DNA of 39,298 nucleotides from a virus. Location of the stretch: IMG/VR virus record IMGVR_UViG_3300007538_000067, positions 1 to 39,298 of that record. The stretch is one strand, 5' to 3'. A program made the translations under genes and the position numbers. Shown piece by piece: positions 1 to 39,298 of the stretch; position 1 is the first letter of the stretch; every line of letters begins with the position of its first letter. The notes below the pieces were generated by a model. It was given only the letters and a program-made list of their open reading frames with translations. It was not told the DNA's origin and searched no databases.

Positions 1-288
1 AATACAACCGTACCGATTCCTGCTTCAGGTGATTACCGTGTGCTGTTTGCCAAAACAGTCCCTGCTAACAGCGGTACTGTTGACTGCTCTGACCTGATGC
101 CGCAACTGGCTTCTCCCGTGGCGCAAGCAGGCAATACCAATGGTTTAGGACCCACGGCACCACTGCGCAATAAAGGCATCTACCTGGAGCGTGGAGACCG
201 CATTTACGTCGGCGTGTTCCCGGATGGACCCAATGCTTCTGGTTACGTGCCAGGTGCTCACATCATTGCTCAAGGCGGTTTCTTCTGA
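1..288 (+). CDS. Unknown protein, 5'-truncated by the window edge
   Basis: The reading frame is open from base 1 and ends at 286-288. A GTG at 40 could be a start, but the frame is coding-like before it (NTTVPIPASGDYR), so the gene most likely begins outside the window. The visible 95 residues are Gly/Pro/Ala-rich and end in GGFF, with no motif I recognise. It lies 2 bases before a large putative virion gene on the same strand, so a structural role is possible but is inferred from position only. Confidence 0.75.
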   Translation, partial: NTTVPIPASGDYRVLFAKTVPANSGTVDCSDLMPQLASPVAQAGNTNGLGPTAPLRNKGIYLERGDRIYVGVFPDGPNASGYVPGAHIIAQGGFF

Positions 289-290
289 TT

Positions 291-1841
291 ATGGCCAAGA
301 AGAGTGGAAGCTCTTTTGGTAATTTTAATCAATCAGAAGTAGCTGCACCTAATGGCGTAAAGCCTATAAGCACAGAGTTTTCTCGCGGCTCCGTTCCAGA
401 TTCTCTTTACACTATTAACAGAGAGTCTGCTTGGTCCCGTTGGAGAAGGGGCTATGAGCTTGCCACTGCCTCTAGCTACAACAATGATTACAGCTATGAA
501 TTCAGTTATCAAATACCTAATGCAACAACAAGCGGAAACCCAACGCCTGTAGTATCAGGTGCTTTTGTCGGCTATCCAACAACAAGCAAAGAGCTTGGAA
601 TGCACTGGGCAATTTGGCGTTACGCAGGCTCTGTGCGCTGTGATCAACTCACGGATCCAGTAAGCTCTCAAAAACTTTTTATTGAATCAGTCACCGAAGA
701 CAGTAACTACTGGTATGTAAAATTAGCAGGAACCTGGAGCGCGACCAACCCACTTCCTCCGCCTTTTTTTATTTCAGTTTCAGGACAGCCAAACGGAACC
801 AAACCAGCTAATACGGAAATTTTTGAAGATCGAATAATTACTGTTGATGGCGAGATTATTGATAAAGACACTATTAATCCGGAAACTCAAAAAAGATATG
901 GCTACGTTCAGGCGGTTGTAGTGGCCATAGATCAAAACACAGGAGTGCTGACTTTTAAGAAGGCAGGTTCAGTGCAGGTCACTCCCGACTCCGTTTTCGT
1001 CACCCCTTCTCCTGTTAGTTTTACGCCTGGAAGGTATTTGATCACTGGATCTAGGTACTGTTGTACTTGCCAAGATTTTACGCGCCGGGATTATTCCTTC
1101 TTATCGGGAATGACGGCCAGCAATAACAAGCAGTTTCCTCGTACAGGATTGGCAAATATAAAACCAGGTAGGTTTGAGCTAACAAAACGTGATGGGATCC
1201 TTGACAATCGGGCAATGACACCTAGGGATCAAAACAGATCCCTTGAGGTTATCTCTCCTGATGGTTTTGGTCTTGACTATGAGGTTACAGATTCAGCCGC
1301 AACTGGCTTTAACGTAGCAAGAGACAACCCTGGGGTTTATCGAGAGTTTGGCTCGACGTATACCAGGGGTACGTCTGATATTGCAGTCGCAGGCTCTCGT
1401 TCAGAAGGCATGCCAACATACAATGATTACACATCTGTTACACAGACCACGGACAAGGACTCGGTTGAGCAGATTACTATTACGGCTGTCGACGATAGTT
1501 GGACGCCTCTGCTGGATGAACTGCGTTACTGCAAACATATCTATGCCTTGAAATTTAGAGACAATGTTTTTCCTCCTGAGCCATCCGATTTTCCGGTTGG
1601 CATAGGAAGCATGGCAGCTTGGGAACAGGCCTTGGTTGCAAAATCCGAAAAAGAACAAGAGAGTTTACGTGAGTTTAGACAGACAAAAAATGCGCTCGCA
1701 AAGATGGATGTACCTCCTTACAATTGCCAATCGCCAATGATTTTTCCAATGCTTCAACGTCTGTTCAACTTTGCTACAGACCGCATTGAGATTCAAAACT
1801 TTACGATGTTTGATAAAAACGGCATCCCCTATAGCCCATAA
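291..1841 (+). CDS. Putative virion-associated protein, 516 aa
   Basis: The ATG at 291 follows the previous stop by 2 bases, so the two genes are probably co-transcribed. The protein is rich in Ser, Thr, Tyr and Asn and reads like a beta-rich structural protein. A Cys-rich segment (YCCTCQDFTRRDYSF, about residues 255-270) resembles a small metal or disulfide site. The C-terminal third has a more charged helical stretch (KSEKEQESLREFRQTK). I do not recognise a family. Size, composition and position suggest a tail or baseplate component, which is inference. Confidence 0.7.
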   Translation: MAKKSGSSFGNFNQSEVAAPNGVKPISTEFSRGSVPDSLYTINRESAWSRWRRGYELATASSYNNDYSYEFSYQIPNATTSGNPTPVVSGAFVGYPTTSKELGMHWAIWRYAGSVRCDQLTDPVSSQKLFIESVTEDSNYWYVKLAGTWSATNPLPPPFFISVSGQPNGTKPANTEIFEDRIITVDGEIIDKDTINPETQKRYGYVQAVVVAIDQNTGVLTFKKAGSVQVTPDSVFVTPSPVSFTPGRYLITGSRYCCTCQDFTRRDYSFLSGMTASNNKQFPRTGLANIKPGRFELTKRDGILDNRAMTPRDQNRSLEVISPDGFGLDYEVTDSAATGFNVARDNPGVYREFGSTYTRGTSDIAVAGSRSEGMPTYNDYTSVTQTTDKDSVEQITITAVDDSWTPLLDELRYCKHIYALKFRDNVFPPEPSDFPVGIGSMAAWEQALVAKSEKEQESLREFRQTKNALAKMDVPPYNCQSPMIFPMLQRLFNFATDRIEIQNFTMFDKNGIPYSP

Positions 1842-1868
1842 AAAAGCAGCCCTTGCGCAAGGACTGCT
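1840..1868 (-). terminator. Rho-independent terminator for the HTH gene
   Basis: On the minus strand a 10-bp stem (one mismatch, GCGC loop; arms 1845-1854 and 1859-1868) is followed at once by a T run. It lies just after the minus-strand HTH gene. It also abuts the stop codon of the plus-strand virion gene, so it may end both transcripts. Confidence 0.75.
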
Positions 1869-1892
1869 CCCCTCGTCCATAGTGACCGGTTC

Positions 1893-2111
1893 TCAGGCGG
1901 CCACAGGCATCATACCTTGTTTTGTCAGTGCTTTCCGTACTGCTGTTACATTCCATCGATAGCTATCCCTGGAACGCGTCTCAGGGAATGCGGCATAATG
2001 GGGGCCAAGCTTTAGCGTACCGTCGTCGCGGTACTTAAAGAGTGTCTTCTTGTCAATGCCCAAGAGTTCTTCGAGTTTTTGGGCAGATACCCAACCGGGG
2101 TGTTTGGCCAT
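1893..2111 (-). CDS. Small helix-turn-helix DNA-binding protein
   Basis: This 72-residue protein looks like the excisionase/MerR-type winged HTH class. WVSAQKLEELLGIDKKTLFKYRDDG (residues 7-31) has the form of an HTH with a following wing, and YRWNVTAVRKALTKQ resembles the helix that ends such domains. It is expressed away from the plus-strand HNH/741-aa unit. The intergenic gap holds an inverted repeat that could be its operator. A role as a regulator or excisionase is inferred; no integrase is visible in the window. Confidence 0.7.
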   Translation of the reverse strand: MAKHPGWVSAQKLEELLGIDKKTLFKYRDDGTLKLGPHYAAFPETRSRDSYRWNVTAVRKALTKQGMMPVAA

Positions 2112-2147
2112 GAAGCTGGCAGTAGCTACTTATACACAGTACACAAA

Positions 2148-2170
2148 ACAAATCGTATGTCAAGATTTGT
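2148..2170. promoter_or_regulatory. Inverted repeat, candidate operator
   Basis: ACAAATC and GATTTGT form perfect 7-bp arms around a 9-base spacer. The site lies midway between the HTH gene start (2111) and the plus-strand HNH gene (2247). Control of one or both genes by the HTH protein is inferred. Confidence 0.45.
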
Positions 2171-2218
2171 CAGCATTTCTTTATCTCTTTGGTTTGTCCA
2201 GCAACTGTTTGGAGAATT

Positions 2219-2224
2219 TAGAAT
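2219..2224 (+). promoter_or_regulatory. Candidate -10 hexamer TAGAAT
   Basis: TAGAAT ends 22 bases before the ATG at 2247 and is followed by GAG, as at 12971. I see no convincing -35 box. See the finding on recurring TAGA(A/C)T hexamers. Confidence 0.35.
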
Positions 2225-2246
2225 GAGTTAACGGCAATTGAAAAGC

Positions 2247-2603
2247 ATGTTTTGCAGCCAGCACGAGCCCCTTGCCCTGCTAGTTGAATTAACACCAAAA
2301 CTTGCTAAAAAACGATTCAGAGAAAGCATATACCAAACCTGGGATTATCAATGTGGTTATTGCGGTGAAAAGGCAACAAGCCTTGATCATATTATTCCAC
2401 GGTTTAAATCTGGCTGCTCTAATCGGCATAACCTCATTCCCGCATGTAAGAGATGCAATGCAAATAAAGGCTCCAGTGAAATGGAAGCCTGGTACTTAAA
2501 ACAAAGTTTCTTTAGTCAAGAAAACCTAGATAGAATAAAAGCTTGGATGGAGCCCGGCAGTTTTAACGTAATTGAACTCTACAGGGACAAAGAAGCGTCA
2601 TGA
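2247..2603 (+). CDS. HNH endonuclease
   Basis: The zinc and catalytic pattern is complete: CGYC at residues 36-39, DHIIPR at 47-52, HN at 61-62, and CKRCNANK at 67-74. This is the order of the McrA/Cas9-like HNH nuclease fold. The protein is 118 residues from ATG 2247; an in-frame TTG at 2238 would add three. The stop overlaps the next start (ATGA). Free-standing HNH proteins are common in phages, as homing nucleases or packaging helpers. With no terminase nearby, a homing-type role is the simpler guess. Confidence 0.85.
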   Translation: MFCSQHEPLALLVELTPKLAKKRFRESIYQTWDYQCGYCGEKATSLDHIIPRFKSGCSNRHNLIPACKRCNANKGSSEMEAWYLKQSFFSQENLDRIKAWMEPGSFNVIELYRDKEAS

Positions 2604-4825
2604 TTCGATTTGAAGTGCAGAATGGAAATCTTGTTCCCATCGAGGAACAAGGTAACTCAACACAAAATTATATTGCCAAAGAGATTGCCAATAGGCTTAA
2701 TGGTGTTTCTACTGGCGTAACAGATTACAAGTCTTTAATGAAAGCCTTGGATGAGCAGTTGTCCAAAGGTAATTATTACTACAAAGATTACGTTGATGAC
2801 CAAACAATTAAAGAGATTGAAGATTTTTATGTGAAAGCAGCCGGAATCAAACCTTGGGATTCAAGCAAGCAAGGCTCTGATATCACCAAGTTTGACTCAA
2901 AATTTTATTCTGGTCTGGTGCCAGATAAAGTACAAAGCTGGAAGGACGCATCAAAAAGTGTTTCTTTCGGCGGCAAAAAAATTCCTGACGTAGATATTAC
3001 GCGTACGTACACAACATTAGACGATTATCTTCACTCAGACTATACTTTTGTTGGCGCGCCAAGTGGACTACCTGGTACTAAAAGAGAATTTGATACGTAC
3101 ACAGAAACGCTGAGAGCTCCGACAAATCAAGAACAACAAATTTTAAGAGAAACAATTTTAGGTAAAACGGCAGACAAGCCTGAGTCATTGGCCGAGTTGG
3201 CCACACAAGATTTTGTTGACAAGCAAGGTGAGCGGGCGTTTGGCGCTTTAACGACTGATGTTTTAAAACAAACACTAGACGAATATAAACGTGCAATTAA
3301 ACAAGAGCAGATGGCAGACATCCTCCAGGGGATGGGGATGCCTAATGTCACTGACTTTAAGTCCGATATCAAGAATGCAATCCTTGGTGATCTTGGCGGT
3401 GGTGGTTTCCTTAGCCTAAGTAAAGACTCCAAATTTGGTAAAGGACTCTCCGAAAGCCTTGACAAGAGTCTTGGTATGGGCTCTTCTGTCTCTTATAACT
3501 GGCAGAAGTGGTTTGATGAAACCCTGGCAGAACGATACAAAAACATGAGTGAAATTGCGGATCCGGAAGATGCGCAAAAAACATATGCACTTGAACAAAA
3601 ATTTGTTAATGATTTTGTCAATGATTACTTGAAGCCTCGCTTTGACACATCTAAGTCAATTACTGAATTCATCAGTTATATGGATGTAAAAGAAGATGAG
3701 CAAAACGTTCTTCAGACACAGTTGGTTTCTAGTGCTTTAAAAGACTTTGCCAATAAACAAGCACAGACGTATATCGATGGCTTACGTACAGCATCCACAA
3801 CGAAAGAGTTTGATCCTAAATTTTATTGGAACCCCGAACTAATTTCTGGTACAGATGTAACTTCCAAGCAAAGCCTTTACCAACAACAGAAGGAAAATGT
3901 GCAATCAGCTTGGGATGCACGCGAATCAGACCAAGCAGTAACCGATGGTAAAACATGGAACCAATTAGCATATGAATATGGAGTTGATTTAAACAATAAG
4001 GATGATTTTGCTCGGCTGCACTATCAAGTTCTTGGGAAAAACAAAGGATATGACCCTGTTGCAGACACCTATACACGACAAGACTTAGCTGATTTTATTC
4101 AGAATGATCTAGCCAAAGCATTGGAAAGTGAGAAGGCGTCCTTTGGCAACCCAATTTTTGCTGAGTTTGTATCTGCTGAATCCAAGGCAGCAGAGCTTGT
4201 TGACAAGATGAATGTTGCTGGTTTATCTCCTGAGCTTCAAGATAGACTTAAAGGACTTGGCATGAGTACCAAGGATAATCCAGTTGATCAGATCAAAGAA
4301 GCCTTGACTCAAATTTTGAGCACTGATCCGGCGGCTGAGATGCGAGAACGTATCCGTCAGCTCAATGAACAACGCATTAAACCAACACAGAAAGAACTTG
4401 GGTACGGATATATCCAGCGTGATACAGACGAGGAAATTACACCGCCCGCTGGCGGAAGCGCACTGTTTAACGTCTTTAAGAAAGCTGGTTATGGCGGAAC
4501 GGAATCAGAATTCTATACAGAGTTTTTTCCTGATGCAACAGAAGAAGATAAGAGTTTAAGTGCAGCTGATGTTGGAAAAGCTTCCACAAAAGAAGGTGCT
4601 ATGAGCCTCTTGGGCTTTAGTATGCCAGATATGTCAGATCCTTTTGCAGCCATTGGGTCACTGGGTTCAATGCTTGATACAGACGACACAAGCAAAGCAG
4701 AGACTTATACACCCAAGCGTTCTACTTACTTTAAGTATTTTGAAGATGAAGAAGATGAAGGTGCGCCTTCCTATTTTAATATGGGTACAGGAAGTAGCTT
4801 TGGATCGTTGCTTGGCTCTATCTGA
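2600..4825 (+). CDS. Large unknown protein, 741 aa, possibly virion-internal
   Basis: The start overlaps the HNH stop (ATGA) and the stop overlaps the next start. The protein is hydrophilic, charged and mostly helical in character, with many Lys/Asp/Glu and repeated DxxKxF-like stretches but no clear catalytic motif. The C terminus is acidic and then Gly/Ser-rich (EDEEDEG, GTGSSFGSLL). Length and low-complexity tail would fit an internal virion or tail-associated protein encoded beside structural genes. I do not recognise the family. Confidence 0.7.
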   Translation: MIRFEVQNGNLVPIEEQGNSTQNYIAKEIANRLNGVSTGVTDYKSLMKALDEQLSKGNYYYKDYVDDQTIKEIEDFYVKAAGIKPWDSSKQGSDITKFDSKFYSGLVPDKVQSWKDASKSVSFGGKKIPDVDITRTYTTLDDYLHSDYTFVGAPSGLPGTKREFDTYTETLRAPTNQEQQILRETILGKTADKPESLAELATQDFVDKQGERAFGALTTDVLKQTLDEYKRAIKQEQMADILQGMGMPNVTDFKSDIKNAILGDLGGGGFLSLSKDSKFGKGLSESLDKSLGMGSSVSYNWQKWFDETLAERYKNMSEIADPEDAQKTYALEQKFVNDFVNDYLKPRFDTSKSITEFISYMDVKEDEQNVLQTQLVSSALKDFANKQAQTYIDGLRTASTTKEFDPKFYWNPELISGTDVTSKQSLYQQQKENVQSAWDARESDQAVTDGKTWNQLAYEYGVDLNNKDDFARLHYQVLGKNKGYDPVADTYTRQDLADFIQNDLAKALESEKASFGNPIFAEFVSAESKAAELVDKMNVAGLSPELQDRLKGLGMSTKDNPVDQIKEALTQILSTDPAAEMRERIRQLNEQRIKPTQKELGYGYIQRDTDEEITPPAGGSALFNVFKKAGYGGTESEFYTEFFPDATEEDKSLSAADVGKASTKEGAMSLLGFSMPDMSDPFAAIGSLGSMLDTDDTSKAETYTPKRSTYFKYFEDEEDEGAPSYFNMGTGSSFGSLLGSI

Positions 4826-5124
4826 TGTCTGATAAACGCAAGAAAGCAGCTAAGGCTGCCAAAATACATAAAGATTCGATGGAGTGTAACAAACCCCGCA
4901 AGACACCTGGCCATCCGACCAAAAGCCACGTCGTCAAGGCTTGCGAGGGAGGTGAAGAAAAGATCATTCGCTTTGGCCAACAAGGCGTGAAGGGCGCTGG
5001 CAAAAACCCAACATCAGCCAAGGATAAAGCACGGAAGAAATCCTACTACGCTCGGCATAACGCACAAGATCCAAATCCCGATAAGATGTCAGCTCGATAC
5101 TGGAGCCATCGCGTAAAGTGGTAA
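4825..5124 (+). CDS. Small basic protein with KSYYARH / ARYWSHRVKW motifs
   Basis: This 99-residue Lys/Arg-rich protein has the segments FGQQGVKGAGKNP, KARKKSYYARHNA and a C-terminal SARYWSHRVKW. I associate that pattern with small conserved proteins of phages and giant viruses, though I cannot name the family with certainty. The high positive charge suggests binding to DNA or packaging in the virion. It overlaps the preceding stop by one base. Confidence 0.7.
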   Translation: MSDKRKKAAKAAKIHKDSMECNKPRKTPGHPTKSHVVKACEGGEEKIIRFGQQGVKGAGKNPTSAKDKARKKSYYARHNAQDPNPDKMSARYWSHRVKW

Positions 5125-5128
5125 AATT

Positions 5129-5350
5129 ATGAAATTAGCAGGCAAGTATGCAACTGGCTATACACCAAATGTATTTCCAGATCAAAATACAATGCAGCGT
5201 TTGGCCACAGAGGTTTCTGATCCTGGGCTTAGAAGTGCACTCTTAGATTTTCAATACCCTTTTTCAACCGCAGATGTTGCGTCGTCAAACTACTCTCCTG
5301 AAGTAAAGGCGGCAATTATGCAGGCTGCACGAACGGGTTCTATCGACTAA
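5129..5350 (+). CDS. Unknown 73-aa protein
   Basis: It starts 4 bases after the basic protein, in the same direction. The C-terminal half reads as two helices (DVASSNYSPEVKAAIMQAARTG). No family is recognised. Confidence 0.6.
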   Translation: MKLAGKYATGYTPNVFPDQNTMQRLATEVSDPGLRSALLDFQYPFSTADVASSNYSPEVKAAIMQAARTGSID

Positions 5351-5376
5351 GATAACCTTGTCTTACTCCACTGGCA

Positions 5377-5499
5377 ATGGCAAAACCAAAGTCCACCGCA
5401 CTCCAAATTGAGTCCAAGCCTAAGAAGACAAATCAAGGAGACGGCAAACACTCACGTCCTAACCACGGACGTAAGTTAAGTCGTGGTCAAGGCAAATAA
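5377..5499 (+). CDS. Short basic protein (40 aa)
   Basis: An ATG at 5377 opens a 40-codon frame with an ordered, strongly basic product (MAKPKSTALQIESKPKKTNQ, then GRKLSRGQGK at the end). The KKTNQGDGKHS...GRK pattern resembles tiny basic proteins often found in marine and freshwater phages. It fits the gap between its neighbours exactly. The call rests on composition and position. Confidence 0.6.
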   Translation: MAKPKSTALQIESKPKKTNQGDGKHSRPNHGRKLSRGQGK

Positions 5500-5536
5500 A
5501 AAGTATGTATGATTGGGAGTAATAATAGTTACTCCT

Positions 5537-6202
5537 ATGTCGGATCTTTCGCACGCAATTAACCTCATTCGTAAATACGAAGGGTTTAGCGAAAAGGCAT
5601 ATCCAGATCCGTGCTCAGGTGGAGAACCATACACCATCGGGTTTGGAACTCAGTTTTATCCCGATGGTTCTCCCGTCAGACAAGGCCAGTATTGCAGCCA
5701 AGAAAAAGCACTGGAATACTTATTTCATGAAGTCAATATCATCGAAGCGCAACTGTTAAAACTCAACCTCGGCCTTGATGACCACATGCGTCAAGCCTTG
5801 GTATCCTTTATTCATTCCATCGGGTGGGAACCCTTTCTTTACAGTCGTATTATCGACTGCTTAGAAGTGGAAAACTTCTCGGGTGCCACTGATGAAATTG
5901 GCAGGTGGATCTTTAACGAAGATCACAAAGTCATTGGTGGCCTTCTGGACCGCCGCAGGGAAGAAATGAACCTGTTCCTCCAAGAAGTGGATGCCAACCC
6001 CTGGGCCTCGACAGAAATCCTTCTCACTGCATTCCGCAACTACACCGCTGCTCCCCACGAGGTACGTGCTATCCGTACCCTGGAAGAACGCGTTAGTCCT
6101 TACATACTTTCAGAATTTGCCAATAACTTCAGGATTGACGACGATCCCTTCCCAGATTTTGAGCTGGATGACGTCGATAGTGAATTTGAACGCTACGATT
6201 AG
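5537..6202 (+). CDS. Endolysin: GH24 phage lysozyme
   Basis: The GH24 (T4-lysozyme-like) muramidase pattern is present: catalytic Glu15 in KYEGF, Asp24 nine residues later (same spacing as Glu11/Asp20 in T4 lysozyme), and Thr33 in TIGFGT. The enzyme would cut the N-acetylmuramic-glucosamine bond of peptidoglycan at lysis. ATG 5537 was chosen; a TTG at 5513 would add eight residues. After the lysozyme domain (to about residue 145) there is a roughly 75-residue acidic tail of unknown function. No signal peptide is seen, so a holin would be needed for export. Confidence 0.88.
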   Translation: MSDLSHAINLIRKYEGFSEKAYPDPCSGGEPYTIGFGTQFYPDGSPVRQGQYCSQEKALEYLFHEVNIIEAQLLKLNLGLDDHMRQALVSFIHSIGWEPFLYSRIIDCLEVENFSGATDEIGRWIFNEDHKVIGGLLDRRREEMNLFLQEVDANPWASTEILLTAFRNYTAAPHEVRAIRTLEERVSPYILSEFANNFRIDDDPFPDFELDDVDSEFERYD

Positions 6203-6205
6203 AAT
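6200..6205 (+). promoter_or_regulatory. Candidate -10 hexamer TAGAAT
   Basis: TAGAAT overlaps the lysozyme stop codon and ends 15 bases before the NblA-like start at 6221. It could give the NblA-like gene its own promoter. There is no clear -35 box. Confidence 0.35.
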
Positions 6206-6220
6206 AGCTGCAACGAGCAA

Positions 6221-6523
6221 ATGCAAAGTGGAATGGAGCGTTCTGTAGAGCCACAGGAATTTGAACTGCCTCTTGAACTGCAATTCGCAATGCGTAAAGC
6301 AGAGCTGCAGTCAGAGGAAATGACCTGGGAACAACTCCGTTTTGCTTTGCTTAATCTGTTCCATCAACGCATGATGGAATGGGAGGCAATCAAAGCAATC
6401 ATGGCGTCCGAAAACATTGAAGTGGATTGGGACTATCCAACGGATTTGGAACTGGCCGAACTCGCCGCCGCCTGTGGTTATGACGACGACGGGGACGATG
6501 ACGATGACCTTCAGCCGTTCTGA
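6221..6523 (+). CDS. nblA: NblA-like phycobilisome degradation protein
   Basis: Residues 14-62 follow the NblA (Ycf18) pattern: ELPLELQF in place of the usual ELSLEQQF, then R, a short linker, MTWEQL (usual MSxEQA), a helix ending LFHQRMM (usual LYxQMM), then E. NblA is a small adaptor that binds phycobiliproteins and directs the phycobilisome to Clp protease. Copies are known in some freshwater cyanophages. Host proteins are about 60 residues; this one is 100, with an added C-terminal tail (YPTDLELAELAA, then a run of Asp). It overlaps the convergent DUF3310 gene by 13 bases. The call rests on motif likeness only. Confidence 0.65.
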   Translation: MQSGMERSVEPQEFELPLELQFAMRKAELQSEEMTWEQLRFALLNLFHQRMMEWEAIKAIMASENIEVDWDYPTDLELAELAAACGYDDDGDDDDDLQPF

Positions 6524-6801
6524 AGCGTTTCATCCAGTTGAATAAGACGATCCAGGTACCACCTTGCCTTCTTCAGTGATTCTGTCCCGCCTTTATGGCG
6601 CTCACGCCACCCGTACTTGGCGACATTACCCTTTAGATAGCCTCGGTACTCTTCTACGGTCAGCTGCGCTTCGATGGCTTCGATGCATTCAATTCCGCCG
6701 TCAGTGTAATGAGACGGATGATTGACGACATCTTCCTGGATCACCGGAGGCTCTTCTTTGGTGGCCCAGGGAACAGGGCATACGCCACCAGGGCACTCCA
6801 T
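6511..6801 (-). CDS. DUF3310 protein (phage nucleotide kinase-like family)
   Basis: The hallmark NHPSHYTDGGIECIEAIEAQ (residues 27-46), then GYLKGNVAKYGWR and the Lys-rich KKARWYLDRL helix, define DUF3310, common in phages and often annotated as a nucleotide kinase without proof. The frame is open up to 7014, but upstream of about 6820 the other minus frame is better coding sequence. I therefore start at ATG 6801, giving 96 residues and 17 bases of separation from the upstream stop. It is convergent with the NblA-like gene. Confidence 0.8.
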   Translation of the reverse strand: MECPGGVCPVPWATKEEPPVIQEDVVNHPSHYTDGGIECIEAIEAQLTVEEYRGYLKGNVAKYGWRERHKGGTESLKKARWYLDRLIQLDETLQNG

Positions 6802-6818
6802 TGCGTCAACAACAGTAC

Positions 6819-7163
6819 TTACCGGCTCAAGCCCCTCCGCTTTGCTGAAAGCATCAGTTCTTCCTCGTCCGGTTCCTCCAGCTCCAGGACCAGTGCTTTC
6901 GGTTTCGGAGAGGCTCCCATTGCTAAGCCCTCCTCCATCGATGGGATTAAACCAGTCGTTCCGGGCCGTGCCCCCTCGAGATTCAATGGATTCCTTTCTA
7001 GTCCCTGCTCGCATGCGACTAAACCACGATTGTACATGTCATACAATGGTACGTCATTTTCCTCATTGGCGAGAGGTTGACCGAAATCTTCTTCACTAAG
7101 ACAACGGCACTTTAATTCATCCTGCACGAACGAATCTAAAAATCCGGCAGCGGAATGCATCAC
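6819..7163 (-). CDS. Unknown 114-aa protein
   Basis: This frame was preferred over the overlapping one because it has an ordered composition. It has a helical N terminus (MMHSAAGFLDSFVQDELK), two Cys (CRC), and a C-terminal LVLELEEPDEEELMLSAKR segment typical of a real acidic helix. It lies upstream of DUF3310 on the same strand and probably shares its transcript. It is divergent from the gene at 7199. No family is recognised. Confidence 0.6.
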   Translation of the reverse strand: MMHSAAGFLDSFVQDELKCRCLSEEDFGQPLANEENDVPLYDMYNRGLVACEQGLERNPLNLEGARPGTTGLIPSMEEGLAMGASPKPKALVLELEEPDEEELMLSAKRRGLSR

Positions 7164-7186
7164 GGGTTTAATCGATTTACTGTTCC

Positions 7187-7192
7187 TATAAT
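7187..7192 (+). promoter_or_regulatory. Consensus -10 TATAAT with almost no leader
   Basis: TATAAT ends 6 bases before the ATG at 7199. Transcription would begin on or next to the start codon, giving a leaderless or near-leaderless mRNA. No -35 box is evident. Confidence 0.45.
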
Positions 7193-7198
7193 TCTATT

Positions 7199-7525
7199 AT
7201 GGCTAACAGATTTAGACCTACTTACGATCCAGGTGTTGACTCTGGTACCTCTGGAGCTGAGGTATCAGATCTCAACCCGGAACAGGCGTACGACACAGAC
7301 ATGCGTCGTCTGTCAGAAGACTCCCGTGGAGCGGCCGAATCTGTAAACAGGGATCAAAATCGTGTTGCCAAATTTATGCGTGCAGCTAGATCCGCTGGCG
7401 AATACAAAAAACGCAACTTAGTCCGTGAACCGACCAGTGCTACGTCTGGTGATTCAGGTGGGCGTGCGGGATCTGTTGGTTACGCTCGCAAACCCACCTT
7501 ACAGGCCGGCAAACCGTTTGGTTAA
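7199..7525 (+). CDS. Unknown 108-aa protein
   Basis: The protein is hydrophilic and low in hydrophobic core, with Ser/Gly/Arg-rich ends (TSATSGDSGGRAGSVG) and a central helix with many charges (NRDQNRVAKFMRAARSAGEYKKR). It may be a disordered or virion-associated small protein; no family is recognised. It is a single-gene unit, divergent from 7163, and its stop overlaps the dcd stop by 4 bases. Confidence 0.6.
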   Translation: MANRFRPTYDPGVDSGTSGAEVSDLNPEQAYDTDMRRLSEDSRGAAESVNRDQNRVAKFMRAARSAGEYKKRNLVREPTSATSGDSGGRAGSVGYARKPTLQAGKPFG

Positions 7526-8109
7526 ACCTGGGAGAATACCACGTTGTTTGGTTGGTCTTGGTATTTACCCTTTCGATCTTGGTACGTGGTATGGCAAGGG
7601 TTACCACGATAGAACAGTAGTTGCGTAATCCCCTCATTCGCATAGATACGATTGAAGAGCGCAGTGCAATTGCTAATCTCTAGCGTTAGGTAGCCTTCCC
7701 AGCCACTTTCAGCAGGCGTGATGTTCACAAGGATGCCAGAACGCGCATAAGTAGATTTGCCTACGGCGACGACAGTGACATCCCGAGGGAGCTTTAGACG
7801 CTCTTGCGCAACACCGAGACAATAGCCGTACGGAGGAAGCAGGAAGTACTGACCACGTTCGTCCTCCAAGAGATCAGCGGGCTTGAGAATGGCAGGATCA
7901 AAGTCTTTTGGATCACAATCCCCAGCTTGCACCTTACCAAAAATTAAGCATTGCTTGGGAGACAGCCGGATATCATAACCGTATGAGCTAAGGCCATAAC
8001 TAAGAAGTTTGCGATCATTTTCTTTGTTGACCAGGTGATCAACAAAAGGTGAAATCATCTCTTCTTCTTCCGCAAGTTGCTTGATCTCCCAATCGGCCAG
8101 GACGCTCAT
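7522..8109 (-). CDS. dcd: dCTP deaminase
   Basis: Dcd converts dCTP to dUTP, feeding thymidylate synthesis. The family motifs are in order: SYGYDIRL (42-49), GKSTYARSGI (117-126) and SGWEGYLTLEISN (135-147). Ser119 and Arg123 keep the spacing of Ser111/Arg115 in the E. coli enzyme, and Glu144 matches the catalytic Glu138 by motif. Lys118 replaces the usual Arg110. The length, 195, is normal for the family. It ends the minus-strand run that begins at 10007, which fits a nucleotide-metabolism role during phage DNA synthesis. Confidence 0.92.
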   Translation of the reverse strand: MSVLADWEIKQLAEEEEMISPFVDHLVNKENDRKLLSYGLSSYGYDIRLSPKQCLIFGKVQAGDCDPKDFDPAILKPADLLEDERGQYFLLPPYGYCLGVAQERLKLPRDVTVVAVGKSTYARSGILVNITPAESGWEGYLTLEISNCTALFNRIYANEGITQLLFYRGNPCHTTYQDRKGKYQDQPNNVVFSQV

Positions 8110-8142
8110 AAATCCTCTTAATCGTCCTTTAGTATACCGAGA

Positions 8143-8763
8143 TTACAAGAGAAGATGCCCACGTTCTTCATAGATTTTTTGAAAATGCTCCACAGCATCT
8201 CCAGCAGAATCCTGGGGTGGAAAGTAGACAACAAAAGAAGTGCACGTTTGTTTTTTCTTAATCTCACCGCCCTCGTGACTTAACAGTGTGGGGACAGTTT
8301 TAAGAATGCACATTGGGAACTTAAAGATCTTAGGCTCATAACGAATCATGTCAGGACAGTTGCTGAAATACAGCCCCTGCTTAATTTCATTTGCTAGCCA
8401 CGCATGGTACATCCGTCTAAACCATACGGCATGAGACGATGTCAAACTTGGTGACGATGCCCTTGTCATCTTCCACCGTTGGCTCTCTTTATCCCAGTAG
8501 TACGCACCCGATGGTGGGAACAAGTAGCAGCTTCCGTACCACTGTTGGCAATTCAACCCATCATCCTGTGGGCTGTAAAACTCATTCGCTTGGACGTACT
8601 CATTAGCAACCTTTGAGCTAGCCACATCAAGATCGATGCCACCCAATAGCTCATTAGCTGCTAGCACAAGGTCTTGATTAGTGATATACTCCCTGCCTTC
8701 AATACGAGATGAATTGCCACGAATGACGCGATTATCTACTTTGTTTTCAAGGTCTTCCGTCAT
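8143..8763 (-). CDS. Dam-like DNA N6-adenine methyltransferase homologue, altered catalytic motif
   Basis: The arrangement matches phage Dam-type methyltransferases (Dam_2 family): LAANELLGGIDLDVAS (35-49, the AdoMet-side GxxDLDPAS segment), then DDGL (67-70), W75, and a motif IV-like CYLFPPSGAY. The expected catalytic motif is NPPY or DPPY; here it is FPPS at 82-85, with both outer residues changed. The fold is likely kept, but activity is doubtful. Its start overlaps the upstream stop (ATGA), placing it in the run 10007 to 8143. Confidence 0.7.
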   Translation of the reverse strand: MTEDLENKVDNRVIRGNSSRIEGREYITNQDLVLAANELLGGIDLDVASSKVANEYVQANEFYSPQDDGLNCQQWYGSCYLFPPSGAYYWDKESQRWKMTRASSPSLTSSHAVWFRRMYHAWLANEIKQGLYFSNCPDMIRYEPKIFKFPMCILKTVPTLLSHEGGEIKKKQTCTSFVVYFPPQDSAGDAVEHFQKIYEERGHLLL

Positions 8764-9143
8764 GCCGCCTCCTTGTTGTAATCAATTTCTATGAAACGGA
8801 TTCCATCATCATCGTTGATGATGTAACCTGCCTTTTCCGTTGGATCAATTTTTTGTGCAGCCTGGAGAATACGACGGAATGTTTCCGCTAAATCTCCGTC
8901 ATTATTACGTTCACAATCTTCTTGTGCAGTATGGATTTCTTTTAGTGTCCAAAAGAACATTGACCTCTCTTTGTTTTTGGGCTGGAACACCATGACACCT
9001 GGGCCTTCAACCTCCCACATCTTGCAGTACTGCTCACCCATGTCACCAAGAATTAACTTTATGGTGGCATCAAGCATCTTTGCTTTCGTTTCGTCCATCT
9101 CTGGACCAATCACAGAAGCAATCAGTTTTTCACGTCGATTCAT
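8760..9143 (-). CDS. Unknown 127-aa protein
   Basis: It is translationally coupled on both sides, overlapping the methyltransferase start by 4 bases and the next upstream gene by 14. The composition is alpha/beta, with a central VMVFQPKNKERSMFFW strand and acidic end segments. No family is recognised. Sharing a transcript with DNA-modifying and nucleotide genes suggests a DNA-metabolism accessory role, which is inference. Confidence 0.65.
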   Translation of the reverse strand: MNRREKLIASVIGPEMDETKAKMLDATIKLILGDMGEQYCKMWEVEGPGVMVFQPKNKERSMFFWTLKEIHTAQEDCERNNDGDLAETFRRILQAAQKIDPTEKAGYIINDDDGIRFIEIDYNKEAA

Positions 9144-9597
9144 TCTTAAGCAATCCTTGGCGGTGTAAAGATTCCAGCAGCTTTGGCGTTGGTTTGTACA
9201 TGACTACCAACTTGCCAAGTACGCCGCGTTTCTTGATGAGTTTGCCATCTTCATCTCGTACTTTATCAAATTCTCCAGACCGAATTAGATATTCGGCTAC
9301 ACATCGCAACCGCCGCTTAAGAGGCAACTCTGCTGATGGAAACTTGCCACAGATCGTATCTGGTTCCAGGTTACGGAAAGCAAGACGTAATCTATTGGCC
9401 AGCGTCATGCCAGAGTTGGTGTCTTCTTCTTCATAGTTTTTTAAATTTTCTAGATAGCGGCGCAGGCACCCGTCATCGAAAGAACCACTTGGCGGTAAGA
9501 AGTCAAACACCTGGTTCGCCAATGATTCTGGCAACAGCTCATCATAGTTCTCAATCGTTACTGAACTAATATCAATTCCCTGGAAGCGATGAGCCAT
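9130..9597 (-). CDS. Unknown 155-aa protein, possible winged-helix C-terminus
   Basis: Residues 95-145 (RCVAEYLIRSGEFDKVRDEDGKL, then a basic turn and KLVVMYKPTPKLLESL) have the shape of a recognition helix followed by a beta wing, so DNA binding is possible. The N-terminal half is acidic and unknown. The start shares one base with the stop of the upstream HTH gene (TAATG), so the two are coupled. Confidence 0.6.
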   Translation of the reverse strand: MAHRFQGIDISSVTIENYDELLPESLANQVFDFLPPSGSFDDGCLRRYLENLKNYEEEDTNSGMTLANRLRLAFRNLEPDTICGKFPSAELPLKRRLRCVAEYLIRSGEFDKVRDEDGKLIKKRGVLGKLVVMYKPTPKLLESLHRQGLLKNEST

Positions 9598-10007
9598 TAT
9601 TCCAAAATTTCCTTTTGCGTCTTATATAAGTCATAGCGGCTGCGGATATTTTTGATTTCAATGTCCGTATTGCGTGCAAAGGAATGGATTAGTCGCGTCC
9701 AGGGGATGCGGATAACAGCCTTGCGGTTGACATCTGGAGAGACGTTGACATAGTGAATACCTTCTACCCAGCCTTTTTCAGGATCTTTCCTGCCAATTGC
9801 CATCCAATTGCGGATGGTTTGATCTGAGACACCTAAACGCCTTCCGCATTCTTCTGTTGAGATGTACTCATCAGCAAGAGACTCAGGGTTCGTCAGGTCT
9901 GTATCACCATTTTTGTAGCGGCTGTGCCACATAGAGCTAAGGATATTCTTGATTCCTCTTAGCTCATACGCAATGTCTTCAAGACTTTTACGTAATCCGT
10001 ACTGCAT
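9597..10007 (-). CDS. HTH DNA-binding protein (helix-turn-helix 17 type)
   Basis: ISTEECGRRLGVSDQTIRNW (residues 50-69) is an excisionase/MerR-like HTH, followed by GWVEGIHYVNV, typical of the wing. The flanks are helical (a Leu-rich N terminus and a basic C terminus). It is first in the minus-strand run down to 7522, so it may regulate that run or phage gene order. It is 136 residues, longer than a simple excisionase. Confidence 0.7.
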   Translation of the reverse strand: MQYGLRKSLEDIAYELRGIKNILSSMWHSRYKNGDTDLTNPESLADEYISTEECGRRLGVSDQTIRNWMAIGRKDPEKGWVEGIHYVNVSPDVNRKAVIRIPWTRLIHSFARNTDIEIKNIRSRYDLYKTQKEILE

Positions 10008-10059
10008 AACGTCACACCGTTTGTTTAGATGCTAATCTGTAAGCAAAACTTTTGTGACC

Positions 10060-10377
10060 ATGGAAGAACAAATCCCGCCGAGCCAGGCTCCTGTAGCTCA
10101 GCAGCCGCCCCAGCAGATTTCCTTAGAAGGTCAGATCACACCCGAGCAGTTGGCTGAGTTGAAAGCACGTGCCAGGCAAGTAGCAATCCAACAAGCCGTT
10201 GCGCAACAACAGCAAATCCCTCAGCCGCAACCACAAGTTATTTATGTGCGACGTAATTTGACCGTTGCCGAAGTGTTGCTTGTACTACTGCTTTCCTGCG
10301 GAATTGTTACAGGAGTTCAATGGTCTTGGAACATGGTAACAAATTTCTTGCCGCGTGTCGAGATTAGGATGCGCTAA
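10060..10377 (+). CDS. Gln/Pro-rich single-pass membrane protein
   Basis: The ATG at 10060 is preferred to the GTG at 10054. Residues 1-65 are rich in Gln and Pro (QQPPQQ, QQQQIPQPQPQ). Then comes one hydrophobic segment (TVAEVLLVLLLSCGIVTGV, about 70-88) and a short basic C terminus. The predicted topology has a cytoplasmic disordered arm. Holin, spanin or envelope-anchored factor are possible roles; the sequence does not decide. Confidence 0.65.
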   Translation: MEEQIPPSQAPVAQQPPQQISLEGQITPEQLAELKARARQVAIQQAVAQQQQIPQPQPQVIYVRRNLTVAEVLLVLLLSCGIVTGVQWSWNMVTNFLPRVEIRMR

Positions 10378-10384
10378 GGAAAGC

Positions 10385-10390
10385 TAGAAT
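10385..10390 (+). promoter_or_regulatory. Candidate -10 hexamer TAGAAT
   Basis: TAGAAT lies 31 bases before the presumed tail-fibre start at 10422 and just after the membrane-protein stop. There is no obvious -35 box. Confidence 0.35.
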
Positions 10391-10421
10391 AACAACAAGG
10401 TAGAAATAAAGGGTTAGGGTC

Positions 10422-11060
10422 ATCGCTAACAGACGTATTTCAGAATTCCCTGCCATTAACGGCACGGATATTGATGAACAGGATCTACTGACGCTGGTCC
10501 ACGTTTTTGAGGTGGACCCTACCCTGCGCAACAAAAAAATTACCTTTACGCAGTTTAGGGCATATTTAGATCAGTATTACGCCAACATTACAGGCGAAAC
10601 GATTACAGGCAACGTAACAATTGCAGGTAATCTCACAGTTACAGGCACCAGTAACTTTACAAGCATCACTGGAACTAGCCTGGCAACCTTTAGTGGTGTT
10701 GTTGTACAAAATAATTTAACAACCAGTGGTACCGTCAGTGGTGCAGTAATTACCGGAAATACCGCACAATTTACAAACCTTACCGCTGTCAGTGGTACAT
10801 TCACGGATCGAATCTCTGGCGCCACCGTTACTGGTGATACGTTCCAGGGGGGAGCCATCTCTGGCGTATCTGGTGTATTTACCAGTTACTTAAGTGGTGC
10901 AACTGTTACCGGAAATACTGGTCTGTTTACAGATGTGACCGGGAGCATTTTGCACATCACCACACCATCTGGCGCAACCCCCGCTATTGTTTGCTCTGGT
11001 GTTGTTTCCGGTAGTACAGCGGGTTTTGTAATTCAAGGACCGCTTGTAATCTTGCCTTAA
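10422..11060 (+). CDS. Tail-fibre-like repeat protein, no standard start codon
   Basis: The frame is coding-like from about 10422: ISEFPAINGTDIDEQDLL, then VDPTLRNKKITFTQFRAYL, a segment I associate with the start of cyanophage fibre proteins. It continues into Thr/Gly/Val repeats (TITGNVTIAG, GTTVTG-like) typical of beta-helical fibres. The only standard start is GTG 10512, which would cut off the N-terminal segment. The codon where a start is expected (10422, before GCT AAC AGA) is ATC. From there the product is 212 residues; an in-frame stop lies just upstream at 10404-10406. Confidence 0.75.
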   Translation: MANRRISEFPAINGTDIDEQDLLTLVHVFEVDPTLRNKKITFTQFRAYLDQYYANITGETITGNVTIAGNLTVTGTSNFTSITGTSLATFSGVVVQNNLTTSGTVSGAVITGNTAQFTNLTAVSGTFTDRISGATVTGDTFQGGAISGVSGVFTSYLSGATVTGNTGLFTDVTGSILHITTPSGATPAIVCSGVVSGSTAGFVIQGPLVILP

Positions 11061-11096
11061 TCACTCCGGCTAAAATAAAAAAAAGTAACAAAAAAC

Positions 11097-12053
11097 ATGG
11101 CTTACGGCATTGTCAAGGTCGATCAAATTACCTTTACTAACGGTGGTGCTGATCAAACCATTAGTGTTTCTGGTATTGTTCAATCAATTTCTGGAAATAT
11201 TACTGCCACTGGTACGATTCAAGGCGCCGCAATTATTGGCACGAGTACGGTCTCTGGTGCAACCGTGACAGGTAATGCAGGTGTCTTCACAACTGTCACT
11301 GGCGGTTCTGCGGGGTTCACGACAGTAACCGGAACAACTGTCACTGGTACCACCGCAAACTTTGCAACTCTTTCCGGCACAACAATTACCGGATCGGTTG
11401 GTAATTTTGGTTCTGGCTCTGCAGCCGCGCCATCTGTTTCTGTTGGCACCACAGATAACGGCATTTATTCACCCGGCACAGACCAAGTAGCGATCTCGAC
11501 TAATGGCGTTGGGCGTCTCTCAATCGACGCCAATGGCAATGTGGCTGTAGACACGAATACGCTCTACGTTGATGCTGACAATAACAGAGTAGGGGTCGGC
11601 ACTACGAGCCCTGATTATCTTCTTGATTGCCAAAAAACTGGCTCACAACAGATTAGGAGTCGAACGAATGACACAGGCTCGGGAGCGAGTACTGGCGGAT
11701 TTCTTGGAGAATACCTTGGAGGAGGTGGTGGGACAAATACGCAAATCAACATAGCTGCTGGTAATAATTATGGCTTTTTATCCACACTTACCAATGCCCC
11801 GCTGTTTATTGGGACAAATAGTACGGAGAAAGTAAGAATTGACACGTCTGGGCGAGTATTGATAGGCACAGGTAGCAATAGTGGCGGCGCATTGCTTCAA
11901 GTGAATGACAATCGTATTAGGATCGCAACTGCAAAAACTCCTGCATCCGCGACAGACACTGGAACCACTGGCGAGATCTGCTGGGACGCCAATTACGTCT
12001 ACGTTTGCACCGCTACCAACACTTGGAAGCGCTCTGCGCTGTCTACTTGGTAA
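11097..12053 (+). CDS. Tail-fibre-like protein with TVTG repeats
   Basis: The 318-residue product has repeated units such as GTTVTGTT and SGATVTGN in residues 30-110. Next comes a middle region with GIYSPGTDQVAISTNGVGRL and NRVGVGTTSP, common in phage fibres ending in a receptor-binding or chaperone-like region. The C terminus GEICWDANYVYVCTATNTW is a typical end of phage tail-tip proteins. It shares its repeat vocabulary with the gene at 10422, suggesting duplication. A bidirectional terminator lies just downstream. Confidence 0.85.
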   Translation: MAYGIVKVDQITFTNGGADQTISVSGIVQSISGNITATGTIQGAAIIGTSTVSGATVTGNAGVFTTVTGGSAGFTTVTGTTVTGTTANFATLSGTTITGSVGNFGSGSAAAPSVSVGTTDNGIYSPGTDQVAISTNGVGRLSIDANGNVAVDTNTLYVDADNNRVGVGTTSPDYLLDCQKTGSQQIRSRTNDTGSGASTGGFLGEYLGGGGGTNTQINIAAGNNYGFLSTLTNAPLFIGTNSTEKVRIDTSGRVLIGTGSNSGGALLQVNDNRIRIATAKTPASATDTGTTGEICWDANYVYVCTATNTWKRSALSTW

Positions 12054-12090
12054 CCAAGGAAGGTTCCTTCTCTAGTCACCTTAAGAAAAA

Positions 12091-12120
12091 AGCCCCTGCT
12101 TTAGGGGCTTTCTTTTATTT
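12091..12120. terminator. Bidirectional rho-independent terminator
   Basis: AGCCCCT (12091-12097) pairs with AGGGGCT (12103-12109) around a 5-base loop. A T-rich run follows on plus and an A run precedes, which becomes a T run on minus. It separates the plus-strand fibre genes from the convergent kilA-N gene. Confidence 0.9.
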
Positions 12121-12858
12121 GATTAGTGATTGAAGGGCTGACATTAACCAATTTTTTTGATAGCTTTTTACTTTTCGTGGCGCACCATCTACGTATTGAA
12201 TACGTGTTGGAGGCTCTTGTTTAAATTCTTCACGATATTTACTGGCAACCAATTTACCAACGTGTGAAGATTCTTTGCGTGGTAACCGTTTTTGAAACAG
12301 CTCCAGGTATGCATCGCTGATTGTAATTTCTTCATCCCCTGGCGGCAAAAGAAAATCAGAATTAACGCGCATTGCGTTATTCCTTGCTAAATCAGCAAAC
12401 AAGATGCGATCGCGATCATCAAAAGACTCAAGTTCTTTTAAGAAGCCAACCGACTCTTTGAGAAGGTTTAATACATCTGTACCAGAGATTACTGGTTGCG
12501 ATACAGGCGCTTTAGGTTGTGTGCTTTCGGATTGCTCAAGGAACCATCCGTCCATCCACACGGCAAACGGTGCGCTGATCCAGCGGGCAAGGTCAATCGC
12601 TACTTGTGGATGGATAAAAGTGCCACCGTTACGGCCTTCGATTGACTGGTACAAAGAAACTACCGGAATCCCCGTTAGTTCAGAAAGCGCATCCAAATAA
12701 CGCTGGCACCGCTCTGACTCTCGATAATCAGACCACCGTTTGCCATTGGCTTTGCACATTGCAGTCGCATTGACGTACCCATCCCTGGTACGACGACTGA
12801 TGGGCGTGTCATTCCATGTGCGGACGACAAGAGTGTCCGAAGGTGTTAAGCTATCCAT
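12115..12858 (-). CDS. KilA-N domain protein
   Basis: Residues 10-115 match the KilA-N domain: RTRDGYVNATAMCKANGKRW, an EGRNGGTFIHPQVAIDLARW segment, and FAVWMDGWFLEQ. KilA-N proteins are phage and DNA-virus DNA-binding proteins, often regulators or anti-repressors. The C-terminal half (about 150-247) is a separate, probably DNA-binding or oligomerising region with SSHVGKLVASKYREEF. The gene stands alone, bounded downstream by a terminator and upstream by a plus-strand hairpin. Confidence 0.88.
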   Translation of the reverse strand: MDSLTPSDTLVVRTWNDTPISRRTRDGYVNATAMCKANGKRWSDYRESERCQRYLDALSELTGIPVVSLYQSIEGRNGGTFIHPQVAIDLARWISAPFAVWMDGWFLEQSESTQPKAPVSQPVISGTDVLNLLKESVGFLKELESFDDRDRILFADLARNNAMRVNSDFLLPPGDEEITISDAYLELFQKRLPRKESSHVGKLVASKYREEFKQEPPTRIQYVDGAPRKVKSYQKNWLMSALQSLIK

Positions 12859-12872
12859 AAGGTGTTTTAAGA

Positions 12873-12898
12873 GGAGCGGGGTGCAACCGCTCCTTTTT
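12873..12898 (+). terminator. Terminator-like hairpin upstream of kilA-N
   Basis: GGAGCGG (12873-12879) pairs perfectly with CCGCTCC (12887-12893), followed by TTTTT on the plus strand. No plus-strand gene ends here. It could stop an antisense transcript crossing kilA-N. On the minus strand it lies in the kilA-N leader or promoter region. Confidence 0.6.
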
Positions 12899-12970
12899 AT
12901 TGTACGTGCTTGCGAGACCGTTTGGACGAAAAAACTGCTACACTACTGGGTTTAGGAAAAACTTACTTGA

Positions 12971-12976
12971 TAGAAT
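12971..12976 (+). promoter_or_regulatory. Candidate -10 hexamer TAGAAT
   Basis: TAGAATGAG, identical to the site at 2219, ends 18 bases before the ATG at 12995. The -35 region is not convincing. Confidence 0.4.
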
Positions 12977-12994
12977 GAGAAAAAACATTTTGTT

Positions 12995-13318
12995 ATGGCT
13001 ACCGCTACTTGGTCTATTGCAAACCTGGAACGTAAACTTCCCGATGGTGATACACCGCCTGATGGACAGGTTTACACTGCGCATTGGACTGTAAACCTTG
13101 AAGATCAAGGGGAATCTGCCGGTGCTTACGGCTCTGTAGGGTTCGGTGATCCAGACCCTGGTAACTACACACCTTTCGATCAGCTTACCCAAGACCAGGT
13201 TATTGGCTGGGTAAAAGCTGCCCTTGGCGATGAGCAAGTTGCATCTATTGAAGCAGCACTTGCAAAGCAAATCCAGCAAGAATTAAACCCAACTTCCGCA
13301 GCTGGAGTTCCTTGGTGA
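12995..13318 (+). CDS. DUF7936-like small phage protein
   Basis: This 107-residue protein has a beta-rich N-terminal half (a WSIANLERKLPDG start, VYTAHWTVNLED), then FDQLTQDQVIGWVKAALG and EQVASIEAALAKQI, ending NPTSAAGVPW. I associate this layout with the DUF7936 family seen widely in phages infecting marine and freshwater bacteria. Function is unknown. It begins a plus-strand unit that leads to the second endolysin. Confidence 0.75.
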   Translation: MATATWSIANLERKLPDGDTPPDGQVYTAHWTVNLEDQGESAGAYGSVGFGDPDPGNYTPFDQLTQDQVIGWVKAALGDEQVASIEAALAKQIQQELNPTSAAGVPW

Positions 13319-13325
13319 ATTTTGC

Positions 13326-13331
13326 TATACT
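13326..13331 (+). promoter_or_regulatory. Candidate -10 hexamer TATACT
   Basis: TATACT lies just after the preceding stop and ends 21 bases before ATG 13353. There is no clear -35 box. Confidence 0.35.
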
Positions 13332-13352
13332 TTGTGAAAACAATTGTTTGAT

Positions 13353-13537
13353 ATGGTCTGTACTAAAGCCAGCTTGTTTCTGCTATCAATTCCTTTGGTT
13401 CTGCACGTACCACTGGTGACGGTAACCTGATTGCTTTTTTTGCTAGCCTTATCGGTCAACTGATCGATACTCTTGAGTTTGCGCCAGAGGAAGAGGCCGT
13501 GGAAGAAACTAAAGTGAAAGAAGCCGTACCTGCTTGA
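13353..13537 (+). pseudogene. Small gene split by a frame change
   Basis: From 13367 to 13537 one frame reads like a genuine small phage protein: SAINSFGSARTTGDGNL, then IAFFASLIGQLIDTLEF and an acidic tail EEEAVEETKVKEAVPA. It has no ATG, GTG or TTG start, and an in-frame TAA lies at 13364-13366. A good ATG at 13353 opens the neighbouring frame (MVCTKAS). Moving back one base near AGC TTG joins them into a sensible protein of about 60 residues. A lost base in the assembly, a real mutation, or programmed -1 frameshifting would all explain it. Confidence 0.6.
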
Positions 13538-13548
13538 TTTGTTGACCT

Positions 13549-13577
13549 GATCTAGAGTATTTATATTGCTCTAGGTC
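13549..13577 (+). promoter_or_regulatory. Hairpin directly before the endolysin start
   Basis: GATCTAGAG and CTCTAGGTC form a 9-bp stem (one G-U) around an AT-rich 11-base loop, ending 3 bases before ATG 13581. No Shine-Dalgarno sequence is seen. It could control translation of the endolysin; the function is inferred. Confidence 0.45.
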
Positions 13578-13580
13578 GAT

Positions 13581-14591
13581 ATGTCAATCAAACTCACAGA
13601 CGCCGCAAGGTTTTTTAATGAAGAACAGCATCAAATTGATGCGTTGGAATGGCTTCAGGACCAGCTCACTGCTGATGTCTTAGAGCTTTTTGCTGAGAAA
13701 TATCGAAACAAACCAAAGCCTACTCCAATTGTAGATAACACTTGGGACGGTGTTCTTGCTGCAGCTAAAACAGCTGGAGCTAAATGGCCTGAATGTGTTG
13801 CTGCACAGTGGGCGCTGGAATCAGGCTGGGGTCAACACACATCTGGTAAAAACAATTACTTTGGACTTAAGGGATCTGGCTCTACAGTCAGCACCCAAGA
13901 ATTCATCAACGGTCAATGGGTCACAATCAAGGCTGGATTCCTTGATTTTCCTGATTTACAAACCTGTGTTTGTTACCTTGTTGATCGCTGGTATAAAGAC
14001 TTTGGTCGTTTCCAAGGTGTTAATCGGGCAGAAAGTAGGAACGAATGCGCTCGACTTTTGGTCAAGGAGTCCTACGCCACAGATCCTGACTATGCGACAA
14101 AATTAATTCAGATCATGGATCGTCAGCTCCAAAATATTGGAGAGAAAGAAGATTCCAACCCACACAACAATAACTTCAACCCCTGGAGTCCATTCACATA
14201 CAAAATCACACCTAATATCACCTACGGTGAGATTTGTTTAAATCAAGAAGGTCGTCGATTTACTAAACAGTATCAATGCGATACAGCAAAAGAATTATGC
14301 TTATTTTTGGAAAAAGTCCGTAAACAATTTGAGAACAAGCCGTTAATTATCACTAGCGGTTCACGTCCAGAACCCATCAATTCCGGAGTCGGTGGCGCTA
14401 AAAACAGTGAACATACTTACAACACACCATCTAAAGGTGCGATTGATTTTTATATTCAAGGGGCAGACATCTATGCCGTGCAGGATTGGTGTGATAAACA
14501 ATGGAAATTTAGCCTAGGATACGGTGCGCCCAAGGGATTCGTGCATGTCGGAATGCGAGAAGGGAAGCCGTTCCTGCGTTGGGACTACTGA
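13581..14591 (+). CDS. Two-domain endolysin: GH73 glucosaminidase plus M15 peptidase
   Basis: Residues 53-185 form a FlgJ/GH73-type glucosaminidase: catalytic Glu80 in WALESGWG, then NNYFGLKG and an aromatic VDRWYKDFG segment. A short linker (Asn/Pro-rich, 190-205) leads to an M15A-type D,D- or L,D-peptidase domain with the zinc set His278 (SEH), Asp289 (GAIDF) and His322 (VHVG). Together they would cut both glycan and peptide bonds of peptidoglycan. No signal peptide is present. It is the second lysin gene in the window; a small holin-like gene lies close by on the other strand. Confidence 0.9.
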   Translation: MSIKLTDAARFFNEEQHQIDALEWLQDQLTADVLELFAEKYRNKPKPTPIVDNTWDGVLAAAKTAGAKWPECVAAQWALESGWGQHTSGKNNYFGLKGSGSTVSTQEFINGQWVTIKAGFLDFPDLQTCVCYLVDRWYKDFGRFQGVNRAESRNECARLLVKESYATDPDYATKLIQIMDRQLQNIGEKEDSNPHNNNFNPWSPFTYKITPNITYGEICLNQEGRRFTKQYQCDTAKELCLFLEKVRKQFENKPLIITSGSRPEPINSGVGGAKNSEHTYNTPSKGAIDFYIQGADIYAVQDWCDKQWKFSLGYGAPKGFVHVGMREGKPFLRWDY

Positions 14592-14592
14592 A

Positions 14593-14754
14593 GTGAAAAA
14601 ATACAAGGAGCCGCAGATTCGCGTTAACATCTGCTGGCAAATTGGCAACGATAAAAAATGCGTGACTTTACCTAAAGAGCACGCATATGAAACTAAAGAT
14701 TGGGTTGAAGAACAGGGCGGCTGCGTGTTCTGGTTTCAAGCTTTAGATAACTAA
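14593..14754 (+). CDS. Unknown 53-aa protein
   Basis: A GTG at 14593 follows the endolysin stop by one base and gives 53 residues. An alternative start within the endolysin gene at 14524 is less likely. The protein has two Cys pairs in hydrophobic settings (VNICWQIGNDKKCVTL, EQGGCVFW). No family is recognised. Confidence 0.6.
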   Translation: MKKYKEPQIRVNICWQIGNDKKCVTLPKEHAYETKDWVEEQGGCVFWFQALDN

Positions 14755-14916
14755 TCAGCGCTCCTTGGCACGACCCACAACTAATGCAAGGGTTTCAATG
14801 AGCTTGTACAGCTTGCCGACCAGCTTGTCATCATGGGGCGTGGGCGTGATTGAAACAATGATTGAGGCTACGGCGTGAATGGCAAGTGCTAATTCGATGT
14901 ACTTGTTAAAGTCCAT
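14755..14916 (-). CDS. Small membrane protein, holin-like
   Basis: ATG 14914-14916 is preceded by a strong Shine-Dalgarno sequence (AGGAG, 7 bases upstream), unusual in this genome. The 53-residue product has one hydrophobic stretch (YIELALAIHAVASIIVSI), then TPTPHDDKLVGKLYKLIETLA. This small hydrophobic-then-TPTPxDD pattern is one I associate with holin-like proteins of phages. Convergence with the endolysin unit fits a lysis role, but the class is uncertain. Confidence 0.65.
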   Translation of the reverse strand: MDFNKYIELALAIHAVASIIVSITPTPHDDKLVGKLYKLIETLALVVGRAKER

Positions 14917-14948
14917 GGTTATCTCCTATTTCTTTTATTGTACGTTCA

Positions 14949-15080
14949 CTACACATCGTAGATTAAACACTCAGGTGCTGACGGATTATTTGTGCAGTAC
15001 AAAAGCCATGCAGCAGAAGGGCTTAAGTAAAAACGCTTGGGTTTTTGCTTCTTGAAAAGATTTTTAAGAATGTTGATCAT
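14949..15080 (-). CDS. Unknown 43-aa protein
   Basis: Its ATG overlaps the upstream stop (ATGA), giving a 43-residue product. It has a basic start (MINILKNLFKKQKPKRFY) and a possible membrane-touching middle (SAAWLLYC). Translational coupling is the main support. Confidence 0.55.
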   Translation of the reverse strand: MINILKNLFKKQKPKRFYLSPSAAWLLYCTNNPSAPECLIYDV

Positions 15081-15988
15081 GGCCTGTTGACTAACGGAAC
15101 GAAGATATCGGGGAAACGGTCGGTTTCTTGATGTTCTCTACTCCATGCATTCTGCCATTCGGATAAAGAATGATCATGGATTGTGTCGTAATACGCATCG
15201 TCACCTACTTCAAGAATAATCTTAAAATTATCATACGTGGAAGCAGGGATTCTTTCTCCAATGTACCAAGTGATGCCGTCATTAATGGTAACGGTCACAC
15301 CAGATCCAATCTCACAGCTTGTTTCTGAAAAAGCATTGGCGCTGATGACGACATCAACAAGAATTGGACCAACGATCTCTGCCGCATCAACTTCAGTTTC
15401 CTGTAAACAGACAGAACCATTGGTATCTTCTAGCTCGAAAAAAGCCTCGTTTACTGGAAACTCGATGACAACACCTAGGTTGTACTCTAGGGTCTCGTTG
15501 CGAGTCGATGAAACACAGATGAGATAACTTCCTGCCGCCAGGGGATAATACCTATCATCACCACGATCAAGACGTAAACGTTCGTAGGTATTGTATAGAT
15601 CAGATTGTGTATTCATTACCGTATCTAAATACGGAATGTACACGTCTCCATTGGAATCGATATGGATAGAATCTGCATCAAATACAGGATTTCCCTGGAT
15701 AGGAATTTTGTTTAGGTCATATGCAGATACTTGAATGTACTGTGGACGCGGCGGACCTTTCGTAAGAATAATCCAACCAGGAGACGCCAGATTTACCTGG
15801 AACCAGTGATTAAAAGTGCCTCCGCCAATACCACCGTTAGATGTTTGGCTTGTATCGGCACGACCAATAGGTTTCCACTGTGCACCCAAGGTTCCATGGA
15901 GGTACCGCAGAGCAGTTTGGTTGAACGTGCCGATGACTAAAGGATTATTCTGAGTTCTTTGTGGCTGAGTTACTGAGTTCCTGGGCAT
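15077..15988 (-). CDS. Unknown protein, possibly virion-associated
   Basis: The product is beta-rich and has no membrane segment: FNHWFQVNLASPGWIILTKG, VYIPYLDTVM and the C-terminal WSREHQETDRFPDIFVP. The mix of aromatic, Asp and Gly residues resembles phage tail or virion decoration proteins, but I cannot name a family. ATG 15988 was chosen because it reduces the overlap with the upstream HNH-like gene to 44 bases; an earlier ATG at 16021 would add 11 residues and deepen the overlap. The true start is uncertain. Confidence 0.6.
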   Translation of the reverse strand: MPRNSVTQPQRTQNNPLVIGTFNQTALRYLHGTLGAQWKPIGRADTSQTSNGGIGGGTFNHWFQVNLASPGWIILTKGPPRPQYIQVSAYDLNKIPIQGNPVFDADSIHIDSNGDVYIPYLDTVMNTQSDLYNTYERLRLDRGDDRYYPLAAGSYLICVSSTRNETLEYNLGVVIEFPVNEAFFELEDTNGSVCLQETEVDAAEIVGPILVDVVISANAFSETSCEIGSGVTVTINDGITWYIGERIPASTYDNFKIILEVGDDAYYDTIHDHSLSEWQNAWSREHQETDRFPDIFVPLVNRP

Positions 15989-16694
15989 ATGAACTGTAAT
16001 ACAACTCCTGTTCTTCATCATAATCCGGGGTGTTTTTATTTACCAGCGGATGTTGAATAGTGCTTTTGTACTGCCGCTCGACGAGTGGTTCAGGGGTTCC
16101 CGCAAGAAAACGTTGTGCCTGTTCCATTGCCTTAACAGGATCGAACTCTGGCTCAAACGGATAGATGGTCTGCGGCGGAAACATTCGATTCCAACTTGAG
16201 ACTAAGTGGAGAGGGTTAAGACAGTTTTTATTTTTACACGTGCGTGTGACAAATAACTTACCAACGTCCCCCCAGGCGCATTGGTAGATAATTTTGTGGA
16301 CACTGACATTGCTGTTGTACTTGGCATCAAACCCTGTGACATAAGAGGGAAAACGCATGCGTTTATTGCCGAGCCATGGCACCTCCCAGCACTCATCCCA
16401 GTTGCCAACAGGGATTTGTTTCCAAAGCTCCAGCAGTCTTGACTTGTAGTTTTTATTGAGGTAGTTGACGTCAAAACCACAATTGTTGCTTTGGATCTTA
16501 CGGACGCACTCATAACACCAGTGGTCTTTTAGATGCCGGATGCGATGGCCGTACTGGCAGTAGAAGCCACGATAGTAACCATGCGTCCTGAGGTTTTCAT
16601 CAGACATTTTATGGATGCCATCAATGACTGGAATTAAGGTAAAAGTTTTTGCAAGCTGAAGCAGTTTGGATGCATTGGTAAGGGAGTTTGCCAT
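15945..16694 (-). CDS. HNH-type homing-nuclease-like protein, catalytic His apparently lost
   Basis: The C-terminal part of the core (about residues 130-175) keeps the HNH_3 layout: VHKIIYQCAWGDVG, then a zinc-binding CKNKNCLNPLHL. In active members a His precedes the first Cys (HxC); here the segment is TRTC, so the first His is Arg. A Cys/His segment near residues 45-65 (CQYGHRIRHLKDHWCYEC) looks like an extra zinc finger. DNA binding is plausible and cleavage doubtful. It is 3 bases from another HNH-like gene. Confidence 0.65.
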   Translation of the reverse strand: MANSLTNASKLLQLAKTFTLIPVIDGIHKMSDENLRTHGYYRGFYCQYGHRIRHLKDHWCYECVRKIQSNNCGFDVNYLNKNYKSRLLELWKQIPVGNWDECWEVPWLGNKRMRFPSYVTGFDAKYNSNVSVHKIIYQCAWGDVGKLFVTRTCKNKNCLNPLHLVSSWNRMFPPQTIYPFEPEFDPVKAMEQAQRFLAGTPEPLVERQYKSTIQHPLVNKNTPDYDEEQELYYSSYAQELSNSATKNSE

Positions 16695-16697
16695 TGA

Positions 16698-17123
16698 TCA
16701 GGCCTCTAGGTTTCGGTTGCGTTGCACGAAGGTGTAAATCATGTCCGGGTCACGGTGCACAAGCTGACCTTCTTCGTTACGGACACGACGCTTGTACTTA
16801 GGTGCTGGACGCGTCCTACGTCGATACAGGGTCAGTTCCAGGCGGTTGTCACGTTCCCTGTTGCGTTTGTCGTGAAGGACATCAGCATCACCCGGATCCT
16901 CGCCAGTACGTAAGTAGTACACGACCCGATGAGCTGGATATTTGATTCCCAGTAATGAGATGGTGTAAAAACGGCCATCTGTACGCAGCACCCCAGCCAT
17001 ATCACCGGGCTCATGGTTGCGGCCCGCAGTCTTCCATACCAAAGCACTTGGGTATTGATCGGTCAAATCCAAGTTTTCTGCCAACCAACAGTACGAAGGG
17101 AGCTCTCGGTAAGAACGGGGCAT
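16698..17123 (-). CDS. HNH homing-endonuclease-like protein
   Basis: Residues 48-98 match the HNH_3 pattern of phage homing nucleases: GRFYTISLLGIKYPAHRVVY (strand and His), YLRTGEDPGDADVLH with the second His, then NRERDNRLEL where Asn leads the last helix. The C-terminal part is very basic (RRRTRPAPKYKRRVR), fitting DNA contact. It is the first gene of the minus-strand run to 14755, so its promoter must lie in the palindromic gap before 17510. Confidence 0.72.
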   Translation of the reverse strand: MPRSYRELPSYCWLAENLDLTDQYPSALVWKTAGRNHEPGDMAGVLRTDGRFYTISLLGIKYPAHRVVYYLRTGEDPGDADVLHDKRNRERDNRLELTLYRRRTRPAPKYKRRVRNEEGQLVHRDPDMIYTFVQRNRNLEA

Positions 17124-17244
17124 TGGGACCAGGACTTACATTACTAAGGTAGTCTAGCAAGGTTTAAAGCGGTGTAATGGGTGTATACGCGCCTGTTTAA
17201 GGGGGAAACGAGGGAGTCTACCCTTTTATATTTTTTATATGAGT

Positions 17245-17357
17245 CAAGGCTCACTTTTTCAAAAGTGAAACAAAATTCTCGTTTATCCCAAATTAGTCTC
17301 ATGTGTTATTGAGAACAATTCTCAGTACTTGTTTCACTTTTTCAAAAGTGAGCCTTG
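17245..17357. repeat. Large imperfect inverted repeat
   Basis: The 29-base arms at 17245-17273 and 17329-17357 are reverse complements except at the centre, where each carries the same TC dinucleotide inside the palindrome. The two 18-base palindromes start 83 bases apart. The DNA could extrude a cruciform or bind a dimeric protein at two sites. Confidence 0.75.
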
Positions 17358-17464
17358 GCTTTCCTATGGTATATAAGGACGTAGACCCCCTCGTTTAGAC
17401 GGTAAATAAGCAGGTAGACGCCCTAAATGTGCTGTTTAACAGCTCACACTCTTTTATTACCAAT

Positions 17465-17490
17465 AAAAAAGCCCCCACCGAAGTGGAGGC
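17465..17490 (-). terminator. Rho-independent terminator of the glycosyltransferase gene
   Basis: On the minus strand an 8-bp GC-rich stem with a TTCG tetraloop (17471-17490, one G-T pair) is followed by TTTTTT. It lies about 20 bases after the glycosyltransferase stop. Confidence 0.9.
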
Positions 17491-17510
17491 CTAGTCACCC
17501 TGAGCGGCAC

Positions 17511-18791
17511 TTACGTTAGTGCTGGCTCTTGCTTCTTGCGAAGACTTTGGTTTTTCTTCCCCTTCTTACGTGGTTTCTCACTGATCTCAGCTGGGACTGA
17601 ATGCTCAACCTCCTTCATGACATCTTCAAAGATGCCACCAAATTGAGACGCAACTGTGTCCCATGAGAATTGAGGATCCGTTACGCGATCCCAGCAGCGT
17701 TCGCCCACATGCTGCAGATACGTACGGTCCTGGTACAGATTCTCCAGAATTTCAGCAAGGTGATCTGCTGACGGGCAGGGCATCTCCCTTGCATAGTTGG
17801 TATCTACATCAACGTGGTCGCAACGGATCAGCTCGCCATAACCCTCAAAGATCTCTTTGCAAGACGTATGGTCAGGTACCACCTGGGCCACAGCACAAGA
17901 AGCTTGTTCAAAGTTGACAAGCCCCCAGCCTTCACCTTTGCAAGTGTTGACACCAACATCACAAGCGTTATAAATGGTGTTGAGCATGTCCACCGACACG
18001 TTCGGCGGCCCTTCCGTCTGTGTCGTCATGATGATGCGTCCGTTGGGATCAAGACCAACACGAGACATCTCCCTGGCAAATACGCTCATCACATCCCAGC
18101 CCTGATCTTTTAGACCCATGTGCAGGTACAGGCGTGCTTCTGGCTTGTCAACCGCAAACTTGGCAAAACCCCGGATCGTAATGTCAATCCGTTTACGGAA
18201 CTGATTTCTGTTTCCATTAAAGACAATAAATAAGTCTTCTTGGAGACCCAGCTTGCGACGGCATTCTTTCTTGTCCATGGGGTAGAACTGCCCTTGTGTC
18301 ACACCATGTGGAATGACGGCAATGGGCTTGGTAATACCACCCCGCACAAATTCGTGCGCCCCAAATTCCGTGTAGGATATGATGGCATCCCAATCGTTGG
18401 CGGTATCAGACAGGCAACCAATCCATCCATACGAATCCATGGGTGCATAACCCACAAATTTAAACTTGCCCTGTTTGTGTAGGTCTTGGATCTGGCGGTA
18501 CTGTTCATTGATAATCCACATATCATTGATCGTGAACACAATGTCTGGTTGCTCACGTTCAACGATTTCACGGATGCGTTGCTCACCGAATGGTGCGGTT
18601 TGGAATCGATTAGATGAAGGATACATTTTGAAATCCTTCTGTTGCTCACATGGGTCACCCCACCAGTTGTGGCCGAGTACAACAATTTCAAAATTATCTT
18701 TAAGGCGGGTGATGACATTTTCGGTGACCCGAGCAAAGCCGGTCATTGCAACAATGTCACCACACCACAATACCTTAGTTTTTTTGGTCAT
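17511..18791 (-). CDS. Glycosyltransferase, GT4/GT-B type
   Basis: The start MTKKTKVLWCGDI (ATG 18791) is chosen; the frame stays open to 18869 but that part would cross the opposite promoter. The protein, 426 residues, has the two-domain GT-B layout. It has a glycine-containing N-terminal loop (MTGFARVTENV), VIPHGV at 159-164 (typical start of the donor domain), and EX7E at Glu287/Glu295 in EGWGLVNFE. The C terminus is a Lys-rich tail (PRKKGKKNQSLRKK). It could glycosylate host surface, virion or DNA bases; the substrate is not visible. Confidence 0.85.
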   Translation of the reverse strand: MTKKTKVLWCGDIVAMTGFARVTENVITRLKDNFEIVVLGHNWWGDPCEQQKDFKMYPSSNRFQTAPFGEQRIREIVEREQPDIVFTINDMWIINEQYRQIQDLHKQGKFKFVGYAPMDSYGWIGCLSDTANDWDAIISYTEFGAHEFVRGGITKPIAVIPHGVTQGQFYPMDKKECRRKLGLQEDLFIVFNGNRNQFRKRIDITIRGFAKFAVDKPEARLYLHMGLKDQGWDVMSVFAREMSRVGLDPNGRIIMTTQTEGPPNVSVDMLNTIYNACDVGVNTCKGEGWGLVNFEQASCAVAQVVPDHTSCKEIFEGYGELIRCDHVDVDTNYAREMPCPSADHLAEILENLYQDRTYLQHVGERCWDRVTDPQFSWDTVASQFGGIFEDVMKEVEHSVPAEISEKPRKKGKKNQSLRKKQEPALT

Positions 18792-18837
18792 TAAAGCGAG
18801 GCACTCTCGTTTAACTATACAGAAAATCAAAGGAATG

Positions 18838-18843
18838 TAGACT
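18838..18843 (+). promoter_or_regulatory. Candidate -10 hexamer TAGACT
   Basis: TAGACTAGA followed by A-rich sequence ends 17 bases before ATG 18861. The same nine bases occur before the gene at 22853. Confidence 0.4.
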
Positions 18844-18860
18844 AGAAAAAAACTAGTAAT

Positions 18861-19754
18861 ATGAACCAAGCTAATCTTGCTGGTAAGTTTATGCGCTTAC
18901 AGCAAAATGATTTATTTCAAGAAGGCATTGAAGGAGTAATGGCAGGCGGTACTGCGGGCCTTAGTCTCATTGGATCAGACACGCCCGCTTCTCAGATTGC
19001 TCTTCAAACACTTGGCGGTATCGCAGGTGGAGTTGGGATTGGTCTATTAGGTAAAAATATTGGTGCAGCAATAGGTAAACGTTTACATCCACAAGCGCTA
19101 AAAAACCAATCAGGATTATTGGCTTCCATTGGAAGACTTACAGGGCAGAAAACTTTGGCAAGCGGCGGCGCAGAAACAATGCGTTACGCAAAGGGACAAA
19201 TTAAACAAGAACTTAAGCAACAAACATCGGCACAGCTTCTCAATGAAGCATTACAAAACCCACAGGGATTTGTAGCTAAATATGGAGTAGATGCGGAAAC
19301 CTTTAAAAAATATCACAGTGCCGTTGGCGCAGTAGGACAAGGACGTGCGGGTCTTGAAATGTTAGAAAATTTTTCGCCCGCACAAAGACAGCAAATGGGC
19401 GAGGGGCTTCAAGATTTAATGAATCAAGGGTTTAATCAAGTTGAGAACTTAATTAATGTACAAGCTGCAGCCAATATGGATAACAATATTGCAAAAATGG
19501 CAATGTTACAAAAAGGCAAAACAGTTCCAGGGCTTGAGATGGACATTGGAGATGCTTTTGAAAAACTTTTGCAAGGTCCAAGAAAAATCACAGGTGAACA
19601 TATTGGGCGTGCCGTTGGTCGTTTTGCCGGTGATGAAATAGGTGTTATCACCGGCATGGGGCTTGGCGGAACACTATCTGGCGCCCTTGGGATTAAATCA
19701 GAAAAAGATAAAAAGATTGAAGATCTTGAGTTACGGCTCGCTAGAGGATACTGA
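18861..19754 (+). CDS. Gly-rich hydrophobic protein, possible virion-internal or membrane-active
   Basis: The 297-residue product has a Gly/Ala-rich hydrophobic region (GVMAGGTAGLSLIGS, then GGIAGGVGIGLLGKNIGAAIG, residues about 25-75) with Gly-zipper character. A helical Gln/Asn-rich middle follows, and a second Gly-rich stretch (DEIGVITGMGLGGTLSGALG) near the end. Such patterns occur in phage ejection or pore-forming proteins, but no family is recognised. Its 3' end overlaps the convergent primase-helicase gene by 24 bases. Confidence 0.65.
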   Translation: MNQANLAGKFMRLQQNDLFQEGIEGVMAGGTAGLSLIGSDTPASQIALQTLGGIAGGVGIGLLGKNIGAAIGKRLHPQALKNQSGLLASIGRLTGQKTLASGGAETMRYAKGQIKQELKQQTSAQLLNEALQNPQGFVAKYGVDAETFKKYHSAVGAVGQGRAGLEMLENFSPAQRQQMGEGLQDLMNQGFNQVENLINVQAAANMDNNIAKMAMLQKGKTVPGLEMDIGDAFEKLLQGPRKITGEHIGRAVGRFAGDEIGVITGMGLGGTLSGALGIKSEKDKKIEDLELRLARGY

Positions 19755-22358
19755 GTCTGCTCTTATATCCATGCCATATAACTCTTTGTATTTTTCCGGA
19801 TCAGAAGCCACTTCTACAATGGAGGGGTAGTGTTCGTATTTATTTGGGTTTGTTTCACGTACGGCGGTATTAAACACGCGTAGTCCTTTAGATTGTTTTT
19901 TGCTATAAACATTTAACTTGAGCTGGTTTTTGCAGATATCGAGGAACAGCATTTCAAATCGACTGCGTCCTACGAAGCCTACGTTACAGCCACGACAGAA
20001 CTCGACGTAGCTTGGATAGAGCCATTGCTGCCAATGTTGATAGTAGTTACTGGAGCCTTGAGCTGGGATGCATCTACCAATAATTGAACATACGCCTGGA
20101 TCAAAGATGACATGCTGACTCATCCAGTCCAGTACTGGGTTAGAACGTAGGCTTTGTTCTTTTTCATATACCTGGAAGAAATCGACGTGACGTGCGGTCT
20201 CCATCAGATAGGAACGCATGTCATCTTCATTCATATCCAATAGCCAGTTCACAAGCCCTGGCAATAAGGGAGCAAACTCGCCCTGTGGATTACCTTTGTT
20301 GTCGAATTTGATCAGCTCACGTTGTTCTGCTTGTCCACCAGTAAATGGACGGTCGAATGGAATCGTGAGACGCCGACGAGCAAGCCCTGATGTGTAGTCA
20401 GTGGACTGGATAGCTTCATTGGCAGTAATGATTACCATCCCGTGGTACTGGAATGGATCTGCCGTTTCCCCTTGATACTTGCGCTCAGAGCGAATCCAGT
20501 CATTACCAGTGATTGCTTTCAGGCGTGACACGGAACCACCCCAACGATCAGCATCTTGGAACAGCAGAAGTTTTTTACCCATGTATGCCGCTGCTTCAAA
20601 ACGGTTCTTTTCCATGTTTTCGAAGTCAGTGGAGTAAGTATTGCTTTTACCAACCAATGCAACTGCTAGGTTTGCGTAAGTAGATTTACCCGACTTACCT
20701 GGACCTACAATTTCCAGGAACTTTTGAATCTCATAGGTGCCAAGCAGTGTTGCCCGTAGCCATGCCCTAAGCACTTGTGTACGATTCCAAGAGTTGTGTT
20801 GTGTGTACTTCAACCATTTAATAATGTCTTCACATGTGGCGTAGGGATCATATTCATATGGCATCTGTTGCGTCATGAACAGCTTTTTGTTAAACGGTTG
20901 CAACTCCCTGGTTGCTACCTCAAGCACACCATTAGTGAATAAGAGGTAATCCGATCCGTCATACCACTCATCAAACGGCACCAAAGCCTGGAGCTGCTTA
21001 TAGACATCTTCCATGAGGCTGTGATTAAAGCCACGCGGCAGTGTATTGGATTTTGTTAACATCTGCATCTTCTCTCGGATGGTGCCAAACATTTCGATCT
21101 TTGTGAGTTTGGACCAAAGACCTGCCCGTGGGTCGTATAAGAAAAATTGATTATGCGGTTGACTAAACAGCAGGTTGCCCATATACATACTGAGTACATG
21201 GTCTGCCACTACGTTCGATGATTGGTTCCGCCCCCGTGCATCTTTTGGCTCTTTTGAGTTGTCTTGAGGCAACACCTGCCACTTTTGAGTGGATTGATGG
21301 TTACGTGTTGAAGGAGCTTCAAGTTCAGCCAGCTTTTCCATGTGCTCTAAAGTGTCTTGCTCAAGATCAGGAAGAAGTTTGGACACAGCTGTTAGTGTCG
21401 CATCATCAACAGGAAGTGCCCGGTGATCCTCGGAAGGAGCCCAGCCATTCTCCTTCGCAACATGAATGAGTGAGCCGATACCACGACCACCACCTTTACT
21501 AAACGACAACCAACGCTTATGGCACTCACCATCTTTGTACTTATCGGATTGTTTGGACCATTCATCCCATTGGTCCAGCAACGATTCATCCAAGCTATGA
21601 AGCGATTGACCAACCATGATCCAGATGTCATAGTCATCCGTCGCCTCTGGAGGCATACCCCACATGGCTTCAGTAGCTACTTGGATATCCCGTTCGAGAT
21701 CGACTTTGGTTTGGACAGCGAAGTTGGGACCGATGAATCGTGATACTTCCTGCGCCGGTTTTCCCTGCTTGGCGTTTTTGGTGATGATGCTATTTAGCAA
21801 CCATTCTGGGAATTCAGGCAGCTTATCAACCCATTCAAAACCAAGGCCTTCTTTGGTGTAGTAGCCATCAGTTTCTGGATGTAAACCCATCAAAACACCC
21901 TGATGTTTTTTCCACAGGATCTCAAGCTTTTCTTTGTTACCACTTGCGTGCCAGGTGTATTTGTTACGGATGAAGTGTTTGTGTTTATCGCGGTTTAGTT
22001 TGTAGAGTCGACGCTCCCTTCCCTCTTTACCGCTGCAGATGGTAAGGGAGGCAGGCAACGCATCTTGTAGGGAGAGACCACTGATCTCTTCGATGAGTTT
22101 GTAGACGCTTGATCCATCAACATCAACCCAAACCAAACCATAAGGATGGTTGTAGGCAGGGCCGCCAAGTACGCCAATTGCTTTGCAGTCACCTGTTGCA
22201 AGTTCTTCTTCAATTTCTTTGACGCTAAATGGTTTGTTTTGCCAGCCCTGGACGTAAGGATCTTTATTTGCGCCTAGTGGTGTTAGGGGCCAGTCAATAG
22301 GGATGAGATCAAGCCTAATTTCGCCAGGCTTAAGAGCTTGTTGATTTTGGCTTGTCAT
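19731..22358 (-). CDS. PrimPol-SF3 helicase (primase-helicase)
   Basis: This 875-residue protein combines a primase-polymerase (AEP-like) N terminus with a superfamily 3 helicase. Near residue 80 is the metal-binding DVD (79-81) in LVWVDVDG. About 220-305 (YDIWIMVGQSLHSL, DQWDEWSKQSDKY) is a PriCT-type linker. The helicase has Walker A GPGKSGKST (552-560), Walker B-like LLLFQDAD (597-604), motif C GMVIITANEAIQ (640-651) and Arg-finger RRR (661-663). It would prime and unwind the phage genome. The start overlaps the next upstream gene (ATGA). Confidence 0.9.
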   Translation of the reverse strand: MTSQNQQALKPGEIRLDLIPIDWPLTPLGANKDPYVQGWQNKPFSVKEIEEELATGDCKAIGVLGGPAYNHPYGLVWVDVDGSSVYKLIEEISGLSLQDALPASLTICSGKEGRERRLYKLNRDKHKHFIRNKYTWHASGNKEKLEILWKKHQGVLMGLHPETDGYYTKEGLGFEWVDKLPEFPEWLLNSIITKNAKQGKPAQEVSRFIGPNFAVQTKVDLERDIQVATEAMWGMPPEATDDYDIWIMVGQSLHSLDESLLDQWDEWSKQSDKYKDGECHKRWLSFSKGGGRGIGSLIHVAKENGWAPSEDHRALPVDDATLTAVSKLLPDLEQDTLEHMEKLAELEAPSTRNHQSTQKWQVLPQDNSKEPKDARGRNQSSNVVADHVLSMYMGNLLFSQPHNQFFLYDPRAGLWSKLTKIEMFGTIREKMQMLTKSNTLPRGFNHSLMEDVYKQLQALVPFDEWYDGSDYLLFTNGVLEVATRELQPFNKKLFMTQQMPYEYDPYATCEDIIKWLKYTQHNSWNRTQVLRAWLRATLLGTYEIQKFLEIVGPGKSGKSTYANLAVALVGKSNTYSTDFENMEKNRFEAAAYMGKKLLLFQDADRWGGSVSRLKAITGNDWIRSERKYQGETADPFQYHGMVIITANEAIQSTDYTSGLARRRLTIPFDRPFTGGQAEQRELIKFDNKGNPQGEFAPLLPGLVNWLLDMNEDDMRSYLMETARHVDFFQVYEKEQSLRSNPVLDWMSQHVIFDPGVCSIIGRCIPAQGSSNYYQHWQQWLYPSYVEFCRGCNVGFVGRSRFEMLFLDICKNQLKLNVYSKKQSKGLRVFNTAVRETNPNKYEHYPSIVEVASDPEKYKELYGMDIRADSVSSSEP

Positions 22359-22543
22359 ACTTCCGTTTGCTGCAGGACTTCTACTTTAAGATCTTTCTCT
22401 GGGAATGAGCCTTCCTTTAGGATGTTGTAGGCATGGAGATGCATAAGGGTGGGCAGGACAAAACAATCCCCATCCACCGCACTGTTCATGCGGCTCAGGA
22501 GAGTATTCATCCACTCACCCACGCAGATCACGTGGATGTCCAT
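22355..22543 (-). CDS. Unknown 62-aa protein coupled to the primase-helicase
   Basis: The stop overlaps the primase-helicase start (ATGA), which supports translation. Residues such as FVLPTLMHLHAYNILKEG form a good hydrophobic helix. No family is recognised; it may be a small partner of the replicase. Confidence 0.65.
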   Translation of the reverse strand: MDIHVICVGEWMNTLLSRMNSAVDGDCFVLPTLMHLHAYNILKEGSFPEKDLKVEVLQQTEV

Positions 22544-22608
22544 GGAGGGCTCAGTTGTGTGTCTTCTTATCCTACGGCCGCTAAACCGTGCGGACCACCA
22601 AGGATGTA

Positions 22609-22800
22609 TTAAGTTTGTTGAGACTCACTAGACTCAGCTTCTTTATATTTAGCCCTTTTATCAATTGCTTCAAATTCTTTCATCATCTTGTGGTATAGCT
22701 CTACAGCATCTTCCCTGGTGACTACCGAACGCTCACTTGCGATCTGCCATGCGAGACGCTTCCTGCACTCCATCTTGCCGTTGGTGTTGTAAGCCGTCAA
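22609..22800 (-). CDS. Unknown 63-aa protein, start uncertain
   Basis: The product is helical and charged (MECRKRLAWQIASERSV, AVELYHKMMKEFEAIDKR) and reads as real coding sequence. The start is unclear: TTG 22800 or ATG 22773. A nearby ATG on the same strand is in a different frame. It leads the run into the primase-helicase. No family is recognised. Confidence 0.55.
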   Translation of the reverse strand: MTAYNTNGKMECRKRLAWQIASERSVVTREDAVELYHKMMKEFEAIDKRAKYKEAESSESQQT

Positions 22801-22827
22801 TGTACCAGGTGCCTGGGTTCATTGTCT

Positions 22828-22833
22828 TAGACT
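22828..22833 (+). promoter_or_regulatory. Candidate -10 hexamer TAGACT
   Basis: TAGACTAGA, repeated from 18838, ends 19 bases before ATG 22853. No clear -35 box. Confidence 0.4.
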
Positions 22834-22852
22834 AGACGAAAAGAGCAAAAAA

Positions 22853-23395
22853 ATGACGAATTTTAATCTTGCTGCTTACTTAAAAGCACGGCCTGACGCT
22901 GTTACTTACATTTCTGACGCACGTCAGGCAGGTATTGATACAGGAAAGGATTATACACAACGCTACGGTAAAGATACAAGTGGTTGGGAACAAAGGTGGG
23001 TTGATCGTGCCAATAAAAAATATGGTACATCAGCAAAGGATGCCTCTGAGTTTAGTCCTGATCAACTTGCACGGGTACATTTTGAAAACTGGGGACAAAA
23101 CACTATAAACCAAAAAAAATACAAGGATGCCTTGGCTAGTTTAAGTGAAGGTGAGCGTCGCACAGGAGATATTCGAGGTCTTAGCGATATTGATGAGGAT
23201 ACGCGTTCTGAATTGGTAAATGAAAGCCTTAGCAAACAATATGGCGGTGGTATGTCTGATGCCGAGCTTCAAGATTTTGAAACTTTAATTGGCCGTCTTG
23301 AAGGTTCCAAGATGCGTCAGGCAGCTCAATCTAACCGTGCACGTCAACGCGACACCTTTGCTGGTGGCCTTGCCAGTATGATGCGCAATTTCTAA
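22853..23395 (+). CDS. Unknown 180-aa protein, possibly virion-associated
   Basis: The hydrophilic, Gly/Asp/Arg-rich product starts NLAAYLKARPDAVTYI and includes repeated aromatic-turn segments (DYTQRYGKDTSGWEQRW, HFENWGQNTI). No motif is recognised. It has its own -10-like element and overlaps the convergent nuclease stop by 4 bases. Placement in a plus-strand single-gene unit resembles the gene at 18861. Confidence 0.65.
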   Translation: MTNFNLAAYLKARPDAVTYISDARQAGIDTGKDYTQRYGKDTSGWEQRWVDRANKKYGTSAKDASEFSPDQLARVHFENWGQNTINQKKYKDALASLSEGERRTGDIRGLSDIDEDTRSELVNESLSKQYGGGMSDAELQDFETLIGRLEGSKMRQAAQSNRARQRDTFAGGLASMMRNF

Positions 23396-24246
23396 ATTAG
23401 ATCTGGATCATAGACATTACAGTTGGTCACCTGGGCGTAATACTCCTCAACAATCTTGTACCAATCTTCCCGAAGGGAATCTAAAAACCTTCGAGAGATT
23501 TTAAAAACCTGGGTACGTACCGGAGTAGACACAAGAATTGCCGCCTGCTGTACTTTCATTCCTAAGGTTTGTTCAATAGCAATGTCGTATGCAGCCAGTT
23601 GTTTACATGTTTTTTTAAATTTCATATGACCGCCGAGCAAGTCACGCCACTCTTGGGAGCCCTTCTCCAAATCTTTGGGCCACTTGCGGCTATATGGTTT
23701 GACGCTGGTTTTCAGATCAGCGAGCGTAAGTTTATTATTAGCGACGGCAATAATATCAGGGGCACCAGCCCAAGCACGTCCTTCTCCGTCACAACCCCAT
23801 ACACGAGCAACATCATCAGCGCCAATAGTGAAGTCAAACTTATCCAGAACAGGGGACTCGGCCCAAAGGACTTCCTGGAATTGATCCAGAATTGCTGGCA
23901 TACCTGCCCAAAAGTCTGCATATTCCTCTTTGATTTCAGGGTTTTTGTCCCCTTTGAGGTACTGCTCCATACCATAGTGAATGGCAGTGCCTCGCTCGGC
24001 CGCTTGTTCTTTGACACCTGGGTTTGCTTTTGACCACATTTCAAGCTTCCGTTTGTTTGCTTCGGAAGCTGTTTCACTAATGATAGTAGTTACGGACGGT
24101 GCAGGGCCAGTGGGTAACGGCGTTGTATAGTGACGTTTTCCGTTAAGCGTAATTCTGGCTGCGGTCCGGTTAATCGACCGCATCATTTCTGGTTGCTTAT
24201 CCTTGGCCTTAATCCAAGGATCGTGTGTATTTATTTTAGCAACCAT
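23392..24246 (-). CDS. PD-(D/E)XK exonuclease (Cas4/RecB-like)
   Basis: The nuclease motifs are in order: His90 in RGTAIHYG, acidic Asp164 in GAPD, Asp177-Leu-Lys179 in LADLKTS, and QLAAY (Gln216 to Tyr220), the QxxxY motif of the RecB/Cas4-like group. It is 284 residues, right for a free-standing phage exonuclease. It likely processes DNA ends during recombination or replication, in keeping with the nearby primase-helicase on the same strand. Confidence 0.85.
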   Translation of the reverse strand: MVAKINTHDPWIKAKDKQPEMMRSINRTAARITLNGKRHYTTPLPTGPAPSVTTIISETASEANKRKLEMWSKANPGVKEQAAERGTAIHYGMEQYLKGDKNPEIKEEYADFWAGMPAILDQFQEVLWAESPVLDKFDFTIGADDVARVWGCDGEGRAWAGAPDIIAVANNKLTLADLKTSVKPYSRKWPKDLEKGSQEWRDLLGGHMKFKKTCKQLAAYDIAIEQTLGMKVQQAAILVSTPVRTQVFKISRRFLDSLREDWYKIVEEYYAQVTNCNVYDPDLI

Positions 24247-24297
24247 TGATGGTTTTGTATATTGCTGCTAATTTAGCATGAAAAGAACTGGAGTGCA

Positions 24298-24402
24298 GTG
24301 GACGACTTTAATTACGCGATTGCCTCGATCCTGGGCGCCATGTTTCTTGTGATTAGTATGGATGCCTACCTCTTCTTTACTGAAGTCCTCTCACGTCAAT
24401 GA
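24298..24402 (+). CDS. Small membrane protein, 34 aa
   Basis: A GTG at 24298 starts a short product with one membrane span (ASILGAMFLVISMDAYLFF). Its stop overlaps the start of the next small gene (ATGA), which supports translation. Confidence 0.55.
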   Translation: MDDFNYAIASILGAMFLVISMDAYLFFTEVLSRQ

Positions 24403-24566
24403 CCATGGGATCCAACCTTACACGCTTCTATTACGACTTTGATGACGATTGTCGAACTGGCTGCTTTGAAGGCCTGGTATTTGAGGATGTCGAAACCATT
24501 GAAGCAGATCAACGAGAACTGGAACTAAAGCAACAAGATATCCCTTATACTCGGATTGATCTGTAA
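24399..24566 (+). CDS. Unknown acidic 55-aa protein
   Basis: ATG 24399 overlaps the upstream stop. The product is acidic (FYYDFDDDCRTGCFEG, VEDVETIEAD-like run) with two Cys. No family is recognised; it leads into the glycan module. Confidence 0.55.
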   Translation: MTMGSNLTRFYYDFDDDCRTGCFEGLVFEDVETIEADQRELELKQQDIPYTRIDL

Positions 24567-24577
24567 CCAATGGCGTT

Positions 24578-25240
24578 GTGAAGCTTGCCGCCAAGGATAT
24601 TACCTTATATGCCGTATGCCTGGAGCATTGTCATGTGAGGTTTGATTCCAATGCCCGCATTATCTCATTTTATGGAGATCAAGGGCCACATGCAGACGTT
24701 AATCCATATTGGGGTGAGCTTAGCTGCATGTACACTCTCTGGAACGAGTGTACAGATCCATTTTTTGGTATTGTAAATTACCGTCGCAATTGGGAGGAAC
24801 GATTCCTTAGTACCGCTGAGGATGACACGTTGTATATCCCACGCCATGTCACCTTCCCGTTTTCAGTGCAACAACAGTTTTCTCAAGGCCATGGTGGCGG
24901 CCTGGATGAAACTGTGGAGTTGTCTTTAGAGATGGCACGTGCCAAGAAGATTCCATTGACTGAGGAGATGCTTTTGGAGATGTGGTCTCAACCTAAGTTC
25001 TTTGAAACGCTCCAGGTGATGGGTCCAAACGATGCCATGAACCAATACTTTGATGTTGTGTTTGACATCCTCCTCCCTATTTGGGAAGAGGCTAAAGACT
25101 ACTTTACATCTCAAGGTGGTTACAATAGGCGTGGCCCAGCCTTCTTGATGGAGCGTTTGCTTACAGCAGTGTTCTTAAATAAAGAGCACTTCTTTGGTTC
25201 CCAAAAGATTCAAGAAATTCCTTTCGTCCTTTATCGATAA
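24578..25240 (+). CDS. DUF4422-type glycosyltransferase
   Basis: The segment NPYWGELSCMYTLWNE followed by DPFFGIVNYRRNW (about residues 42-71) is the signature of DUF4422, a family of predicted glycosyltransferases of capsule and LPS clusters. The product is 220 residues, with a GTG start; the ATG at 24570 reads into a stop. It is close to two more sugar genes downstream (2-base gaps), so all four are probably one operon. The donor sugar is not apparent. Confidence 0.8.
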   Translation: MKLAAKDITLYAVCLEHCHVRFDSNARIISFYGDQGPHADVNPYWGELSCMYTLWNECTDPFFGIVNYRRNWEERFLSTAEDDTLYIPRHVTFPFSVQQQFSQGHGGGLDETVELSLEMARAKKIPLTEEMLLEMWSQPKFFETLQVMGPNDAMNQYFDVVFDILLPIWEEAKDYFTSQGGYNRRGPAFLMERLLTAVFLNKEHFFGSQKIQEIPFVLYR

Positions 25241-25242
25241 TT

Positions 25243-25950
25243 ATGCAGATCACGCAAATCTACTTAACTGATAATGATTCAGCTCTGCCTCTTTTCTTAA
25301 AGCAAGCAACTGATTCCGTGCGTAGCTGCTTCCCAGATCTACCTCACAAGATCTACAACAATCAAGAGGTTGAACAATTCCTGGAAGAGCACTATGGCGA
25401 GGATGTTATTAATGCTTACCGCAAGGTCAAACCCTACTCCTACAAGTGTGACCTGGCACGTTACTGCATCGCCAATATAGTTGGTGGCTGGTACTTTGAT
25501 ATCTCCTTGCGTTGTCAGACGGGAGTCAAATTACCTGATGATTGCAGACTACTTGCGTTCCGTGATATCAACTTATACACAAAAGTGTCTTGGGCGTGTG
25601 ATGGCGCTGCGTTTTACACAGTTCCTGATAATGAAGTATTAGATGAAGCAATCTTTCAGATTGTTCGTAACATCGAAGACAATTACTATGGCTTGACACC
25701 GTTATGTCCTACAGGCCCCACTGCATGGGGCAAGGCAATTGCTGTAAGTAACATTGATGACAAAGTAATTTTTGGTGATTCTGTCGAATTGACACCCAAT
25801 CATTACAACAAGAACAAAGCCCTTGTTCTACCAGATGGAACAATTTTTGCGTTAAAGAAACCTTCCTCTGGGGGCGACCTCAAATCTCTTGGCGCTACCG
25901 GTGTAAACAACTACAATGACCTTTGGTACACCGCCGACTTGTACAACTGA
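25243..25950 (+). CDS. DXD-type glycosyltransferase (Gly_transf_sug/OCH1-like)
   Basis: Residues 60-90 match the Gly_transf_sug motif: KPYSYKCDLARYCIANIVGG, with Asp70 and the DXD-bearing GGWYFDIS (81-88). In active members the motif is DxD; here the second Asp is Ser88, so metal use may differ. This group transfers sugars using nucleotide-sugar donors. It lies in the same run as DUF4422, an SDR epimerase and a sugar dehydrase. Confidence 0.8.
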   Translation: MQITQIYLTDNDSALPLFLKQATDSVRSCFPDLPHKIYNNQEVEQFLEEHYGEDVINAYRKVKPYSYKCDLARYCIANIVGGWYFDISLRCQTGVKLPDDCRLLAFRDINLYTKVSWACDGAAFYTVPDNEVLDEAIFQIVRNIEDNYYGLTPLCPTGPTAWGKAIAVSNIDDKVIFGDSVELTPNHYNKNKALVLPDGTIFALKKPSSGGDLKSLGATGVNNYNDLWYTADLYN

Positions 25951-25951
25951 A

Positions 25952-26797
25952 ATGGATCTAACACTTTACGGCGGCACCGGAATCATTGGTAGTTACTACC
26001 GTGGCATGTACGGCGGAGAATATGTGCCCCGTGGATATGCAGTCCCATTCACGGAAGATGTTTTATACCTAATTAGTACCACCGACAACTCCAATATCCA
26101 TACCAATCCTCAGCTTGACATTCACACAAACCTTACGGTGTTAGCTGATCACTTGGCACACTGTAAAGACTTTGGCGTCAAGACATTTAACTTTGTCAGC
26201 AGTTGGTTTGTTTACGGACCCAAATATACCAAGCCTACGGAATATGCCATCTGTGATCCCAATGGTTTTTATTCTGTAACTAAGTATGCAGCCGAGAAGT
26301 TAGTTATGGAGTACTGCCAGGCTCATGATATGAATTGGCGTATCTTACGTCTTGGAAATGTTTATGGTGGCCCTGATAAGGGTACAGAAAAGCGCAATGC
26401 CCTTCACCGTATTATTCAATTCTTAAGAAAAGATAAAGATATTGAGGTGTATCGAGGCTTGTCTCGTGACTACATTCACATCCAAGATGTGTGTCGAGGC
26501 ATCAACCACGCATGTCGCAAAGGAAATCTCAATACCATCTACAACATTGGTACTGGGATTGAGACCACGCTTTTTGACTGCGTTGAGTACTGCAAACAAT
26601 CTTTAGGTTCAGACAGCAAAATAACTATCATCCCCGCCAAAGGTAGTTATAATCAAGCCATCAGGTTTAGCTTGGATTGCACCAGGCTTTTCAACCTTGG
26701 CTATACGCCTTGCATATCCCTTCGTGATGGGCTGGAAGATTTATGTCACGCTCAAAAGTTTTGTACTCCGGTCCGTACTTTGACGGGACCGAAGTAG
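25952..26797 (+). CDS. SDR-type NAD(P)-dependent sugar epimerase/dehydratase
   Basis: The 281-residue product has the Rossmann GGTGIIG (7-13), FVSSWFVYG (81-89) and catalytic Tyr107/Lys111 in YSVTK, then RILRLGNVYGGPD, all typical of extended SDR enzymes on nucleotide sugars. It is short for the family but complete. It overlaps the following dehydrase by 55 bases, implying tight co-expression. A role after 3-dehydration, such as reducing or epimerising a keto sugar, is inferred from context. Confidence 0.85.
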   Translation: MDLTLYGGTGIIGSYYRGMYGGEYVPRGYAVPFTEDVLYLISTTDNSNIHTNPQLDIHTNLTVLADHLAHCKDFGVKTFNFVSSWFVYGPKYTKPTEYAICDPNGFYSVTKYAAEKLVMEYCQAHDMNWRILRLGNVYGGPDKGTEKRNALHRIIQFLRKDKDIEVYRGLSRDYIHIQDVCRGINHACRKGNLNTIYNIGTGIETTLFDCVEYCKQSLGSDSKITIIPAKGSYNQAIRFSLDCTRLFNLGYTPCISLRDGLEDLCHAQKFCTPVRTLTGPK

Positions 26798-27999
26798 AGG
26801 CTGCAATCTCCACCTTACGTGAAGGAGCTTGGTACCCAGCGGGCAAGGAGGTCGATAAATTTGAACGCGCTTTCTCCAAGAAGTTTGGGTTTACTTCATC
26901 TCTTATGGTGAACAGCGGCAGCTCTGCCAACTTGGTAATGATTGCTGCGCTGAAAAAATATTTTGATTGGCCGGATGGCGCTGAGGTTATTGTCAGTGTT
27001 GTTGGGTTCCCGACCACCGTCAATCCAATTATTCAGAATGGCCTGACTCCTAAGTTTGTGGATATTACATGGGATGATTTGAATTGGGACTTAGATCAAG
27101 TAGAAGATGCGATCACGGACAAAACCGTTGCTGTATTCAGTAGCCCTGTTTTGGGTAATAGTTACGATCTGGATCGTCTACTCGATATCTGTGATGCGCA
27201 CTCCATCCTTTATGTAGCAGACAATTGTGATTCCCTTGGCTCTAAGTGGGATGGCGAGTATCTGACAAAGTATGCAGCCGCTGCATCTTGTTCATTTTAT
27301 CCGGCGCACCACATCACAACCTTTGAAGGGGGTATGGTCTCCTCTAGTTTCCCTGGATTGACAGAGCTCGCTCGTCAGTTTGCTTGGTGGGGACGCGACT
27401 GTTATTGCGTGGGCCAGTGCAACCTACTTGCCAATGGCTCTTGTGGTGAACGTTTCAAAGCATGGCTACCTGATTATGACGTGGTTATTGATCACAAGTA
27501 TGTATTCAGCCAGATTGGTTACAACTTAAAGCCGTTGGATCTACAGGGTTCCGTCGGTCAAGTACAACTGGACAAATTTGAGGAAATCCACACAATTCGC
27601 CGTCTTAACTACAAGACAATTGTGGATTATTTTCAGGACTACCCTGCAGAAGTTAAGATCATTGGCGAGAAACCTTTAGCAGAAACCTCGTGGTTTGGTG
27701 TGCCAATTGTATGTGACAACCCAAATGTTAAACAGGCTTTACAACAGCATCTCGAAAGCTCTGGTATCCAGACACGCAACTACTTTGCTGGCAATCTCCT
27801 GTTGCATCCAGCTTATCGACATCTTGGTAATGCCAAAGATTTTCCCAATGCTTATGACGTACTCAAGCGCGTCTTTTTCTTGGGTACATCACCGTCTCTT
27901 TCTTATGATGACCTGCATTATGTAGGGAAAACCATCCATGGCTTCCTGGTAAACACACCAGTTAAAGCTGATGGCTATAGCTATTGTCTTGATCTATAG
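26743..27999 (+). CDS. E1/RfbH-type nucleotide-sugar 3-dehydrase (Fe-S, PLP-fold)
   Basis: The DegT/DnrJ fold is clear, but the catalytic Lys is His189 (SFYPAHH), as in ColD and E1 3-dehydrases. Cys162, Cys220 and Cys222 fit C-X57-C-X1-C, and a further Cys234 falls where the fourth [2Fe-2S] ligand of E1 lies, with a 4-residue insertion (X11 in place of X7). WWGRDCYC, ERFKAW and DHKYVFSQIGYNLKPLDLQ match RfbH/DdhC. The enzyme removes the 3-hydroxyl of a CDP-4-keto-6-deoxy sugar, a step toward 3,6-dideoxyhexoses. Its reductase partner is not in the window. Confidence 0.88.
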   Translation: MSRSKVLYSGPYFDGTEVEAAISTLREGAWYPAGKEVDKFERAFSKKFGFTSSLMVNSGSSANLVMIAALKKYFDWPDGAEVIVSVVGFPTTVNPIIQNGLTPKFVDITWDDLNWDLDQVEDAITDKTVAVFSSPVLGNSYDLDRLLDICDAHSILYVADNCDSLGSKWDGEYLTKYAAAASCSFYPAHHITTFEGGMVSSSFPGLTELARQFAWWGRDCYCVGQCNLLANGSCGERFKAWLPDYDVVIDHKYVFSQIGYNLKPLDLQGSVGQVQLDKFEEIHTIRRLNYKTIVDYFQDYPAEVKIIGEKPLAETSWFGVPIVCDNPNVKQALQQHLESSGIQTRNYFAGNLLLHPAYRHLGNAKDFPNAYDVLKRVFFLGTSPSLSYDDLHYVGKTIHGFLVNTPVKADGYSYCLDL

Positions 28000-28040
28000 T
28001 TAGTAGAGGCGTTAAGTACACAGATGTTGTTGATTGCACC

Positions 28041-28046
28041 TATAGT
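28041..28046 (+). promoter_or_regulatory. Candidate -10 hexamer TATAGT
   Basis: TATAGT ends 22 bases before ATG 28069 and follows the dehydrase stop by about 40 bases. It could restart transcription after the glycan genes. No -35 box seen. Confidence 0.3.
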
Positions 28047-28068
28047 AAGAACACCGAAAGAATCCGAG

Positions 28069-28281
28069 ATGTCCCTCTCTACCCAAGTCAAAGAATCCCT
28101 GGATCAAGCAGCGTCCTGTTTACGTGAAGCCCTTGCTTTTGCAGCACGCACTGAGCATCCAATCACCGTTAATTCACTGTCTGATCTTTTGATTCGCATT
28201 GAATCATTGGAGCAAGTCGATGATTTAATGCAAGCTTTTGCTCAAAAGGATGGCGAAAAGAAGAATCCTTACCGAGGCTGA
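28069..28281 (+). CDS. Unknown 70-aa helical protein
   Basis: ATG 28069 is preferred because the upstream part (from 28024) lacks coding character and contains the candidate promoter. The product is helical (SLDQAASCLREALAFAART, then a LIRIESLEQVDDLMQAF coil). It overlaps the next small gene by 32 bases. No family is recognised. Confidence 0.65.
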   Translation: MSLSTQVKESLDQAASCLREALAFAARTEHPITVNSLSDLLIRIESLEQVDDLMQAFAQKDGEKKNPYRG

Positions 28282-28417
28282 ACGCCTCGAAAGATATCTA
28301 GCGACGTTACCGATACCTAAGCCGACTGCTAAGGAAATGGAGCAGGTATTATCGCGTCCATGCAGGTGGCGTAAAATATTAGAAGAGCGTAATAAAAATC
28401 CTGATGGCCCAGGATGA
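28250..28417 (+). CDS. Unknown basic 55-aa protein
   Basis: It starts inside the preceding gene and overlaps the next by 14 bases. The product is charged and helical (RILTEAERLERYLATLP, PCRWRKILEERNKN). Nested overlaps are common in this window; support is composition and fit only. Confidence 0.6.
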   Translation: MAKRRILTEAERLERYLATLPIPKPTAKEMEQVLSRPCRWRKILEERNKNPDGPG

Positions 28418-28688
28418 TAGCAAGTACACTAAACCAGAATTACGTGAGCGGATTAAAAACCGCATCATGAATAGTTCTAAGGGCGGCAAACCAGGTCAGT
28501 GGTCTGCACGCCGCTCACAGATGTTAGCTCGTGAGTATGAAGAAGCTGGTGGTGGATATAAAGGTGGTAAAGGTGAGAAGCAAAAGTCTCTGGAGAAGTG
28601 GGGCAAAGAATCTTGGATGACAAAAGACGAGTATGAGAAAATAAAGAAGGCTAAGTCTGCCGCCAAAAAGTATAAGAAGAGTAAGTGA
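28404..28688 (+). CDS. DUF5872-like basic protein
   Basis: The 94-residue sequence YTKPELRERIKNRIM, then GGKPGQWSARRSQMLAREYE and GGGYKGGKG, matches the N-terminal pattern I know from DUF5872 proteins. Those are small basic proteins of phages and giant viruses with no known function. The part of that family usually found at its C terminus appears as a separate gene at 29839. Its stop overlaps the next start (TGATG). Confidence 0.7.
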   Translation: MAQDDSKYTKPELRERIKNRIMNSSKGGKPGQWSARRSQMLAREYEEAGGGYKGGKGEKQKSLEKWGKESWMTKDEYEKIKKAKSAAKKYKKSK

Positions 28689-29593
28689 TGGAATTATTTC
28701 AAAAGTTTTTAAATCGCGTAGGCCGCACTTATGGCCAAGTAGACAAGAATATTTTTGGTGGATTGTTACCTGGTGGAGCAGCCACTCCTCTTGGCGCAGC
28801 ATTTCAAAGATCTGGTATTCCAAAAAATGAACAACCTTCTGACTTTGTTCGCAGAAAAGCAGCTTTAGTTGATGCAACAGCCACCGGTTTGGCTAAAGCC
28901 CAACCGTTTGTCGAACGTTCAATAAAAGCAGCACCTCCTTTTGTCCAGCAAGCTATATCCAAAGGCTTAAATACTGCACCTTTTAGCGTGAATCTTTTTG
29001 GTAGATATTATACGGGCATTGGCGCAGATGGATTGCAAATTCCAGCAGAGCTTACAAAAGAAATAGGCAATACCATAAATAATCCTGCATATCAAAAAGA
29101 TATTTACAACGCCTCAATTAAAGAAGAAAAAAATCTTTCTCAAATGCTTAATTCTCCTGGGGCAGCCGGCATGCAGTTGCCTTTTATGAGAACGCTTGCA
29201 AACAATAATCTTGCAGAAGTTCGCAGCAGATTGCGAAGAATGGATACAGGTGATATTCCTTATTCAGCTTACGGAACTTCTTCTTCAAATAATCCTTTAA
29301 CTTCTGCTGAAACTTCTCTTGGTCGCGTTTGGTTTAGTCCGAGTCAAAATGGTTATACTGCAAATGAAAAATATGATTTTGTGTATGGAGCAGCTGACAG
29401 AAAAACACCTATTGGCCCTGGTATGCCAACAATAGATCCTTCTCAGGTAGCTGCATTAACTGCTGTAACTGGCATGCCTATTCCAGGCGGAAATGCTGCT
29501 CCCGCTGCTGCACATCCCCTTACTTTTTTTGGTCGCTCTGTTGTAATGAAGATGCCAGACAAATCGTTTAGCTATCCAATTAACATTCGTTAA
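28688..29593 (+). CDS. Unknown 301-aa protein
   Basis: ATG 28688 overlaps the preceding stop. The product has a Gly/Pro-rich N-terminal part (FGGLLPGGAATPLG), a helical middle, and a C-terminal section with TSLGRVWFSPSQNGYTANEK and FGRSVVMKMPDK. No family is recognised. It sits between two DUF5872-like pieces, and it is Asn/Ala/Gly-rich as many virion proteins are. Confidence 0.6.
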   Translation: MELFQKFLNRVGRTYGQVDKNIFGGLLPGGAATPLGAAFQRSGIPKNEQPSDFVRRKAALVDATATGLAKAQPFVERSIKAAPPFVQQAISKGLNTAPFSVNLFGRYYTGIGADGLQIPAELTKEIGNTINNPAYQKDIYNASIKEEKNLSQMLNSPGAAGMQLPFMRTLANNNLAEVRSRLRRMDTGDIPYSAYGTSSSNNPLTSAETSLGRVWFSPSQNGYTANEKYDFVYGAADRKTPIGPGMPTIDPSQVAALTAVTGMPIPGGNAAPAAAHPLTFFGRSVVMKMPDKSFSYPINIR

Positions 29594-29595
29594 TC

Positions 29596-29835
29596 ATGAA
29601 AATTCCCCTCAAACCAGTAATAGTAACTTATACTCGAACTCTTGAATTTATTCCTACAACTGAACGGTTTTCTGATTGGGAACAGGATCCGGATCAAGAA
29701 TCGGTTGAGTTTTGTGCTTTTGAAGATTTGTTTGAGATAGTTCACGCTGAAATGGCAGGACCAAAAAATCCAATGCCTTACACTACTATTAAACAACTTG
29801 ATGAAACTGTAGTAATTGATTGGGAAGAATTTTAA
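29596..29835 (+). CDS. Unknown acidic 79-aa protein
   Basis: It begins 2 bases after the 301-aa gene. The product is acidic (WEQDPDQESVEFCAFEDLFE) with a possible beta-strand start (KPVIVTYTRTLEFI). No family is recognised. Confidence 0.6.
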   Translation: MKIPLKPVIVTYTRTLEFIPTTERFSDWEQDPDQESVEFCAFEDLFEIVHAEMAGPKNPMPYTTIKQLDETVVIDWEEF

Positions 29836-29838
29836 ATA

Positions 29839-30042
29839 ATGTCGAGTGACAAAGCAATTCAAAAGGGTTACACCAAGCGTTACTTGCCAGAGAAGGCCTG
29901 GGCTTCACTGTCTAAAGAAGAACGTGAGGAGACGGATCAAAAGAAAAGAGCTGGTAGCCGCCAAGGTAAACAGTTTATTCCGAACACAGAAAAAGCAAAG
30001 AAAGCCGGTCGAGCAGCCCGTCGATACCGCTCAGGTTCTTAA
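29839..30042 (+). CDS. Small basic protein resembling a DUF5872 C-terminus
   Basis: The 67-residue product has YTKRYLPEKAWASLSKEERE, then KKRAGSRQGKQFIPNT and an Arg-rich end. I know this order as the C-terminal half of DUF5872-type proteins; here it is free-standing. Its likely role, binding nucleic acid, is inferred from charge. It ends the plus-strand accessory run. Confidence 0.65.
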   Translation: MSSDKAIQKGYTKRYLPEKAWASLSKEEREETDQKKRAGSRQGKQFIPNTEKAKKAGRAARRYRSGS

Positions 30043-30063
30043 TTGTCTTGATATACTGACGTG

Positions 30064-30196
30064 GGGCAATACCGCCCTGGAGTAAATAGTCGAACTACTC
30101 CTTCAAGTAACGTACGTAACTCACGGCTTAGAACCGAAGGACTAACGTTTGAGCAGGAAGGAACACAACCCCGGCTTGATACACCGGGGTTTTTTG
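30064..30196 (+). ncRNA. Candidate small structured RNA with its own terminator
   Basis: A TATACT box at 30052-30057 would start a transcript near 30064. The region folds locally: GGGC/GCCC (30064-30075), GGAGTA/TACTCC around a short loop, and CGG/CCG. It ends in a strong terminator. One frame is open but runs through the terminator, so a protein is unlikely. No known RNA family is recognised. Confidence 0.45.
30168..30196 (+). terminator. Rho-independent terminator
   Basis: ACCCCGG (30168-30174) and CCGGGGT (30184-30190) form a 7-bp GC-rich stem, followed by six T counting the last stem base. It stops transcripts from 24298-30042 or the small RNA. Confidence 0.9.
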
Positions 30197-30203
30197 TTAT
30201 ACT
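30176..30203 (+). promoter_or_regulatory. Promoter: TTGATA, 16 bases, TATACT
   Basis: TTGATA (30176-30181) and TATACT (30198-30203) are close to sigma-70 boxes with 16-base spacing. The -35 box lies in the terminator loop. The transcript would start near 30210 and run through the structured region, tRNA-Pro and perhaps the HNH gene. Confidence 0.55.
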
Positions 30204-30209
30204 CAATAT

Positions 30210-30586
30210 GTTCCCCCTCTCTTTTGATGGGGCACCCAACCACCCATACTGCTCTGTCGGTATGGTCCAATCAGTGGGGGTTGCTTGATCCAAGCATCTG
30301 TACTAGCTGATTTGGGTATAGAGCCCAAGCCTCTGTCCAGTCCTTGAGGCTGGTCACGTTTGGGCCATCAACAACACCCCTCAAGCTTAGCTTGATAACG
30401 AGGACGGCTTTACACTGTGCGCACAGGCTTGCAGGCATCTTCACCAGTTATCAATGATGCTCAAACAGAGGGGTCACTCATTAAGGGTGCAACAAGGAAC
30501 GTTGTATTAAACGAAGGATCCCCTCAGCCACATCGTAGAGGCCGAAGTCAAAAGGCATCGTAGGTGGACATCCTCGCCCTTAACAC
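30210..30586 (+). ncRNA. Candidate large structured RNA upstream of the tRNA
   Basis: About 377 bases without a credible ORF hold many potential stems. Local: CATAC/GTATG nested in CAACC.../...GGTTG (30238-30290); TTGGG/CCCAA; AGCCTC/GAGGCT; CAAGC/GCTTG; the palindrome CTGTGCGCACAG. Nested: GAGGGG (30469) with CCCCTC (30510). Long-range: TTAAGGG (30481-30487) with CCCTTAA (30578-30584), closing just before the tRNA. CATCGTAG occurs twice (about 30530 and 30557). Size and position next to a phage tRNA recall the GOLLD/ROOL type of ornate large RNA, but I cannot confirm that by consensus. Confidence 0.5.
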
Positions 30587-30660
30587 CGGGGATTAGCGCA
30601 GCTTGGTAGCGCAATTGCTTTGGGAGCAATGGGTCGCAGGTTCAAATCCTGCATCTCCGA
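30587..30660 (+). tRNA. tRNA-Pro(UGG)
   Basis: The full cloverleaf is visible: acceptor CGGGGAT/ATCTCCG, D stem GCGC/GCGC, anticodon stem ATTGC/GCAAT around TTTGGGA (anticodon TGG), T stem GCAGG/CCTGC with TTCAAAT loop, discriminator A. C1-G72 is a bacterial tRNA-Pro trait. CCA is not encoded. It would read CCN-type proline codons in phage messages. Confidence 0.95.
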
Positions 30661-30734
30661 TATCGAGAATCTTAATAAATTGCGTTTATTGGAAATCCTG
30701 ATAAATTATATTTACGTGTGCACAAAAACTATAC

Positions 30735-30989
30735 GTGGCCTGGGCTGACGCCAAAAAACGTATCGATAAGAATCGACAAAAGCTCCTGGAGTACAAGAAG
30801 ACTTTGCAGTGCGAGAAGTGTGGGTTGGATGATCACCGTGTCCTTGAGTTCCACCATATAGGTGATAAGGACAATAACATCTCATCCATGGTGAACCACG
30901 GCTACTCCTGGAGCAGAGTAGAAGCAGAAATTGAGAAATGCATTCCGCTTTGTTGTAATTGCCACAGGCTTGAACACTGGTCTAATTAA
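30735..30989 (+). CDS. HNH endonuclease, small phage type
   Basis: The GTG start gives 84 residues with CEKCG (Cys26/Cys29), LEFHHIGDK (His40/His41) and CCNCHRLEH (Cys73, Cys74, Cys76, His77). This is a common minimal HNH nuclease of phages. It follows the tRNA, a usual place for mobile nuclease genes, and overlaps the convergent metalloprotease-like gene by 8 bases. Confidence 0.85.
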   Translation: MAWADAKKRIDKNRQKLLEYKKTLQCEKCGLDDHRVLEFHHIGDKDNNISSMVNHGYSWSRVEAEIEKCIPLCCNCHRLEHWSN

Positions 30990-31671
30990 AGACTTGATAT
31001 CCTTGGTTGAACATTCTTTGTAGATAAGGATCGATTCCTTTTAGGATTGTTTGCGCTTCTTTCCTTTCTCCTGGGGAAGGAGGTCCAATTTCAGTATCCA
31101 TGTATCTACCAAGACCTTCTTTTAAGTATGTCCTTGGGTAATCAATTGGTGTTTCCCAAGCTTCTTCTGAAGGAATATCAAGTTTATTTAAGAGACCGTA
31201 AGCTACACCTTGCGCTCTTGCTTCTTCTTCTAAGATAGGTTTAGCAAATGTTTCATGGACATAACGTAATCTTTGTCCGGTATCACGTGGTACGGATAAA
31301 GGATCTATAAACTGAGCGCCTGCGTTTATTTTTCTTTTTTGAAACTCTCTTAGATTAGAGGGGAAAAGACTATGCGCAGATTCATGGGCAACCACGTGAG
31401 CTGTTCCCTGAAGAGGATCAACAAAACCTATTGATTGATTGTTGTCATATACAACACCACCACCAGTACCCCACATGGGTTCACCACCAATTGCCATTAC
31501 AGAATTTGCTGGCTCAACTGAATACTGCTTACCAGACTTTTGTTTAAAAGCATTTACGATTTGGTTAATTTGTTCTGTTGGTTGAAAACCAACGCCGGGC
31601 ACAAAATTAAATGCAGGATTTTTTAAACCTCTGCTATTCATGTACGCCTGAAATAAGGAAGGATCAGCCAT
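30982..31671 (-). CDS. Putative zinc metalloprotease (HExxH)
   Basis: The 229-residue product has AHVVAHESAHSLF with HExxH at 96-100 and a later EEEARAQGVAYG (148-159) that could supply the third zinc ligand, the usual gluzincin or M48/M78-like spacing. The rest is not a known family. There is no signal peptide. A phage protease acting on virion or host proteins is plausible. The gene starts a minus-strand run, with a TATACA element about 30 bases before its ATG. Confidence 0.6.
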   Translation of the reverse strand: MADPSLFQAYMNSRGLKNPAFNFVPGVGFQPTEQINQIVNAFKQKSGKQYSVEPANSVMAIGGEPMWGTGGGVVYDNNQSIGFVDPLQGTAHVVAHESAHSLFPSNLREFQKRKINAGAQFIDPLSVPRDTGQRLRYVHETFAKPILEEEARAQGVAYGLLNKLDIPSEEAWETPIDYPRTYLKEGLGRYMDTEIGPPSPGERKEAQTILKGIDPYLQRMFNQGYQVFN

Positions 31672-31729
31672 TTGCTTTACCTTGTATAAGGTATTTTACC
31701 GCGTAGTATTTGTTGCCACATGTTTAGAA

Positions 31730-32293
31730 TTAACCATTGCGTAGCGTTGCCTTAATAAACCATGCTGCTTTGAAGGCTTCACCAACAAGCTCAGCCATGT
31801 AGTTCTGGATGTCTACAGCACCTACCTTGGCAGCAACAGGCTCCAGCTTTTTAGCTTTCATGCCAAGCTCCTCAAGGTTTTTGTAGTAGGTGCCGAGCAT
31901 CTCTTGTGGTTTATAGCTGGTGCAGTGCTTGAACTCTGGGCTTGCGTCCATCAAACCGTTATGACACATCGGAAGTAAGTAGTCCATGGAACGGACAAAC
32001 TCACCGATTTTATCGAATTGATCTTGATGTGCTTCGTATTGCTTGCCAAGGAATTTATGAACACTCAAAAAGTTTGAGCACTCATAATTGAAATGCAGGA
32101 GATGAGATTGGACCTGGAGCTGATGGACATATGCCATCAAGCTAATTAGCTGTTGGATGAAGCTACCAACATTGTTATTACCCTTGGACTTGCCAGGTGC
32201 TTTGGGTTTTGCCTGTGGTTGTGGCACCACTTCAAGTGTGAGGGGTTGCTGCAATTTCGGCGCTTCGGGACCAGGGGTATACATAGTTTTCAA
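31730..32293 (-). CDS. Dps/ferritin-like protein
   Basis: After a Pro/Gln-rich 42-residue N-terminal arm, residues 45-187 follow the Dps fold. His67, His79, Asp94 and Glu98 keep the 12/15/4 spacing of His51, His63, Asp78 and Glu82 of E. coli Dps, and QFDKIGEFV matches the DxxxE ferroxidase helix. The fifth ligand, Asp67 in E. coli, is Gly83 here. The end segment WFIKATL matches the usual last helix. Dps cages bind DNA, take up iron and detoxify peroxide. Phage copies are unusual. The neighbours are unknown virion-type genes. Confidence 0.8.
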   Translation of the reverse strand: MKTMYTPGPEAPKLQQPLTLEVVPQPQAKPKAPGKSKGNNNVGSFIQQLISLMAYVHQLQVQSHLLHFNYECSNFLSVHKFLGKQYEAHQDQFDKIGEFVRSMDYLLPMCHNGLMDASPEFKHCTSYKPQEMLGTYYKNLEELGMKAKKLEPVAAKVGAVDIQNYMAELVGEAFKAAWFIKATLRNG

Positions 32294-32310
32294 TCAATCG
32301 TTTTAGCCTA

Positions 32311-33630
32311 TCAACGACTTATCTCCTCCCAGTCTAACGCAGCATATACATCGTCACCTGCAACTTTTGTTTGTAGAGTTAACGTAAAGTTTTCTGGTGT
32401 ACCAGTTAAGCCGTCCCGTCTTAACTGGAAATTAAACAAAGCTTCTTTTAATATGTTTAATGGTGCTGTGCTTTGAGCTGTGGATGAGATATAGCCTTTA
32501 GCAAGCGTTGTGGCACCGCTAAGTGTGACACCACTTAGGTTGTATTCAACCGCAGAGTTAGTACCTGCACTGGTCCAGGTACCGCCAGAAATTGTACCTC
32601 CTCTTTTAAGAGCCCATTCAAAGATTGCATTATTACCGATACCTAGGATACTTGTTGCTGTTGGGATAACAACTGCATCTAAACGATCAGGGGATGATTT
32701 AAGACGAATAGAAACAATTGGATAAGGAATGCCAGTGGCTGTCAAGTCTCTTGCTGCATTTACAGGGGTACCAACACCAAGTTGATCGCCACGCAATTCA
32801 TAGCCACCTTCAGAGATGACCGTTGAACAAACCTGTTTTAATGTACTAACAGAAGCGGTAGTATCTAGGTTAGTGATTTCATACCTCAATGGAAGCGTAG
32901 CTGTTGTAATGTATGTTGATGCAATTTTATTTGCATGGTGGGATGAATGGCAATGAACAAAGACACCATCAATAACAAAACCAAGCCGCACAGTACCTAA
33001 ACCTAGCCATTCAATATCCATCCAGAAGATTTGAGCTTTACTGATATCAAGTGTCAAACCAGATGGCCCAGTACCATCCATTGGGTCTATATTCCAATCG
33101 TTTTGGGATACTTTTGTTTCAGTTGTTGTACCTATCACAGAGCTGCGCTCAACAAAGCTAAGCACTGAATCGTTTAGTTCTACATAGATACCATTGGCAT
33201 CATTGAAGTAGCCGACTCTCTGTCTTAGATTATCTTGTGCAGGATTCATTGCAAAAGTATTTAATACCAACAAAGATTTACCTGGTTGGTACGAAAAGAC
33301 TTTTTTAGTTTCTCTGATTACGTAACCACCTGAAGTCGTTGGTACATTTAGATCAACTAAGCCTTCATCACTATTGAATGTTGCATCAGAGGAGACACCA
33401 GTTGCGGTTGCCCATAATTCATTATCGTTATAGCGGTGACTAGAATCAAATAATGTAAGTGGTGCGGATACACGTGCACGACCAAAGGCATCACTTGCAG
33501 GCGTGCCTGCAGTTGTAATTTGTACAGGTTTTGTGGTGGTTGTTGTTACTTCCAGTGGTTGACCACTGCAGGTCTGTACTTTTACAACGTCATACAGGAT
33601 ACTTCCACCTGATTCTCTATAAACAGGCAT
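32311..33630 (-). CDS. Putative virion structural protein, 439 aa
   Basis: Residues near 40-75 (ITTAGTPASDAFGRARVS, TLFDSSHRYNDNELW) match a pattern seen in phage structural proteins with SDAFGRLRVS-type starts. The rest is Thr/Ser/Gly-rich with beta character and a C-terminal AALDWEEISR. ATG 33630 is chosen because earlier in-frame starts (33687, 33726) lie inside the upstream zinc-ribbon gene. The function is inferred from composition. Confidence 0.75.
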   Translation of the reverse strand: MPVYRESGGSILYDVVKVQTCSGQPLEVTTTTTKPVQITTAGTPASDAFGRARVSAPLTLFDSSHRYNDNELWATATGVSSDATFNSDEGLVDLNVPTTSGGYVIRETKKVFSYQPGKSLLVLNTFAMNPAQDNLRQRVGYFNDANGIYVELNDSVLSFVERSSVIGTTTETKVSQNDWNIDPMDGTGPSGLTLDISKAQIFWMDIEWLGLGTVRLGFVIDGVFVHCHSSHHANKIASTYITTATLPLRYEITNLDTTASVSTLKQVCSTVISEGGYELRGDQLGVGTPVNAARDLTATGIPYPIVSIRLKSSPDRLDAVVIPTATSILGIGNNAIFEWALKRGGTISGGTWTSAGTNSAVEYNLSGVTLSGATTLAKGYISSTAQSTAPLNILKEALFNFQLRRDGLTGTPENFTLTLQTKVAGDDVYAALDWEEISR

Positions 33631-33646
33631 TGCTTTATTGTTGGTT

Positions 33647-33901
33647 TTATTTATTATCGCACGCAGTTTTGTTCTGCCTTCTGACATACTCTTCTCGCCA
33701 CTTGGCACGTAAATGACCGTAATCACGAGGTTCAGTCACCGGAACTTCTGTTGCACCGCACACATTACAAGTCCCCTGGTGATAAGTGGCGTAGTGATGT
33801 GGTGGACCAACGTATGTACCTTTCTTGTACCACGTGCCATAGTCTTGGCCACAGGTATCACAAATCCACTTGGGGTACTCAGGATCTTTAGAGCGTGACA
33901 T
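33647..33901 (-). CDS. Zinc-ribbon protein, 84 aa
   Basis: Two CxxC pairs (Cys14/Cys17 and Cys45/Cys48) flank a Tyr/His-rich loop, the layout of a small zinc ribbon. The protein is basic and short, so binding nucleic acid or another protein is likely. Its start overlaps the previous stop by one base (TGATG), so it is coupled to the gene at 33901. Confidence 0.7.
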   Translation of the reverse strand: MSRSKDPEYPKWICDTCGQDYGTWYKKGTYVGPPHHYATYHQGTCNVCGATEVPVTEPRDYGHLRAKWREEYVRRQNKTACDNK

Positions 33902-34248
33902 CAGTTTAAACCTTTAAGACAATCAACAAGGCTTTTAGCTTTGGCATATTCTTTTGCTGCGATATTTAAATTTTCTTTTGCAGCAGCATAAAAGGCTTTA
34001 TATAGATCTTGTCCTGTAAGTTCGTTGGTAAAGTCACAGATGGTATCTGCGAAATGCTCTTGCGCTTTCTTCATCCAGTAGTCTTTTGCAGCTAGTACAT
34101 ACGAATTTGTTGCGTGTTGCGTATCATGCAACACCTCACGTGAATCCTTGTTGACAAGAGGCTCATCCATCTCTGCTACCACTTTTGAATTGCGGTACCA
34201 TTCTTGCCACTGATCAATGGTTTCCATTGGCTTTTCGTTAATGTCCAT
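33901..34248 (-). CDS. Unknown 115-aa helical protein
   Basis: The product is helical and acidic in its middle (WQEWYRNSKVVAEM, TQHATNSYVLAAKDYW) and Ala/Lys-rich at its end (AAKEYAKAKSLVDCL). No family is recognised. A terminator for the gene at 34314 separates it from upstream genes. Confidence 0.65.
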   Translation of the reverse strand: MDINEKPMETIDQWQEWYRNSKVVAEMDEPLVNKDSREVLHDTQHATNSYVLAAKDYWMKKAQEHFADTICDFTNELTGQDLYKAFYAAAKENLNIAAKEYAKAKSLVDCLKGLN

Positions 34249-34255
34249 TGCAGTT

Positions 34256-34285
34256 AAAAGGACGTACCACTAGTGTGGCACGTCC
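34256..34285 (-). terminator. Rho-independent terminator
   Basis: On the minus strand an 11-bp stem (one mismatch, TAGT-type loop, 34260-34285) is followed by TTTT. It ends the run 35060-34314. Confidence 0.8.
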
Positions 34286-34313
34286 AATGACAGAAGGGTG
34301 TTCAGTGTAAACC

Positions 34314-34565
34314 TTAAGACATAGCAACAGGTTGCAGCTTGCCTTCTTCGTACAGACGGACGGCTTCCATCATTTCAAAGTAGCGATCACGCATGATAGG
34401 ACCTGCTTCTCGAATGCAGAAGTCATGCCACAGACCAGTGTATGTGCCTTTGATGCCAGGAGGTGCATCCTCCCGCCCAGAGCACTTGTACAAGTGCTCT
34501 ATGAAGTCTGCTTTACGTTGCTCAGCTGCTACGTCCCAGCCAGCAAGGTAGTCAGTGTTCATCAT
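34314..34565 (-). CDS. Unknown 83-aa protein
   Basis: Two adjacent Met codons start this product. It has a Cys in a basic setting (HLYKCSGRED) and a C-terminal helix (RYFEMMEAVRLYEEGKL). No family is recognised. It is in line with the minus-strand small genes upstream, with 1 base to the next gene. Confidence 0.6.
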   Translation of the reverse strand: MMNTDYLAGWDVAAEQRKADFIEHLYKCSGREDAPPGIKGTYTGLWHDFCIREAGPIMRDRYFEMMEAVRLYEEGKLQPVAMS

Positions 34566-34566
34566 G

Positions 34567-34761
34567 TCAGTCGTAGGATGCGATGCCAGTGAGGGAAGAT
34601 GTTACACCAGTAACCTGACTCAGTTCAAAAATCATATCGTGGATTTCATCCTGGAGAGAATCGGCAATGTCCTCTGGTGTTTTACCAGAGAACGAGTTGT
34701 GTTCAATTTGAATCTCCACCTCAAAAGACAAGGTGAGCTTTGGGACGGCAACTGTGTCCAT
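34567..34761 (-). CDS. Unknown 64-aa protein
   Basis: An acidic helical product (IADSLQDEIHDMIFEL) with a beta start (LTLSFEVEIQI). No family is recognised. Position within the run is the main support. Confidence 0.55.
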   Translation of the reverse strand: MDTVAVPKLTLSFEVEIQIEHNSFSGKTPEDIADSLQDEIHDMIFELSQVTGVTSSLTGIASYD

Positions 34762-34796
34762 CGTTGTGTGTAATGACTTGATTACCTTAGCAGCAA

Positions 34797-35060
34797 TCAG
34801 TTCTTAAGCATGCGTTCTAAAGAACTTGTTTGGTTTTGCTGGTAGTAACCAAGACGTTCTTGGATGATGTTGTAATACGAGATGGCGCCATCAACCATTT
34901 CAACAGGATCCATAGATGCTGCAAGGTTTTCATTAGCAAGCATGGCTGCTGTCAAGATGACAACACCATGTTCCATCTTGGAACCAATTGTTGCAGAAAG
35001 AGGAGTCCCATCGTTGGTGAACCCAGCAATCAACTTATTTAAGGCTGCGTCACCACCCAT
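34797..35060 (-). CDS. Unknown 87-aa protein
   Basis: A helical product (VVILTAAMLANENLAASM, DGAISYYNIIQERLGYY) with no known motif. It is 35 bases upstream of the 64-aa gene on the same strand. Confidence 0.6.
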   Translation of the reverse strand: MGGDAALNKLIAGFTNDGTPLSATIGSKMEHGVVILTAAMLANENLAASMDPVEMVDGAISYYNIIQERLGYYQQNQTSSLERMLKN

Positions 35061-35096
35061 GGAACTCCTGTGCTAATACTTCTATTGTACTAGCAT

Positions 35097-35321
35097 TTAC
35101 TTAGCTGCCTTTTCACGTTGTAGATAATACCAATAGGCATTAGCAGCGTTTTGATGGAAGCGTTTACCAAGAAGTAACTTCAACTTCTTTTCTTCCAAAT
35201 CATCGTACTCATTAATTTTGTACGAACAAACCTGGTTTCCATCCATCATCATGTCCATCTGTATACCATTCATCTCCAGCTGAAGATCAAAGTCTTTGAG
35301 GGCATGTTCATGACAGTTCAT
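35097..35321 (-). CDS. Unknown 74-aa protein
   Basis: The frame is open further upstream, but there the Gp157-like gene in the other minus frame is coding. ATG 35321, 20 bases after the Gp157 stop, gives a Met-rich helical product (LQLEMNGIQMDMMMDGNQV, KLKLLLGKRFHQ). No family is recognised. Confidence 0.6.
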   Translation of the reverse strand: MNCHEHALKDFDLQLEMNGIQMDMMMDGNQVCSYKINEYDDLEEKKLKLLLGKRFHQNAANAYWYYLQREKAAK

Positions 35322-35343
35322 CTTGATACGAGCGTCATCACTA

Positions 35344-36060
35344 TTAGTCGGCGCTGGAATCTTTTGGTAGAAGCTGTCCTGGATATTCGGATGGCGCCAT
35401 TTCCATTCGTGGTTCTCCGAAGATTCGTTTGGTGCGGACGGAATATTCTTGGATGACCTTGACTCCTGCTGGGAGTTGTTGGCCTTCTTGATAGGCGCTG
35501 CGTATGGCATCGAGGTTAGGGAGGACTTTAGTGGTTGTTTTGGGTTCTGTTCTGTCGGACAGAACTTCTCCTGACATTGAACGTAACACAACTTGCTTGG
35601 TTGTGGTGACAGTTTCTTCAATGCAATAACGTCGTCTTTCTTCAGTGTGCCAAAACTCCGGGTCCGAGGTGATCTCGACGGTAAGGTCTTTTTTCTTGAC
35701 AAGGGTGAACTGGTAGTTACGACCTGTGATCTTGTTCGAATCCAGTGGAAGGACCCGACGTAAGTAATTTAACAGACCTTTGAGTGACTTGAGCTGCGAC
35801 TCGTGATGCCGCTTGGCCTGGGTGATGAGGTCACCTTCTTTCTTGATGCGCTCCAGTGCGTCCTCATGGGCAGCCATTGCGTAATGAATACGATCAATCT
35901 TTTCTGACCGTAGGTTGGCACAAGTTTCAAGCTCTGCTTTTGCCAGGTCTTGGGACTCAGGAGTGAGAAGAGGCAGAGACTTTTCGAGAGCAGCATAGTG
36001 TTCGTAGAGTTTGATGATGTTGAGATCTTTGAGTTTAGCTTGTGTGATTTGAGTTGTCAT
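35344..36060 (-). CDS. Gp157-like protein
   Basis: The N-terminal 110 residues form long helices with a regular heptad look (LYEHYAALEKSLPLL, HEDALERIKKEGDLI, KSLKGLLNYLRRVLP), the layout of the Siphovirus Gp157 family. A C-terminal beta-rich part (TVEITSDPEFWHTEER, EETVTTTKQVVLRSM) follows. Gp157-type proteins are found near phage replication genes, and some are tied to phage-resistance phenotypes in lactic bacteria. The product is 238 residues. Confidence 0.72.
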   Translation of the reverse strand: MTTQITQAKLKDLNIIKLYEHYAALEKSLPLLTPESQDLAKAELETCANLRSEKIDRIHYAMAAHEDALERIKKEGDLITQAKRHHESQLKSLKGLLNYLRRVLPLDSNKITGRNYQFTLVKKKDLTVEITSDPEFWHTEERRRYCIEETVTTTKQVVLRSMSGEVLSDRTEPKTTTKVLPNLDAIRSAYQEGQQLPAGVKVIQEYSVRTKRIFGEPRMEMAPSEYPGQLLPKDSSAD

Positions 36061-36068
36061 GGTTCAAG

Positions 36069-36182
36069 TCAGTTGAAGTGAGCTTGGTACTTATTAAGTG
36101 CATAGGTCAGCAGCATGCCGGCGGCTGCCCACAACAAATCTTTCATCACCGGAAGTACGGCGGCAAACAAGGATTCAAACAT
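36069..36182 (-). CDS. Small membrane protein, 37 aa
   Basis: ATG 36182 opens a short product with one hydrophobic span (DLLWAAAGMLLTYALNKY) that ends 8 bases before the Gp157 start. No Shine-Dalgarno sequence is seen; support is position and hydrophobic pattern. Confidence 0.55.
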   Translation of the reverse strand: MFESLFAAVLPVMKDLLWAAAGMLLTYALNKYQAHFN

Positions 36183-36252
36183 GGTATGGAGTTGAGGTAG
36201 TTGGTCAGTTTTACGTCATGACCAGGACGGTCTTGTTCCTTGGAAGACGCGA

Positions 36253-36657
36253 TCAGTCTACCACGGTTTGGTCGGTACCGAGGGCATTGGTGACGCCGTT
36301 TAGACCATCTGTTACGACCTCGGTCAGCTTGCCGATGTAATCGGTGAGTGCTTCGATCTTGGCATGAAGAGATTCCACGCGTTCAAGCAGCTCTTGCCTG
36401 GAAGGGCTCAGCTCAAACAACACATCATCTTTGATTGCCTCGGGGTTGTTAGCTTTTTGATACCGACGACAATCATCGTTGGTTTGATAGGTGCACTCTT
36501 GGTACATGTCAAGGACTGTTTTGAAATCAACATTCCCAACACCCTTGGTAGTCAGGATGTTACAAGTACGCAGGTAAAGCTCAGCAGCAAACCTGACATT
36601 ATCTTCAAAGAACTCTTCGTACTGTTCTGCGGGAAGTCCGTAGGTGTCAATCGACAT
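36253..36657 (-). CDS. Unknown 134-aa protein, coiled-coil C-terminus
   Basis: The N-terminal half has three Cys (TCNILTTKG, YQECTYQTNDDCRR) and the C-terminal half is a likely coiled coil (RQELLERVESLHAKIEALTD). No family is recognised. It overlaps the upstream gene by 11 bases. Confidence 0.65.
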   Translation of the reverse strand: MSIDTYGLPAEQYEEFFEDNVRFAAELYLRTCNILTTKGVGNVDFKTVLDMYQECTYQTNDDCRRYQKANNPEAIKDDVLFELSPSRQELLERVESLHAKIEALTDYIGKLTEVVTDGLNGVTNALGTDQTVVD

Positions 36658-36838
36658 AGTCTTTAGTTGCGTCAGTGAGCGCTTTGATCATAAAGGATTT
36701 TTGACCTTCTTCACCAAGGTCAGTCCACCATTGAAGATCTGGATCTTTCTCGTCCCACTCGATGTGGATGGTACCGGATCCATCGTCTTCTTCGATGAAT
36801 TCAATCCTCAGTTTTTCGATCGAGCTCGGTTTCAACAT
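36647..36838 (-). CDS. Unknown acidic 63-aa protein
   Basis: ATG 36838 is chosen; an earlier start at 36892 would deepen the overlap with the upstream gene. The product is acidic with a strand (LRIEFIEEDDGSGTIHIEW) and ends KALTDATKDYVD. No family is recognised. Confidence 0.6.
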   Translation of the reverse strand: MLKPSSIEKLRIEFIEEDDGSGTIHIEWDEKDPDLQWWTDLGEEGQKSFMIKALTDATKDYVD

Positions 36839-36968
36839 GGCCGATAAGGATGTGTTCTGCATAGGACTTATGATCCATTTGGATCTCTGCACCTAATTTA
36901 ACAAGCTCCCAGTAGGTGTTTTCATCAACTTCAAGGTCCAACTTATGTTTTCCATTGGGAAGCCTCAT
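36801..36968 (-). CDS. Unknown 55-aa protein
   Basis: Its ATG overlaps the stop of the SWIM-finger gene (ATGA). The product MRLPNGKHKLDLEVDENTYW, with a later HKSYAEHILIGHV, reads as a compact folded protein. It overlaps the next gene by 38 bases. Confidence 0.6.
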   Translation of the reverse strand: MRLPNGKHKLDLEVDENTYWELVKLGAEIQMDHKSYAEHILIGHVETELDRKTED

Positions 36969-37903
36969 TGCTTCTTGATAGCAGATTTCAGTTGTGGCAA
37001 GGCAATACCAGGGAATGGTACGTAGCCTGCATCACACATGTTAAAGAACAAATCCCACGCATCATGCTGCGTAAAGATCTCCTTAGGTTTGTAAGTACGC
37101 CAATGAGTCAAGGGAGCCTGTGCCCCATGGTTGGTATACAAAAGTACAAAGCGACCATCGCTGATGTGATCTGCAGGGGGGGCATACCACCACGATACAC
37201 ATTTCTCAGGTGTACCACTGGGGCTAGCATTCCGTGCTTCTGTGCGTTTGCACAGTAGTTCACGGTACTTGTTGAACCAGCTCAGGTGGATGCACCAAGG
37301 CTTGAATCCTGTGATTTCGGCCTCAAAGTCAGATAGGTTGCTGAGCTGACGCTGATACGACCCACACGAACACCAAGGTTCACCCATGACAGGAGCTTGT
37401 TCATCTTCCATGTCGCTGTCAACATCAATGGGCCGATCCGTAAGCCGCATTCCGTCCGGTGCAACCAGATGGCCAAGATCCGTCTGATCGGACTGGAGCA
37501 GGTGGACAAGCTTTTGTTGTTCAGATACATGTATAAATTTGTCAGCCCAGTGAGCTTGAAGTTTTGCATTTGATGTGAGGTGTCCGAGTGCATGGGAGTA
37601 GTTCCAGCCTTTAAACATAACATAAGCATTGTTATGCCATACACTAGGGCCACGATAGTTAGGGCCAAGATAAGAGAAAAAATCTTTGAGACGGTTAGTG
37701 TAGTTAGTGTAGGCAACCTTGATCATCTCCCGATTGTAAGCCTGCTCGCTACCATCGCGACGCACCACAATACAATCATCGCTTCGCAAATAGATGCCAC
37801 CAATGTCGGCGTCATCGAAATCTTGGAACGCCCGTCCAAGATTAGAACGAGTGTAGATAGCACCTTGCGCAGCGTTGAGTTCGGTCTGGAGTTGAGTTGA
37901 CAT
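36965..37903 (-). CDS. SWIM-type zinc-finger protein
   Basis: Cys178, Cys180, Cys204 and His206 make a CxCx23CxH pattern, the form of a SWIM zinc finger (DNA- or protein-binding). The N-terminal 170 residues are unknown, with several Trp/Tyr-rich stretches (NYRGPSVWHNNAYVMF). The C-terminal part has a second aromatic block. The product is 312 residues and starts a short coupled run of small genes. Confidence 0.65.
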   Translation of the reverse strand: MSTQLQTELNAAQGAIYTRSNLGRAFQDFDDADIGGIYLRSDDCIVVRRDGSEQAYNREMIKVAYTNYTNRLKDFFSYLGPNYRGPSVWHNNAYVMFKGWNYSHALGHLTSNAKLQAHWADKFIHVSEQQKLVHLLQSDQTDLGHLVAPDGMRLTDRPIDVDSDMEDEQAPVMGEPWCSCGSYQRQLSNLSDFEAEITGFKPWCIHLSWFNKYRELLCKRTEARNASPSGTPEKCVSWWYAPPADHISDGRFVLLYTNHGAQAPLTHWRTYKPKEIFTQHDAWDLFFNMCDAGYVPFPGIALPQLKSAIKKQ

Positions 37904-37921
37904 GGTTGGGATTGAGTTGAA

Positions 37922-38113
37922 TTAGTGGTTGGTCCAGTAGTCTTGCTGAGCTTGGTCCTCCTTTGCTTTCTGGTACGCGCCCTTAGCCATCCTATACGAT
38001 CCATAGAGCGCAGCAGCCCATGCCGCAGGAGATGGTAACAGAAGTGCAATGGCGGTCGTGACCAATGCTGTGGTAGCGCCAGCCTTGATGGCTGCCTTCT
38101 CTTCGGGTTTCAT
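37922..38113 (-). CDS. Small Ala-rich membrane protein
   Basis: ATG 38113 gives 63 residues with two hydrophobic spans (AGATTALVTTAIALLL, AAWAAALYGSYRMA) split by a Pro-Ser pair, a possible hairpin topology. The end is hydrophilic. Holin-like or envelope function is possible but not shown. Confidence 0.6.
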   Translation of the reverse strand: MKPEEKAAIKAGATTALVTTAIALLLPSPAAWAAALYGSYRMAKGAYQKAKEDQAQQDYWTNH

Positions 38114-38170
38114 GTGTTGAATTCGAAACAAAAACTGTAGTTGAGCTTGGTTAGCAGTGAAGCGATTAGA

Positions 38171-38410
38171 GTGTTAAAAACATTTCAAGTCATGTTGCAG
38201 TTTGAAGCAGGTCCTGAGGAAATGTTCTGGCAAGAAAAAATGATACGTCAGATCAATGAATCCACTTCCTTGGATGAGGTAAAAGAAATTGCCGTGCTGC
38301 TTACAAAGATTGCAACAACACGGCAAATAGCAATCAAAGGACTTGTGAAAGATGCAATGGATCTGATGCAAGGACAATTCTCACATCAGATCCCGGCTCA
38401 ATCAGAGTGA
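38171..38410 (+). CDS. Unknown 79-aa helical protein
   Basis: GTG 38171 is preferred over TTG 38141; ATG 38192 is another choice. The product has FEAGPEEMFWQEKMI and helices (SLDEVKEIAVLLTKIATT). No family is recognised. It is the only plus-strand gene in the last 8 kb and is convergent with the last gene. Confidence 0.55.
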   Translation: MLKTFQVMLQFEAGPEEMFWQEKMIRQINESTSLDEVKEIAVLLTKIATTRQIAIKGLVKDAMDLMQGQFSHQIPAQSE

Positions 38411-38455
38411 GGAAAAACGCCGCAAGCAAATCAACCGAAGTGTTTGCTTTAGTCA

Positions 38456-39298
38456 TTAGAGCAGACTAGCATCCTCACCAGTCATTGGATCACGGGCAGG
38501 TAATGCTTTTACATCAACTGCATCCGTGGTACGAGAGACAGGAAGAATCTCTACACCTTCCTTGATGCCATAAGCACCGCCGAGTTTATCAGCATCTTGC
38601 TTGGCATGTTGATTGATATAGTCCTGGAACATATCTTGATACTTCCAGGTGGATTCACGATCTTCATCAGGAATCGAAAGACGATTCAATGATTCAATCG
38701 CATTTTCTTGCGTTGTGTAATCAGGGATCTCAAAGGATTCGATTGCACAAATCTCTACGTTATTTGCACCGCGCATGTCATTGACAAGCACGGGAGCAAA
38801 CACTGTAGTGGCATAAAACTTTTCGTTAAATGCCAAAGGAACTTCAGAATTCAGTGCTTTGCTCAAGCACTTAGACATTTCCTTTTCATACATCTTGATC
38901 TTATCCGAGATGTCAGTGCCATTCAATCCTTTGATGGTAAGCACCATCGGGATCTTGTGAGCACGCTTATTATCTTTGGTCAACACATAGACCAGATACT
39001 TGGTACGTACAGCGTACTTACGCTTGTAGATTTCACCTTTACTATTGGAAAGATCAGATGCAATCTTATCGTTCTCAAACAACTGCTTGATCTCTGGATC
39101 TTCAAACGTACCGATCACTTGCCTCATCCCTGAGGTTTCCTCAACCATGAGGGGAGAACGTAAAAGGATTTGAACGCGAGGCTCAACGAAATTGAGCCCT
39201 TCTTCCACTGAAGTATTGGGAGCCATACCAAAAGTTTGCTTGTAGTTCCAGAGAACAGAACCGTCAGCAAATTGATCTTCAGTGGCACTCCATCCACA
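38456..39298 (-). CDS. Conserved phage/cyanobacterial protein (DUF5895-like), 5'-truncated
   Basis: The frame remains open to the window edge (before Met at 39226 it reads ...DGSVLWNYKQTFG), so the gene starts outside. The visible 280 residues show MRQVIGTFEDPEIKQLF, YLVYVLTKDNKRAHKIPMVL and a C-terminal RDPMTGEDASLL. The pattern recalls DUF5895 proteins of cyanobacteria and their phages, perhaps DNA-binding; I am not certain of this match. Confidence 0.6.
   Translation of the reverse strand, partial: CGWSATEDQFADGSVLWNYKQTFGMAPNTSVEEGLNFVEPRVQILLRSPLMVEETSGMRQVIGTFEDPEIKQLFENDKIASDLSNSKGEIYKRKYAVRTKYLVYVLTKDNKRAHKIPMVLTIKGLNGTDISDKIKMYEKEMSKCLSKALNSEVPLAFNEKFYATTVFAPVLVNDMRGANNVEICAIESFEIPDYTTQENAIESLNRLSIPDEDRESTWKYQDMFQDYINQHAKQDADKLGGAYGIKEGVEILPVSRTTDAVDVKALPARDPMTGEDASLL

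Follow-up and report, generated by a model that had tools for sequence, protein, structure and literature searches.

Positions 30210-30586 of the window, by which we mean the whole 39,298-nucleotide stretch of viral DNA analysed here, form a string of at least six separately folded RNA modules, arranged in the order E-C-I-D-A-B and followed by a tRNA-Pro. The source of the window is a freshwater cyanobacterial virus, which agrees with the freshwater phage setting beside a phage tRNA proposed by an earlier, sequence-only reading of this DNA. The region brings at least two RNA families with good support that Rfam does not contain (modules B and D), of which an unpublished or uncurated description may exist, as well as a long-loop branch of abiF RNAs that current models miss. 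It lies at a single phage locus where structured RNAs are exchanged as parts.

The region is non-coding. The sequence-only reading had counted about 377 bases with no credible ORF, and the ORFs inside are indeed short (at most 57 aa on the region's strands), the lengths of the elements are independent of frame (those of B, D and A occupy all three) and the pairs covary; a coding region was rejected on these grounds. The tRNA-Pro(TGG) that had been named as neighbour lies directly 3', at 30587-30660 (+), identified by tRNA calling and an Rfam match. Apart from tRNA, no Rfam family was above threshold in the window, in keeping with the suggestion of a class outside known families. The folding energy of the whole stretch was only slightly better than that of shuffled sequences (z -1.77, 4/100; reverse strand z -0.71). 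This global signal was too weak and was dropped as proof of structure, so the case for structure rests on comparison. The search for compensatory changes in homologues, in which an absence of covariation had been set beforehand to count against the idea, found conserved, covarying helices in modules A, B and D, and the proposed structured RNA region was thereby borne out. G-U pairs outnumber their other-strand image, A-C, by 23:0 in B, 32:1 in D and 4:0 in A, which fixes the + strand as the RNA strand for these modules.

Upstream of the region lies the putative promoter TTGATA-16-TATACT, whose sequence is present as had been described. Its -10 box, TATACT (30198-30203, +), is supported by comparison: a TATAAT-like hexamer with 5 or 6 matches stands exactly 6 nt before the GTTCCC hairpin of module E in 34/36 homologous versions and 7 nt before it in one further version, making the start site common to 35/36. 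From this shared spacing, the transcript very likely begins with module E, at a predicted start position of 30210. The putative -35 box, TTGATA (30176-30181, +), is unsupported, since it is part of the hairpin that terminates an upstream RNA, and the sequence at this place differs in most homologues. That upstream RNA (30058-30197) is a second, separate one with its own terminator (CCCCGGCUUGAUACACCGGGGUUUUUU), just upstream of the island. Its CAATACCG element was found in 29/62 homologous versions, and the hairpin stems of this element show a compensatory difference in locus L006 (GGGC..GCCC / GAGC..GCUC).

BLASTN of the region matched pieces but never the whole, a mosaic which indicates that the region is built of parts. 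Scanning viral contigs by pattern and by protein returned 29, 6, 59, 10, 80 and 80 loci, partly overlapping. Between an upstream 67-aa ORF (phrog_14910) and a downstream HNH gene we distinguished 62 versions of the island, 310 to 2310 nt long, in which simple patterns recognize about 44 different module strings; so many strings between the same flanking genes define an RNA island of interchangeable parts. The same simple patterns give minimum counts for the modules in these versions: E in 36, D in 34, A in 22, B in 21, J in 11, G and the tRNA-like P in 10 each, H in 7, C in 6 and I in 4. Their order is roughly E-(H,G,C,I)-D-A/B-tRNA, realized in the window as E-C-I-D-A-B-tRNA-Pro.

Module E is the 5'-terminal hairpin GUUCCCCCUCUCUUUUGAUGGGGC (30210-30233, +), which recurs in 36/62 versions and shows a compensatory C-G to G-C swap (CCCCC..GGGG / CCCGC..CGGG) in five of them. 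Module C, the hairpin CCAUAC-UGCUCUGUCG-GUAUGG (30234-30266, +), recurs in homologous loci, with the loop unchanged and the stem changed in L036-L040, L076, L077 and L084. Module I, AAUCAGUGGGGGUUGC..GCAUCUGUACUAGCUGAUU (30268-30316, +), recurs in L083, L102 and L114. All three are found across phages, with fewer examples than A, B and D.

Module D (30317-30369, +) has the form (G)AUAGAG-N7-..CUG..CAC-N7-CCAUC, ranges from 38 to 81 nt across phages and contains a covarying 7-bp helix (30324-30330 with 30358-30364). In 35 distinct sequences 99.4% of the helix cells were paired, compared with 23-35% in slid controls; as the sequences are related, such cell counts, here and below, do not equal independent events. 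Compensatory changes occurred in 6/7 helix pairs, with types including UA/CG/GC and CG/GC/UA, and the search pattern had set the flanks, not the helix. Module D is also present in phage S-CBS2 (L005), where BLASTN of 30318-30369 was weak (E=0.4). It had no match in Rfam.

Module B (30481-30583, +; model R1 hit at 30485-30579) is 80 to 123 nt long, follows the consensus GGGUACAACAAGGAACGUUGUAUUAAAYGAAG...GCCC and folds into four helices, P1 (GGG/CCC), P2 (UACAAC-AAGGAAC-GUUGUA), P3 and P4, with an apical loop that tolerates inserts of up to 43 nt. The 7-bp long-range pair noted previously is present, a few bases off the reported 30578 (TTAAGGG at 30481-30487 with CCCTTAA at 30577-30583), and is the closing helix of this module. 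MAFFT, run independently on 17 distinct sequences, gave an alignment in which all cells paired, with compensatory changes in 5 pairs. In the alignment of 63 copies (34 distinct) from the model search, which was fitted to the model, 100% of pair cells were standard and 9/20 pairs, located in P2, P3 and P4, showed compensatory changes; controls with partners moved by 1 to 3 columns paired at 35-46%. The invariance of the core is partly by design, since the search patterns required it, which does not apply to the changes in P3 and P4. A pairing of the loop GGA with UCC was considered as a candidate pseudoknot, and a CsrA-like GGA hairpin and anticodon-loop mimicry were entertained as possible readings of the module.

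Each phage record carrying module B has a single copy. A tRNA starts within 10 nt downstream in 39/63 copies, and tRNAs within 300 nt are all on the same strand (96/96). BLASTN detected parts of it in DSL-LC03 (30479-30539) and S-CREM1 (30483-30539), and the published table of S-CREM1 non-coding RNAs is without it (PMC9964418). The module had no match in Rfam, the region that includes it had none in plasmids, and 0/149 other Microbacteriaceae genomes contained it. Three genome-bin hits were considered as host copies and rejected: two lacked an R1 match, and the third was L043, whose contig has 24 tRNAs around module B and encodes HNH endonucleases of phage type.

Module A (30373-30477, +) is a long-loop abiF-type RNA, a form previously undetected. 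It has the 6-bp outer stem of abiF RNA (30377-30382/30468-30473), the A bulge and the 3-bp inner stem (AGC/GCU, 30384-30386/30459-30461), both stems pairing in the alignment, together with the abiF single strands (CAAA bulge, final U and flanks ACAC...GUCACU). An inner-stem pair varies (U-A / A-U in A4, G-C in L037). Its ends, ACACCCCUCAAGC and GAUGCUCAAACAGAGGGGUCACU, match letter for letter those of the canonical abiF RNA in phage contig L015. The canonical 11-nt terminal loop CUCUCAACGAU is absent, and about 72 nt forming an apical helix (30392-30399/30447-30454; fold z -2.6) take its place. The Rfam abiF model (RF03085) missed module A and the long forms tested or scored them below threshold; because both the loop and the score depart from the family, we call module A abiF-type with a changed loop rather than a plain RF03085 member. 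Loops of phage abiF-type RNAs measure 11, 22-23, 56-58 or 72-73 nt, a series linking the forms in which the L070 loop (CUAUC-hairpin-AUGAU) looks intermediate, although the search behind this series required pairing and is not counted as a covariation test. In an alignment of 23 long forms chosen with no pairing requirement, 97.1% of abiF-stem cells were paired (slid controls 43-65%), with compensatory changes in three pairs. The module with its 3' edge (30373-30480) is 92.7% identical by BLASTN to Synechococcus phage S-EIV1.

The abiF RNA (RCd22 in C. difficile, PbAbiFr) is the antitoxin of AbiF in a type III-like toxin-antitoxin system and has been linked to the origin of Cas13. With module A it shares the double stem, bulges and flanks; the differences are a 72-nt loop with its own helices as opposed to 11 nt, the lack of a detectable AbiF gene and the setting in an RNA/tRNA island. 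By binding the AbiF HEPN RNase directly it neutralizes this enzyme, either in cis or in trans (PMC12373285; PMC12737573), and RCd22 binds AbiF and neutralizes it in trans (PMC12373285). Canonical abiF RNAs share cyanophage tRNA arrays with module B (S-CREM1, L015, L044, L050 and L053), and the S-CREM1 authors had already noted abiF in a cyanophage (PMC9964418). No Abi_2 toxin gene was detected in the window or in 35 related phage records, most of which carry an abiF-type RNA and four of which are complete annotated phage genomes. The phage RNA thus appears to lack a toxin of its own that it would hold in check, and an antidote against host AbiF is its simplest reading. As the long loop alters the conserved CUCUCAACGAU, AbiF binding may be lost or retargeted.

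The reading that we prefer, and consider probable if only just, is that one promoter (-10 at 30198) drives a precursor running from hairpin E through C, I, D, A and B into tRNA-Pro, which would yield small RNAs and the tRNA. Nucleases that process tRNA would free the tRNA, and cuts in the short linkers would free the folded modules; the involvement of tRNA-processing enzymes is suggested by the way the modules abut tRNAs. Module A, which retains the CAAA bulge and the double stem of abiF, would act as a solo antitoxin that binds and blocks host AbiF-family HEPN RNases during infection. B and D, which are unrelated RNA families, would be decoys against other host RNA-centred defences, as might the remaining modules; for B and D this is a guess by association, from the shared locus and B's abutment to tRNAs. 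Decoys against differing host defences could explain why phages swap modules at this locus. In escape from the type III system ToxIN by a pseudo-antitoxin RNA (PMC5449768), the phage provides an RNA mimic of the antitoxin in trans; for module A mimicry is conjectural and the target would be AbiF instead of ToxN. Phage tRNAs that evade tRNA-cleaving defences (PMC11555353) are likewise small RNAs whose set varies at a single locus in the phage, and both they and the island are thought to answer host defences that cleave RNA, although the island modules, except for tRNA-Pro and the tRNA-like elements, are not tRNAs.

Alternatively, the region might be one large ornate RNA of the GOLLD or ROOL type that functions as a single unit, such as a cage or scaffold. 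The sequence-only reading had raised this possibility, and the neighbouring tRNA, the freshwater type of the phage, the multiple helices and the single promoter would suit it. However, GOLLD, ROOL and the other Rfam 15 models gave no match to 29840-30760 up to E=5, and many GOLLD RNAs exceed 800 nt, compared with 377 nt here from start site to tRNA. The modules are short, separable and found alone, reordered or in other combinations in other phages, where B mostly lies in ordinary tRNA arrays. Membership in GOLLD or ROOL was rejected for these reasons, and a single large RNA is very unlikely. GOLLD and ROOL are, like the island, phage RNAs found near tRNAs (PMC12286853), but the island is far shorter and modular rather than one fold. 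A cis-acting leader, with riboswitch-like control of the tRNA or of the downstream HNH gene, is unlikely too. The predicted transcript from 30210 heads toward both, and the RNAs manA (RF01745) and wcaG (RF01761), which accompany B and abiF in cyanophage tRNA arrays (S-CREM1 L004, L053, L050), are filed as cis-regulatory (PMC2864571). Yet the modules sit between tRNAs with no fixed downstream gene, the tRNAs after them vary (Pro, Leu, Met, Val, Thr, Ala), and module ends showed neither a ribosome-site switch nor a terminator switch. Both manA and wcaG differ from the island modules in sequence and structure, and their Rfam models had no match in the window. In L053 the manA RNA (1596-1806, -) occupies precisely the space from tRNA-Pro to tRNA-Ile, a fit that suggests a standalone processed RNA and not a leader.

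We regard as similarly improbable that the modules are structured spacers, stabilizing the precursor or insulating the folding of the tRNA with no partner of their own. Hairpin E at the 5' end, the short abutting linkers and the broad tolerance of apical insertions would fit such a role, for which the invariant or nearly invariant single strands of A (CAAA bulge), D (AGAG, CCAUC) and B (AAGGAAC loop, AUUAAA) would be needless, even if this invariance is partly due to search design. Least probable of all is a phage-borne toxin-antitoxin unit that targets competing phages and has its toxin encoded at another place in the genome: abiF RNAs are normally found with the abiF toxin gene (PMC12373285), whereas Abi_2 is absent from the records surveyed above, complete genomes included.

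If module A, as in our preferred reading, neutralizes AbiF, phages would carry RNA-only antidotes and each other module could serve as bait for a host toxin. More tentatively, and with doubt outweighing belief, the island may be an RNA-only counter-defence cassette, a fixed freshwater cyanophage locus with interchangeable antitoxin mimics (long-loop abiF, B, D and others), each against a different host toxin inhibited by RNA. B and D would then be pointers to host toxin systems that await discovery.

At the locus we also saw other candidate modules recur (G, H, J and K), in L100/L124 (a GACTGACGCCTCC element), L135/L184 (G and H) and L139/L120 (J). Ten versions contain a tRNA-Pro-like element, CGGGAUGUAGUAGAAAAGUAUCAC...UUUGGGA...CAUCCCGA, that lacks a normal T arm (GGUUC absent) and is possibly a tRNA mimic (L094:3693-3763; also L088, L090, L129 and L184). 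Another tRNA-like element directly follows module A in L074:6454-6525(-), L075:9129-9201, L076:4573-4643 and L077:3379-3451; ARAGORN reads only a two-base anticodon for it, and none was called in S-EIV1 (L002, ~3109-3180). Phage contig L036 carries a glutamine-II riboswitch aptamer barely over threshold (4002-4052). Elsewhere in the window, the phage encodes a DegT-type aminotransferase (26743-27996) and a ferritin/Dps-like protein (31733-32293).
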